Shown piece by piece: positions 1-51,694 of a stretch of 51,694 nucleotides of DNA; within the stretch, counting starts at the first letter, position 1; each line of letters starts with the position of its first letter. Source of the DNA: Desulfobacteraceae bacterium (GTDB lineage: Bacteria; Desulfobacterota; Desulfobacteria; Desulfobacterales; Desulfosalsimonadaceae). The stretch is from NCBI GenBank assembly GCA_011390465.1, contig JAABSH010000024.1, forward strand, positions 1-51,694. The letters run 5' to 3'. The notes under the pieces are model-generated. The model searched no databases, was not told the origin of the DNA, and saw only the letters and a list, made by a program, of their open reading frames with translations. A program made the translations under genes and the position numbers.

Positions 1-1
1 C

Positions 2-367
2 AACCCGTTAATCCAGCAGCTTTATGAAAAACACCAAAAAAGCGGGAAGCACAACATGGCCATCATGGGCATCTGTATGCACAAAATCCTGCGGATTATT
101 TACGGTATGCTCAAAAACAATAAACCTTTTGACCCTCTGATCGACAAGGCAAACAGAAGACGCAGTGCCCGGGCCAGTAAAGAATCGACAGAAAAAGACA
201 TGAGCCGTCGTTTCCAGTCCTATGATGAAAAAGCCCCGGTGTCCAGGCGCCAGAAAAAAAGGAGACTGGAACAGGACAGGTCACAAAGTGTTAACGGCAC
301 TCAAAACGTGATCACTGAACCTGTTCCAGTAGGCAACATTATAGCAGATATTTTACCAGAAATATAG
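2..367 (+). CDS. IS110-family transposase, C-terminal part (runs off left edge)
   Basis: The frame is open from the window edge and ends at TAG 365-367. The visible 121 residues include GKHNMAIMGICMHKILRIIY followed by KNNKPFDP, which resembles the C-terminal end of the IS116/IS110/IS902 transposase domain (basic stretch, aromatic YGML, then PFDP). The remaining tail is basic and Gln/Lys rich. The N-terminal DEDD catalytic domain would lie to the left, so integrity cannot be judged. The family moves an insertion sequence through a RuvC-like transposase, usually without clear terminal inverted repeats, and I see no obvious IS end to the right. The start ATG sometimes assigned at base 56 would be internal to the domain. 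Confidence 0.75.
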   Translation, partial: NPLIQQLYEKHQKSGKHNMAIMGICMHKILRIIYGMLKNNKPFDPLIDKANRRRSARASKESTEKDMSRRFQSYDEKAPVSRRQKKRRLEQDRSQSVNGTQNVITEPVPVGNIIADILPEI

Positions 368-675
368 GCATTACCGAATTTTCAAAGAACAGCTCAAAGA
401 AAAGCAAATTTTACCTTGACTTTCCTCTGATTAACTTAAGTTAATGACATTGAATTTCCAGTAGTTTGACAAAGCATTTTTGTTGAGTATTTTAAAAAAA
501 ATATTCAACTATTAAAACATATGACAAAAGATAAATAATATGTCAAATTTTTTTCACATAATTTAAGTCCTTTAATTTTCGACTAAATTTATCACCTCCA
601 GGCCCCGAGTTTTTTATATACGAAAAAAATAGCGATATCGCGCAAGAAACGCGACCTACGCTTTAGCCCACGCCG
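368..675. other. AT-rich gap between transposase and intron relic
   Basis: No credible gene is visible. The stretch is AT-rich. It holds a 14-base palindrome TTAACTTAAGTTAA (about 432-445) and a hairpin with 12-base arms and one mismatch at 482-509 (GTTGAGTATTTT / AAAATATTCAAC). It probably contains the right end of the IS element and the 3' exon flank of the intron. Confidence 0.5.
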
Positions 676-719
676 ATAGGGGTAGAGATAACGCATTGGC
701 TTGCGTCACCCCTCCCTCC

Positions 720-752
720 GAAGCGTGCGTGCGGTTCTCCCGCACACGGCTC
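720..752 (-). ncRNA. Group II intron domain V hairpin
   Basis: The 33-nt minus-strand sequence starts GAGCCGTGTGCGG, has a GAGA tetraloop and a 2-nt bulge, and closes with GCACGCTTC. The AGC catalytic triad is present. Its C would normally pair with a G in a GGTTC end, but here the end is GCTTC, leaving a C-C mismatch in the lower stem. This suggests the ribozyme core is decaying. Confidence 0.75.
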
Positions 753-774
753 TTCAGTCGGTAGTTCACCGCTT

Positions 775-987
775 AGAGGATTGACAGGCCACTGCATGGG
801 CTGCGGCTAATGAGAACAACCCATGCTTGACAAAATATTTTTTTTTCACCCCGTCTAAAGGACCGTCAACATACGATCCATATAGACCTCCGGTTCGCCC
901 CATGACCATCTGGCCCGAATCTCTCCAACGAGCTTAGCCATCTCTGACACTGACACCGGTTTTTTCTTCCAAAGTTCTGTCTTTCAC
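775..987 (-). pseudogene. Remnant of the intron-encoded reverse transcriptase/maturase
   Basis: Starting at GTG 987 the frame reads KDRTLEEKTGVSVR and then shifts. The next frame reads MAKLVGEIRARWSWGEPEVY followed by MDRMLTVL and a TAG at 857-855. This resembles the N-terminus of intron proteins with an RWSW-EP---DRMLT-LE-GVK pattern. After another shift and a poly-A run, HGLFSLAAAHAVACQ appears, which looks like the extreme C-terminus just before domain V. The catalytic RT (YADD), maturase and endonuclease regions are absent. The remnant is therefore an internal deletion with at least two frame disruptions. Confidence 0.6.
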
Positions 988-1443
988 GTATCCACCTTCC
1001 TGCGCTCCCTTCGCTCCACACCCGTTACAGGCGATTCATCACTACTATGGGCCCTCTGACACCTGAACGGCTCTCTCCACCGGGCAGGTCTCCCTGCTTA
1101 ACGCAAACCACCTTCCTGACCATTCCGACCTCAACCACCACCTGGTGTCCCCTGTATTCTCGCTTTATACCTGCCACATTGTTCTCAGCGGTACAGGCTC
1201 CACGGCTCGGACGTAATTTCCTATTACGCCATCGCCAGCACGGGTCTGGGCTTCGCCACTGCCTATCAGGCTCGCTGAAAACACCCGGCCGAAACAGGTT
1301 CGTTACCCTTCGGACTGGTCGTTCATCTCATGCTGCTCCCCACCCTGCCTCACGGCAACGCAGTTGCATTCGATTACAGGCTGTGACATATTCCTGAAGA
1401 GGACTTTCACCTCATCGATGGTTTGCGCTCACAGGCGCACTAG

Positions 1444-1498
1444 GCCGGGATTCATATCCCGGCAGCCCCATTCCCACAAACCGGGATTGGAATCCCGG
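1444..1498 (-). terminator. Tandem hairpins downstream of the ELWxxDGT-repeat gene
   Basis: Two hairpins lie between the stop codon at 1517 and the intron 5' end. The first is 1481-1498 with 8-base arms CCGGGATT/AATCCCGG. The second is 1444-1463 with arms GCCGGGAT/ATCCCGGC and a 4-base loop. No U-tract follows because the intron begins 3 bases later. They may be the original terminator or members of a dispersed palindromic repeat. Confidence 0.5.
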
Positions 1499-1516
1499 CT
1501 TCAAATACTGCTGATA

Positions 1517-4474
1517 TCAATAGACCCAGGGCTCACGGCCATGGATGCCGTCATCAGCTGAGAAAACCAGCCAGCCCAGAATATCGGTCAGGTGGGTCGG
1601 ATTCGACGATTCGCTGCCCGGCAGAATATCGCCGGCCATCTTTACTTCGCTGCCGTCACACACCCAAAGCTCACGACCGCTGGTTCCGTCGTCAGCGGTA
1701 AAAAAAAGGAGGTTCCCGGCCACGGTCAGTTCCTCCGGATCGGAATCACCCGAGGGGTGAATGTCAGCCACCAGGGCAGTTCCATCGCTGGTGCCGTCGG
1801 TTTTCCAAAGCTCGGTGCCCTGGTCCGCATGGGTGGCGGCAAAATAGACATTTCCGTCCATGGTGGTGAATTCATGCGGCCAGGACGAACCGGCATCATG
1901 AATATTTGTCACTTTCAAAGTTCCATCTTCGGTGCCGTCGCTCTTCCACAACTCGTAGCCGCTGCTGTCGTGGGCGCAGAAATATAAGGTATTGCCAAGA
2001 ACCGCCCAATCTCTGATATTGAGAGCGTAACCAAATTCCATATCTTTGATTTTTTCGGTTCCGGCTGCCGTTCCGTCGCTCGACCAGAGGGCGACAAGGC
2101 CGTAAGTGTCGCTTCGAGCGGTGAAAAAAAGGCGGCTGTCAACCGCGCCTATCAGACTGGTACTCAAATCCGGGTCCGCATTGGTCAGCATCACGGTCCC
2201 GCCGGTGGTCCCGTCACTTCGCCACAATTCGGAACCGTGAGAAGCGTCTTTGGCGATAAAAAATACGTTCTGCCCCGCCTTGGTGAGGGCGGCGGGGGCT
2301 GATGAAAACGCCATCCCGTCCCATGAAAAATCTAGAATATCTTTAACCAGAACTGCGGTGGTGCCATCACTTGTCCAGAGCTCTTTACCGGTTTGGTCAT
2401 CCCATCCGGGAAAGTAAAGATTGCCGCCCATGACGGCGATTTCCGTGATATTCTCCGGTGAATTTTCCACCGGCTGAGTGCCGGTTGCCGTTCCATCGCT
2501 GGAAAACAGGACGCCGTATGCGTATGCTTCATTCGATGGATTGTAAAATCGAGACGTAAAATAAAGCCGATCACCATTGACGATAATCGGCGTGCCTGCA
2601 GAACTTGGCAGTGAAGCAACGGGAGTGGCCGCCGCCGCAGATGTTTCTTTTTTCCACAGGTGATCGCCGCCATCTTTTTGCCCCACAAAATAAAGATCGC
2701 CATTCATGGATACAAACTGCTTCGGACCAGACGATGCGTTTTTTCCGTTCTGATCATCAGCCACGTACGTCCGGCCCTCGGCGGCATCGTAGTACAATAA
2801 TTTTTTAGGCTCGCTGGGGGCATTACAGGCGGCAAAAAACAATTTATCGTTGCTGACCGGCGTCAAAAGAACCGGATCTGAGTCATTTGTGCCTGGTAAA
2901 ATATTCGCCGCCAACTCGGGGGCCGTGTCCGTGTACCGCCATAGCTCCCGGCCGGCCTCCTCCCGGGACAACGCCAGGTCTGTTGCCGTGAAATAGAGGG
3001 CATCCCCCATTGGGGTCAGCTCGCGGGGCGCCGCATCGCCGGCGGTGTTGATATCCGATATCCTGAAGGTCCCGTCCTTGGTGCCATCGCACTGCCAAAG
3101 TTCCCGACCGAATTCAAAGTCAAGCGCGCTGAAAAAAAGCCTTTCTTCGAAGACTGTCAGCGATTCAGGTTCAAGGATTTCCTGACCGGCAGCGTCAATC
3201 ATTTTTTCCAGCGTCATCGACCCCGTAACCCGCCAGAGTTTGCGGTAATTGGATTCATCTCTGGCTGAAAAATAAAACGCGTCGCCCATCGGCGTAAAAC
3301 CACCCGGATTATGGCTTTTCGCGGTATGATCGATACGCCCGGTTCCGGCGGCTGCGCCGTCCGTCTGCCAGATTTCTTTCTGGTTGGCACGGAAAATCAT
3401 CACATCCTTTGCCGGCCAAACCATCAACCCCCCTGCCGCCGAAGGCAAATCCGCAACGGTTTCAGCAATATAAATGAAATCTGGGTTCAGAGGGTTGCCC
3501 TCTTTTTGAATGTTGATCTTATGCAATTCTGCGTGCAGCTGAGGAATGAAATACAGCGCCCCGCGAAAGACAACCAGGTTGCGGGGGGCAAGCGAATATA
3601 CAAAACCCATCATATTGGATTCAGGAATATCAAATACCGCCTGCGGCTGTGTACCATCGGATTCCAACGCCCATATTTTTCTTCCCCCGTCACCGGCATC
3701 AGCCATAAAAAAAAGGCAGTTAACCCGAGGGGCGGCGCTGATCAGCACCGTCAAGGCGTAAGGGCTGGAACCTGAAGGGCCCGGATTAACATCGTAAACC
3801 AGACTGGTGCCCTTTTCTGTACCGTCGGTCCGCCAGAGCTCCCGGCCGCAGGAACCCCCGTCATCTGCCGAAAAATAAAGCGCGCCATTCCAAAGCGTTA
3901 GATTTCCTGGGACCGAACCCGGAGGCCCCGGACAAATATCTTTGACCATGCGGGTTTCTCCAGTTTTCAGGTCGTATCTGAACAACTCCCGGCCATGCAG
4001 GGTGTGGGTGGCTGCGTAAAACACCCCGCCGTCGAATTCCACCACTGCAGAGGGCTCCGGGCCACTGAAGGTGTCATTAAGGTCGGTCAGGAGCCTGGTT
4101 GTTCTCTCAGGGGTTCTTCCCTGTAAAACAGAAAGTGCTTCGACGACGCCGAGCCTCCCGTCTCCGTTCATATCCGCCCCTTGACAGATTTTTCCTATGG
4201 TAACATCGGCTATTATATTCAGGGCGTTTGCTGAATCGTCAAGCGTCAGCCACCCGTCCCCGTTGACATCTCCCGGCTGTACAAAAGGCGCCCGTCCGCA
4301 CATGGAAGCTCCCCCATCAAGACAGCCAACCCCTTTTTCATCCCCTGCCATGCCGTCGTTTTTCTCATCCTCTGTCATCTCAGCAACAGCACTGCCGGTC
4401 AAAAAAACCAGAAAAATCCAGACTGCAAACCATACAACCCCTCTTTCCCGTCTCTTCCTCCTTGAATTCTGCAC
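1517..4474 (-). CDS. Secreted ELWxxDGT-repeat protein with N-terminal dockerin-like module
   Basis: I chose GTG 4474 because GGGGGAG lies 5 bases upstream and the product then begins with a classic signal peptide (QNSRRKRRERG followed by a hydrophobic core and GSAVA). ATG 4495 is an alternative giving 992 residues. A dockerin-like pair follows near residues 65-120 (DVNGDGWLTLDD and DMNGDGRLGVVEALSVL). The rest is about ten copies of a roughly 50-residue motif around ELWxxDGTxxGT, DIxPG and LYFxAxD, ending GREPWVY. Such repeats probably fold as a beta-propeller on an extracellular protein. No catalytic residues are recognised. It is the last gene of the minus-strand secretome block. Confidence 0.85.
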   Translation of the reverse strand: MQNSRRKRRERGVVWFAVWIFLVFLTGSAVAEMTEDEKNDGMAGDEKGVGCLDGGASMCGRAPFVQPGDVNGDGWLTLDDSANALNIIADVTIGKICQGADMNGDGRLGVVEALSVLQGRTPERTTRLLTDLNDTFSGPEPSAVVEFDGGVFYAATHTLHGRELFRYDLKTGETRMVKDICPGPPGSVPGNLTLWNGALYFSADDGGSCGRELWRTDGTEKGTSLVYDVNPGPSGSSPYALTVLISAAPRVNCLFFMADAGDGGRKIWALESDGTQPQAVFDIPESNMMGFVYSLAPRNLVVFRGALYFIPQLHAELHKINIQKEGNPLNPDFIYIAETVADLPSAAGGLMVWPAKDVMIFRANQKEIWQTDGAAAGTGRIDHTAKSHNPGGFTPMGDAFYFSARDESNYRKLWRVTGSMTLEKMIDAAGQEILEPESLTVFEERLFFSALDFEFGRELWQCDGTKDGTFRISDINTAGDAAPRELTPMGDALYFTATDLALSREEAGRELWRYTDTAPELAANILPGTNDSDPVLLTPVSNDKLFFAACNAPSEPKKLLYYDAAEGRTYVADDQNGKNASSGPKQFVSMNGDLYFVGQKDGGDHLWKKETSAAAATPVASLPSSAGTPIIVNGDRLYFTSRFYNPSNEAYAYGVLFSSDGTATGTQPVENSPENITEIAVMGGNLYFPGWDDQTGKELWTSDGTTAVLVKDILDFSWDGMAFSSAPAALTKAGQNVFFIAKDASHGSELWRSDGTTGGTVMLTNADPDLSTSLIGAVDSRLFFTARSDTYGLVALWSSDGTAAGTEKIKDMEFGYALNIRDWAVLGNTLYFCAHDSSGYELWKSDGTEDGTLKVTNIHDAGSSWPHEFTTMDGNVYFAATHADQGTELWKTDGTSDGTALVADIHPSGDSDPEELTVAGNLLFFTADDGTSGRELWVCDGSEVKMAGDILPGSESSNPTHLTDILGWLVFSADDGIHGREPWVY

Positions 4475-4553
4475 GTCATCTCCCCCGCAAATCATGGTTT
4501 CACAATACCGGCAATATCCCGTAATACATATAAGGCCTCAGGCAATCCGAAAT

Positions 4554-4907
4554 TCATCGCATTAGCCGGATATCCTTGACTGTCTTTAAATCAGGGGCAA
4601 GCTTGACCTCCCCATGCCATACCGCATACTCCTGTTTCTCTGCCGTCATCTGATAAACACCGGGATGGAGCGGATCAAATTCATACCCGCCTTCGGCATC
4701 CGTTTTGACATATATTGCTTTTTCTTGTATACTGTCGGCCGTTTTCCGATACAGGCCGACTTTCACCCCTTCAATGGGAACGATACATCGTGCCCCGTCG
4801 CACCTGACCGAACCATCATATACATGGCCATAAAGAAAGGCTGTTTCCCCTGTGCAATCCCTAAATGCCATCCGGCAGCTCTTCAAATTTATAAAACCCA
4901 TTTTCAT
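4554..4907 (-). pseudogene. Detached 3' part of a CnaB/carboxypeptidase-regulatory-like protein
   Basis: This frame carries one beta-sandwich repeat: LYGHVYDGSVRCDGARC, IEGVKVGLYRKT, TDAEGGYEFDPLHPGVYQMT, ending DIRLMR. The first residues (MKMGFINLKSC) are only the out-of-frame reading of the upstream gene's DENGFYKFEEL. The natural N-terminus is therefore the neighbouring gene in the other frame. Only about ten residues separate LPDGI of the upstream frame from LYGHV here, whereas intact repeats in the 1,956-residue protein have about 40-50 between those landmarks. I infer a small deletion combined with a frameshift. A sequencing error alone would not explain the missing residues. Confidence 0.6.
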
Positions 4908-5742
4908 CGCAAATCGCTTTGAAGCGGGGATTTATAGAGACATCACCCGGCCACACAGCAAAATAAAGATAAACTTCAGCCCCCGGAACCGGAACATTGC
5001 AGTCTGCTGCCGCGCAGTCAGCCAGCCCGTCACGGACATGCCCGCTAAGAGATGCGGGCTCGTGGGATCTGGGCACCAGCCGGAAATCAAAGATATTCTG
5101 TTCGCCGGGCACGACCGTGGTCTGCCGGGTTGCACTGATATATCCGTCTGCCGCTGCGCGTACCGAAAAAACGACCTCTCCGGTTTCCATATACGCCACT
5201 GGTAAATCGCTAAACTCATAAAAACCGCTATCATCAGTGACAGTTGTAAGTGCGGGCACGGGCCCAAATGCGGCGTGAGGAAAATTGGGCCGGGCTGTCA
5301 CGAGGGCGCCGGCAATTGGCACCGGCGCGGCATCGCTGTCACTGTTTTCTGAAAGGCCGATGACATGGCCGCTCAACCTCGTGGGCGGATGGGGCTGGGT
5401 GCTCGTCAGGATGACTTTGACAGAATTTACCCCGAAATGCCAAAAACCAAACGGCCCCATGCAAAAGCAAGCCCCCCATTGCGTGTCCGCCAGTTCCATG
5501 AGGCTGGACACAACCGGTGCATTTGCAGAGCTGGCGTTTGTCGGCGCTTCCTCATCAGAAGCGTCCTTACTGACATTGACCAGTTCCAAAACCCTGCCGA
5601 ACAAAATGCCGGAGCCTGAATAAGTGATGGGAAATATCATTAAATCTATCCGGAATCCGTGGCTCCCTGTATAATCCACCACACTGAATGCCTTTTGGTG
5701 CGCTTCAGATTCAGCTATCAGCAGATAACGACCGGAAGCCAT
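4861..5742 (-). CDS. CnaB/carboxypeptidase-regulatory-like repeat protein, truncated at both ends
   Basis: The 293-residue frame contains at least two beta-sandwich repeats with the pattern LSGHV..., PVPIAGALVTARP, DDSGFYEFSDLPV, then LSGHVRDG, PVPGAEVYLYF, DENGFYKFEELPDG and stop. There is no signal peptide. The frame stays open for 17 codons upstream of the ATG, in phase, back to the stop codon of the 449-residue gene. Those codons (VLVYFEN) look like part of a repeat, so the N-terminus has probably been lost. The C-terminal repeat is cut by the frameshift described for 4554-4907. The family usually provides stalk or adhesive modules on exported proteins. This copy is probably non-functional. 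Confidence 0.55.
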   Translation of the reverse strand: MASGRYLLIAESEAHQKAFSVVDYTGSHGFRIDLMIFPITYSGSGILFGRVLELVNVSKDASDEEAPTNASSANAPVVSSLMELADTQWGACFCMGPFGFWHFGVNSVKVILTSTQPHPPTRLSGHVIGLSENSDSDAAPVPIAGALVTARPNFPHAAFGPVPALTTVTDDSGFYEFSDLPVAYMETGEVVFSVRAAADGYISATRQTTVVPGEQNIFDFRLVPRSHEPASLSGHVRDGLADCAAADCNVPVPGAEVYLYFAVWPGDVSINPRFKAICDENGFYKFEELPDGI

Positions 5743-5793
5743 ATTTTCAAAATAGACTAATACAATACTCTCGGCACACGTAGCTCGCTGCGC

Positions 5794-7143
5794 TTATTCC
5801 AGCACCAAGCTGCTCGGGTCATTCGAATACTTCACCCCCCATTTGGTATCCGATTCCAACGGGTCAAGGGTCGTTTCTCCGCCATTTTCGCCGCACGTCA
5901 GCGGCCGCGCCGGAGCGACTGTCACCACGGCCCCAGCCCCGGCCCATAGCTCTGTCTTGCCCGTATCGGCATTGGTTTCCATAAAACCACCGTCGAACAT
6001 AAACGTGCTGTAGTACGGGCTGTATACCCAGCAATCATCGATGTCTGAGGCATGAACGAGGCTGCCAGTCGCATCTTCGGCCGTATCCAGCTGCAGGGTC
6101 AGGCTGTCGCAGCCAAACGTATAGGTGCCGTAAACAAACAAAGGGCTGTCCTCAAAACAATCCATACCACAGGCCCCGGGATAGCCGTCCGTTTCATAGA
6201 TGACATCACCGTTATCAAAAAAATGAATGTATTTCTGGCGGTCACTGTCATGGCCCAGGTCCCATGTGCCGACCAGCGCCGCTTTGATCAATTCTCCCTC
6301 AACGGGTTCGGCCTGCGCCACGCTGGTGAGCGTTTCAAGGATATACACCGCTTCGGCCAACCCGGTTTTGCCGTCATCATTAATGTCAAAAAGAACGCTA
6401 TCCGAGCACGGGCACCCCGTATGGTCAACGCAGGACGGACTTTCGGTGCCGGGGCACTGATCCTTGGCATCCACCACCCCGTCACCATCGCTGTCCGAAC
6501 CGGTAATATCTGGCGGCAGCTCACTGATGGCCATCCGGGTATAATCGAATTCACCTTCGTAGTGATTGCCCGATTGTTGGGTTTCTTGGTACGTCCCGAA
6601 AGCGTCAATCCGGAAATGGGGGGCAATGAATCCTGTGGCGCTGGCCTGGCCTTTACCCGCCATACCGATGTAAGTGTAATCTCCTGGATTAAAGGGGTCG
6701 CCGCCATCAAATTCCATTTTAAGGGTATAGGTGTGCTGCACCCCGTAACCGCCTACCGTGTATTGCTGCCCGTCAAACATAAACGTGCCGGTGCCTTCAT
6801 AGTAGCCCACCATTTCCATATAATAGATACTGCCCGCAACCCCTTTCGGCCCTTCCCACCAGTCGTTTTTCAATACGCCGCCCACCCGCTCGGCGTCAAT
6901 CCGCCACTGGGTCCCGGGCGTGGCCTCCTGGCTCAGGATTTCAAGGGTACTGCCGACATACTCCGGGTGGGACCCGGCCAGATCAAGCGAGGATGTGCCC
7001 GTAAGCAGTGCAACGCCACCGGGCAATAATTCTCCGCCCGGCTCCGAATCCCATACTCCGGCCGCCAAGCCGGCAGATGCGGTCAGCGGTGCTAAAATGC
7101 AAATAATTGCGATACCCAAAAACATCAATAGCGTTTTTTTCAT
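5794..7143 (-). CDS. Secreted protein with thrombospondin-3-like and dockerin-like calcium motifs
   Basis: The ATG at 7143 is preceded by GAGGGGG and begins a signal peptide (KKTLLMFLGIAIICILAPL, then TASAG). The 449-residue product has an N-terminal beta-rich region, then DSDGDGVVDAKDQCPGTE (residues about 212-230), the DxDxDG pattern of thrombospondin type 3 calcium-binding repeats. A half dockerin-like motif DINDDGKTGLAEAVYILETL follows. The C-terminal half (VGTWDLGHD to TFMFDGGFMET) resembles a lipocalin-like or copy-number-like beta domain, but I do not recognise it firmly. TFMFDG occurs in both halves, suggesting an internal duplication. Its stop is followed in frame by the truncated CnaB gene. 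Confidence 0.8.
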   Translation of the reverse strand: MKKTLLMFLGIAIICILAPLTASAGLAAGVWDSEPGGELLPGGVALLTGTSSLDLAGSHPEYVGSTLEILSQEATPGTQWRIDAERVGGVLKNDWWEGPKGVAGSIYYMEMVGYYEGTGTFMFDGQQYTVGGYGVQHTYTLKMEFDGGDPFNPGDYTYIGMAGKGQASATGFIAPHFRIDAFGTYQETQQSGNHYEGEFDYTRMAISELPPDITGSDSDGDGVVDAKDQCPGTESPSCVDHTGCPCSDSVLFDINDDGKTGLAEAVYILETLTSVAQAEPVEGELIKAALVGTWDLGHDSDRQKYIHFFDNGDVIYETDGYPGACGMDCFEDSPLFVYGTYTFGCDSLTLQLDTAEDATGSLVHASDIDDCWVYSPYYSTFMFDGGFMETNADTGKTELWAGAGAVVTVAPARPLTCGENGGETTLDPLESDTKWGVKYSNDPSSLVLE

Positions 7144-7187
7144 AACATCCCCCTCATTTGATTATTTTTTATTTTTATTTCTATAGC

Positions 7188-10100
7188 CTATCTAATACCG
7201 CTAATTGCCTGCATTATAAACACCCCTTCCGTCAGGCCGATCACGCCGTCCCGGTTGCAATCTGCGGTGATATGGATTGTGGGACTGCCGGGGGGCGCGA
7301 TGCCGGCGGTGACCTGCATGGCCAAAACCGCATCAACGAGGTTGACCGTGCCACTGTTGTCGATATCGCCGGGGCCGGCTATGGAGATGAAGGTAAAGGG
7401 GCTGGTGCCGTTTTCCGCCAGGATACACCAGGCGGTGGGGCCAAGGGCCAGGCGGTTGGAATACTGCCAGTCAAAGCCGGTGGTCAGACCCGGGATGCCG
7501 GCGGCCGGGATGCCGCGGCCGTCTGCATGAACGGCCCTATATTGGGCCGCCCGGATCGGGGCGAGGCTGTTTTGGTAATGACTGGTTTGCCCGGCCTGAA
7601 TATACGCGGCCGCCATCTGGGCCGTGCCTTCGTACCAGACCCCATCCAGGTCATCGTTGAAATCAAACTGCTGCCAGTGGGCCGGGTTTTCCGGCGAGGT
7701 CGGATAAGCCAAGTGCCCGGCCGCCCAATCCAGGGCAGACCAGTAGGGATCGGTCGCAAAAAGCATGGCGCCCCACGACTGTATATCGAGAACCTCTACA
7801 TCGGATATGCCCCCATCCGGATTGAGACCGGTATGAAAACGAGCGGTATCCCCATCCCACATGGCAACCACAAAATCTTTGGCGTGATCGCTTCGGGTCT
7901 GCCACTTTTCTTTACCGGTAACGGCATGGAGCATGTCAAAGACGGCCACGAGATCGATGTTATGCTCGGTGGCCGTACCTATCTCCTGCCAGGATTCCGT
8001 ATCCCAGTTCCAGACCCATCCGCCGCTGTAGCCGGCATTGCTGCCCGAGCCGGTGCGCTCGCAGTTGGCAGCGATCCACTCGCCCATTTCCTTGGCAGCA
8101 TTCAGGTATGAAGCATCACCGGTGGCGCGATACATATTGGTCAACGCCAGCATGGCCCAGGCCAGGTCCCCGGTGCGAAAACTTAAGGCGGATTCGTGCA
8201 TGTACCACATGCCGGCGGATTCCTCCCACCAACCCGGGTATCGGAAGGCACCCTGACTATCGGTGATATCGCCGGCGGAATAGGCATCGCGCAATCGGTG
8301 TCCGGAAAATGGCGGCGCTTCATATTCCCAGTCGGCCGGGACCAGATTCGTATCATTGTTATGGACGAATACAAGCGTGTCTGCCAATATTTTCGCCCGT
8401 CTTATATCATCGGCCCCGCCCCGGTCGAGAAATGCCAGGACGGCCAGGGCGTTGTCATAGACCGTGGCCAAATTTTTGTTGCGGATATCGAATGTTTCGG
8501 TGTCCGTTGCTGGTGTAAAGCTCGGGATCAGGCGCAGGGCATCCGGTCGGGCAAGATCGTATTTGATATCGTCAATGTAAAATCTGGTGCCTGTCGGCGC
8601 CGGGTCATGAAGGTCGTTTACGGCAAACAAAAACCCGCCGTGGACATCGGATAGATCCATGCCGGAAAGATCAATTTCAAACTGCTGCCAGTTTTCGGTC
8701 AATGAATACCACGCCTTGTGCTCGCCGGAAGAATCATCTATATGACCGAACCCGAACTCCACTTCCAGACCGGAATCATCGGTGCGGGCCCAGAAGGTAA
8801 GTTTGGACGCGCCAGTGATATCGTATCCGGAACCGGCAAGGCTTCCCAGATATCCTTCCGGTGTTTCAAACATAACTCCGTTCCAGGGCTGACCGTCGTT
8901 TCCGTGCTCACCGGTCCAGTCCACCCGGATACAGCTCGTGCCGGCATGGGGGTTGTCCGGGTGCCGGGTATCAACGGTCAAGGTGGCGGCGCCGTTGTAA
9001 AACCCGGAGGGGTAAAAATGATTGCCTCCGGCATCGGCATCCGTGTAGACATCAAAAGCGTCATTATATTCGTCCATGGCCGCGGTCATATAAATATAGG
9101 CCGCAGATGCCGGATCGGTGAAGGCAAATTCCAGTTCAAAATTACCGCCGGGCGTGCCATCGGCATCACCGTCCAGGGCGTTTCCGGCCAAATCGGTGAT
9201 CCCATCGGACAGGGTCAGCCAGTAGGTATCTATCGGCAGGACCGTATCGGAATTGACTGTCAGGGTGGCGGTAAACGTTGCGTCATCGTAGGCGATGCTG
9301 TCTATCACAACCGCTGTGTCATCGCCGTCTTCGAATAGGCCGGTATTGCCGGATGCGATGAGGGTGTAATGGGCCGGATCTGCGGCTTCGGCCTCATCCA
9401 CCGGCTCGTGAAAGGTTACCGTGATCTCCGAGCGGGTGGCCACCGGCACAGGGTCTGCGGCCGGGTTGGTGGATGCAATTGTCGGGCCGGTGGTGTCATT
9501 GATCTGCGTGGTAGCTTCAGCTTCGGTCTTGGCCGACTCGGTCTGGCCGGTGTTGTCGGTGGCCCGGCAGAAAAATTCGTAGGTATGGCCGTGTTCGCCC
9601 ACAAACATGGCACAGGTCTTCGTGGTATTCTCCAGCCAGACTTTTTTAGGCCCGACGTTGTCCGACACATAGACGGTGTAATGGGCCAGTCCCGATCCGT
9701 CATCATCATCGGAACCGCCCCAGCAGACCTGGAAGACGGCGTCGCCCGTTTCGGATGCCAGGACCTCGATTGCGCTTGTGGGCGGCGATTGATCCAGGGT
9801 GTTTAACCACGGGCCTTCCTTGGGCGCCGGGTGATCGTAGAGGTCACCGGCAAAGTCGAACTCCACAAAGGCCTGGTTTTCCACCTCGGTGCCCGAGGGC
9901 AGATCGTCCTTGGCCTGGACCGCAAATTCCACCCAGCCGATTTCATAGCCGGTTTCCGGGTTAAACGGCGGCAGGAAGCCGGCCATGGGGTCTTCGGGAT
10001 ACGCGCCGGTGTCCGGGTCAATGCAGTGGAACCACCAGCGGATTGTGCCGGTGTCCGGATCGAAATCGCCGGTGACTTCCACGGCGATGTTCATCTCCGG

Positions 10101-13100
10101 CCGGCAGTCGATGCGGGTGTCAATCACCTGCCCGCCGGGCAGCGCCCGGTCCCACTGCAGAAAGCCGATGCGGGTGAATTCAAGCGTGCTGTGGTCAAAA
10201 ACGTCCGGCTCCAGAGTGTCTTCGATGATTGCATCCTGGGTGGGCACCACCGCTTCTTCCTTGTTCCAGAACTCGATGCGGTAGGTCAGGGTCTGCCCGG
10301 CTTCCACGTAACGGACCTTGTTGGCGTCGTCGGTATCAGGGGCGTCGTAGCCGATGGGGCCGAATTTGTCTTCTGGGGTGTAGGAGGTGTATAGTTTTAT
10401 TTTTTCATTCTCAAATGGATTAGAGAACAACCCTTTAAAAAAAAGAGGGAGATCTTCTCCATAAAATTGTTTAAAGCTTCCTATTAACCCATGACGAAAC
10501 AAGTATTCAAACCACATGCGTTGGCCTTTGTAGAATTCTTTACTAATATTAAATTCAGATTCACCTATACCGACTTCTTGATAATACCCGCAAGGTCCAG
10601 TAGATAACAAGAGTTCAGTATATCCGCCCGAGTCAGATTTCATATCGTTCAGTAATGGCTCTTTATGGCCTATCGAAATCCCAAGAATGTATCCACCCCC
10701 ACCCTCACGATAAACACCTGGAGAAATATCAGATGTTGAAAAAAAGAGAGTTCCTCCTGGCGTCGAAGGTCCGGCGGAGTATACCGGATAAACATCCCCG
10801 GTTTTAAAGTCGATCGCAAAACCCCCACTGGCTATCTTGATGTTATATTGAAATCCCCAATATGCAAGTCCTAAAGGGTCTATCATCACCATAGGCGAAT
10901 TTCCTGCATAGGCATTCAAGTTGATCTCCCCACTTGTCATTCCTAAAGGATCCTCGCTTATGAAACGCCCTATCTTGGCGTCATAATATCGGGCACGCAT
11001 GAAACGCAATCCTGCCTGCTCATACATCACTCCAAGTTTCCCCACGTAGCGAAATACTTCTTCTGTACTTTGACTTTTTTGCAAATTTTGTCCAAAAGGC
11101 TTATACATAATTTGATTCTGAAGTATACCCATGCTATCGGTTAGTTCACTGGTGTTCCCAACAGCACTAAACGAATACCAGTTAGTATCTTCATTGGCAT
11201 CCATTACAGATATCAATCCTAGTCCATGATGATAATGCTTATCTAACAAATCGGTTTCATCGTAAACGCCCATCACATTTCCCAAACCGGTGGGATCGAC
11301 CAGGTATTTTTGGATGCCCGCATCACTCACCGTACTTATCCGGTTCCCCGAAGGTCCGTATGAATACTCCCTGGTTTCTTCAGGACTGGTCACCCTGAAT
11401 AACCGGTTAGCCGCTGTATAGAAATAGGTAGTGGCCGCACCATCTACGATTTTCGCAACCATGTTGCCATCCGCATCATATTCATATTCGGCATCCCCCA
11501 CCTGAATATACTGGTTCATATCATTTGTCGTATATTCAGTGACCTCGCCATTAATCACCGTCCAGGTCCGGTTGCCGACCGCATCATATTCGTATGCCAG
11601 ATCCTGGTCCTCGATGTCTGGGTCAGTGGAATCGAGTATCGCATGGATCAATTGGCCGGTGTCATCGTATTCATAGGACCAGGTGCCGTAGTGGGTTTCC
11701 ATGGCGGTCCGAAGCCCGTTGGCATCATAGGTATACCGGAAATAGGACTGGGGCGTGCCGTCCGGGCCGTGATTGGTCAGGTCCACCACCTGCCCGGCCT
11801 TGTCGTAGTCGTAGGTGGTATAGGTGCCATTGCCCTTGTCCTCCCGGATCAGGCGGCCGGCGCTGTCATAGGTGTAAGTCACGACATTGTTGCCGTCCTT
11901 GTCGGTCAATTGCGACAGACGGCCGGCATCATCATAATGATAATGGGTGACAAATCCGTCATGGGTGGTCAATTTTGTCCGGCGGCCGGCATCGTCATAT
12001 TCATAGGCCAGCCAGCGGCCGGTGGGATAGGTGATCTTTTTGAGCCAGGTCGTATCCGGCACGTATTCGAGCGTGGTCCCGCCCCGGTCGTCTGTCGCCG
12101 AGACCAGGCGGCCGTTGTCATCGTAGTCGTAGGTATGCACGGCGCCGTCCGGGTATTCCTTCCGGATGAGCTGGCCCCGGTCATTATAGGTATAAAGCAT
12201 GACATCGCCCCGGCGGTTGGTCCAGGACAAAGGATTGCCCTGGGCGTCATAGCGCCAGCTTTCCGTGGTGCCGTCCACATAGGTGATGCGGATGAGATTG
12301 CCGCTGTCGTCATAGTCATAATGGGTCTGGTTGCCGCGGGCATCGCTGACCCACGCCATGTTGTGATACGGACCGCCGTATCCGAATGCGGTGACATTGC
12401 CCTTGGGATTACGCGAGGCCGTCAATCCACCCCGGGGATCATATTCAAATGCGGTGTCCTGCCCGTTGGGGCCGACGGCGCCCGCGATCCGGCCGTCTGC
12501 TGTATAATGCAGGTCAACGGAATTGTTCAGCGGATTGTCAGCCCGGGCGGTCTGCCCGGAAGCATCCATCCAGACCGTGCTGGTATTGCCGGCCGCGTCC
12601 GTTATAAAGGTCCGGCCGGCCCGGCCGTAGGCATACTGAACCTTTTCTTTTTCATCTGACACATACGTCTGCGTCAGCCGGCCGAGCGCATCGTATGCAA
12701 AGTATTGATCCGGCCCGCCGGGCCGGGAGACCTGCTTAAGCAAATGATCCCGAAGCGGGCCTTCGCCGGTGATATAAAAATACCCGGTCACATTGCCGTC
12801 CGTGCCGGTGACCGACGTCAGGTGCGCATTTTCAACGTCATAGGCATAAGTTATGGTCCGGCCGGCATGATCGGTAAAAGAAGCCAGACGCCCTGCTGCG
12901 TTATAAGCGAACGAAAACCGGTCGCCATTGCTGTGGGTGAGCCTGATCAGACGCCCGGCCGCATCATAGGCCGCTGTTACCCGGTTGCCGTTAGTATCTT
13001 CAATGTAATTTAGCAACCCGTCTGACCGGAACAGTATCTCTGCACCGTTTTGATAGGTCAGCCGGAATTCGCCTCCGCCGATGGCCTCGAGCCGGCTGCT

Positions 13101-16100
13101 ATCTCCTTCTGGTGCAATGTAGCCGCCGTCTCCCGCCGGCTTAAAAGCCCGGTCGACACCACCGGCATCGTTGACCACCACACTGCCGTCAGAACGCTCG
13201 CGAAGAGAGATGTCATAGGTATGGGACCATCCATATCCCATAGGCCCCGTTTTGGCGCGCTGCAGCGGTCCTGGCCGATAAAAGCGAACCAATTCCAACG
13301 GCAGACCCGGGGCGGGGCAGAAAGCATCCTGCTGCATTTCAAGCATTGAGGGGGTGCCCATGGCAGCGGCCTGCATCAGTTCAAATTGAAAAAGCTGCCC
13401 TGAATCATAGATGATCGTGTCCAGTTCCGCCAGATAAGCCGCGTTTTCCCGGAGCATGGTCAGATAATCGCCCCAGGTGTCGCCGACCTGGGCCTTTAAC
13501 CGCTCGATAAACGGGGTCCAGCATTCAGCGGGGGTATCATCAGGTCGAAGTTCCTCTGCCATTGCGGACCAGTCAATGGACTCATCAATGCCGGTGTCTC
13601 CGGGCTCCCCGAATGTATAAAGGGAAAACGGAACATCACCGGGATTAAAAGGCATCTCCACCCTGAGGCCAATGGATGCGGATTCACCCGGCCGGATAAC
13701 GGCGGGATGATCGCTTTGGGTCAGACCGAGGACGCTGACGCTGGCGTTTCGGACGCTATCCGGAGGGAGCGTGAGCGTCCTGTGCACCGGTATCGACCAG
13801 TCCATTTCCGCATTGCTTTCGATGATAAACAGCGGGCTAGGCATATCCACGTCACCGGTGTTTTCAAACTCGATGCGCACATCGACTTTGCGGCCCGGAC
13901 GCGCCACACCGGGCACCACCAAATTGGCTTCCAGTTCGGCCGCCCCCCCGGATTCTATGGTCAGGGCGTCCGGCTTGGTGGCAGACTGCATATCCGCCGT
14001 AAACACCTGGACATCATAAGTGCCGGGGGGCGCGTTTTCCGCGGCCAGATCGAAGGAGGCCAGGATCGTGGACGAATCCCGGACGTCTTCGGTACCCTCC
14101 AGGGTCGTCCCGCCGGTGCCGCTCAACTGCACCTGGGCTTGGGAATCAAAGCCGTCTCCCAGGATCTGCAGGGTAACCGTATCCGCATTGCCGGCTGTCT
14201 CCGGGGAGACTTCCCGGACGGCCAGTGGCGGATGATCGGCGGACAGGTTAAAATCCGACGATCCGGTGCCGTCATTCTGACAATATACCCCGACATAATA
14301 CGTACCGGCTTTTGGATCGACAAGTCGCACTTCCGGATCGGATTGTTTGTAATCCGTTGCTTTGGCATCGTATTCGCTAAAGGTGGGGGGGGCGCCATGC
14401 CTTACATACAGATAGACGCTGCCGGAATTATCAACGGAATTAACGGCAAACCGGATCGTTTTTCCGGCTTCGGCCTCGAAACGGTAAATATTCCATTCGT
14501 CTTCGGTATGCGCACCGGTCTGCTGGGAGCCAACGGTTATACTCGGAATGGATACGGCAAGTGTCCGATTGGAAGCCCGATGGTTATTATAGAAATCAGC
14601 CTCCCGAAAGGTTTTGTAACAGTTTGTCTGAACGATAATGTATTGAGGTCCTGCCACACCTGTCGGAATCGTCCCGTTCCAGGTTTGGTTGTATCGCTTA
14701 CCGGTGGTTAAACCGTTGTTGTGTGAGGCCTCCCCGAGCAGAATGTCACTATTTAAATCCAGGTAGGTATCGGAGGACAGATAAACCGCATCGGTCCATG
14801 GACCGGATATATCACTGTCGCCCCTATTTTCCACTGCCCAGGTCAGTGAAAGGGAATCACCGGCATCCACCGCATCCGCATCAGGGCCGGAAACTTCAGT
14901 GACTGCAAGATCCTTTGCCGGGGTATCTCCTTGCCGTTCAAATGCCCCCATATCCACATAGGATGGGTAACCGGAACCAGTGTTCGCCATGCCCGGGTCA
15001 TCATAGCGGGATCGGCCGCGAATGTCGGTTTGTGGCACTTGGATGCCGCTGCCCGAATCAATGGCCGGGGAGCCGATATCAAGTTCGTAATTGCCATCTT
15101 CCCTTCTAATAAAGTGAGGATCAGCATTTATATTGCGGTCAGCGGAAAGGTCCGGCCGGCCCGGATCCCCGTCCCAGACAATCTCTTGCCCGGCCGGGTT
15201 ATAGAAATCACTATTCATGATGCTTAAATCTGGTATATCCCCGCTATGATTAAGGCCATTTGCATTGTAGGCAACAATACAATTCTGCAGCATCAATTTG
15301 GCCCCACCCAAATGAATGCCAGCACCATTTTCTACGATGGTGCAGTTTATGAATTTATGAGAAGAATCTGCCCGGACAAAAATGGCGGTGTGGACATTTC
15401 GGGCAATCAGACAATTAATTCCGGTTACCTCGACATAGGGTTTATAAACATAAACTCCTGATCCGCTATCGGAAAGAATAGTGTTTTTCAGGACAACACG
15501 AGCGCCGGATGCATCTGCATCAATTGCCGTGGATGCATAGCGAACAACAGCGTTTTCAATAATGATTTCACCTGAACCATTTATCCGAATGCCCTGCCAG
15601 TCGAAATTGCCAGGAGTGGTATTGCCGTCATCATCATTTGTATCTCCGCCTGCCGCATCATCCCTGATCGAGGTCATTATAACAGGAGATTCAGGAGTAC
15701 CGAGTAGCTCCAATTTTCCATTAACATTAATTCCTGTTGTTTCGCCGGAGAACTTCAAAATAGTACCTGAATGAATGGTGAGAGTTGCGTTTATATCAAC
15801 TGATTCGGAGATTAAAATAACACCACCATACCACTCAGTATCTTTATTAATTTCACCGGATATAAACAAAATGCGCCATTTAGCTATATATCTATCCAGT
15901 AGAGCATCCCCTCCGATTTGATCATTATTATTATCCAGCGCGTACCCTTGAAGATTCTCGATAGCTGGACCTAAAATCATCTCATAATGCCCCGGCTCCG
16001 ATTGCGTGAGAAACGTAATTTCAAGTATTTGATCATCAATCCAACTGGAAGAGACTTGGTCTAAAGAGATTTCACCACCAGGGCCTTTGAAACTGACAAT

Positions 16101-18077
16101 GTCATTAGGAATCGAAAAAGATCCGGTATCCATTGGTTGATCGAATTCAAATTGAACGGCATTCACGACGGTTGTTACAGATCCGCTGGGGGTGTGATGT
16201 AAGATGTATGGTCTCTTTATTACAAATGTTGCGTAATATTGATCGTCTGGATTTTCTCCCGGCACGAGATCATCGTCTTGAAACATGGGTGTTCCCAAGA
16301 CATTTCTGATATCCGGACCGATGACCATCTGATATTGGCCTAATGACGAAACGAGATTGAAGTTGATGGTTAATATTTTTGATGTAGTCCATTCATAAGA
16401 TGATATCGCAATTTCCCCGTTCGGCCCTGTAAAGCTAACTATATCGTCAACAGGGGAAAAGCTCGACTGATCCATTTCATGGTCAAAGTAAAATGAAATA
16501 GTATTTACAGGTGCGGCTGCAGCTCCTATCGGCGAATGACTTATTGACCAAAAAGGGGAATTTTCTAAGATAGGTTGGTATGTTACTGTAGGACGATTGG
16601 GATCATCTTCTTGATGTGCTATTTTTGATTCGATTTCCTCAAAGTCCTCCGTTCCCCACCAGTTATTGTGCAGGCTGATCACGGAGGTGGAATTTCCGGT
16701 TGCATCGACTGTCCCCTTGCTGAAATCACTCTGACTGATATTTAAATCAATGCCACTGGTGATCTGTAAATCCGAAAATTGAGTGTATAAAGCATTACCC
16801 GACGAGCCCTCTGCATAGACGACCTTTGGACTGCCCTTATAAACAGAACTGTTTCCGCCATCGTAAAAGGCAAATGTCACTCCGGTAAAATCCGCTGTGC
16901 CGCCGTCTTCGATCGTCACCTGCCCGGGACCGCGCACGGAACCGCCTGTCAGGGCCAGTTCTCCGCCATCACGCACTCGCAGATCAACTGCATATTCTGG
17001 AGTGGCGTAATACAGCAGGCCTATAGTTGCATTCGTTGCCTCCAGCCGACCTTCTACAAAAATGTCATAATCTCGAGACTGAATCGTCACTCCGGACGCC
17101 AGGATCAGGGTGACGCCCGAGACGATTTTCAAAGGATTACGCAATCGATATTGCCCCAGCACGCCATCGATAAGTCCCAAGGTCCGGGAAGCATCCAGAG
17201 CCCCCTCGATTTCAACCCAGGGATCGGCCGAGTCAAACGTGTTGCCGGAAATATTGCCCGTGTCCGTGTCCGGGTCGGTCAGCCGGAAAGGCGTATCCCC
17301 GGTTATCGTATTGTCTTCGATTACCGGCGTTCCAGCGCTGAGAGTCAGTGATCCGATAGTATTACCGCGCAACACCGGGCTGCTGCCCGTTACGCTGACC
17401 GTGCCAATGGTGCTGTCGGTCACAGTGGCATCTGCGGAAACCGTCAGCATGTCAGCCATAGCCTGGGCCACCGATACCGGGGCGGAAAGCGTAACAGCGC
17501 CCGCCGGAAGCGCCGTGGGCACCGAAACCTGATCACTGCCGATGGTCAGATGCCAGTCTCCGTCCTTTTGAACGTCCGCCACTGTACCCGACGAGCCCTC
17601 TGCATAGACGACCTTTGGACTGCCCTTATAAACAGAACTGTTTCCGCCATCGTAAAAGGCAAATGTCACTCCGGTAAAATCCGTTGTGCCGCCGTCTTCG
17701 ATTGTCACCTGCCCGGGACCGCGCACGAAACCGCCTGTCAGATCCAGTTCTCCGCCAGCGCGAACCCGCAGATCAGCTGCATGACCTGAACTGCTGTAAT
17801 ACAGCAGATCAATTGTCGCATCCGCTGCCTCCAGCCGTCCGTCTATCAGAATATCGTGGTAGGCGTTTTTTGTTCGAAGGGTTGCCCCGGAGGCCAGGGT
17901 CAGCGTGGCACCGGAATCGATATAAAGGTCACCGTTTAAAATGTAAGGTTCAGACATGTCGTCCCAAGTCGTATCAACTGATATGTGGCCGCTGATATCC
18001 TTCGCGTAGCATTCTGCCACAAAAAAAATTGCAAACATTATAATTAGAGGGACTTTAAGAAGTAGTTGTTTTTTCAT
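7188..18077 (-). CDS. Giant secreted RHS/YD-repeat protein fused to Ig-like, CBM-like, six-hairpin glycosidase-like and dockerin-like modules
   Basis: 3,629 residues; ATG preceded by AAGGAC. Approximate layout: signal peptide 1-25 (ECYA/KD); parallel beta-helix 27-500 with an internal duplication; two SbsA-type Ig-like domains 509-736; right-handed beta-helix 740-1050; CARDB 1052-1180; prepeptidase-C-terminal-like 1180-1280; IPT/TIG-like 1283-1380; second CARDB-like 1382-1490. Then come a DUF6531-like region and YDxxGRL repeats 1583-2370, and the RHS core GRFISEDPLG ... IDPLGL near 2370-2402. Unlike normal RHS proteins it continues: an unknown tail 2402-2565, DUF11-like and Fn3/Ig-like domains to about 2990, a carbohydrate-binding-like sandwich 3000-3172, a six-hairpin glycosidase-like domain 3176-3560 (TEHNIDLVAVFDM, GVWYEGTAQMA), and dockerin-like repeats 3568-3629. 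Domain names are by eye. It is probably an extracellular surface protein acting on polysaccharide. Confidence 0.88.
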   Translation of the reverse strand: MKKQLLLKVPLIIMFAIFFVAECYAKDISGHISVDTTWDDMSEPYILNGDLYIDSGATLTLASGATLRTKNAYHDILIDGRLEAADATIDLLYYSSSGHAADLRVRAGGELDLTGGFVRGPGQVTIEDGGTTDFTGVTFAFYDGGNSSVYKGSPKVVYAEGSSGTVADVQKDGDWHLTIGSDQVSVPTALPAGAVTLSAPVSVAQAMADMLTVSADATVTDSTIGTVSVTGSSPVLRGNTIGSLTLSAGTPVIEDNTITGDTPFRLTDPDTDTGNISGNTFDSADPWVEIEGALDASRTLGLIDGVLGQYRLRNPLKIVSGVTLILASGVTIQSRDYDIFVEGRLEATNATIGLLYYATPEYAVDLRVRDGGELALTGGSVRGPGQVTIEDGGTADFTGVTFAFYDGGNSSVYKGSPKVVYAEGSSGNALYTQFSDLQITSGIDLNISQSDFSKGTVDATGNSTSVISLHNNWWGTEDFEEIESKIAHQEDDPNRPTVTYQPILENSPFWSISHSPIGAAAAPVNTISFYFDHEMDQSSFSPVDDIVSFTGPNGEIAISSYEWTTSKILTINFNLVSSLGQYQMVIGPDIRNVLGTPMFQDDDLVPGENPDDQYYATFVIKRPYILHHTPSGSVTTVVNAVQFEFDQPMDTGSFSIPNDIVSFKGPGGEISLDQVSSSWIDDQILEITFLTQSEPGHYEMILGPAIENLQGYALDNNNDQIGGDALLDRYIAKWRILFISGEINKDTEWYGGVILISESVDINATLTIHSGTILKFSGETTGINVNGKLELLGTPESPVIMTSIRDDAAGGDTNDDDGNTTPGNFDWQGIRINGSGEIIIENAVVRYASTAIDADASGARVVLKNTILSDSGSGVYVYKPYVEVTGINCLIARNVHTAIFVRADSSHKFINCTIVENGAGIHLGGAKLMLQNCIVAYNANGLNHSGDIPDLSIMNSDFYNPAGQEIVWDGDPGRPDLSADRNINADPHFIRREDGNYELDIGSPAIDSGSGIQVPQTDIRGRSRYDDPGMANTGSGYPSYVDMGAFERQGDTPAKDLAVTEVSGPDADAVDAGDSLSLTWAVENRGDSDISGPWTDAVYLSSDTYLDLNSDILLGEASHNNGLTTGKRYNQTWNGTIPTGVAGPQYIIVQTNCYKTFREADFYNNHRASNRTLAVSIPSITVGSQQTGAHTEDEWNIYRFEAEAGKTIRFAVNSVDNSGSVYLYVRHGAPPTFSEYDAKATDYKQSDPEVRLVDPKAGTYYVGVYCQNDGTGSSDFNLSADHPPLAVREVSPETAGNADTVTLQILGDGFDSQAQVQLSGTGGTTLEGTEDVRDSSTILASFDLAAENAPPGTYDVQVFTADMQSATKPDALTIESGGAAELEANLVVPGVARPGRKVDVRIEFENTGDVDMPSPLFIIESNAEMDWSIPVHRTLTLPPDSVRNASVSVLGLTQSDHPAVIRPGESASIGLRVEMPFNPGDVPFSLYTFGEPGDTGIDESIDWSAMAEELRPDDTPAECWTPFIERLKAQVGDTWGDYLTMLRENAAYLAELDTIIYDSGQLFQFELMQAAAMGTPSMLEMQQDAFCPAPGLPLELVRFYRPGPLQRAKTGPMGYGWSHTYDISLRERSDGSVVVNDAGGVDRAFKPAGDGGYIAPEGDSSRLEAIGGGEFRLTYQNGAEILFRSDGLLNYIEDTNGNRVTAAYDAAGRLIRLTHSNGDRFSFAYNAAGRLASFTDHAGRTITYAYDVENAHLTSVTGTDGNVTGYFYITGEGPLRDHLLKQVSRPGGPDQYFAYDALGRLTQTYVSDEKEKVQYAYGRAGRTFITDAAGNTSTVWMDASGQTARADNPLNNSVDLHYTADGRIAGAVGPNGQDTAFEYDPRGGLTASRNPKGNVTAFGYGGPYHNMAWVSDARGNQTHYDYDDSGNLIRITYVDGTTESWRYDAQGNPLSWTNRRGDVMLYTYNDRGQLIRKEYPDGAVHTYDYDDNGRLVSATDDRGGTTLEYVPDTTWLKKITYPTGRWLAYEYDDAGRRTKLTTHDGFVTHYHYDDAGRLSQLTDKDGNNVVTYTYDSAGRLIREDKGNGTYTTYDYDKAGQVVDLTNHGPDGTPQSYFRYTYDANGLRTAMETHYGTWSYEYDDTGQLIHAILDSTDPDIEDQDLAYEYDAVGNRTWTVINGEVTEYTTNDMNQYIQVGDAEYEYDADGNMVAKIVDGAATTYFYTAANRLFRVTSPEETREYSYGPSGNRISTVSDAGIQKYLVDPTGLGNVMGVYDETDLLDKHYHHGLGLISVMDANEDTNWYSFSAVGNTSELTDSMGILQNQIMYKPFGQNLQKSQSTEEVFRYVGKLGVMYEQAGLRFMRARYYDAKIGRFISEDPLGMTSGEINLNAYAGNSPMVMIDPLGLAYWGFQYNIKIASGGFAIDFKTGDVYPVYSAGPSTPGGTLFFSTSDISPGVYREGGGGYILGISIGHKEPLLNDMKSDSGGYTELLLSTGPCGYYQEVGIGESEFNISKEFYKGQRMWFEYLFRHGLIGSFKQFYGEDLPLFFKGLFSNPFENEKIKLYTSYTPEDKFGPIGYDAPDTDDANKVRYVEAGQTLTYRIEFWNKEEAVVPTQDAIIEDTLEPDVFDHSTLEFTRIGFLQWDRALPGGQVIDTRIDCRPEMNIAVEVTGDFDPDTGTIRWWFHCIDPDTGAYPEDPMAGFLPPFNPETGYEIGWVEFAVQAKDDLPSGTEVENQAFVEFDFAGDLYDHPAPKEGPWLNTLDQSPPTSAIEVLASETGDAVFQVCWGGSDDDDGSGLAHYTVYVSDNVGPKKVWLENTTKTCAMFVGEHGHTYEFFCRATDNTGQTESAKTEAEATTQINDTTGPTIASTNPAADPVPVATRSEITVTFHEPVDEAEAADPAHYTLIASGNTGLFEDGDDTAVVIDSIAYDDATFTATLTVNSDTVLPIDTYWLTLSDGITDLAGNALDGDADGTPGGNFELEFAFTDPASAAYIYMTAAMDEYNDAFDVYTDADAGGNHFYPSGFYNGAATLTVDTRHPDNPHAGTSCIRVDWTGEHGNDGQPWNGVMFETPEGYLGSLAGSGYDITGASKLTFWARTDDSGLEVEFGFGHIDDSSGEHKAWYSLTENWQQFEIDLSGMDLSDVHGGFLFAVNDLHDPAPTGTRFYIDDIKYDLARPDALRLIPSFTPATDTETFDIRNKNLATVYDNALAVLAFLDRGGADDIRRAKILADTLVFVHNNDTNLVPADWEYEAPPFSGHRLRDAYSAGDITDSQGAFRYPGWWEESAGMWYMHESALSFRTGDLAWAMLALTNMYRATGDASYLNAAKEMGEWIAANCERTGSGSNAGYSGGWVWNWDTESWQEIGTATEHNIDLVAVFDMLHAVTGKEKWQTRSDHAKDFVVAMWDGDTARFHTGLNPDGGISDVEVLDIQSWGAMLFATDPYWSALDWAAGHLAYPTSPENPAHWQQFDFNDDLDGVWYEGTAQMAAAYIQAGQTSHYQNSLAPIRAAQYRAVHADGRGIPAAGIPGLTTGFDWQYSNRLALGPTAWCILAENGTSPFTFISIAGPGDIDNSGTVNLVDAVLAMQVTAGIAPPGSPTIHITADCNRDGVIGLTEGVFIMQAISGIR
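16796..17117 (-). repeat. Intragenic duplication, copy 2 (beta-helix repeat)
   Basis: This segment matches 17585-17906. Bases 16796-16894 are identical to 17585-17683 (99 bases), the next 60 or so carry only a few changes, and the rest diverges clearly. It encodes GGNSSVYKGSPKVVYAEGSSG and the preceding beta-helix turns. Confidence 0.85.
17585..17906 (-). repeat. Intragenic duplication, copy 1 (beta-helix repeat)
   Basis: Partner of 16796-17117, offset by 789 bases and therefore in frame. Both copies encode a beta-helix block with the same Gly/Asp-rich turns. The 99-base identical core inside more diverged flanks points to recent conversion or recombination between the copies. Confidence 0.85.
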
Positions 18078-18404
18078 ATCTGTCCTTATTTCGGCTTTAA
18101 TATGAAGCTGGTTGCCGTTCGGTCACTATCTAAAAATCAATTCCGCATTACGGGCAGCCAATTGGAACAAATAGCGAAAACGCTATCTCACATAATGAAA
18201 TTAAAAATATTTCATTATTTATCAAAGAGTTATTTTGTAGTAAAAAAAGTTAATCGGACAGCAACAATTTATTATGCAACATATAAATTTTCATTCAATG
18301 CCATTAACTTAAGCGGCTTTGATCCTTGTAGGTTGGGTTTCGTTCCTCAACCCAACCTACACATTGGCCATTTTCTCGCCAGGTTAATGGCATTGGGTTC
18401 TCAT
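18078..18404. other. Intergenic region between the two giant secreted-protein genes
   Basis: No gene is supported. The left 200 bases, upstream of the RHS gene, are AT-rich and probably carry its promoter, though no clear -35/-10 pair stands out. The right end holds the nested palindrome at 18296-18395. Confidence 0.5.
18296..18395. repeat. Nested inverted repeat (REP- or MITE-like)
   Basis: Outer perfect 13-base arms CAATGCCATTAAC (18296-18308) and GTTAATGGCATTG (18383-18395) enclose an inner pair of perfect 12-base arms GTAGGTTGGGTT (18328-18339) and AACCCAACCTAC (18349-18360). The element sits just after the stop of the 1,956-residue gene on the minus strand and could also stop transcription. 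Confidence 0.7.
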
Positions 18405-21400
18405 TTATTGGTCGGCAATGTGCCTTAATATGTGTACCGCCTCCGGCATGCCAATAGCGCTGTCTCCGTTGACATCAGCGGCTAAGTTCAGGGGATGACT
18501 GCCTTCTAAGCCGATGCAGATCTGCAATGCCAAAACGGCATCTTCAAGGTTAACCGTCTGGTCCCCGTTAATATCGCCTGTTTCGTCAATTGGCCCGGAC
18601 TGAAATGGATCGAACACAAATGTAATCCTTTCAGATGCCAGCATTTTATTATACGGCCAATGCGTGTCGTATGTCCGTATAAACCACTCATAGGTTTCCC
18701 CCAGCTTCAAGGCCCGTAAATCCCAAAAGTGCAAATCTATATGATTCCCGGTTGTACTGATATTTACATATTCTTTTACATCTGTTGGATCGTCCCCGGC
18801 CAAATCGCGAATCCGCAAATTATAAAGCTGGCCTTCTGCTGGCCTGTCCCAATCAAAGATCATGCCGCCATCAGGCAGGATTTCGTGTGTCATTGAATCA
18901 GCATCCACCCCCAGGATCTCTGCGGTATCATCGTAATCCTCGGCGGCGGTCAAAACCGTGCCATCCCCGAAGACCACCTGAAGCTGATAATTACCCGATG
19001 GATAAGCGGAAGTGTCACAAACATGAAACCATCCCTTGTCCCCTTGCTGCGTCTCTGTAGACAGATTGAACCCATCATCGGCCAGATCAAACTGATAGGA
19101 AAAACCATCAGGCCCTTGCACGGTGGCTTCATTGACATTTGGGACAGACCCTGGACGGACACTGAAACCGCAGGCAAATCCGTCCGGCCATCTGTCTGCG
19201 ATGAACCATCTGATTCGATTGTCCAAATTATTCGGGGTATAAGCGATATTGTCGTTGGCAGCAGATGTGCGTACTGCCGTATATTCAGGAAATTGCGGAT
19301 CATCAAAAGTTTTGACCTGCCATTCGTACGACGCCCCTATTGCCAGGCATGCCAGCTCATTTGCGTCAACGGTGAGTCGATCGATATCCCATGTTCGCTG
19401 AGATTCATAAAGCCGTTTCCCATCGGCATCATATATCTGTACCTGATACCCCAGGCCGGATCGGGGGCTGGTCCAGGAAAATTCAATGCTGCCATCATCT
19501 GTTAAATCTGCCGCCATCGTTGACGGATCGACTGACGGGATACTGTTAAATTGGCGATCCAGGGTATAGGTTCTTTCCAAATCGTCTTTGAATCTCAACG
19601 ACAACGTATATGTGCCATCATTTGCCGGGGTGTCAAATGGCTTCCACCAGTAATTAAACCCGGCACAATCGCTCATATCATCGTATCGATCATTTATTAG
19701 ATCGAACGTATAGGAAAACCCGGAAGGCCCGGTCACAGTCGCGGATTGAAGTTGATCCTCAAATACAGGCGGCAGATCAAAACCAACACTGAATTGTCCT
19801 TCATACTTGGCCACTTCCCACCAATTTAGCCTTCGGGGGGCCTCGCGTAATTGAAAATCCGCCTGGGTCTGTGCGTCCGTATCGATGCCGTCCGCCAAAG
19901 CGCACTCATAATCGCCGATCATCCTGTCATAACTCCACCAATACGACATAAAGGGCTCATGGCGGCAGTCACCGCAAGCCTGCACATAAACGATCCCGTC
20001 TTCTGTGTCGATATCCCGAAACGCATATGCCCCATCGGAATCAGTCGTTTGGCTGTCTATATGATCGCTCCAGCAGGGCGAATCATAAAGCTGGACCACA
20101 ATGTTTTCCAGCTGATGTCCGTCCTGATCGGTGACAGTGCCTGAAATGCTTGGCTGTGCGTATTCCTGTGCGGTGACATCCATTCGCATTATACTATTGG
20201 CCTGCTCTGTATTCCAGCTGGCACCCGAATCTGCCGAATACGCCGAATGATCAAGAATTGTCCAGGAACCGCTCTCTGAAGTCGAATCGGTGAAAGATAA
20301 ATTATAATCCCCATTGCCGCTGCTGATCTGGACCGTCACCCAGTAGTCCGTGTTTGGCGAAAGAACAATATCGGCTGACGTCCGATACGCATTCATCCCC
20401 ACTGTCGGACGGCCGGGACCCGCCAGTACCCCATCTGTTATTTGGGCGCCAGGCCGGCCGCCGTTATCCCTGCAAATACGGACAACGAAAGTGCCTGCAT
20501 CATTATTTACCGCTTCAACAGCCACGGTCACGCTCTCCAGGATATACGTATCACTGCCCGTCGTAAATCCCTGAGCCTGATAACGGGCGTCGCTGACCGT
20601 AAAAGACCTGTCAGCAGACTGGTTCAAATTTGAAACCCCGAACTGGGAGGTGTCCAGTTGAAAATCGACCCCTGAAACGGTTTGCCCGTCAGTTATGGAT
20701 ACCTCTGCCCCTTTTTCGCAATCCGGGGTCACCCTGTCCAGATCCCACCATAGATCCTGGCCCTCCATATGGGCCGCATAGGCGCGAAGATAGTAGCCGC
20801 CGGGCGGCAAAATAAGGGAATACTGCCCTATGGAATCGGTTTTCTGTGAAAAACGATACGGTTCATAACGGCATTGATCATCGGTTGCAAGGATCCATAC
20901 GTCTCTCAAAGGCCGATCCGATGTGCCTGTCGCCGTACCGGTAATCTTTCCGGCATTCTCAATCATCTGTATATGGGTCAGATTGTCATCGCTGACCGAT
21001 ACATCCGGCATTTCGGCACCTACCGCATGCGTATAACACCGAAGATAACGATTGACCCAGTCGCCCATGTCGGCAATTGGCACCTTCCATTCAATGAAAT
21101 CTGAACCGACGCCGACATATTCACTGCCCGGATATGTGCCGATGACCGCTCCACTGCCCCGCTCGTAAACACCTGCTCCCCATTCACTTCCATCGGGCTC
21201 ATAGGCAGCCACAGCGTATCTATCCCCCCATGTGTCCGGGGATTGGGGAGACTGGCTGGCCTGGAATACGTAAAGAGTTTCGGGGGTTTCGAGGGGGGCG
21301 CCGTCCGCCAAGCGGATCATGATATATAAATATCCTTCATCCCGGGCGAGATATAATCGGTCAATATCCGTGCCATCGAAATCGACCGCTTCATCCCCTA

Positions 21401-24275
21401 TTGCATCGGTATATACCGGCGACAGTGAATCCCAGTCCGACGCCTCCCCGTCAATTGAAATCGATTTCCTTGGGATTGTGGTAAAGCCGCAACTTTCGGG
21501 AGTTAAAATAAAATCATATCCAGTCAGCACATCACCCGTATCAGCAGGGATCCGTGCGGCCAGTTCACAATCCGTGGTTCCATCTGCAGCATCCCAGTAT
21601 TCCGATACCCAACCGGAACCTTCGGCAGACAGGTAAATATCTCCAGATGGAACCCGCACTGAATAGTTGCCGTTGATATCTGTGGTACAATAAGAAGCGA
21701 CGTCTATGCGCTCACCGCAGGCGGCTTCATATACGTTTATTTCGGCATTGCCAATTCCATGGCCCTGAGGCGACTTGACCTGCCCGGATAACAGTGCGCC
21801 GGCATCAAGGGTAAAATCGATACCAGTCAAATGATCGTTTCCGCTAAGGTCAATCCGGTCAGCTTCAGCCCATCTGTAACAGGCATCATAGTATTCCGGG
21901 ACATAGCCACTGATTCCGGCCGCAAGCAGATACTGGCCACTGGGGAGTCCGCAGATGTCATAAGACCCGTCCGGGCGCAAAGAAAATCTTTTTTCACCTC
22001 CCCCTTGATCCGTTCGAAACGCAATAACTGCGCAGTTGATCTCCCATTTGTCGTGCACCCCAAAGACGCGGCTGCCGCCATACCATTCAACCACCACTTG
22101 CTCATCAATCATAATTTCGGATGCATCATCCGAATCCGTGCTGAACCACCATAGGCCTGGCTGATCAACGTAGAACCAACATTCGTATTTGGACACGAAA
22201 TGATCATTTGCGCCATGAATGTTTTCTTCCTGATACACTTTGTCCACCACGCTTTGCCCGTACCAGCCCTCTGTGGTTTGCGCATCCTGCTCCACACAGG
22301 ATCGCATGTCGCTATGTGTTTGCGGGTGCCGGTTCCAGGTATTGCGTTTCGTGGTCAATAAAATCCCTGGTTCTCCATTTGTTTCTTCAGTTTGAAGATT
22401 CAAATGGGTGGTGGAAAATACTTCCCACTTATCGCCTCCGGGAAACTTAAAAGCGGCTCTGGCGGTATTGCTGTATTCGTCTGTATTTTCATAGCGGTAC
22501 GTAAATCGATGCCATCCCTTTTCTAATGAAATGCTGCCGATATTGCCGGGCGGCAGGGGCTGGCCGGTAGCGGCATCCGTGACGGTTCCGGAGATACATC
22601 CGCCCTGATCGATTGAAAAATCAATGCCGCCGGATTCGCTTCCGGATTGGACCGCTACCTTTTGCGCCGTTTCACACTCCCATTCCGATAAAGTTTCAAC
22701 ACCGCCCCACCATTGATTGATATGAGATGGATCAGCGGCCGTGGCCTCCGCATATACATAATATTCCCCGGGCGGCAGGCTGACGGCAAAGTCGCCGTTG
22801 CTGTCGGTAGGGACGACCGCCGCATCCGGTGCTTCCCAACACTTCTCCGAAAACAATCGGACTTCTGCATTTTCAATAGGATCTCCGTCTGATGTAGACA
22901 CATTGCCGCAAACAACCCCTCCCCTGTAGACAAAAGGCACCCCTGCTGATGAATGATTCTTTCCATCAAGCGCAAAAACAGATAAATGGTAAATCTTCCC
23001 TTCAATTAATGCTTCACCCGTCCCGTCCTGATTATAGGTGCAAGAAGTTTCAGATGTTTCCCAAAACCAGATGGAATGGTCATCATCTTCGATCCAGATA
23101 TGATACCGACTGGCATTGGGAACCGGTTCCCAGTCGATTGGGAAGCTTGGATTGGTTATCATACCCCCATTGGTCGGGGTGATGATTTCAGGTAAATCCA
23201 GAACCGCCGATAAATTGTCCTGGACGGTTACCTTATTTCCGGATTGGTCCAAAACATGAAATGTGTATGCCCCGAAAAGCGGTGCCTGATTAAAATCGTA
23301 CAATGCATTTCCATATACCCCATCTGCTGATCCATTATCGTCATGATGACCATCATCAAAAAGAAAGTATGTATCCCCCTGAGGATCTTCGACCCAAACG
23401 CTGCGGATATCTTCCACCCCCTGAGGATCGGCGGCTAAAACGCTAAAATGAAGCCCCCAGTCTTCACCTTGATTCCAGTCATTGTGTATTGATCCGACCC
23501 CGCCGTCTCGAAGGAGGGCCACCGGCGCTTCGGCATCCGAATTATAAATAAAAGCATTAGAGGTATGGTGCCAGCTTGAATTACCGAATTCATCTGAAGC
23601 CCCTACCCCCCATCGGTAGACCGTGCCTTCGGTTAAAGCGTCTCCGGTGCCGTCATCATTGTAAGCAACGCTGGTACCTAAAATACCATGTTTCGACCAC
23701 ACTTCACTGTCGTCTGCATCCTTAACAACAGATAGAGAATAATTGCTGGCCTCAGCAACCGGTTCCCAGGACAGTTCAGCGGAATCCCCATCGATAAATT
23801 CATAATTCGAAGGCGAGGGATTTCTGGGATAATCCAAAATTTGCTCAACCGTATCGGTAGCGGTGGCAATATGCCCGTCTGAATCTGTAATGATAAATTC
23901 ATATTCCCCAATAGCAGGCGGATCTGAAAATTGATTTTCCCAGTCACACCAGCTAAAAATGCCATCTCCCGCTTCACCATCGCAGTGATTACCGTCATCA
24001 TAGAGGGGATAGGTAGTTTCTCCAGGAGAGCTGACTTCAACACTCGTAATCGTTGCTGCCCCCTGTGAATCATCAACCGCAACATAAAGAAGCAAACCAT
24101 ATTGATCGCCATTTTCATCTCCCCAATGACTGGAGTTGGCAAAAGGCCCATCCGTTACCATAGAAGCCCCGGATTGTTGAGAGATCGCTAAAAATGGATG
24201 CACAAGACCGGCCATGAAAAAAATAAAGAAAATGTTACAGACGAGGTACAACTGGTATTTTTTGTACGTTATCAT
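18405..24275 (-). CDS. Large secreted multidomain protein with carboxypeptidase-regulatory-like, PA14-like and dockerin-like modules
   Basis: 1,956 residues; ATG preceded by AAGGAGAA. A hydrophobic signal sequence occupies about residues 8-31. Approximate layout: Fn3-like and beta domains to 450; a carboxypeptidase-regulatory-like repeat (PIENAEVRLFSEKC, SNGDFAVSLPPGEYYVYAEA) 452-550; PA14-like segment 626-742 (WFYVDQPGLWWFSTDSDDAS); another regulatory-like repeat 815-925; a DOMON/CBM9-like domain 935-1105 (SIDGEASDWDSLSPVYTDAI); two further regulatory-like repeats with a choice-of-anchor-R-like domain between them (1215-1368); Fn3-like repeats; and a C-terminal dockerin-like pair (DINGDQTVNLEDAVLALQ, ADVNGDSAIGMPEAVHIL). 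No catalytic domain is recognised, so binding or scaffolding is more likely than catalysis. It heads the minus-strand secretome block. Confidence 0.87.
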   Translation of the reverse strand: MITYKKYQLYLVCNIFFIFFMAGLVHPFLAISQQSGASMVTDGPFANSSHWGDENGDQYGLLLYVAVDDSQGAATITSVEVSSPGETTYPLYDDGNHCDGEAGDGIFSWCDWENQFSDPPAIGEYEFIITDSDGHIATATDTVEQILDYPRNPSPSNYEFIDGDSAELSWEPVAEASNYSLSVVKDADDSEVWSKHGILGTSVAYNDDGTGDALTEGTVYRWGVGASDEFGNSSWHHTSNAFIYNSDAEAPVALLRDGGVGSIHNDWNQGEDWGLHFSVLAADPQGVEDIRSVWVEDPQGDTYFLFDDGHHDDNGSADGVYGNALYDFNQAPLFGAYTFHVLDQSGNKVTVQDNLSAVLDLPEIITPTNGGMITNPSFPIDWEPVPNASRYHIWIEDDDHSIWFWETSETSCTYNQDGTGEALIEGKIYHLSVFALDGKNHSSAGVPFVYRGGVVCGNVSTSDGDPIENAEVRLFSEKCWEAPDAAVVPTDSNGDFAVSLPPGEYYVYAEATAADPSHINQWWGGVETLSEWECETAQKVAVQSGSESGGIDFSIDQGGCISGTVTDAATGQPLPPGNIGSISLEKGWHRFTYRYENTDEYSNTARAAFKFPGGDKWEVFSTTHLNLQTEETNGEPGILLTTKRNTWNRHPQTHSDMRSCVEQDAQTTEGWYGQSVVDKVYQEENIHGANDHFVSKYECWFYVDQPGLWWFSTDSDDASEIMIDEQVVVEWYGGSRVFGVHDKWEINCAVIAFRTDQGGGEKRFSLRPDGSYDICGLPSGQYLLAAGISGYVPEYYDACYRWAEADRIDLSGNDHLTGIDFTLDAGALLSGQVKSPQGHGIGNAEINVYEAACGERIDVASYCTTDINGNYSVRVPSGDIYLSAEGSGWVSEYWDAADGTTDCELAARIPADTGDVLTGYDFILTPESCGFTTIPRKSISIDGEASDWDSLSPVYTDAIGDEAVDFDGTDIDRLYLARDEGYLYIMIRLADGAPLETPETLYVFQASQSPQSPDTWGDRYAVAAYEPDGSEWGAGVYERGSGAVIGTYPGSEYVGVGSDFIEWKVPIADMGDWVNRYLRCYTHAVGAEMPDVSVSDDNLTHIQMIENAGKITGTATGTSDRPLRDVWILATDDQCRYEPYRFSQKTDSIGQYSLILPPGGYYLRAYAAHMEGQDLWWDLDRVTPDCEKGAEVSITDGQTVSGVDFQLDTSQFGVSNLNQSADRSFTVSDARYQAQGFTTGSDTYILESVTVAVEAVNNDAGTFVVRICRDNGGRPGAQITDGVLAGPGRPTVGMNAYRTSADIVLSPNTDYWVTVQISSGNGDYNLSFTDSTSESGSWTILDHSAYSADSGASWNTEQANSIMRMDVTAQEYAQPSISGTVTDQDGHQLENIVVQLYDSPCWSDHIDSQTTDSDGAYAFRDIDTEDGIVYVQACGDCRHEPFMSYWWSYDRMIGDYECALADGIDTDAQTQADFQLREAPRRLNWWEVAKYEGQFSVGFDLPPVFEDQLQSATVTGPSGFSYTFDLINDRYDDMSDCAGFNYWWKPFDTPANDGTYTLSLRFKDDLERTYTLDRQFNSIPSVDPSTMAADLTDDGSIEFSWTSPRSGLGYQVQIYDADGKRLYESQRTWDIDRLTVDANELACLAIGASYEWQVKTFDDPQFPEYTAVRTSAANDNIAYTPNNLDNRIRWFIADRWPDGFACGFSVRPGSVPNVNEATVQGPDGFSYQFDLADDGFNLSTETQQGDKGWFHVCDTSAYPSGNYQLQVVFGDGTVLTAAEDYDDTAEILGVDADSMTHEILPDGGMIFDWDRPAEGQLYNLRIRDLAGDDPTDVKEYVNISTTGNHIDLHFWDLRALKLGETYEWFIRTYDTHWPYNKMLASERITFVFDPFQSGPIDETGDINGDQTVNLEDAVLALQICIGLEGSHPLNLAADVNGDSAIGMPEAVHILRHIADQ

Positions 24276-24764
24276 GGTTTTCTCCTTCTTCGGAAAAAGT
24301 TTACAGGCTTAAATCTTCCTTGCATTTGATCTTTTGTGTAAAGAGCCTTAGCTTCTGAGTTCTATCATTTTGTTTGGTTAGCATACGGCGCTGATACTGG
24401 TAAAATGATCAATCAGAAATAGAGCTAATTATTTAAGCGGATATTGAACAAGAGGCTCGGCCATCAGGTTGAAAAGGCGGTGGAAGCTGATTCAAAAGTT
24501 TATGCAGGTTCTTTAAGAAAAGCACATGAGGCATATCTCAATTTGAACATATTAAGTAATATTTTTCAAGCTACCTTTCAAGCTTAAATTACCCTTGAAT
24601 GTCTTTTGGGTTTCAGATATTAATTTTATTTTGTTCAAAATATTTTTAATGCGCAAAAATCACGCGTAAAAATGGGTTCAAAACAACTATCAACCAGGCT
24701 TGCCCATAGGATGCCGGGCCACTGGCCGGGAACCTGAAACAGCCTGTTAATCGGAGTTGGGGCA
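24276..24764. other. Divergent intergenic region with a short orphan reading frame
   Basis: The region separates the minus-strand secretome from the plus-strand SH3/nadB pair and should hold both promoters, but none is clear. From 24429 to TAA 24587 a plus-strand frame is open for 52 codons without an ATG near its start. It reads LGHQVEKAVEADSKVYAG and on through KAHEAYLNLNILSN, which looks protein-like. It may be the 3' relic of a lost gene. I cannot identify it. Confidence 0.35.
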
Positions 24765-25421
24765 ATGAAAAAAATTTCAGCATGCTTTCTGATCGCTTTT
24801 GTTCTGACGGTGCTTTTAACCGTACCCGGGTTTTGCCGGGAGATGTATGTGGGGGATATCACCGAACTGAATCTCCGGTCCGGCAAAGGGGTAACTTATC
24901 CGGTCATCACCACTCTGACTGCCGGCGACGCCGTGCTGGTAACCTCCGCTGCCGGGGACTGGACAAAAATCCGCACGGCGGACGGCACTGAAGGCTGGGT
25001 GGCCTCCCGGTATCTGACCGGTGAAAAACCCGCGGACATCCGAATTGAAGATCTCAAGATTCACCAGGAGACCCTCCAGGAAAAACTGGAAATGGCAACT
25101 CTCGAAAACCAGCGGCTTACCGAAGAAAATATCAGCCTCACCACCCAGCTGAACGAAAAAATCCTGGCCCTGACAAATACGCAAAAAGCCCTGAATGCGT
25201 TAAAAGCAGACTCCGGGGAGTACCTTGCGTTAAAAGAAAAATATGAACAGACCAGTAAAACCCTGAAAGAACTGAAAGAAAAAAACCGCCTCCTGGAAAA
25301 ACGGGGTGACCAGCAATACGCGTCCATGGCCATCAAATGGGCCTTGACCGGCGCCGGCATTCTGCTTGCCGGATATTTCCTAGGGGCCCGCAACCGGCGG
25401 AAACGGTCTTCCCTTTTATAA
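24765..25421 (+). CDS. SH3-domain and C-terminal anchor protein (TIGR04211/YgiM-like)
   Basis: The 218-residue product has a signal sequence (KKISACFLIAFVLTVLL to GFCRE) and a bacterial SH3 domain at about residues 26-90 (LNLRSGKGVTYPVITTLTAG, WTKIRTADGTEGWV). A long coiled coil follows at about 98-185 (LQEKLEMATLENQRLTEENI), then a single transmembrane helix (ALTGAGILLAGYFLGA) and a basic tail NRRKRSSLL. This order matches the SH3-and-anchor family: a periplasmic or envelope SH3 domain tethered to the membrane, with a suspected but unproven role at the cell wall. nadB follows 20 bases downstream, so the two are probably cotranscribed, although no functional link is evident. Confidence 0.85.
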   Translation: MKKISACFLIAFVLTVLLTVPGFCREMYVGDITELNLRSGKGVTYPVITTLTAGDAVLVTSAAGDWTKIRTADGTEGWVASRYLTGEKPADIRIEDLKIHQETLQEKLEMATLENQRLTEENISLTTQLNEKILALTNTQKALNALKADSGEYLALKEKYEQTSKTLKELKEKNRLLEKRGDQQYASMAIKWALTGAGILLAGYFLGARNRRKRSSLL

Positions 25422-25441
25422 CCCTGAAAGAAGAGAATAAA

Positions 25442-27082
25442 ATGAAGAATGAATCCGATTTTCTGGTCATCGGCAGCGGTGTGGCCGGTCTGCTGTTTGC
25501 CCTGAAAGTAGCGGACCACGGCACCGTCACCATCATTACCAAACGCAATCTGGCGGAAAGCAATACTGCATACGCCCAGGGCGGCATTGCCGCTGTGGTT
25601 GCCGAAACAGACACTTTTGAATCCCACATTGCGGACACCCATGCCTCCGGCGACGGCCTGTGCAATCCCCAGGTGGTGGAAACGGTTGTTAAATCCGCTC
25701 CTGAGCGGATTCAGGAGCTGGTGGAACTGGGGGTCCGGTTCAACCGCAACCGGGAAAACACCAGCGGCACGGCTGATCTGCACCTGGATCTCTGCCGGGA
25801 AGGCGGCCATTCCCATAACCGCATCGTTCACGCGGACGACCTCACCGGCCTGGCCGTGGAAGAGGCCCTGGTGGATCAGGTGCGGCGGCATAAAAATATC
25901 GCGGTTTTTGAAAACCATATTGCCATTGATCTCATTACCCGGTCCACCAATCTGCAGCGGGGCATGACCATCACCAATCACGAGGTCTATTGTTACGGCG
26001 CCTATGTGATGGACCGCAACACAACGGATATTCACACCTTTTGCGCCAAAACCATCATGCTGGCCACGGGCGGGGCCGGAAAGGTTTACGCCTACACCAG
26101 CAATCCGGACATTGCCACCGGCGACGGCATTGCCATGGCCTACCGGGCCGGGGCCACCGTGGCCAATCTGGAATTTGTCCAGTTCCACCCCACCTGCCTG
26201 TTTCACCCGGAAGCGAAAAATTTTCTGATTTCCGAAGCAGTGCGGGGAGACGGCGGCCTTCTTGTGAATGCGGCCGGCGAACGGTTTATGGAAAACTATT
26301 CGCCTTTAAAAGAGCTGGCCTGCCGGGACGTGGTGGCCCGGGCCATTGACGCGGAGCTGAAAAAACGCGGCGACGATTCCGTATTTCTGGATATCAGCCA
26401 CAAGGATACGGATTTCATCAAAACCCGGTTTCCCAATCTCTACGCCAAATGCCTGTCTTTTGGCATTGACATGACAACAGACCCCATTCCGGTGGTCCCG
26501 GCGGCCCACTATATGTGCGGGGGCGTGGCAACCGACATCTGCGGCCGGACCAATATTCAACGCCTGTTTGCCGTGGGCGAAACCGCCTGCACCGGTCTTC
26601 ACGGCGCCAACCGCCTGGCCAGCAACTCCCTTTTGGAAGCCCTGGTCTACGCCCACAATGCCGCGGCACAGGCCATTGAAGACATGCAAAGCTTTGCATT
26701 TGAGGTATCCCCGGAACTGCCGTCCTGGGATGATCTGGGCGCCATTGACAGCGACGAGGTGATTATGGTGAGCCATTCCTGGGATGCGGTCCGCCGGCTC
26801 ATGTGGAATTATGTGGGCATTGTCCGGTCGGACAAGCGCCTGGCCCGGGCCCGGCGCCGCATTGACATGATCCAGGATGAAATCAATGAATATTACTGGG
26901 ATTTTAAAATCACCCCGGATCTCATCGAACTGCGCAACATCACCATGGTGGGAGATCTGATTATCCGCTGCGCCACCCACAGAAAAGAAAGCCGGGGTTT
27001 GCACTACAGCATCGCCTACCCGGAAAAAAACGATGCGCGCTGGAAAAAAGACACCGTGCTCCGGCGGCCGTTTATTCATTAG
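25442..27082 (+). CDS. nadB: L-aspartate oxidase
   Basis: The 546-residue flavoprotein oxidises L-aspartate to iminoaspartate with FAD, the first step of de novo NAD synthesis in the cytoplasm. In anaerobes the electron acceptor would be fumarate or another compound rather than oxygen. The N-terminus carries the FAD-binding GSGVAG (residues 11-16), then NTAYAQGGIAAV, GHSHNRIVHADD, the active-site region QFHPTCLF and EAVRGDGG, and GANRLASNSLLEALVYA near the end of the FAD domain. The C-terminal helical domain is complete, and the length fits the family. I chose ATG 25442 because an in-frame upstream ATG at 25337 lies inside the SH3 gene. NadA and NadC are not in the window. Confidence 0.95.
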   Translation: MKNESDFLVIGSGVAGLLFALKVADHGTVTIITKRNLAESNTAYAQGGIAAVVAETDTFESHIADTHASGDGLCNPQVVETVVKSAPERIQELVELGVRFNRNRENTSGTADLHLDLCREGGHSHNRIVHADDLTGLAVEEALVDQVRRHKNIAVFENHIAIDLITRSTNLQRGMTITNHEVYCYGAYVMDRNTTDIHTFCAKTIMLATGGAGKVYAYTSNPDIATGDGIAMAYRAGATVANLEFVQFHPTCLFHPEAKNFLISEAVRGDGGLLVNAAGERFMENYSPLKELACRDVVARAIDAELKKRGDDSVFLDISHKDTDFIKTRFPNLYAKCLSFGIDMTTDPIPVVPAAHYMCGGVATDICGRTNIQRLFAVGETACTGLHGANRLASNSLLEALVYAHNAAAQAIEDMQSFAFEVSPELPSWDDLGAIDSDEVIMVSHSWDAVRRLMWNYVGIVRSDKRLARARRRIDMIQDEINEYYWDFKITPDLIELRNITMVGDLIIRCATHRKESRGLHYSIAYPEKNDARWKKDTVLRRPFIH

Positions 27083-27167
27083 GCTGAAGACTGAAGACTG
27101 AAGGCCGAAGGAAAAGAATAAAAAATGATCAAATCCTTTGGTTCTTCAGTCTAAATTCCTTCAGCCT
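27081..27167. repeat. Imperfect inverted repeat overlapping the nadB stop codon
   Basis: Left arm AGGCTGAAGACTGAAGACTG starts at 27081 inside the stop codon. The right arm, read on the minus strand from 27167, is AGGCTGAAGGAATTTAGACT. The right half (27121-27167) is 42/47 identical to 35306-35352 in inverted orientation. The element is a dispersed repeat that may end nadB transcription. Confidence 0.65.
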
Positions 27168-27245
27168 TCAGACCATGATCAGAAAATGAAAAACGGTATA
27201 AAAAATTCAGTTTCCTTGAAACGAATACAACCGTAAAAAGTCAAA

Positions 27246-27449
27246 TTGGCTGATCAGGAATTAAAAATATATATGGCCGATATCATCAACAAAGACAAAC
27301 TCAACAATCTGGCCGGGGAAATCTGGAAATCCGCTGAGCGGCTGAGGGGCAAATTCAAGGCTTATGAATACCAGTCCGTGATTCTGCCCATCATCGTGAT
27401 CCGCGAACGTTCACAAGCAAAAAACCTTCAAGAAAAATCATATCATTAA
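27246..27449 (+). pseudogene. hsdM: N-terminal remnant of a type I restriction methyltransferase subunit
   Basis: Residues 13-52 (NKDKLNNLAGEIWKSAERLR then YEYQSVILPIIVIR) match the conserved N-terminal helical bundle of HsdM, where an IWKSA...LRG...EY..VILP pattern precedes the SAM-binding methylase domain. After IRER the similarity stops and the frame ends 13 residues later. A whole HsdM is around 500 residues, so nearly all of the catalytic domain (including NPPY) is gone. No hsdS or hsdR is nearby. TTG 27246 or ATG 27273 could have been the start. It is the relic of a lost restriction-modification locus. Confidence 0.65.
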
Positions 27450-27638
27450 AGCCTGGCACCGTTTGGCGGAACAAAAATGGCTGTCATAAAACTTTCTGGT
27501 AATCCAGTTCTCTTTTTATTGATCTTGTCCTCAGTGCACGTCTGCTTGCATTGTTGCGCATCAGGGCACATAAGTTAACGCCTTACGGCGTCACTACAAA
27601 CCAGAGCACCTTGGCTGTAGTAAAAACGTGGCCGGCAG

Positions 27639-29606
27639 CTACTTTTCCGCCATGATCTGGTGCACCTTTGCCGCCAGCGCATTGATGGAAAAAGGTTTCT
27701 GAAGGAACTGAATCCCATGATCCAGCACGTTGTGGTGGGCAATAACATCGGACGTATAGCCGGATACGAAAAGGCATTTCAGACCGGGGTTGATCCGGCG
27801 AATTTTTTCCGCAAGCTCCCGGCCGTTCATCTCCGGCATGACCACATCCGTGATCAACAGCTTTATTTCATCATTGCGTGCGGCAACCTGGCGAAGGGCC
27901 TCCCCCGGTGTGGCCGCCGCCGCCACATTGTATCCCAGCCTTTCAAGGATTTCCCGGCCCACATCCAGAATGACAGCTTCATCTTCCACCAACAGCACGG
28001 TCTCGCCCCTGCCCCGGGGGGGATTATCTGTTTTCGAAGCTCCGGTTCCGGGAGTCTTTTCCGCGTCACCGGAAAACCGGGGCAGATAAATCTCCATGGT
28101 GGCGCCGTTGCCCGGTTCCGTGCGCACGTTCACAAAGCCCTCGTTCTGCCGGACGATGCCGTACACCGTTGCCAGGCCCAGCCCGCTGCCCCCGCGCGCC
28201 TGCCTGGTGGTATAAAACGGTTCAAAAATATAGGCGACCATATCCTGGTCCATGCCGCATCCGTCATCACTGACCGCCAGCAGGACGTATTCTCCGGGAT
28301 GACAATTTGGATGGGCCGCGCACCAGGCATCGTCAAAGACAGCATTCCGGGCTTCAATGGCGATCCGGCCCGCAGCGGAAATCGCATCCCGGGCATTGAC
28401 ACACAGATTGACCAGCACCTGATCGATCTGGGAGGGATCCATTTTCACGGGCCACAGACCGGCTTCGGGCGTCCAGTCAAGAGCAATATTTTCACCGATC
28501 AGCCGCCGCAGCATACCAAGCATATTCCCCACATTCTTGTTTAAATCCAGCACCGCGGGCGCCACCGTCTGTTTCCGGGCAAATGCCAGAAGCTGCCGAA
28601 CAAGGTCCGCGCTACGAAGCGCGGATTCCTTAATGACTTTAAGGCCCGCATAGATGGAGTCCGAAGGGTAACAATCCCGCATGGCCAATTCCGCCTGACC
28701 GAGAATGGCGGACAGCATGTTATTGAAATCATGGGCCACGCCCCCGGCCAGCCGCCCGATGGATTCCATCTTCCGGGCCTGATAGAGTTGCGCCTGGAGC
28801 ATTTCTTTTTCCGCTGCGGTCTGTTTGTGCTTGGTCACATCAATTCCCAGACCGATCATGTATTGGTTGCCTTCCAGAGTTACCTTCCGGCCAGTAAAAA
28901 AATACGGGATCTCGCAGCCGTCTTTTCTCAGCAGCGGCACTTCGGCAAAGGACTCCCCTTCGGTAAATACCATCTCCATGCGGGACATGATATAAGGCTT
29001 GTGGGCTTCTGTAAAAAATTCAAGGACATCGATGCCCTTTAACTCCTCCGGGGGGTACGCGGTGTCCTGTTCCAGCCGTTTGTTCCAGCGCACCAGCCGG
29101 TTGGTGTCATCATACATATAAAAAATGCCAGGCAGGGAGTTGATGATGTCTTCCGTAAACACCATTTCCCGGCGCACCGCCTTTTCCGACTGCCGCAGGG
29201 CCGCTTCTGCCTGCTTTCGTTCCGTGATATCGATGGTAATGCCCAGAATATGGCTGTCCGGCAGCATCCGGAACCGATTTTCAACGAAAATAAAGGAGCC
29301 GTCCCGGCGGCGCAGGCGGCGCTCCCGCTTCAAGACACCTCCCCGGCGCAATTCTTCCAAGGGTATGGCTTCTATGGCCAGATCATCGGGGTGGACCAGA
29401 TCCGCCATGGTCATCCCGCGAAACTCCGTGTTGGAATACCCCATAAGCGCGATGCCCTGCGCATTCACGGCAATCAGGGAGCCGTTTAAATCGGCAATGA
29501 ACATGGGTTCGGGGGATTTTTCAAACAACGCCCGAAAAAATTCCATTGAATCCGGCAGGTTTCCGGAGGTTTCCGATGGGTGCGAAGTTGTCGAATCTGA
29601 CATCAA
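27639..29606 (-). CDS. Hybrid sensor histidine kinase (PAS-PAS-HisKA-HATPase-REC)
   Basis: The 655-residue cytoplasmic sensor has no transmembrane helix. Two PAS domains lie at about residues 23-130 (EPMFIADLNGSLIAVNAQGI, ending ITIDITERK) and 150-262 (ending IGLGIDVTKHK). The phosphoacceptor is His292 in GGVAHDFNNML. The ATPase domain shows NLCVNARDA, DDGCGM and GGSGLGLATVYGIV. A C-terminal receiver spans about 537-655 with phosphoacceptor Asp587 in LITDVVMPEMNG and KPFS near the end. Autophosphorylation followed by transfer to its own receiver is expected. The output partner and signal are unknown. It is monocistronic, with divergent and convergent neighbours. Confidence 0.92.
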   Translation of the reverse strand: MMSDSTTSHPSETSGNLPDSMEFFRALFEKSPEPMFIADLNGSLIAVNAQGIALMGYSNTEFRGMTMADLVHPDDLAIEAIPLEELRRGGVLKRERRLRRRDGSFIFVENRFRMLPDSHILGITIDITERKQAEAALRQSEKAVRREMVFTEDIINSLPGIFYMYDDTNRLVRWNKRLEQDTAYPPEELKGIDVLEFFTEAHKPYIMSRMEMVFTEGESFAEVPLLRKDGCEIPYFFTGRKVTLEGNQYMIGLGIDVTKHKQTAAEKEMLQAQLYQARKMESIGRLAGGVAHDFNNMLSAILGQAELAMRDCYPSDSIYAGLKVIKESALRSADLVRQLLAFARKQTVAPAVLDLNKNVGNMLGMLRRLIGENIALDWTPEAGLWPVKMDPSQIDQVLVNLCVNARDAISAAGRIAIEARNAVFDDAWCAAHPNCHPGEYVLLAVSDDGCGMDQDMVAYIFEPFYTTRQARGGSGLGLATVYGIVRQNEGFVNVRTEPGNGATMEIYLPRFSGDAEKTPGTGASKTDNPPRGRGETVLLVEDEAVILDVGREILERLGYNVAAAATPGEALRQVAARNDEIKLLITDVVMPEMNGRELAEKIRRINPGLKCLFVSGYTSDVIAHHNVLDHGIQFLQKPFSINALAAKVHQIMAEK

Positions 29607-29753
29607 GAGCTCTCTTGTCTGTGTGGGAATGGCATTTCACGGGCATTCAAAAAAAATACCCGCCAGAGGAAACCAATCATTTGAAAAATATCACAAAATC
29701 CGGCAGATTGATATTTATTTTTCTGATAATCTTTTCTCAAAAAGGAACCGATC

Positions 29754-30176
29754 ATGAACATCCAATTTCTGGAACGGGGTTTTTTTCAGCGGGTTTTCGG
29801 CATTCCCGCCACACCCAAACCCCAAGCCCCGGACGGCTGGACCTATGCGGACGGAAAACTCACCATTGACCTGAAAAAAGCAAAAGAACTGAAAAAACCC
29901 GGCGGCGCGCTGCGATTTGAAGGGGGCAACCTTCCGGAACGGGTGCTGGTGGTGTTTGGAAAGGATAAAAAATACCGGGCCTACCAGAACCGGTGCACCC
30001 ATATCGGCCACCGCCGACTGGACCCGGTGCCGGGCACCGGCACGGTGCAGTGCTGCAGCATCAGCAAATCCACCTATGATGCGGACGGCAACAACATCTA
30101 CGGTCCGGCACCCGGGCCGGTTGCCACTTACCCGGTCGAACTGAAAGGCAATCAGCTGACGCTCACCCTGTCCTGA
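29754..30176 (+). CDS. Rieske-fold protein lacking one His ligand
   Basis: The 140-residue protein has Rieske-type landmarks: box I CTHIGH, a spacer RRLDPVPGTGTVQ, and a tail with GPAPGPVATYPVE like the GPA--PL of Rieske ferredoxins. In box II, however, the expected C-x-x-H-G-S is CCSISKS, with Ser in place of the second His ligand. A normal 2Cys-2His cluster therefore cannot form, unless Ser or another residue substitutes. No frameshift explains it, as the flanking residues are in register. No signal peptide is seen, so it is probably cytoplasmic. A Shine-Dalgarno AAAAAGGAA precedes the ATG. Its 3' end overlaps that of the convergent helicase gene by 25 bases. Confidence 0.7.
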   Translation: MNIQFLERGFFQRVFGIPATPKPQAPDGWTYADGKLTIDLKKAKELKKPGGALRFEGGNLPERVLVVFGKDKKYRAYQNRCTHIGHRRLDPVPGTGTVQCCSISKSTYDADGNNIYGPAPGPVATYPVELKGNQLTLTLS

Positions 30177-33100
30177 TCCGGCAGGGAGATAAGATCAATC
30201 AATTCCTCACGGGAAAAGGTCTTCAGGGTACCGGCGTCGTCTTCCGTGATGACATCGGCCATGAGTTTTCTTTTGCGTTCAATAATGGTGGAAATTTTTT
30301 CTTCAAGGGTCCCTTCGGTGACCAGTTTGAACACCTGAACGCCCCGGGTCTGGCCGATGCGGTGGACCCGGTCCGTGGCCTGGTCTTCTTTTGCCGCGTT
30401 CCACCACCGGTCGTAATGGATCACCACGGACCCGCCGATGAGATCAATGCCGCTGCCCCCGGCTTTCAGGCTGCCCACAAAAACCCGGCAATTGTCGTCT
30501 TCATTGAACCGGTCAATCTCCTGCCGCCGGTTCCGGGTGCTGCCGGTAATGCCGGCAGCACCAATGCCGTTTTCCGCCAGGTACTGATTAATGATGTTGA
30601 TCATTTTCACAAACTGAGAAAACACCACGACCTTTTGACCGTTTTCCAGGCAGGCGGTGAGCAGTTCCGTAAAAAGCTCCCACTTGCCGGAATCCAGGGT
30701 GCCGGTGACCGGATCAACCCCGTCTTTGGAAACAGATGCCGGATGATTGCAGATCTGTTTTAAAAGGGTGAGCAGGGAAAAAATATGAATGTAGGGAATG
30801 GCTTCATCTTCATGTTCCAGGGCGCGCAGCAGACGCGTCCGGCGGGCATCTATCGCCTCCCGATACAGCCGGACCTGGGTTTCCGTAAGCCGGCAGAACC
30901 GGATGTCTTCAATTTTTTCCGGCAGCTCGGAGAGCACTTTTTCCTTGGTCCGGCGCAGGGTAAAGGGCCGGACCAGCTGTTTTAATTCCCCCCGCCGGTT
31001 GACGCCTTCGGATTCATAGCGCCGGGCAAAAAATCCATCAGTTCCCAGATATCCCGGAACCGAGAGATCCATCAGGGATTTTAAATCCTTTAACCGATTT
31101 TCAACCGGGGTGCCGGTGACCGCCACCTTCATTTTTGCCGGCACAACAGTCGCGGCCTGGTAGCTTTTGGTTTCCGGGTTTTTAATATACTGGGCCTCGT
31201 CAAAGGCCGCCAGGCTGAATTTCATCTTTGACAGCGGATGAAGATCATTGGTCAATACCCCGTAGGAGGTGATCACCACCCGGCCGGGCCGCTGCTTAGC
31301 GGTTAAATGCCGGTCCGGGCCGTGATAGACAACCGGCTCCAGGGCCGGAGCATATTCCAGTATTTTCCGGTGCCAGTGGGACAGCACCGTGGTGGGACAG
31401 ACCACCAGAAACGGCGCCGTTTCCTTTTTCACGGTTTTCAGCCAGACCATGACTCCCATGATCTGATGGGTTTTGCCCAGCCCCATGTCATCGCACAGCA
31501 GGCCACCCAGGTGGTTTTCATATAAAAACATCAGCCATTCCAAGCCTTTTTGCTGATAATCGCGCAGCACACTGGAAAATCCAGGCAGCGCGGCCACCCG
31601 TTCCGGCGGCCGCATTTCCAGAAATCCGGCCAGGCCAGGCCAGGAATCGGACTGGGAACCAGCCGGCTCCCGGTCGCATTCCTGGGCTTCGCTGTTATGG
31701 TTTTTCGTATTCTGGAGGCTATTTTTTATTTGAAGCGGCTTGCCAAACCCGGCCTGAAGCCGCAGCAGACCGGCCCGGGACATCCGAATCCGGCCGTCCG
31801 GACCCGCCAGCTGCTCTGCCACGGCGGTATCGGTTCCCATAAGCACTGTATCCAGATCCACGGCCCGGGTATCCACCCATCCGCCGGGAACCGATACATA
31901 GCGGTTTCCGGATACCTTTGCCTTGTAAATCTCGGCAAGAGACACGGTGGCGTTTTCACCGAACCCGTAATCAACCGACAGCCAGCACCAATCGCGGTCT
32001 TCAGCGTCCGGAGAAATGATCATGCGGCTGGGTTGCGTGAAAATAGCCAGTTTCCGGACCGTTTCATCAATAATATTGGGCGGCGCAAAAAATTCTTCGA
32101 TATTGTCCAGAATCCGGGGAATGCGCTCGGGCCGGAGCCGCTTGCGGTATTGGCCGGAAAAGGATTTCCACAGCCTGTCCGGCTTTCGCCAGGTGGCGAT
32201 CACATGATGGGCCGGCACATACACCCCGTCTGAATACCAGAAATGTTTCAGCTTGCGCCGTTCCACTGTGTATGTGCCGCCGTCCGGCAGATGAACGAGC
32301 AGGAAAAGGGTGGCAGTTAAGGTATTGTCATCTTCTGCAATCACCTTGACAATGGATTCCAGAGCCTTGGGGGCGAGGGTCACCGGGCTTTTCCAAAAAG
32401 GATGGGGCTGAAGATGCCGGACAGCGGACATGACCTTTTCCCGGGGCACAAACAGCTCAAAAACCGGGCCGTTGCCGGTGCGGCAGATGACCCTGAACCC
32501 GCCATCTTTTTCAATCCGAGCGTCCAGTTCAAACGCCTCTTCCGCCGCCAGATAATGGCAGTGACGGGCCAGCTGGTACCAGAAACCGGATTCCAGGGCC
32601 TGGCGGCGGCTTTTGAGATTTTTATCATTTAAAACGGTTTCAGAAAGGGTTCGGGTTCGGCCGGCCAGCATATCAAGCACACGGCCCCTGTGAAACGGAC
32701 GGTTGTCCGGGGAGATGAGATTTGTATGTTCCAGAAACAGGGCATTGACGTCACTATCCGAATCATCGCCCGCCAGCGTGCCGGCATCATAGGCCAGCAG
32801 CTTTTCATCATTGCTGAACACCGCTAACATCCCGGGGGCGTCCGGTCCTTTCACTGCCGCCGGACAGCTCAGGGAGCCCGAATCCTTCGGCCAGAACCCG
32901 TTTACCATCTCCGCCAGCCGGTACCAGGAAGAATTGCGAAATGCCGCATCAAACTGAATCTGTTTCGCGTCCTGATTGACCACGGCCAAAACACCGGACA
33001 GGATATTTTTGTGGGGACAGTCGCTTTTCTTTTGATAGGCCCGGCAGTTGCAGGAAAGAGACGTATAATTGGATGCCTTGTCCACCACCAGAATGGCCAG

Positions 33101-33217
33101 CCCCGGATCCGGATCCGAGGACTCCGGCACCAGCGCCATGCTGTTTCGATGACATTCAATGCGCTGGCGGGGCAGATCTTCAGGCAGTAATTTGTAAATA
33201 TCGATATGATCCATCAT
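30152..33217 (-). CDS. SWIM zinc-finger SNF2-family DEAD/DEAH-box helicase
   Basis: The 1,021-residue protein begins with a SWIM zinc finger near residues 53-82 (SCNCRAYQKKSDCPHKN, the CxC...CxH pattern), followed by a long middle region. The SNF2 ATPase core occupies about the last 470 residues: Walker A DDMGLGKT with Lys582, DEAQYIKN near 673 as the Walker B box, VTGTPVENRL (motif III), VVFSQFVKMI, and GGSGIDLIGGS with DRVHRIGQ (motifs V and VI). Bacterial members of this family are ATP-driven double-stranded DNA translocases or remodelers linked to RNA polymerase recycling or defence. The exact role is unknown, and no defence genes flank it. The neighbouring vapBC pair is divergent. Confidence 0.9.
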   Translation of the reverse strand: MMDHIDIYKLLPEDLPRQRIECHRNSMALVPESSDPDPGLAILVVDKASNYTSLSCNCRAYQKKSDCPHKNILSGVLAVVNQDAKQIQFDAAFRNSSWYRLAEMVNGFWPKDSGSLSCPAAVKGPDAPGMLAVFSNDEKLLAYDAGTLAGDDSDSDVNALFLEHTNLISPDNRPFHRGRVLDMLAGRTRTLSETVLNDKNLKSRRQALESGFWYQLARHCHYLAAEEAFELDARIEKDGGFRVICRTGNGPVFELFVPREKVMSAVRHLQPHPFWKSPVTLAPKALESIVKVIAEDDNTLTATLFLLVHLPDGGTYTVERRKLKHFWYSDGVYVPAHHVIATWRKPDRLWKSFSGQYRKRLRPERIPRILDNIEEFFAPPNIIDETVRKLAIFTQPSRMIISPDAEDRDWCWLSVDYGFGENATVSLAEIYKAKVSGNRYVSVPGGWVDTRAVDLDTVLMGTDTAVAEQLAGPDGRIRMSRAGLLRLQAGFGKPLQIKNSLQNTKNHNSEAQECDREPAGSQSDSWPGLAGFLEMRPPERVAALPGFSSVLRDYQQKGLEWLMFLYENHLGGLLCDDMGLGKTHQIMGVMVWLKTVKKETAPFLVVCPTTVLSHWHRKILEYAPALEPVVYHGPDRHLTAKQRPGRVVITSYGVLTNDLHPLSKMKFSLAAFDEAQYIKNPETKSYQAATVVPAKMKVAVTGTPVENRLKDLKSLMDLSVPGYLGTDGFFARRYESEGVNRRGELKQLVRPFTLRRTKEKVLSELPEKIEDIRFCRLTETQVRLYREAIDARRTRLLRALEHEDEAIPYIHIFSLLTLLKQICNHPASVSKDGVDPVTGTLDSGKWELFTELLTACLENGQKVVVFSQFVKMINIINQYLAENGIGAAGITGSTRNRRQEIDRFNEDDNCRVFVGSLKAGGSGIDLIGGSVVIHYDRWWNAAKEDQATDRVHRIGQTRGVQVFKLVTEGTLEEKISTIIERKRKLMADVITEDDAGTLKTFSREELIDLISLPDQDRVSVS

Positions 33218-33322
33218 TTCTCAAAAAATCATTAAAAGCAGCGGCCGACACCGTGAGCGCCGGTCCAATAGAACAAAACAACGACGTGCTGCATCAGAAA
33301 ATTTATGTTTGCGCTTTTTTCT

Positions 33323-33354
33323 TACACATGTTAAGTTTAATTTCAATGTGTAAA
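33323..33354. promoter_or_regulatory. Probable VapBC operator
   Basis: Perfect 8-base arms TTACACAT (33323-33330) and ATGTGTAA (33347-33354), separated by 16 bases, lie 36 bases before the vapB ATG. They are flanked by T- and A-tracts that extend the symmetry. Type II antitoxins commonly repress their own promoter at such palindromes; the assignment here is by position. Confidence 0.5.
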
Positions 33355-33389
33355 AAATATTTTTTCATCCCGGAACATGGAAAATCCTA

Positions 33390-33590
33390 ATGGCGACCAA
33401 TCTGGCAATCAACGATGACTTAATCAAAGAAGCCCTTTTGCTTGGGCAGCAGAAGACCAAAAAAGCAGTGGTCAATGAAGCACTGACCGAATACATCCAG
33501 CGCCGCAAACAGATCGAAATTTTAAAATTATTTGGTAAAATCGATTATGCGACAAGTTATGACTACAAAAAGCAGCGCGCTGAAAAATGA
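33390..33590 (+). CDS. vapB: VapB-type antitoxin
   Basis: The 66-residue protein starts ATNLAINDDLIKEALLLG and continues KTKKAVVNEALTEYIQRRKQ, the ribbon-helix-helix-like N-terminus of the VapB (DUF2191) family. Its C-terminal tail (LFGKIDYATSYDYKKQRAEK) would wrap around and block the toxin. The stop codon overlaps the toxin start (ATGA, 33587-33590), typical of a translationally coupled toxin-antitoxin pair. The dimer probably binds the palindrome upstream. Confidence 0.88.
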   Translation: MATNLAINDDLIKEALLLGQQKTKKAVVNEALTEYIQRRKQIEILKLFGKIDYATSYDYKKQRAEK

Positions 33591-34012
33591 AAGTGCTGGT
33601 GGATACCTGCATCTGGTCGCTGGCGCTTCGCCGCCGGCCGGATTTTACGCCCACGCCGGAAGTTCTCGAACTGGAAGAGCTGATTAGGGAAGTGCGCGTC
33701 CAGATCATCGGTCCTGTGCGTCAGGAAATCCTGTCCGGCATCAAAAATCGGGAGCAATTTGACAAACTTAAAAAAATTCTGGCGGCATTTCCGGATTTGC
33801 CCGTATCCACCAATGATTACGAAATGGCCGCAGCGTATTTTAACATCGCCCAAAGCAAGGGGATCCAGGGATCAAATACGGATTTTCTGATCTGCGCGGT
33901 AGCGGCCAGTCACCATATCCCTATCTTTTCCGCAGATAAAGATTTTCAGCATTATCAACATCACCTGCCGATTTCCCTTTATATCCCAAGGCACAGACCG
34001 AACAAGGAATAA
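33587..34012 (+). CDS. vapC: VapC-type PIN-domain ribonuclease toxin
   Basis: The 141-residue PIN-domain protein carries the expected acidic residues: Asp6 in VDTCIWS, Glu in RQEILSGI, Asp in NTDFLICAVA, and Asp residues in FSADKDF. These coordinate Mg2+ or Mn2+ for RNA cleavage, and VapC enzymes usually cut tRNA or rRNA loops. Length and order of motifs are complete, so it is probably active when not bound by VapB. Its start overlaps the vapB stop. A PAP2 phosphatase gene converges on its 3' end. Confidence 0.9.
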   Translation: MKVLVDTCIWSLALRRRPDFTPTPEVLELEELIREVRVQIIGPVRQEILSGIKNREQFDKLKKILAAFPDLPVSTNDYEMAAAYFNIAQSKGIQGSNTDFLICAVAASHHIPIFSADKDFQHYQHHLPISLYIPRHRPNKE

Positions 34013-34045
34013 GTGATTCCTAAAAGTGGACTTGGAACACCCCGT

Positions 34046-35062
34046 CTAAGCCGTGCTTTCGGTTCCGGGTATTCGCTTCATCAATCCCAGGCGGATATTG
34101 ATTTCCACGGCAGCCACAAAAAAAGCCGCCATGCCCGCAGCCAGCATCAGAAGGGTTGCGGCCGGCGGATGGGGCCGGGGCAGCAGCCTCACGGCCTGAT
34201 CAAAAACATACCGGGCCATCAGAAAGACCAGTGCGCTGATGCAGACCCGCATGATGCGCCGCAAAACCGGGCCCCCGTCATCCGGCAGGCCACGGGCCAG
34301 CACAATATAAAACCCCAGGTTCAGTCCCAAAAGCAGGGCTGGATACGCGGCACGTCCGGGCGCAACCAGTATGGCCAGCAGGGGAAGCCCGAACAAATAA
34401 GCCGGTAAAAAAAATTTCCCCGGTTTTAGCCAAGGCCTTTTTCCGGCGGGAACCAAAACCTGATGCATGGCCGGCAGTTTAACCATCACCGCATAAATCA
34501 CGAACACACAAGCCGCTCCCAGCAAGTACCCGCCCAGCACATCCGCGATAAAATGCCGGCCCAGATACAGCCGGGAAAAGGGAACCAAGAGCATCACCAG
34601 GCCGCAGGCCAGAATCACCGGTTTCCGGGGAAACAGCATGGCAAGCCCGCCGTACAGGGATACGGCCCCGCTGGTGTGGCCGGAAGGAAACCCAAATCTG
34701 CTGCCAAAATACCACCGGGCAAATTCAATGGCAGTCTTGTCCGGAAGTTGCCAGAAGGCCTCTGCGCCCGCGCCTTTGAACGGAGTCGGGGCAAGGTCTT
34801 TGCCAATGGCCCGGACGCCTGCGTCAATATGAAACGGCCGCGGCAGGGCAAAAAAATCCTTGGCCCAGATGGTGGCAACCGCAGCCCAGGTGACCATGTG
34901 CACCAGGACAAACCCTTTTCGCAGGTCCGTTCCGAAAAGCACCGCCCCCAGCACGAAAAAAGCCGTTTCCGGATCTCCCAACCGGGTAATAGCGATAAAG
35001 AAAAAATCCGTGAAATCATTTGAAAAGGATTGAAGAAACAGGATGGGTTCGGTTTGAAACAT
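34046..35062 (-). CDS. PAP2-family membrane phosphatase
   Basis: The 338-residue integral membrane protein shows the three phosphatase signatures of the PAP2 superfamily in order: KDFFALPRP (K-x6-RP), FPSGHTSG (PSGH) and SRLYLGRHFIADVLGG (SR-x5-H-x3-D). The catalytic His residues are in the second and third signatures. About eight hydrophobic segments extend beyond the signature region, longer than minimal PAP2 proteins. The family hydrolyses lipid phosphates such as undecaprenyl pyrophosphate or phosphatidic acid at the outer face of the inner membrane. The substrate cannot be told from the sequence. Confidence 0.88.
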   Translation of the reverse strand: MFQTEPILFLQSFSNDFTDFFFIAITRLGDPETAFFVLGAVLFGTDLRKGFVLVHMVTWAAVATIWAKDFFALPRPFHIDAGVRAIGKDLAPTPFKGAGAEAFWQLPDKTAIEFARWYFGSRFGFPSGHTSGAVSLYGGLAMLFPRKPVILACGLVMLLVPFSRLYLGRHFIADVLGGYLLGAACVFVIYAVMVKLPAMHQVLVPAGKRPWLKPGKFFLPAYLFGLPLLAILVAPGRAAYPALLLGLNLGFYIVLARGLPDDGGPVLRRIMRVCISALVFLMARYVFDQAVRLLPRPHPPAATLLMLAAGMAAFFVAAVEINIRLGLMKRIPGTESTA

Positions 35063-35161
35063 GGGTATCCTATTTTTTAATGACTTTTTAAATAGCTTTT
35101 GACGGCATTTTCGCCGCTGTATGAACCCATAAGAAATTCCTGTCCAACATATTTTTTATCC

Positions 35162-35219
35162 CGCGGAGACGCTGAGGCGCTGAGATTTTTTTCTCTGCGA
35201 GCTCTGCGCCTCTGCGCGA
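35162..35219. repeat. Imperfect palindrome of the GCTGAGGCGCTGAG type
   Basis: Left arm CGCGGAGACGCTGAGGCGCT and right arm CTCTGCGCCTCTGCGCG face each other around a T-rich centre. The sequence is a built-up tandem of GAGGCGCTGAG-like units. It looks like a dispersed intergenic repeat and not a terminator for a specific gene. Confidence 0.55.
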
Positions 35220-35305
35220 AATAAATTTTTTTTAAGATGCACTTGTTTGGAAACGATTGTGAAAAACTGATTTTTCTAATGTACCGTTTTTCATTCTCTT
35301 GCTAC

Positions 35306-35352
35306 AGGCTGAAGGAATTTGGGCCGAAGAACCGAAGGAGTTGATCATTTTT
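35306..35352 (+). repeat. Dispersed repeat, second copy
   Basis: AGGCTGAAGGAATTT, then GAAGAACC and TTGATCATTTTT, matches 27167-27121 on the other strand at 42 of 47 positions by direct comparison. Confidence 0.75.
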
Positions 35353-35458
35353 AATTTCTTCCCTTCAATCTTAAGTTTACTGATAAATATCGGTATGTTA
35401 CTATTTTTCCGGTCCCTTACTCGGCGATCCCGCGTCTTTACCACAAAAAACTTGTTTG

Positions 35459-35541
35459 AACCACAGAGAGCACTGAGATCTCAGAGAAAAAATCTCTATA
35501 TTTTTACCCTCAGCTCTGTGGCCTCCGTGTCCTCTGTGGTT
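35459..35541. repeat. Palindromic AACCACAGAG element
   Basis: Terminal perfect arms AACCACAGAG and CTCTGTGGTT enclose GAGATCTCAGAG and an AT-rich centre. A related element lies at 47582-47660. Confidence 0.65.
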
Positions 35542-35677
35542 AGAAAGGTTTTTACGGTCTTTCAAAGTTTGTTGGACAAAAAACACCAACCGCCGTTATA
35601 ATGCAATAAAATAAAACCGGAAGACAAGCCAAAACCGCTTATTGCAGGCACTGATACATTCAATAAAAAGGAAATCC

Positions 35678-37051
35678 ATGGCCGACAACAAAGAACTGAT
35701 CACATCCGCGGCATCGCGGCTGCTCCGCATAGGAGGACTGGCCGGGCGGGTGGGAGCTTCCATGGCCGGGAACACCCTGGCCAATCTGTTCCGGGACCTG
35801 GAAACCCGGGACGACCACCGCGCCGGCACCCTGCTCAAAAACGCCCTGCGGATCAAGGACCTGCTGGGTGAACTGAAAGGGGTTCCCATGAAAATTGGCC
35901 AGATGATCAGCCTGCATGAAAACCTGTTTCCACCGGAAGTGGTGGAAGTGCTGAAAAGTCTTCAGCAAAACGCCCCGCCCGTGCCCTTTGCCGACCTCCG
36001 GGCATTGGTGGAACAGGAACTCGGGCCCCGGTTTTCCCTGATCCGGCATATTGATGAAACCCCTCTGGCCGCCGCCTCCATCGGTCAGGTGCACCGGGCG
36101 GTGCTGGCAAACGGCGCGCCCGTGGCCCTTAAAATTCAATATCCCGGCATTGATGACGTGATCCGGGCGGATTTGAAAAGCCTCAAAGGTCTGCTGAAAA
36201 TTTTATTTTCCATGTTTTCCCGGATGGATATGGAACCGGTATGGCAGGAGCTGAAAGACCGGCTCATGGAAGAGCTGGATTATGAAAAGGAAGCCGCCAC
36301 CATCAAACGCATGACAGCCCTGTATGCGGATGACCCCCGGATTATTATTCCCAAAGTAATTGATGAAGTCACGTCCCGGCACGTACTGGGAATGGAGCTG
36401 GTGTGCGGCATTTCACCGGATGCCATCTCAGAGGGCACCTGCTCCCAGGAGCTCAAAAATACGTGGGGACAGCTTCTGCTTCACCTGATTTTAAAAGGCC
36501 TGTTCCGGTACCGGCACCTGCATGCCGATCCCAATCTGGCCAATTTTGCTTTTTTACCGGACGGAAGGCTGATTGTATATGATTTCGGCTGTGTAAAAGA
36601 AGTGCCGGCGGCGTTGCGCGATGGCTACACCCGCCTGGTGCGGGCATTTTTAAATCATCATTATGCGGACATTCCCGATATCCTGAAAAGCATGGGCGTG
36701 CACAACGCGGACGGCACCCCGATGCCCCGGGAAATGGCGGATGATTTTCTGCATCTGCTTGAAACCCTTTTCGATCCGGACGCCCACTATACCTTTGGCA
36801 GCGACCACACCTTTTATGCCCGGCTCTATGCCCTGGGCAACAAACACATCAGCCAGTCCATGGCCATGGTCTTTCCCAAAGACATTGTGTTTATCGACCG
36901 GACCTTTGCCGGCCATTTCGGCAATCTCTGCCGCTTAAACGCCCGCGCGGACTGGCACAACCTTCTGGCATCCTATGTGGACCACCCGGAAAAAGAGATT
37001 CAGCAAGCCCCCAAAAACCGACACCCCCAAAAAAGAAAACACCATGGATGA
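35678..37051 (+). CDS. ABC1/AarF/UbiB-family atypical kinase
   Basis: 457 residues from ATG 35678, which is preceded by AAAAAGGAAATCC. The family landmarks are present: PMKIGQMISL (KxGQ) with NLFPPEVVEVLKSLQQNAPP, the Ala-rich loop AAASIGQVHRA in place of a Gly loop, VALKIQYPG with the ATP-site Lys, the LELDYE-like region (EELDYEKEAATI), HLHADPNLANFAF as the catalytic loop and YDFGCVKE as the DFG equivalent. Members are ATPases or kinases that support quinone or isoprenoid lipid pathways. No ubiquinone or menaquinone gene is adjacent. Its last codons overlap the next small gene by 8 bases. Confidence 0.9.
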   Translation: MADNKELITSAASRLLRIGGLAGRVGASMAGNTLANLFRDLETRDDHRAGTLLKNALRIKDLLGELKGVPMKIGQMISLHENLFPPEVVEVLKSLQQNAPPVPFADLRALVEQELGPRFSLIRHIDETPLAAASIGQVHRAVLANGAPVALKIQYPGIDDVIRADLKSLKGLLKILFSMFSRMDMEPVWQELKDRLMEELDYEKEAATIKRMTALYADDPRIIIPKVIDEVTSRHVLGMELVCGISPDAISEGTCSQELKNTWGQLLLHLILKGLFRYRHLHADPNLANFAFLPDGRLIVYDFGCVKEVPAALRDGYTRLVRAFLNHHYADIPDILKSMGVHNADGTPMPREMADDFLHLLETLFDPDAHYTFGSDHTFYARLYALGNKHISQSMAMVFPKDIVFIDRTFAGHFGNLCRLNARADWHNLLASYVDHPEKEIQQAPKNRHPQKRKHHG

Positions 37052-37220
37052 TCTGAAACAGCTTGAACAAAAAAAGCAGGCCCTGGAAAAAGAAATTCAG
37101 GAAACCCGGGACCGGCTCCCCGCCCATTCCGCGAAGCCGCCGATCATGACAGCGCTTTTTGATCTGGAAGATGAATACGAAGCCGTTGTACGAAAAATCA
37201 ACCAGCTGAAAACCGGATAA
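37044..37220 (+). CDS. Small coiled-coil protein
   Basis: The 58-residue protein begins at ATG 37044, overlapping the end of the UbiB-like gene, so translational coupling is likely. Its N-terminal half is a charged helix (DDLKQLEQKKQALEKEIQET), then RLPAHSAKPPIMTALFDLED, then a second helix. Similar small proteins with PAHS-KPPIM occur in Desulfobacterota as far as I recall, sometimes misnamed histidine kinase. No function is evident. Confidence 0.65.
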   Translation: MDDLKQLEQKKQALEKEIQETRDRLPAHSAKPPIMTALFDLEDEYEAVVRKINQLKTG

Positions 37221-37249
37221 AAATTGAGCAGGCGCTCCTAAAATCATAA

Positions 37250-37279
37250 TTGACAGGCATAAACCCGTTGCGTTAGGAT
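37250..37279 (+). promoter_or_regulatory. Candidate sigma-70 promoter for the 129-residue protein
   Basis: TTGACA at 37250-37255 and TAGGAT at 37274-37279 are separated by 18 bases. The -35 is perfect and the -10 matches four of six positions. The start codon at 37353 would give a leader of about 65 bases. Confidence 0.45.
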
Positions 37280-37352
37280 GGTCGAAAAACCATGTTCATT
37301 TTTCAGGAAACTGTTACGGACCGAAAGACCTTACCCCGGGAGAGAAGAAGTC

Positions 37353-37742
37353 ATGCACGACATACAAACGGATAAAGCAAAGAACCGGATCATCATCACC
37401 ATCGGCAAACTGGACGGGGAAAGGGAAATGCAGACCATCTCCCAGAAAGTACTGGCAGCATGCAAAAAGCTGAAAAAAGGATTCACCTGCATCACGGATC
37501 TGCGAAAATATGAAATCCAGGACGACCAGTTTGAAAATTACGTCAGAAGCACCCAGGAAGCCATGATGGCGGCCGGCATGTCCAGAGTGGTGCGGGTCCG
37601 CCGGGGAACCGGCCTGCTCGGCCATTTTCAGTTTGACAACGCCTCCATGGACGTGGGGTATCATGCGGAAAACGTCACCACCATGGAAGCAGCGGAAAAA
37701 ATATTAGATGAGGCCGTTGCTCAGTCCGGGGCTGAATCATGA
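37353..37742 (+). CDS. Conserved hypothetical protein, possibly STAS/SpoIIAA-like fold
   Basis: 129 residues from ATG 37353, preceded by GAGAAGAAG. An upstream in-frame start at 37278 is less likely, since it overlaps the candidate promoter. The sequence alternates strands and helices (NRIIITIGKLDGEREM, KGFTCITDLRKYEI, SRVVRVRRGTGLLGHFQFD, MEAAEKILDEAV). This resembles small SpoIIAA/STAS-like folds, but I see no diagnostic phosphorylated Ser motif. It is soluble. Its 3' end overlaps that of the convergent membrane protein by 22 bases. Confidence 0.65.
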   Translation: MHDIQTDKAKNRIIITIGKLDGEREMQTISQKVLAACKKLKKGFTCITDLRKYEIQDDQFENYVRSTQEAMMAAGMSRVVRVRRGTGLLGHFQFDNASMDVGYHAENVTTMEAAEKILDEAVAQSGAES

Positions 37743-38029
37743 CCGCTCTTCTGAACTTGTTTGTCCCGGCATCGGCCGGGCGCTGATTTGACCATCAGCA
37801 GCACGCCCAGCAGGACTACGGCCCCGCCCGCCAGAAACTGAGACCACATCCTGCCTTTTTCCGGGGTAAACACCGCTTCCATCTGAAACATGGCGGGCGG
37901 ACGGTTGTAAATTTCCACAAGATGAATCCCGCCGTAACCACAGAAACAAAGCCCGGCAAGCACAAAAAACGCGCCGTAGAACCGAATGCGGCGGTGGCGG
38001 AACTCAGAAGGACGCTCGGGCGGGGCCAT
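37721..38029 (-). CDS. Small two-helix membrane protein
   Basis: 102 residues from ATG 38029, with GGAGA upstream. A longer version from 38062 lacks a good ribosome site. Two hydrophobic helices (FYGAFFVLAGLCFCGYGGIH and FLAGGAVVLLGVLLMVK) flank a short loop with EIYNRPPAMFQMEAVF, and the C-terminus is hydrophilic. No family is recognised. It converges on and overlaps the gene at 37353-37742. Confidence 0.6.
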   Translation of the reverse strand: MAPPERPSEFRHRRIRFYGAFFVLAGLCFCGYGGIHLVEIYNRPPAMFQMEAVFTPEKGRMWSQFLAGGAVVLLGVLLMVKSAPGRCRDKQVQKSGHDSAPD

Positions 38030-38150
38030 AAGATTGTCTCCGGCAAGAGGGTGAAAACACAAAATTTATCGAAATAAGGTCACCATAGCATGAAAAGTCA
38101 CCCCATGGCAACCGCCGGAAAGCCGTCATCCAGGATAATTTTGGTCTGAC

Positions 38151-38165
38151 GCGGGAAAAGCCCGC
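38151..38165 (-). terminator. Short GC hairpin after the porin gene
   Basis: GCGGG/CCCGC arms around a 5-base loop lie 10 bases past the porin stop on the minus strand. No strong U-tract follows, so it is at best a weak terminator. Confidence 0.35.
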
Positions 38166-38174
38166 AACCCATTA

Positions 38175-39575
38175 TCAGAAATCCACCTGAACGCGCATCA
38201 GCACGGTATCCATGCTGTCATCATCCATGCGGAAAATTTCATCATCCACCACCAGGTTCCGATCATCCAGTTCCGTGCGGATATAATTCAAAGACCAGCG
38301 GAGATTGGCATTGAGATACCAGTTAATGCCCGCGGTGTAATTATTTTCCTTGCCGCCGATGATGTCATGATCATTTAAATCCACCGAGGAATAGCGCAGG
38401 GCAATCTGCCAGCTTCCCCAGCCCTCGCCGTCCATGGAAAAAGGACGGCGGGGGGTAATGCTGCCGAATTCACCGCCGGCCTCCCCCATCGCGTATTTTC
38501 GGTGCTCACCGGTCAAAAAATAACTGCAAAAAACATAATATCCTGAAAACTCGAGATCATCTGCAGTTTCGCGGTTTAAAAAAGACGCCACATATTCCGA
38601 CTGCACGGAAAACGACCCCAGCACCAGGGCAATTTCCGGACTGACCAAATCCACATCCGTCACATTGCCGAAAGTCCCTGTATCCAGGGTATAAAACGTG
38701 CCCACATGGGATTCGGGAAACATCCGGTACCGATAGCCCTGATCCTCGTCACTGAATTTGTGGCTGTAGCTCACTCCCAGATGCAGCAGCTGCCGCCCGT
38801 CTTCCGCCATCCAGGGCGCGCCGGTCAACCGCCCGGTGATGTTATAGTTGTTCAGATCATCAAACCCGTCACTGGTTTTAACTTCCTTATAGGCCCCGAT
38901 ACCCCATCCGAGACGGTTGTCGTATGCTGAATGATGGAATTTAATACCGGTATTTCTGCCCGGCGCAAACACCACCGGCAGGGCCCGCTCGATAAACGTG
39001 GTGTATTTAAGGCTGTTGAGCCGTTCCAGGGAAAACGGTTCTTTTTGATGACCAATGCGGACTTCACCCAAAAAAGGAATATTTTTCATGCCGATCCATA
39101 CATCCGTAAAATCCGCGTCCGTGCCGGCAAAATCATATTCCGCGTTGAACCGGAACTGTTCATAGATGGTCCCGGACATAAAAAACCGGGCCTGGCGGAG
39201 TTCCGTGCCGGTGCCGGAAACACTTTCATCCGGAAATGCGGATTCCACGGCATCATTGGCTCTTACAGAGGCCCAGTCATTGAGAATGCGGCCGCCGAAT
39301 TTAATTTTAAATGCATTGTCATCGGTTTTTACCGCCAGGCCGTTGTCCCAGTATGCCATAAATTCGGGTTTTTTCGTTTTTTCCGGCCGGGCGTCCGGCG
39401 CATCGGCCATGTCCTGCAACTGACGATAGGTTTCATCGGAAATATCGCCGTTTTCGTGCATAATTTTCAGCATTTCCTTTGAAATACCCTCCTGGCCGGC
39501 GGCCGCGGCGCCAGGAAACAGAAACCCCCCGCCCAGTAACACCACCACACAAATTATCAGCCATTTCATCTTCAT
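38175..39575 (-). CDS. OprP/OprO-like outer membrane porin
   Basis: 466 residues from ATG 39575, which is preceded by AGGAGG. The upstream ATG 39599 has no such site. A signal peptide (KMKWLIICVVVLLGGGFL to AAAAG) is followed by a short helix (ISKEMLKIMHENGDISDETY) of the coiled-coil type seen at the start of phosphate-selective porins. A beta-barrel rich in alternating aromatic strands follows (RFRFNAEYDF-type, EVRIGHQKEPFSLERLNSLK, TFIERALPVVFAPGRNTGIK) and ends RVQVDF with a terminal Phe as needed for BAM recognition. It is expected to be an anion-selective trimeric pore, with phosphate preference only by analogy. It follows the redox operon on the same strand. Confidence 0.88.
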   Translation of the reverse strand: MKMKWLIICVVVLLGGGFLFPGAAAAGQEGISKEMLKIMHENGDISDETYRQLQDMADAPDARPEKTKKPEFMAYWDNGLAVKTDDNAFKIKFGGRILNDWASVRANDAVESAFPDESVSGTGTELRQARFFMSGTIYEQFRFNAEYDFAGTDADFTDVWIGMKNIPFLGEVRIGHQKEPFSLERLNSLKYTTFIERALPVVFAPGRNTGIKFHHSAYDNRLGWGIGAYKEVKTSDGFDDLNNYNITGRLTGAPWMAEDGRQLLHLGVSYSHKFSDEDQGYRYRMFPESHVGTFYTLDTGTFGNVTDVDLVSPEIALVLGSFSVQSEYVASFLNRETADDLEFSGYYVFCSYFLTGEHRKYAMGEAGGEFGSITPRRPFSMDGEGWGSWQIALRYSSVDLNDHDIIGGKENNYTAGINWYLNANLRWSLNYIRTELDDRNLVVDDEIFRMDDDSMDTVLMRVQVDF

Positions 39576-39643
39576 AATATAAAATTCCTCCTTTTCCATA
39601 ACTTCTGGTTAATCCCATTGTAAAATTTCAGAATCATAAGGGG

Positions 39644-40540
39644 TCACTGGTCACCTCCGGTTTGGGGCGGTTTAACTGTTTTTACCGCCATTACGTTCTG
39701 GATTGGCGCCACGGTTTTTACTGCCATTGGGTTCTGGACCGGCTGCGTGTTGTTGACCGGCACCGCGTTCTGGACCGGCTGGTTATTTTTTACCGGCACC
39801 ACGCTCTGGATGCGGTCCGAAAGCAGTTTGGCGCAGGTGGGGCAATACTGATGATGGGCTTTCACATGGGGATGGGCGTCTGTTGTTTTTTCCACCCGGG
39901 AAAGAAATTTCTGGGTGGCAAAAAGATTGCCGCAGGCCTCGCACCGCACCAGGGGATTGTGACCGATAATCTCATCCCGAATGGAAATGGTGCGAAAAAA
40001 TCCTTCATCCTTGAGTTTGATCGCGCCGGTGGGACAGATATTGACGCAGGTGCCGCACCCGATGCACCGGTTGCCTTCCGCCGGCACCACCATTTCCGTG
40101 CCGTTGACTTTCTTCATGGTAAGAGCTCCGGCCCCCACAATTTCCCTGCACAGACGGGTACACAGACGGCAGCGGATGCATTCGTCCGGGGCCGGTCCCA
40201 GATCAATGTTGTATTCTTCCGCCAGGGTCCGGATGACCGGTGATTCCGGTGCATACTGCACCAGCCGCTGAAACGCTTTGACCCGGGCGTCATACACGGC
40301 TGCGGAATCCGTCCGGATTTCCATCCCGTCTTTGGGCCGAAGGGCGCAGGACAGCCGGACTTTTGGCTCCCTGCCCGGTGTTTTTACTTCCACGGCGCAC
40401 AATTTACATACCCCGGCCGGAGAAAGGGCCGGATGATAGCATAACGAAGGGATGCGAAGTCCCTCCCCCCGCAGAATTTCCAGCAAATTCTTGTCTTCCG
40501 GAACCTGAAGGGGTTGTCCGTTTAAAATTATTTCTGGCAT
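39644..40540 (-). CDS. NuoG-N-terminus-like [2Fe-2S]/2x[4Fe-4S] protein
   Basis: 298 residues; AGAGGAG precedes the ATG. Residues 1-75 form a plant-type [2Fe-2S] domain with Cys34, Cys45, Cys48 and Cys65. The usual NuoG His-Cys3 cluster motif is not seen. Two [4Fe-4S] motifs follow (CIRCRLCTRLC and CIGCGTCVNICP). A CEACG...CPTCAKLL pair then resembles a zinc-ribbon or rubredoxin-like knuckle. The C-terminus is four 12-residue repeats. This type of subunit passes electrons between a flavoprotein and a molybdenum enzyme or hydrogenase in the cytoplasm. It is the last gene of the redox operon, with 16 bases to the previous gene. Confidence 0.85.
   Translation of the reverse strand: MPEIILNGQPLQVPEDKNLLEILRGEGLRIPSLCYHPALSPAGVCKLCAVEVKTPGREPKVRLSCALRPKDGMEIRTDSAAVYDARVKAFQRLVQYAPESPVIRTLAEEYNIDLGPAPDECIRCRLCTRLCREIVGAGALTMKKVNGTEMVVPAEGNRCIGCGTCVNICPTGAIKLKDEGFFRTISIRDEIIGHNPLVRCEACGNLFATQKFLSRVEKTTDAHPHVKAHHQYCPTCAKLLSDRIQSVVPVKNNQPVQNAVPVNNTQPVQNPMAVKTVAPIQNVMAVKTVKPPQTGGDQ
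39659..39802 (-). repeat. Four in-frame 36-base tandem repeats
   Basis: The C-terminus of the NuoG-like protein reads VVPVKNNQPVQN, AVPVNNTQPVQN, PMAVKTVAPIQN and VMAVKTVKPPQT, an exact 12-residue period. The first two units resemble each other most, as do the last two. Confidence 0.8.
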
Positions 40541-40556
40541 GGGCTCCTCTTTTACG

Positions 40557-40769
40557 TTAGTCTTCTAAAATCCGCAGGCAATCCTGGGGAAACCGGTGGG
40601 TGCCTTTTTCATCCAGACTGACTTCCACCAGGGCATCGGGATCATTTTTCACCGCGTCCGGGTCCGTAATAATGCCGTGCAGGCCCACAAATTCATCCAT
40701 ATAGGATTCCCAGCTTTCATCGGCTGACTTCTGGTAAATTTCTACTTTCTGGCCGTTTCGAAACGTCAT
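40557..40769 (-). CDS. Small conserved hypothetical protein of the redox operon
   Basis: The 70-residue acidic protein (FRNGQKVEIYQKSADESWES, HGIITDPDAVKNDPDALVEV, THRFPQDCLRILED) has an SH3-like, all-beta look. No cofactor ligands are evident apart from one Cys. It sits between the flavoprotein and the NuoG-like gene, so a role in assembly or regulation of the complex is possible but not shown. A long palindrome separates it from the flavoprotein gene upstream. Confidence 0.6.
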   Translation of the reverse strand: MTFRNGQKVEIYQKSADESWESYMDEFVGLHGIITDPDAVKNDPDALVEVSLDEKGTHRFPQDCLRILED

Positions 40770-40810
40770 GTTGTGTCCCCTTGTAAATGGTAAAAACCCT
40801 TAATTTGTTT

Positions 40811-40874
40811 TTATCGAAATCGCTATCGGGATCGGGATCGATACCGATCCCGATAGCGATAGCGATTTCGATAA
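40811..40874. repeat. Long perfect-arm palindrome within the redox operon
   Basis: TATCGAAATCGCTATCG at 40812-40828 is the exact reverse complement of 40857-40873, and one further T/A pair extends the arms. The centre carries GATCGGGATCGGGAT-type units. In RNA it would form a very stable hairpin between two operon genes. Confidence 0.8.
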
Positions 40875-40885
40875 TTGAAAGGGTC

Positions 40886-40905
40886 GTGCAGGTTTCAACC
40901 TGCAC
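40886..40905. repeat. Short palindrome GTGCAGGTT/AACCTGCAC
   Basis: Perfect 9-base arms around a 2-base centre lie 13 bases from the flavoprotein stop codon. Together with 40811-40874 it could act as an RNA-processing or attenuation structure. Confidence 0.6.
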
Positions 40906-40917
40906 CCCCCTCCCCGG

Positions 40918-43083
40918 CTACTCTTTTTCCGGCGGTGCCATTTCCACATGCCGCCGGCCGGTCTCCTGGCGGGCGCAGTCCAGACACACCCGTTTCCCGG
41001 CCAGCTTCGGACTGATTTCCCGGATCCGGCGCATGATGTAATCATGGTATCGGGCCGGGCCGATCACCGCGCCGCATTTTTCGCAATATTCCAGCTTCAG
41101 GCGGTTTAATTCCGTGCCGCACAGGGACAGCACCCGCATGCCGCCCTGATCGGTCATCTGCATGGCCCCGGTGGGGCAGTTGGTGGCACAGGCCCCACAG
41201 GCAATGCAACGCTCGGCGGTGATCTTGAGATCGGTTTTTCCCGGATGATCAAAATCCATATATCCCAGCTCAAGGGCGTTGATGCCCATTTTATCCCGGC
41301 AAATCTCAACGCACCGGCCGCAGCGGATGCAGACATCGCAGCGCAGACAGCGACGGGCTTCGTTCCGGGCCTGGGTGTCATCCAGCCCCAGCCGCACCTG
41401 CTGAAAGGTGATGCGACGGCGTTCATTGCCCAAAAGGGGCATTTCCACCCGTTTGAGATCCGCTTTCAATGCCGCCGGCACCTGGAAAAACGCCATCCGC
41501 CCCCGTCGGGTGGGGGCCCGGGGAAATTTGGGCTGGGGAAATCCTTCAAAATACCGGTGGATGGCATGGGCGGCTTTTTTGCCGCCTGCGATGGCCTCCA
41601 CCACCGTGGCCGGGCCGGTAACCGCGTCGCCCACGGCAAATACCCGGGCCTGGTGGGTTTCCATGCTGAGGGTATTGGCCTGAATGGTATTTCGACGGGT
41701 CCAGCGCATGTCTTCAAACCGTTCAAGCCCGCTGCCGTTGACTTCCTGGCCAATGGCCGGAATCACCGTATCCACGGCCAGTTCATAATTGCTGCCTTCC
41801 ACCGGCACCGGCCGCCGCCGGCCGGAGGCGTCCGGTTCGCTCAGTTCAGCCCGCACACATTCAATGGCGGTGACCCGGCCGTCTTCGCCGTGAATTTTTT
41901 TGGGAATGGTCAAAAATGAAAATTGAATGCCTTCTTCTTCGGCTTCCACCACTTCCATATGATGGGCCGGCATCTGATCATGGGTGCGGCGATACAGGAT
42001 GGTAACCTCTTCGCTGCCCAGCCGCAGGGAGGTGCGGGCCGCGTCGATGGCCACATTGCCGCCGCCGATCACCGCCACCCGGCGGCCGGGGGGCCGGTGA
42101 TCCCCCAGGGCCACGCGCAAGAGAAAATCCACTGCCGTGATCACCTGGGGAAAATCATCTTCTCCGGGAATCATCAGTTTATACGATCCATGGGCGCCAA
42201 TGGCCAGGAGGTAGGCTTCAAACCCTTCCTGCTCCAGCGCCGCCACGGTGATGTCTTTGCCGACCCGGGTATTGAACCGGAACTCCACGCCCAGATCCTG
42301 GATCATGGCCACTTCCCGGTCGATCACTTCCCGGGGCAGCCGGTACCGGGGAATGCCCACCATCATCATGCCGCCGCTGACCGGAAGGGCCTCAATCACG
42401 GTGACCCGGTATCCCCTGAGGGCCAGATAATACGCAGCGGTCATGCCGCCGGGGCCGGCACCGATAATGCAGATTTTATGGCCGTTGTCCGGTTTGGGTT
42501 CCGGATTTTTATACTGCCGGGCGCTCATGGCCTTTTCCGCGGCAAGGCCTTTCATGTCCATAATGGCCACGGGCGCGTCCATGCGGGCCCGCACGCACAT
42601 GAATTCACAGGGGTGGGTGCAGACCAGGCCGCAGACCCAGGGAAAGGGATTGTCCTTGCGGATCACGTCAATGGCCTCTTCATAGCGCCCCTGTCCCACA
42701 AGGGTCAGGTATGACGGAATATCAATGCCCGCGGGACAGGCCATCTGGCAGGGGGCCGGGGTCAGCATGGGGCAGGCCCCGGACGGACAGGTATGGGTCT
42801 GAATATGGCCCAGAAAAATTTCCAGGTTTTCTTCCACATCGGAAATTATTTTTTTGCCGGCGCCGCGAATTTCCGCTGTTTCCCCGGCGGATGCCAGAAA
42901 ATCGGCCCGCTTCATAATGGCGGTGATGTGGTCTTCTTCGGCCAGGCCCTGGCAAACTTCAGATAAAAATCCGGAAATTTCGGTTGCCTGCTGCCGGGAT
43001 CGCGGGGTTTCAAATTTTCCCTCATCCATCTGCTTTTTCAGCCAGATGCCAAGATCGTTCACTTTACAGGTGGGGTCTGTCAT
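40918..43083 (-). CDS. GltD-like FAD/NAD(P)H oxidoreductase with additional Fe-S clusters
   Basis: The 721-residue protein has an N-terminal Cys motif (HTCPSGACPM) and a GltD-type Fe-S domain (CQMACPAGIDIPSYL, CGLVCTHPCEFMC). The FAD motif is IIGAGPGGMTAAYYL and the NAD(P)H motif AVIGGGNVAIDAA, with VFAVGDAVTGPATVVEAIAG closing the FAD site. The C-terminus adds two [4Fe-4S] motifs (CLRCDVCIRCGRCVEIC, CIACGACATNCP) and a CEKCG...CLDCA knuckle like that of the 298-residue subunit. It should exchange electrons between NAD(P)H and the Fe-S proteins. The order after a molybdoenzyme resembles NAD(P)-linked formate dehydrogenase systems, but the substrate is unknown. Confidence 0.88.
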   Translation of the reverse strand: MTDPTCKVNDLGIWLKKQMDEGKFETPRSRQQATEISGFLSEVCQGLAEEDHITAIMKRADFLASAGETAEIRGAGKKIISDVEENLEIFLGHIQTHTCPSGACPMLTPAPCQMACPAGIDIPSYLTLVGQGRYEEAIDVIRKDNPFPWVCGLVCTHPCEFMCVRARMDAPVAIMDMKGLAAEKAMSARQYKNPEPKPDNGHKICIIGAGPGGMTAAYYLALRGYRVTVIEALPVSGGMMMVGIPRYRLPREVIDREVAMIQDLGVEFRFNTRVGKDITVAALEQEGFEAYLLAIGAHGSYKLMIPGEDDFPQVITAVDFLLRVALGDHRPPGRRVAVIGGGNVAIDAARTSLRLGSEEVTILYRRTHDQMPAHHMEVVEAEEEGIQFSFLTIPKKIHGEDGRVTAIECVRAELSEPDASGRRRPVPVEGSNYELAVDTVIPAIGQEVNGSGLERFEDMRWTRRNTIQANTLSMETHQARVFAVGDAVTGPATVVEAIAGGKKAAHAIHRYFEGFPQPKFPRAPTRRGRMAFFQVPAALKADLKRVEMPLLGNERRRITFQQVRLGLDDTQARNEARRCLRCDVCIRCGRCVEICRDKMGINALELGYMDFDHPGKTDLKITAERCIACGACATNCPTGAMQMTDQGGMRVLSLCGTELNRLKLEYCEKCGAVIGPARYHDYIMRRIREISPKLAGKRVCLDCARQETGRRHVEMAPPEKE

Positions 43084-43114
43084 GGGTACAGCCTCTTACT
43101 GAATCTAAAGGTGT

Positions 43115-43630
43115 TTAATTCTCCTGTTCACCATCATGAATCATGGCCCGGGCATAGCGTTCCCGCCGGACTTCGGGGATCTCGTCCGGGGTGCCGAAAT
43201 ACAGACAGGCCGTGGGGCAGACCGTCACGCAGGCGGGCTGCAGGCCCTGTTCCAGGCGGTCATAACAGGAATCGCATTTCACCACTTTGCCGGTTTCCGG
43301 ATTCCACTGGGGCGATCCCCAGGGGCAGGCAGACATGCAGGTCTTGCATCCCACACAGACATTGGGGTCCACAATAATAATGCCGTCTTCCGGCCGCCGC
43401 TGCATGGCCCCGGTAGGACAGGCCGCCACACACCAGGGATTCTCACACTGGAAACAGGGCATAAAGGCAAAGGCCATCTGGGGGCGGGTTCCCACCCATT
43501 GGGGGCCGATGGTGATCAACAGCGACGGAAACGGGCCTTTGGGAAGGTTCTGCCGGCTTTTGCATGCCACGACGCAGGCCTGGCACCCGATACATTTTTT
43601 CTGGTCATGAAAAAGATAATATTTGCTCAT
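43115..43630 (-). CDS. Four-cluster ferredoxin electron-transfer subunit (DmsB/HybA-like)
   Basis: 171 residues; AGGGAG precedes the ATG. Four [4Fe-4S] sites are laid out as in DmsB/PsrB/FdhB subunits: C13-x2-C16-x2-C19-x3-C23; CFQCENPWCVAACP; CVGCKTCMSACP; and CDSCYDRLEQGLQPACVTVC. No membrane anchor or transmembrane helix follows, in contrast to FdhB. It should pass electrons from the adjacent molybdoenzyme to the GltD-like flavoprotein. It lies 44 bases after the molybdoenzyme and 31 bases before the flavoprotein. Confidence 0.92.
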   Translation of the reverse strand: MSKYYLFHDQKKCIGCQACVVACKSRQNLPKGPFPSLLITIGPQWVGTRPQMAFAFMPCFQCENPWCVAACPTGAMQRRPEDGIIIVDPNVCVGCKTCMSACPWGSPQWNPETGKVVKCDSCYDRLEQGLQPACVTVCPTACLYFGTPDEIPEVRRERYARAMIHDGEQEN

Positions 43631-43674
43631 TGATTCAACTCCCTGACTGCTATAAATTTAAGCGATTTTTCGGG

Positions 43675-45765
43675 TTACCGCAGGGGACGGACCCGGACAA
43701 AGGTTTCATGAAACGCCGGACTGCCCCCGACCGCGTCAGTGATATTTTCCATGAATGCCGCATCAGACTGGCCCTTGTTATAGGAGCGGCCGGCAAAAGG
43801 CACCTGATGACCAAATCCGTGCAGCATGAACACACATTCCGGCCGGATGAATTCCGTGACCTTGGCGTGCATTTCCCCTTCATACCGGTCCGAACTGACC
43901 ACAATGGGCTGATTGTGATAAATACCCAGTTTTTCCGCGGATTTTTTGCTGATCCAGAGAGGATTTTCAGACACCAGCTCATTTAAATACAGGTTGTTCT
44001 GGGTGGAAATATGGGTGTGCTGGGCGCACCGGCCCACAATCAGACGGAACATGTCCGGCTGTTTCGGGGCGTTTGGTGCCTGGTACGCGGGAAAGGACGG
44101 GTATCCGGCATCTTCCAGAAGCGCGGAAACAAACTCAATCCTGCCGGACGGGGTCTTGAATTTAATGCCGGTGTCCCGATCCCACCAGATGGCCTTATCC
44201 GTATAGGCCACAAATCCTTTTTCCGCAAAATCTGAGACCGTAAACCCGGTGGGTTCCAGCTGCCAGCGAACAAGATCTTCCACGGTTTCGTAAGGAAAAT
44301 ACTGGGACAGCCCCATGCGATGGGCCAGCATTTTGATAATTTCAGGGCCGGGACGCGTATCATAGCGCGGCCCCACCGCCTGCTGGCGCAAAAACATCTG
44401 GGGTTTCAATCCATTGGCCTGCTGGGGGGAATCCATACGTTCCAGATAAGTGGATTCCGGCAGAATCACATCCGAATACCAGGCAATATCACTGTAATTG
44501 ATGTCAATGGTAACAATAAGATCCAGTTTGTCCAACGCCTTCCGGGTTCGGGCGGTGTCGGCAATGGACATGAGAGGATCAAACCGGTAGGCCATCAGGG
44601 CTTTGATGGGATAGGGATCTTCTTTTAAGATGGCCTCGGGCAGCATCTGGGCCACGCCATGGGCCGGGTCCGGCAGCGGGAAATCCGGAGTGCCCACCTT
44701 ATCGAACCGGATGTCTGCGCATTTCGGCAACTCCTGATCCGTCAGTTTTCTGGCAGGTTTGGCACCCACTTCACCCGGACCTTTCTTGATAAACATTCCG
44801 CCCGGGGCTTCAATGCTTCCCATGAGGGCGTTGAGCATTAAAATGGAGCGGCGCAGATAAATTTCATTTTCATGATTGGCGCACCGGTAACCAAAATGAA
44901 ACACCACTTTGGGTTTCTGTCGGCTCACCTCTTCGGCAAATTCCACCATTTCCCGGGCGGAGATGCCAGTTTCCGCCGCCGCCCATTCCGGGGTGTAGGG
45001 TTCCACAAAGGCGGCCAGGGCATCAAACCCGGTCACCCATTTTTTGACATACGCGGCATCATAGAGGTTTTCTTTAATGATGATGTGCATCAGCGCATAA
45101 TTAAGCGCGAGATCCGTGCCCGGCCGGATCATCCAGTACCGGTGGGCCTTGCTGGCGGTGATGGTGGCCCGGGGATCGATATAAGTGAGCCGGGCGCCGT
45201 TTTCCATGGCCCGGGAAAACTGACGCACGGGTTTTACTTCCATGGCTTCAAACATGTTTCTGCCATACAGCACCAGATGACGGGTGTTCGCGTAGTCAAT
45301 GCCGATCTGGGGATCGGTATACCCCGTCAGGGAGCGGCACGCCGTGTTCAGGGACCCTTTGCACAGGGCGTCGTGGGTAAAATGGTTGGGGGAATCAATG
45401 GCCCGCATAAATGTTTTGCTGATATGGGTGGAAAGCTGAGTCCGTTCCCCCCAGGCCACACTGCGACCCCCATGTGCTGAAATAACCGATTTCAGCCGCT
45501 GGGCAATATACTCCATGGCCTCATCCCAGGAAGCATTGCGCCATTTTCCGGCTCCGCGCTCCCCTTCCCGGATCATAGGGGTCTGGACCCGCTGGGTGTC
45601 ACTCAACAATGAAAGGCCGGCCGCGCCTTTGGGGCACAAACTGCCCTCAATACCCGGCACATGGGGATTGCCGATAATGGATACAGCCTGTCCCGCTTTG
45701 ACGTGAACCTGAATCGGACACCTGACTGAGCACATAAAACACAAACTGTTAATATCTTTTTCCAT
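43675..45765 (-). CDS. Molybdopterin oxidoreductase catalytic subunit (DMSO reductase superfamily)
   Basis: 696 residues; GAGGACAGG precedes the ATG. The N-terminal [4Fe-4S] motif has Cys9, Cys12, Cys16 and Cys44 (CFMCSVRC ... LCPKG). Cys135 in HDALCKGSLN is the candidate molybdenum or tungsten ligand; no selenocysteine codon is present. Pterin-binding landmarks follow (GRNMFEAMEVKP, PRATITASKAHRYWMIRPGT, FHFGYRCANHENE, and a C-terminal dinucleotide-binding domain with HTHISTQNN). There is no twin-arginine signal, so the enzyme acts in the cytoplasm. It resembles polysulfide/thiosulfate reductases and formate dehydrogenases, and the substrate cannot be told. First gene of the operon. Confidence 0.9.
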   Translation of the reverse strand: MEKDINSLCFMCSVRCPIQVHVKAGQAVSIIGNPHVPGIEGSLCPKGAAGLSLLSDTQRVQTPMIREGERGAGKWRNASWDEAMEYIAQRLKSVISAHGGRSVAWGERTQLSTHISKTFMRAIDSPNHFTHDALCKGSLNTACRSLTGYTDPQIGIDYANTRHLVLYGRNMFEAMEVKPVRQFSRAMENGARLTYIDPRATITASKAHRYWMIRPGTDLALNYALMHIIIKENLYDAAYVKKWVTGFDALAAFVEPYTPEWAAAETGISAREMVEFAEEVSRQKPKVVFHFGYRCANHENEIYLRRSILMLNALMGSIEAPGGMFIKKGPGEVGAKPARKLTDQELPKCADIRFDKVGTPDFPLPDPAHGVAQMLPEAILKEDPYPIKALMAYRFDPLMSIADTARTRKALDKLDLIVTIDINYSDIAWYSDVILPESTYLERMDSPQQANGLKPQMFLRQQAVGPRYDTRPGPEIIKMLAHRMGLSQYFPYETVEDLVRWQLEPTGFTVSDFAEKGFVAYTDKAIWWDRDTGIKFKTPSGRIEFVSALLEDAGYPSFPAYQAPNAPKQPDMFRLIVGRCAQHTHISTQNNLYLNELVSENPLWISKKSAEKLGIYHNQPIVVSSDRYEGEMHAKVTEFIRPECVFMLHGFGHQVPFAGRSYNKGQSDAAFMENITDAVGGSPAFHETFVRVRPLR

Positions 45766-45875
45766 CCTGTCCTCTTCTTTTTTCTGATGTTTTTATCCTT
45801 AACTATCTGACACGCGGACACCTAAGGTATTTCTATTTTTGGATGCCATGCTGCCATGCCCAATCACTTACTCAA

Positions 45876-45891
45876 AGCAATATTCATACCA
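45876..45891 (-). promoter_or_regulatory. Weak sigma-54-like promoter facing the molybdoenzyme operon
   Basis: On the minus strand the sequence is TGGTATGAATATTGCT. It has the GG...GC spacing of the -24/-12 consensus TGGCAYRNNNNTTGCW, with T in place of C at the fourth base. Transcription would start near 45864, about 100 bases before the ATG. Confidence 0.35.
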
Positions 45892-46287
45892 TTTTATTTT
45901 GACAGTCCGGAAACTGCTTTCTGCAAAATATAAAATAACCAATTGAATTTAATAAAAATTATTCCAGACATCATCACTTCATGCAATTTTTTTTATGCAG
46001 CAGAGCGGTTGAATCGCAATAAAAAGTTTGCAGTGGTATGTTTTTCTTGCCTTACAAAATAGCTAATAAAATAAATATATTAAAATAAAGTGCAAAAAAA
46101 ATATTGCGCATGTAGGGTTTTTTTGCCATAAAAAAACCAGATAAAAAAGTGTTTTCCTGATTAAAATTTTTACAAACTGCCGGGATCCTGATTCGGTTTC
46201 ACATCAGTTTTATTGTGTTGCGCCTGTTTATGCGAAAGCCCCTGCCCCGGGCACGATTTTTTGTTCATCAGATGGGCTTCATTTCTA

Positions 46288-46303
46288 TGGCATAAAGTTT
46301 GCA
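46288..46303 (+). promoter_or_regulatory. Sigma-54 (-24/-12) promoter of the transporter/two-component operon
   Basis: TGGCATAAAGTTTGCA matches TGGCAYRNNNNTTGCW at every defined position. The start site would be near 46313, with a leader of about 87 bases to GTG 46400. A sigma-54 activator gene is in the same transcription direction downstream. Confidence 0.75.
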
Positions 46304-46399
46304 TTTGTTCCAAGTGCGATTGGGTTGACTGTCTTTAGCAGCAAATCTTATGGAAAGTACCCATGGAATTTAACTTTCATCTTTAACAGGAGGTAATCT

Positions 46400-47563
46400 G
46401 TGAACAAAAACCGCAACAACTTAATTCTGTTTGTCATGCTCGCCATTGTCCTGGCCGGGCCGCTGCTGGTCGCCGGAACGGCTGTTGCCGAATCCCTGGA
46501 AGCGGCCATTGCGGCCACTCCCAAGGGCACGGAGCCGGGACAGCTTGACCCGACCGCCGCCCCCGGTTTTCTGGGAATTCCCGGCGCGCCGGACCCCGGC
46601 CTGGTCATTGCCTTCCTATGGGCCGTGTGGGTGGGGTGGATCTTTTCCACTGTGGGGGCCTTTGGCGGCATTATGTCCGGCGTGGGCCACATCACCGTGT
46701 TCGGGCTGGCGGATTATGCCAAAACCTTTCAAAAAACCTCCCCGTCCATCAATTCCCTGATCACCGACAGCATCCGAGTGTCCAACCAGTGGATGGTGGG
46801 GTTAAGCGCCATGGTGGGAAGCTTCAACTACTACAAAATGGGCCGGCTGGTGCTGCCCCTGGCCATTTTTCTCGCCATCGGGTCGGTGTCCGGCAGTTAC
46901 CTGGTGCCGGTCCTCACCGCCGGAAAAATCTCCCTCAAAGCCTATCTTGGCTACTTCGGTCTCATCGTACTGGTGCTGGGCGGTTTTCTGTTTTATGAAA
47001 CCACGCCCCGGGGCCAGTCCCGGAAAAAAGAAGCCAAAGCCGCGGCAGACGCTTTTGAAAAAGCAAATGTCGAAAAATGCGACACCTTAAAACCCGAAGA
47101 CTGCGGCGTAAAGGTAGTGGAATGGAGCCTGAAAAACGTCCGGTTTACCTTCTACGGCGTGGAATTCAGCTTTAAACCCATTATTCCCGTGATCGGTGGA
47201 TTTTTTATCGCAGCCATTGCCTCTTTTCTGGGTGTGGGCGGCGGATTTCTCTTTGTGCCGTTTCTGACCAGTGTGGCCGGGCTGCCCATGTTTCTGGTGG
47301 CCGGCACCTCGTCCCTGGCCGTGCTCATCGGCATGATCACCAGTATTTTCACCTACATGTTCGTCAAAAGCGTGCCCATTTTCTGGCCGCTCATCGGCAT
47401 GGAACTGGTGGGGGTTTTTGTAGGTTCCATGATCGGACCGAGAACCTCCAAATATATTCCGGACATCTGGCTGAAGCGGATTTTCGTGGTCCTGGCGCTT
47501 TATGTTGGGTTGCGGTATACCACCAAGGGATTTCTGGGGTTCAGTATTGTACCACCCTTCTAA
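46400..47563 (+). CDS. TauE/SafE-family membrane transporter
   Basis: 387 residues from GTG 46400, which is preceded by AGGAGGTAATCT. The N-terminus is a cleavable or uncleaved signal-like helix (NLILFVMLAIVLAGPLLVAG). Two TauE repeats follow, with Gly-rich segments VGAFGGIMSGVGHI and ASFLGVGGGFLFVPFL, the latter being the conserved family signature. A hydrophilic cytoplasmic or periplasmic loop (residues about 205-250) with two Cys (EKCDTLKPEDCG) separates them. The family exports small anions such as sulfite or sulfoacetate. In a sulfur-metabolising host sulfite or thiosulfate is plausible but inferred. It is the first gene of a sigma-54 operon. Confidence 0.85.
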   Translation: MNKNRNNLILFVMLAIVLAGPLLVAGTAVAESLEAAIAATPKGTEPGQLDPTAAPGFLGIPGAPDPGLVIAFLWAVWVGWIFSTVGAFGGIMSGVGHITVFGLADYAKTFQKTSPSINSLITDSIRVSNQWMVGLSAMVGSFNYYKMGRLVLPLAIFLAIGSVSGSYLVPVLTAGKISLKAYLGYFGLIVLVLGGFLFYETTPRGQSRKKEAKAAADAFEKANVEKCDTLKPEDCGVKVVEWSLKNVRFTFYGVEFSFKPIIPVIGGFFIAAIASFLGVGGGFLFVPFLTSVAGLPMFLVAGTSSLAVLIGMITSIFTYMFVKSVPIFWPLIGMELVGVFVGSMIGPRTSKYIPDIWLKRIFVVLALYVGLRYTTKGFLGFSIVPPF

Positions 47564-47581
47564 TCCGGTAAAAAATAGCAA

Positions 47582-47660
47582 AACCACAGAGGCCACAGAG
47601 AAACCTCTCCCTTTTGCCCCTTTCTCATTTTTCTCTGAGATCTCTGTGCCCTCTGTGGTA
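47582..47660. repeat. Palindromic ACCACAGAGG element between transporter and membrane-protein genes
   Basis: Perfect 10-base arms ACCACAGAGG (47583-47592) and CCTCTGTGGT (47650-47659) enclose a C/T-rich centre with CTGAGATCTCTGTG. A run of T follows in the plus direction. It is related to 35459-35541. It could attenuate transcription between the transporter gene and those downstream. Confidence 0.65.
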
Positions 47661-47726
47661 ATTTTTTACATTTTAATTCGTAATTCATAATTCGTAATTT
47701 TTAACTTTTAACGCAGGCCCTTCCCC

Positions 47727-48326
47727 ATGCTGCATCACATCGACGCGTTTCTGATTTCATTTTACCGGGTGTCTCCGGTGCCCATTGTCGGATATCTGTT
47801 CGGCACGTTTTGTCTGGCAGTGTTCTGTCTTGTCCTGGGCCAGACCACCCAGGCCGTGATCTGGCGCTGGAACCGGTCGTGGCTGAACACGGACAACCAG
47901 GAAATGGTGCGCATGCACAACCTGTCGTTAAAAGCGCTGTCTGCCAAAGACAAGGGCGCCTACAAGGCCAGCAACAAGGTGGCCAATGACGCGTTTGGTA
48001 AGTTTTTTTTCTCGCGCATGGCCATGGGCATGGCTTCCCTGTGGCCGGTGCCCTTTGCACTGGCCTGGATGGACACCCGGTTCAAGGATGTGGATTTCCA
48101 TATGACCGGCATTGGGGCGGTGGGCTATCTGGCCACGTTTATCCCGCTGTTTATTCTGGCAGCAATTCTTTTTTCCAAAATCAAAACCCGCATTCCGTTT
48201 TTTGCGGCCGTGGCCCGGCAAATGAAAACAGATGCCGAAGCCATGGGCCGGCCCATGCGGCTCTCTGATCTGGTAAAAAACCCCGCTACTGAAAAATCCG
48301 TTGCTGCAGGACACCGTGAAAAATAA
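47727..48326 (+). CDS. Membrane protein with helix-loop-helix layout (DUF106/EMC3-like?)
   Basis: The 199-residue protein has a first helix (VGYLFGTFCLAVFCLVLGQT) and a long charged helical segment (SLKALSAKDKGAYKASNKVA). Two more helices follow (MGMASLWPVPFALAWMD, VGYLATFIPLFILAAILF) and a charged tail. This pattern, with a cytoplasmic coiled helix between transmembrane segments, recalls the Oxa1-superfamily proteins DUF106/EMC3. The resemblance is weak and I do not assign a function. Its end overlaps the next gene by 11 bases. It lies between an exporter and a sensor kinase. Confidence 0.65.
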   Translation: MLHHIDAFLISFYRVSPVPIVGYLFGTFCLAVFCLVLGQTTQAVIWRWNRSWLNTDNQEMVRMHNLSLKALSAKDKGAYKASNKVANDAFGKFFFSRMAMGMASLWPVPFALAWMDTRFKDVDFHMTGIGAVGYLATFIPLFILAAILFSKIKTRIPFFAAVARQMKTDAEAMGRPMRLSDLVKNPATEKSVAAGHREK

Positions 48327-48831
48327 GCGCACAACATCCGTTTTCCCTTTTTTATGCCGCCGCATTGGCCCGGCACTGGTGTTTTTGCAGTTCTCGGTAG
48401 TGCCGGCCATGGCCACCCAGACCCACGGAGACCCGGAAGGCCTGGTGGTTCACCAGATTTCCCATCTTTTTTTCATGTTTTCCATGGGGCTTCTGATTTA
48501 CTGGATCAGATCCCATGGCCTGAGCAAAAACCCCGGATGGCGGTATATTCAGTATGCCGCGTTGCTGTTTATCATCTGGACCGTGGACGCTTTTTTCGCC
48601 CATCAGATTGATGAATTTTATGAATGGATCCGGGTCACCCGAACCGGTCCCTGGCAGATTCACATTGAAACAGACAATCCAGTGATTGCAGTCTTTTATT
48701 ACCTGACCAAAATGGATCACCTCTGGTGTGTGCCGGCCCTCTGGTTCATGTATCTGGGCCTGCGGCGTCTCAACCGGGAAGCACAGCACAAAATCGCGCA
48801 GACCGGTTTTCAGCAAAGGCCGGAATCATGA
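48316..48831 (+). CDS. Membrane protein preceding the sensor kinase
   Basis: 171 residues from GTG 48316, chosen because GCAGGA lies just upstream. A TTG at 48301 gives five more residues. An N-terminal hydrophobic segment (IGPALVFLQFSVVPAMATQ) looks like a signal peptide, leaving HGDPEGLVVHQISH at the mature end. Three further helices include HLFFMFSMGLLIYWIR, YAALLFIIWTVDAFFAHQID and HLWCVPALWFMYLGL. Several His residues on the outer or membrane face could bind heme or metal, but no pairing is certain. The stop overlaps the kinase start (ATGA), implying coupled translation and a role in its signalling. Confidence 0.7.
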   Translation: MKNKRTTSVFPFLCRRIGPALVFLQFSVVPAMATQTHGDPEGLVVHQISHLFFMFSMGLLIYWIRSHGLSKNPGWRYIQYAALLFIIWTVDAFFAHQIDEFYEWIRVTRTGPWQIHIETDNPVIAVFYYLTKMDHLWCVPALWFMYLGLRRLNREAQHKIAQTGFQQRPES

Positions 48832-50015
48832 CGGTAACCGCGCTCCCCATCTGGCTGGTGGATGTGATCGGCGCCATGGCCATGATTGCTCTTTCCGGTC
48901 TCTGTCTTTATCATGTGCGCGCCCTGAGCCGCCGGGATCCGAACAACGTAATCTGGACGTATCTTTTGTGGGTGTCCTACTGCCTGTGCGGATTTGCCAT
49001 TTCCCGGTCTGCCGGACATATTCTCAAAGAATTGCTGATGCTGGGGGGCCATGCCGGAACCTGGCAGGCCATCCGTCCTTACAGCGGCAGCATCAATACG
49101 TTTCTGTTGTTTCTGGTGGCCTCTTTTACGCTGTTTTTCGAGCGGGTCTGGCAGATTTACCACCAGATGTCCGGCGACCAGGAAGCGTTGACCCGGGCCC
49201 ATGAACAGGTGCTTGAACTCAATGAAAATTTAGAAAAACGGGTGGCCGAACGTACCCGGGCCCTGGCCCGCTCTGAAAAACAAATTGCCCAGGCAGACAA
49301 GCTGGCGTCCATCGGCCAGCTGTCTTCGGGCATTGCCCACGAGATCAACAATCCCCTGGGCATTATCCTGGGCTATACCCAGCTGCTCTCCCGGGGTGAA
49401 CCGGCAGGGTCCCAGAAATATGAAGATCTTAAAATCATCGAAAAAAACGTCAAGGCCTGCAAAGCCATTGTGGAAGATCTGCTCAACTTTGCCCGGAGTC
49501 CCAACCCCAGACAGGAAAAAATCAACATCAATGCCCTGATTGAAGATGTGCTCACCTTTATCCAGCGGCGGCTGCGGCAAAACGCGCTTACCATTATCAA
49601 AGATTACGACACAAACGCTCCGGCCATGATCCTGGACGGTGAAAAAATCCGGCAGGTGCTGATCAATCTGCTGATGAACGCCCAGCACGCCACGGACAAC
49701 AAAGGCACCATTATCATCAAAACGACTTATGACGTCTCCTGCCGCCAGATGCGCATCAGCATCAAAGACGACGGATACGGCATTGAACGGGAAAACCTGA
49801 GCCGGATTTTTGACCCGTTTTTCACCACCAAATCCACTGGCGAAGGCACCGGACTGGGCCTGGCCGTGAGCTACGGCATTATTAAAAGCCATGGCGGGCA
49901 TATTGATGTATCCAGTGAACCCGGGCTGGGGACTGAATTTATCCTCACCCTGCCCGTGAATCCGGAAATACAGACGCAACCAAATGAGGACATGGCGGGG
50001 AAAGAAACCGGATGA
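48828..50015 (+). CDS. Membrane sensor histidine kinase
   Basis: 395 residues from ATG 48828 (ATGA overlap with the upstream stop). Three predicted transmembrane helices occupy about residues 9-29, 41-60 and 88-107. A coiled-coil linker (HEQVLELNENLEKRVAERTR) leads to the dimerisation domain with His171 in SSGIAHEINNPLGI. The catalytic domain shows LLMNAQHA (N box), DDGYGI (G1), FFTTKSTGEGTGLGL (F and G2 boxes) and complete spacing. No periplasmic sensor domain is present, so the adjacent membrane protein or the membrane itself may provide the signal. Its cognate regulator begins inside its stop codon. Confidence 0.92.
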   Translation: MTVTALPIWLVDVIGAMAMIALSGLCLYHVRALSRRDPNNVIWTYLLWVSYCLCGFAISRSAGHILKELLMLGGHAGTWQAIRPYSGSINTFLLFLVASFTLFFERVWQIYHQMSGDQEALTRAHEQVLELNENLEKRVAERTRALARSEKQIAQADKLASIGQLSSGIAHEINNPLGIILGYTQLLSRGEPAGSQKYEDLKIIEKNVKACKAIVEDLLNFARSPNPRQEKININALIEDVLTFIQRRLRQNALTIIKDYDTNAPAMILDGEKIRQVLINLLMNAQHATDNKGTIIIKTTYDVSCRQMRISIKDDGYGIERENLSRIFDPFFTTKSTGEGTGLGLAVSYGIIKSHGGHIDVSSEPGLGTEFILTLPVNPEIQTQPNEDMAGKETG

Positions 50016-51436
50016 ACACTAATGCGATCCTTGTTGTTGACGATGAAGCCGATATGCGGCGTCTTTTAAAACGCACCCTGGAAACAGATCTGGGATGCCG
50101 GGTGGTTACCGCTGAATCGGGCAAAGCCGCCCTGGCGCAAATCGCGGAAGACCCGTTTGATCTGGTGCTGGCAGATATCAAAATGCCGGAAATGGACGGC
50201 CTGACACTGCTCGTCCGGATCAAGGAGTCCTTTCCAGAGCTTACCGTCATGATGATGACGGCCCACGGCTCCATTGAAACCGCGGTGGAAGCCATTAAAA
50301 TGGGGGCCTATGATTTTATTACCAAGCCCTTTGATCTGGATTCTCTGATCGTCAGAATTGAAAAGGCCCTGGAACGTAGCACCCTGATCAAAGAAAATCT
50401 CCGGCTCAAAAAAGCATGTGAAAGCGCGCATATCTTTCAGGACATTGTGGGGGAAAGCCCGGCCATGCAGCGGGTGTTTGAAACCATCCGCATGGTGGCC
50501 AAAACCGATTTGACGGTGCTCATCACCGGCGAATCCGGTACCGGCAAAGACCTGACCGCCCGGGCCGTGCATGCCTTAAGCGACCGGGCCAATGCCCCTT
50601 TTGTGCCGGTGAACTGCCCCACCGTGCCGGAACAGATCCTGGAAAGCGAGCTGTTCGGATACCGGAAAGGCGCATTTACCCATGCCACCCGCAACCGGCA
50701 GGGCATGTTTCAGGAAGCCCACCGTGGATCGATTTTTTTAGATGAAATCGGAGACGTGAGCCCCACCATCCAGACCAAGCTGCTGCGGGTGCTCCAGGAA
50801 AAAGAGATCAAACCATTGGGGGACACCGCCACCATCAAGGTGGATGTGCGGATTATCGCCTCCACCAACCAGGATTTAAAAGCCAAAATTGCCAGCGGCG
50901 AATTCAGAGAGGATTTTTTCTACCGGCTCAATGTGCTGCCCATCAAACTCCCGCCCCTCAGGGAACGGCGGGAGGATATTTCCCTTCTGGCCACCCATCT
51001 GCTATCCAAACACTGCGCCAAACTCAAGCAGCCGGCCAAACGGATTTCCGCTGAGCTTTTGCGCATGTTCATGGATTATGCCTGGACCGGAAATATCCGG
51101 GAGATGGAAAACGTAATCGTCCAGGGTATCATGTTTTCCAAAGCCGATGAAATCCGGCCCGGGGACGTGGGATTTGCGGAAAAATTCAAAGCAGGAACCA
51201 AAACAGAAACAACGGCGGCAACAGCACCGGCTGCCGCCGCCGTTGCCGATCTGTCCTATAAAGCGGCCAAAGCGTCTCTGCTCGAATCCTTTAATGCCGA
51301 ATTTATCGGCCGTCTGCTCAAAAAAACCGGGGGCAATGTCACCCAGGCGGCCCGGGAATGCGGCCTGGAACGCCAGTCCCTGCAACAGATCATGCGGCGC
51401 TATAATATCAGTGCCGATGATTTCAGAAACGAATGA
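50012..51436 (+). CDS. NtrC-family sigma-54 activator with a GAFTHA loop
   Basis: 474 residues; the start overlaps the kinase stop (ATGA). The receiver domain has Asp10/Asp11 and phosphoacceptor Asp55 (LVLADIKMPEMDG), with KPFD at its end. The AAA+ core has Walker A GESGTGKD at 173-180, SELFGYRKGAFTHA with the sigma-54-contacting loop at 220-225 reading GAFTHA instead of GAFTGA, Walker B IFLDEIGD, and the arginine-finger region GEFREDFFYRLNV. A Pro/Ala/Thr-rich linker precedes a Fis-type helix-turn-helix (KTGGNVTQAARECGLERQSL). It should drive sigma-54 promoters after phosphorylation by the upstream kinase, probably including the one at 46288. Confidence 0.93.
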   Translation: MNTNAILVVDDEADMRRLLKRTLETDLGCRVVTAESGKAALAQIAEDPFDLVLADIKMPEMDGLTLLVRIKESFPELTVMMMTAHGSIETAVEAIKMGAYDFITKPFDLDSLIVRIEKALERSTLIKENLRLKKACESAHIFQDIVGESPAMQRVFETIRMVAKTDLTVLITGESGTGKDLTARAVHALSDRANAPFVPVNCPTVPEQILESELFGYRKGAFTHATRNRQGMFQEAHRGSIFLDEIGDVSPTIQTKLLRVLQEKEIKPLGDTATIKVDVRIIASTNQDLKAKIASGEFREDFFYRLNVLPIKLPPLRERREDISLLATHLLSKHCAKLKQPAKRISAELLRMFMDYAWTGNIREMENVIVQGIMFSKADEIRPGDVGFAEKFKAGTKTETTAATAPAAAAVADLSYKAAKASLLESFNAEFIGRLLKKTGGNVTQAARECGLERQSLQQIMRRYNISADDFRNE

Positions 51437-51450
51437 CAGCAAAGGAAAAA

Positions 51451-51543
51451 GTCCAAATTCTTTGTTGCGCTGCATTCCCAGCTGCTTCAACGTACGCCAA
51501 GTACGCCTCATTGCTGGGAATTTGCGCGCCTCGAATTTGAACT
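51451..51543. repeat. Extended imperfect inverted repeat after the activator gene
   Basis: Inner perfect 9-base arms ATTCCCAGC (51474-51482) and GCTGGGAAT (51513-51521) sit inside longer imperfect arms (GTCCAAATTC...TTGCGC and GCGCGCC...GAATTTGAAC). The loop holds GTACGCC twice. It is repeat-like and could end the operon or be read through into the next response-regulator gene. Confidence 0.6.
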
Positions 51544-51633
51544 TTTATACTTTGCCGCCTGAATCTGACTTTTTACGGTTGCATCAAAGATAAATGAAAT
51601 TCAATTGAAATATCAGAAAAAAGGAGACGTGCA

Positions 51634-51694
51634 ATGATGACAACATCCTATGTCATGCTGGTGGATGATGAGGTGCCGTTTGTGGAGACCATGA
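51634..51694 (+). CDS. Response regulator receiver protein, N-terminus only
   Basis: ATG 51634 is preceded by AAAAAGGAGACGT. The visible 20 residues (MMTTSYVMLVDDEVPFVETM) have the receiver-domain start with the acidic pair DDE that binds Mg2+. The gene runs off the right edge, so the output domain is unknown. It follows the kinase-activator pair and probably belongs to the same phosphorelay. Confidence 0.8.
   Translation, partial: MMTTSYVMLVDDEVPFVETM

Follow-up and report, generated by a model that had tools for sequence, protein, structure and literature searches.

The 51,694-nucleotide stretch of DNA analysed here (the window) carries at 29754..30176, on the plus strand, a gene for a Rieske-fold protein without the second histidine of the cluster site. 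The same histidine was absent from all 79 aligned members of the family, which share an invariant pair of adjacent cysteines in box II. With close to even confidence, we propose from these sequence patterns that the protein carries electrons and that three cysteines and one histidine would hold its metal, most likely as a [2Fe-2S] cluster.

The reading frame runs from ATG to TGA, encodes 140 amino acids and is preceded by an AAGGAA stretch at 29742-29747. The Pfam Rieske family PF00355 matched residues 42-127 (E = 4.3e-08, 33.4 bits against a cut-off of 20.3), and PF00355 was found only once, in this gene, in the source genome, whose assembly is listed as 100% complete. The curated models for bc1/b6f Rieske subunits did not reach their cut-offs (TIGR01416, 19.3 bits against 97.4; NF045928, 21.5 against 250), and all NCBIfam models touching the protein scored far below their own cut-offs. 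Box I, CTHIGH (residues 81-86; 29994..30011, plus strand), presents C81-T-H83, followed further on by GPA (residues 117-119) and YPV (residues 126-128). Box II, CCSISKS (residues 100-106; 30051..30071, plus strand), forms the segment C100-C101-S-I-S104-K-S106-T-Y108 and contains no histidine; in the whole protein, the only cysteines are C81, C100, and C101, and the only histidines are H83 and H86. The box II C-x-x-H that defines canonical 2Cys-2His Rieske proteins is missing from the encoded protein. The window gene evolves under purifying selection. Comparison with two same-genus relatives gave dN/dS of 0.150/0.834 and 0.153/1.05, or about 0.15-0.18, and ratios of ~0.09-0.18 were obtained among pairs with usable dS, several dS values being near or above 1.

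The fold was evaluated using an AlphaFold2 model built from the 79-sequence alignment (mean pLDDT 86.6, pTM 0.82). The best structural matches in Foldseek and VIA-align were Rieske ferredoxins and b6f Rieske domains, headed by 8hn2_A (Z 12.3, rmsd 2.3, 101 residues aligned). NirD structures also matched the model (4aiv, Z 9.8; 3c0d, Z 9.1). By sequence and predicted fold, the window protein is assigned to the Rieske superfamily, and the non-Rieske fold that the earlier note had named as a ground against its reading did not appear. The VIA-align rows cover residues 32-140, so that the first 31 residues lie outside the matches. This outlying part includes a family-specific motif, FFQRVFGIPAT (residues 10-20; 29781..29813, plus strand), in which G16 and T20 are invariant. 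The earlier description of a Rieske-like protein with box I and the GPA...YPV tail intact and with a box II lacking histidine was confirmed by the reading frame, the PF00355 match, the model and all 79 family sequences.

Conservation was assessed in these 79 aligned sequences, consisting of the window protein and 78 relatives with a median pairwise identity of 48%, all of which match PF00355 at E<=0.01. Four sequences that have the CC motif and lack His at position 104 were left out of the set: the near-copies L041, L052, and L054, and L079, whose frame is broken. Also excluded were duplicate entries of the same genes under different locus numbers; L013, L060/L128, and L084, which are truncated (CC present, no His at 104); L080, whose frame is lost before box II; and L081, which is cut at a contig end. 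For 52 of the 79 rows the search had itself required the box I pattern C-[TAS]-H, and 27 rows were free of it, while box II was never part of any search pattern. Thirteen columns were invariant: G16, T20, W29, N79, C81, H83, R87, D90, C100, C101, S102, G112, and G117. C81 and H83 were also invariant in the 27 rows chosen without the box I pattern.

The position of the lost histidine was variable. Ser104 of the window protein (30063..30065, plus strand) aligns with the second histidine of ordinary Rieske proteins, and this column holds Gly in 29 sequences, Ser in 21, Asn in 19, Met in five, Phe in four, and Leu in one; His was found in none of the 79. At the next position, 105, His occurs in 4/79 and Lys in 50/79. 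Position 103 holds V, I, L, or M, and position 108 F or Y in 79/79. Residue 106, at the position of the serine that hydrogen-bonds a cluster sulfide in Rieske proteins, is Ser in 78/79 and Thr in one, and is Ala in a related Sulfurospirillum protein. The alignment indicates that loss of the second histidine is common to the whole family and that Ser at 104 is not fixed. The statement in the earlier note that a serine had replaced the histidine therefore holds for the window protein and does not extend to the family, while homologues with a normal box II, which that note had associated with a single point mutation, were not seen among the 78 aligned relatives (0/78). Several other residues were considered as ligands. 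Ser104 as a fixed new ligand was ruled out by Gly in 29/79 and Phe or Leu in 5/79; His is present at position 86 in 32/79 and is hence not a common replacement. C18 and C28 were also ruled out as family ligands, as they occur in 45/79 and 59/79, respectively, and neither is present in the window protein; their irregular occurrence indicates that cysteines are not conserved indiscriminately.

Family members were widespread among related genomes. Matches were obtained in 15 of 40 related genomes, 14 being family members and one an ordinary Rieske protein. Using alignment searches, strong matches (E<=1e-24) were found in 64/291 genomes of a same-order sample, and matches at E<=1e-30 in 12/297 genomes of a phylum sample; weaker matches in both samples, where inspected, were mostly ordinary Rieske proteins. 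A first scan of named genomes with a single protein as the query returned 87 pattern matches and no relatives. The alignment-based scan of named genomes yielded 76 loci, 69 of which score >100 bits with the family profile. These loci belong to Desulfobacterota, with fewer in MAGs named Pirellulales, Krumholzibacteriota, Spirochaetia, Glassbacteria, Methanosarcinales, or Methanophagales, and no family member was found in the viral contigs searched. One copy lies on an archaeal contig (L038:220-6416) that also bears F420 reductase and DUF373 genes. These archaeal-type genes argue against simple misbinning and suggest transfer into a methane-cycling archaeon. Individual copies also depart from the common form. 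A close relative (L004:1309-1926) differs from most members in having an in-frame N-terminal stretch with the twin-arginine-like motif SRRIFIK, and a second copy in Desulfuromusa kysingii (L084:7992-8219) is 5'-truncated, with box I and the CC box II intact and other sequence in place of the upstream part.

Outside the family proper, four relatives (L148, L149, L158, and L085) carry Tat-like (twin-arginine-type) signals and keep C-T-H, with one box II cysteine, no histidine, and no counterpart of Cys101; a serine stands two residues after the single cysteine. The L085 relative (L085:6716-8357) has a Tat-like lipoprotein signal and lies behind TetR and flavodoxin genes. Another Tat-signal relative (L167:1168-1818, reverse strand frame) has the box II CSSGHGG, which is C-x3-H, not C-x2-H. 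In a tree of 105 rows and 113 columns, a branch supported at 98/93 placed the family and the His-less relatives on one side and 20 of 21 ordinary rows on the opposite side. The odd ordinary row, an oxygenase subunit (L088b), fell on the family side, where long branches connect it to L167. The branch that sets the family alone apart was weakly supported (44/62). A single loss of the second histidine is likely on this alignment and tree, and the simplest reading would be that the histidine was lost before Cys101 was gained.

The register of box II was further evaluated, since either cysteine of the pair could correspond to the ordinary ligand. Profile comparison with 18 ordinary Rieske sequences placed C100 on the ordinary cysteine, C101 as an insertion, and S104 on the histidine. 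HMMER alignments to four solved Rieske chains were divided, two agreeing with the C100 register and two putting C101 on the ordinary cysteine. Because the single box II cysteine of the near relatives L148, L149, and L158 aligns with C100 without a gap, and the histidine of L167 falls at position 104, it appears more likely that C100 is the ordinary ligand and C101 the addition. Whichever register holds, the histidine is missing.

The window gene stands alone, with no flavoprotein gene beside it. Its upstream neighbour, identified by reading frame and domain match, is a divergent gene for a PAS sensor histidine kinase with a receiver domain (27639..29606, minus strand). On the other side lies a convergent SNF2-type helicase gene (30152..33217, minus strand), a neighbour and not a partner; its 3' end and that of the Rieske gene share 25 bases (30152-30176). 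A promoter and terminator scan of 29550-30300 found none. Elsewhere in the window, 18405-24275 (minus strand) holds a 1956-residue open reading frame that looks secreted by eye. No conserved operon was found across 70 loci (69 and the window): with a simple ORF caller, able to pick shadow ORFs and with the focal gene forced, the family seen most often within three genes of the focal gene belonged to a general regulator type and occurred in 8/70, and no Pfam family matched more than four of the 79 same-strand adjacent ORFs scanned.

Flavin partners are hinted at in a few loci. On the Sulfurospirillum plasmid pSulSP, the gene order is TetR, FMN_red-type flavoprotein, Rieske-like protein, PNPOx-type protein, and small protein, and corrinoid genes adjoin. 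A tblastn search with the Sulfurospirillum flavoprotein against the 76 named loci and the window gave matches only in L020 and L029 and, weakly, in L067. FMN_red-type genes are present in L020 and, 5 kb off, in L029, and a flavodoxin gene is directly upstream in L020, as it also is before the sister gene in L085. The L029 locus of D. kysingii (L029:2498-8441) presents genes for a type II haloacid dehalogenase, a DsbA-type protein, and TetR, then the family gene, with nitroreductase and FMN_red-type genes nearby. The settings in D. kysingii and Sulfurospirillum hint at a link to halogenated compounds.

Four readings of the site were ranked, namely a 3Cys-1His [2Fe-2S] cluster, a cluster with an open site, a mononuclear metal site, and no metal, in this order. 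In the first, the window protein would be a small soluble Rieske-fold redox protein with a rebuilt metal site. Cys81 and His83 from box I and Cys100 from box II would serve as ligands, and the family-specific Cys101 most likely replaces the lost second histidine to complete the 3Cys-1His cluster. In Rieske proteins, the high potential and proton coupling are set by the two histidines. The rebuilt cluster would act as a low-potential carrier of single electrons in the anaerobe cytoplasm. Its partner may be a flavoprotein, a possibility hinted at by gene order in Sulfurospirillum and at two further loci. We infer metal binding, the [2Fe-2S] identity, Cys101 as a ligand, and the electron-carrier role alike. 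A rebuilt site appears most likely because a fold that has given up metal for good would not be expected to retain C-x-H together with both box II cysteines, and NirD retains none of them. Of the two possibilities raised in the earlier note, a lost cluster or a new ligand set with the cysteine pair available, the second would be the better fit to the invariant C81, H83, C100, and C101. Against the 3Cys-1His cluster, Cys101 adjoins Cys100, and their side chains would point opposite ways in an extended strand. In addition, no gene partner recurs, the window gene has no flavoprotein neighbour, S106 is replaced by Ala in the Sulfurospirillum protein, the S. multivorans protein went undetected in the proteome (PMC4585668), and only 27 rows show the invariance of C81 and H83 independently of the search pattern. 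Cys101 cannot be essential throughout the wider clade, because the four single-cysteine relatives without it are likewise without the histidine.

The same four relatives bear on an unlikely alternative, in which C81, H83, and C100 alone hold the [2Fe-2S] cluster and leave its fourth position to water, to Ser102, Ser104, or Asn104, or to substrate. Cys101 would then be a neighbouring thiol that takes part in chemistry or passes on persulfide, and the cluster would be labile or catalytic, not a plain carrier. Loss of the histidine without Cys101 in these relatives, with C-x-H, one box II cysteine, and a serine two residues on, agrees with an open site, as does the invariance of S102 (79/79); however, position 104 offers no common side chain, and the invariant Cys101 would need a separate reason. 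A mononuclear Fe or Zn site with C81, H83, C100, and C101 as ligands could also account for three invariant cysteines and one invariant histidine. We consider it quite unlikely, since the serine thought to hydrogen-bond a cluster sulfide is kept in 78/79, and the two-finger spacing of the engineered rubredoxin-like site in ARF, reportedly C-x2-C twice, is absent here. Such a mononuclear site is reported for an ARF triple mutant in a review (PMC2946596). A degenerate, metal-free Rieske fold, acting as a thiol/disulfide redox protein or a binding partner in the manner of NirD, appears improbable. NirD is an example of the fold persisting without ligands, and the window protein lacks one of the essential ordinary ligands, but box I C-x-H is lost in NirD, whereas C81 and H83 are invariant in this family, including the 27 pattern-free rows. 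Finally, a sequencing error, a point mutation, or a pseudogene has hardly any probability: the truncated D. kysingii copy and the out-of-frame L079 and L080 are found elsewhere in the family, and nothing of the kind was seen for the window gene, whose dN/dS is well below 1. Point mutation and sequencing error were ruled out by a histidine loss common to 79/79.

Among the closest described systems is the SMUL_1574 group of organohalide-respiring Sulfurospirillum, whose genes lie in regions for organohalide respiration. The plasmid protein of Sulfurospirillum sp. SP is 54% identical to the window protein over 99% of its length, with CTHMG and CCSLNKATF as its boxes. For S. multivorans, Table A5 of PMC7755780 lists SMUL_1574 and its orthologues as Rieske homologues with CxH(x)CxxH changed to CxH(x)CxxN, and this single case of CxxH to CxxN is thus already known. 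SMUL_1574 is one of four genes on the transcript SMUL_1573-1576, together with genes for a flavoprotein, an FMN-binding protein, and a membrane protein, and is up with tetrachloroethene, with a log2 change of 8.7 (PMC7755780). In the proteome, SMUL_1574 was not detected, and the flavin-type SMUL_1573 and SMUL_1575, raised with tetrachloroethene, were suggested to keep the corrinoid cobalt reduced (PMC4585668). The pSulSP gene and SMUL_1574 are probably orthologues, as judged from common gene order and not from sequence. The SMUL_1574 group shares homology and the CxxH loss with the window protein and has flavoprotein and FMN-binding neighbours, whereas the window gene has a histidine kinase and a helicase. 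In the literature searched, no natural Rieske protein without the second histidine was found besides the Sulfurospirillum case, and the family-wide loss and invariant cysteine pair were not found described; the 'unusual Rieske' of PMC4683180 denotes a Rieske/cytochrome b complex that has additional subunits.

Compared with ordinary Rieske ferredoxins and b6f/bc1 subunits (PF00355), the family is alike in fold, box I, the general shape of box II, GPA, and the strands that follow, and differs in the missing second histidine, one additional residue and one additional cysteine in box II, and its own N-terminal 30 residues. The nitrite reductase small subunit NirD also departs from the ordinary ligand set within a Rieske fold. 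In E. coli K-12 NirD, which served as the control and where ligand places were judged by eye as the family profile did not align NirD, C-x-H and C-x-x-H are both absent and all four ligands are lost, whereas the window family keeps three and adds a cysteine. No mitoNEET/IscR-type family was matched when the window protein and the aligned members were compared with Pfam, and the folds of mitoNEET and IscR differ from the Rieske fold. The ligand count of their 3Cys-1His [2Fe-2S] clusters (PMC9737848) is that proposed for the window protein.

A further comparison is with engineered S. solfataricus ARF, in which, according to the review, the H64C substitution gave a 3Cys-1His [2Fe-2S] cluster and H44C failed (PMC2946596). 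Both ARF H64C and the window protein keep the box I cysteine and histidine and the box II cysteine, have lost the box II histidine, and thereby have three cysteines and one histidine. The new cysteine stands at the place of the histidine in ARF H64C; in the window family it stands beside the box II cysteine, and the histidine place is taken by Gly, Ser, Asn, or others. The cluster of ARF H64C was measured, whereas the window family is known here from sequence and predicted fold. Somewhat short of even confidence, we suggest that the family is a widespread natural counterpart of ARF H64C, binding [2Fe-2S] by one histidine and three cysteines, of which two are adjacent, that its lineage lost the second histidine and later gained the cysteine, and that in anaerobes, organohalide respirers among them, it works with flavoproteins to carry electrons at low potential. 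If so, the strongly induced, unexplained gene of organohalide respiration would gain a family-wide setting, and evolution would have given up the very histidine whose replacement by cysteine engineering found tolerable, gaining a cysteine beside it, which would show how the fold can be retuned.
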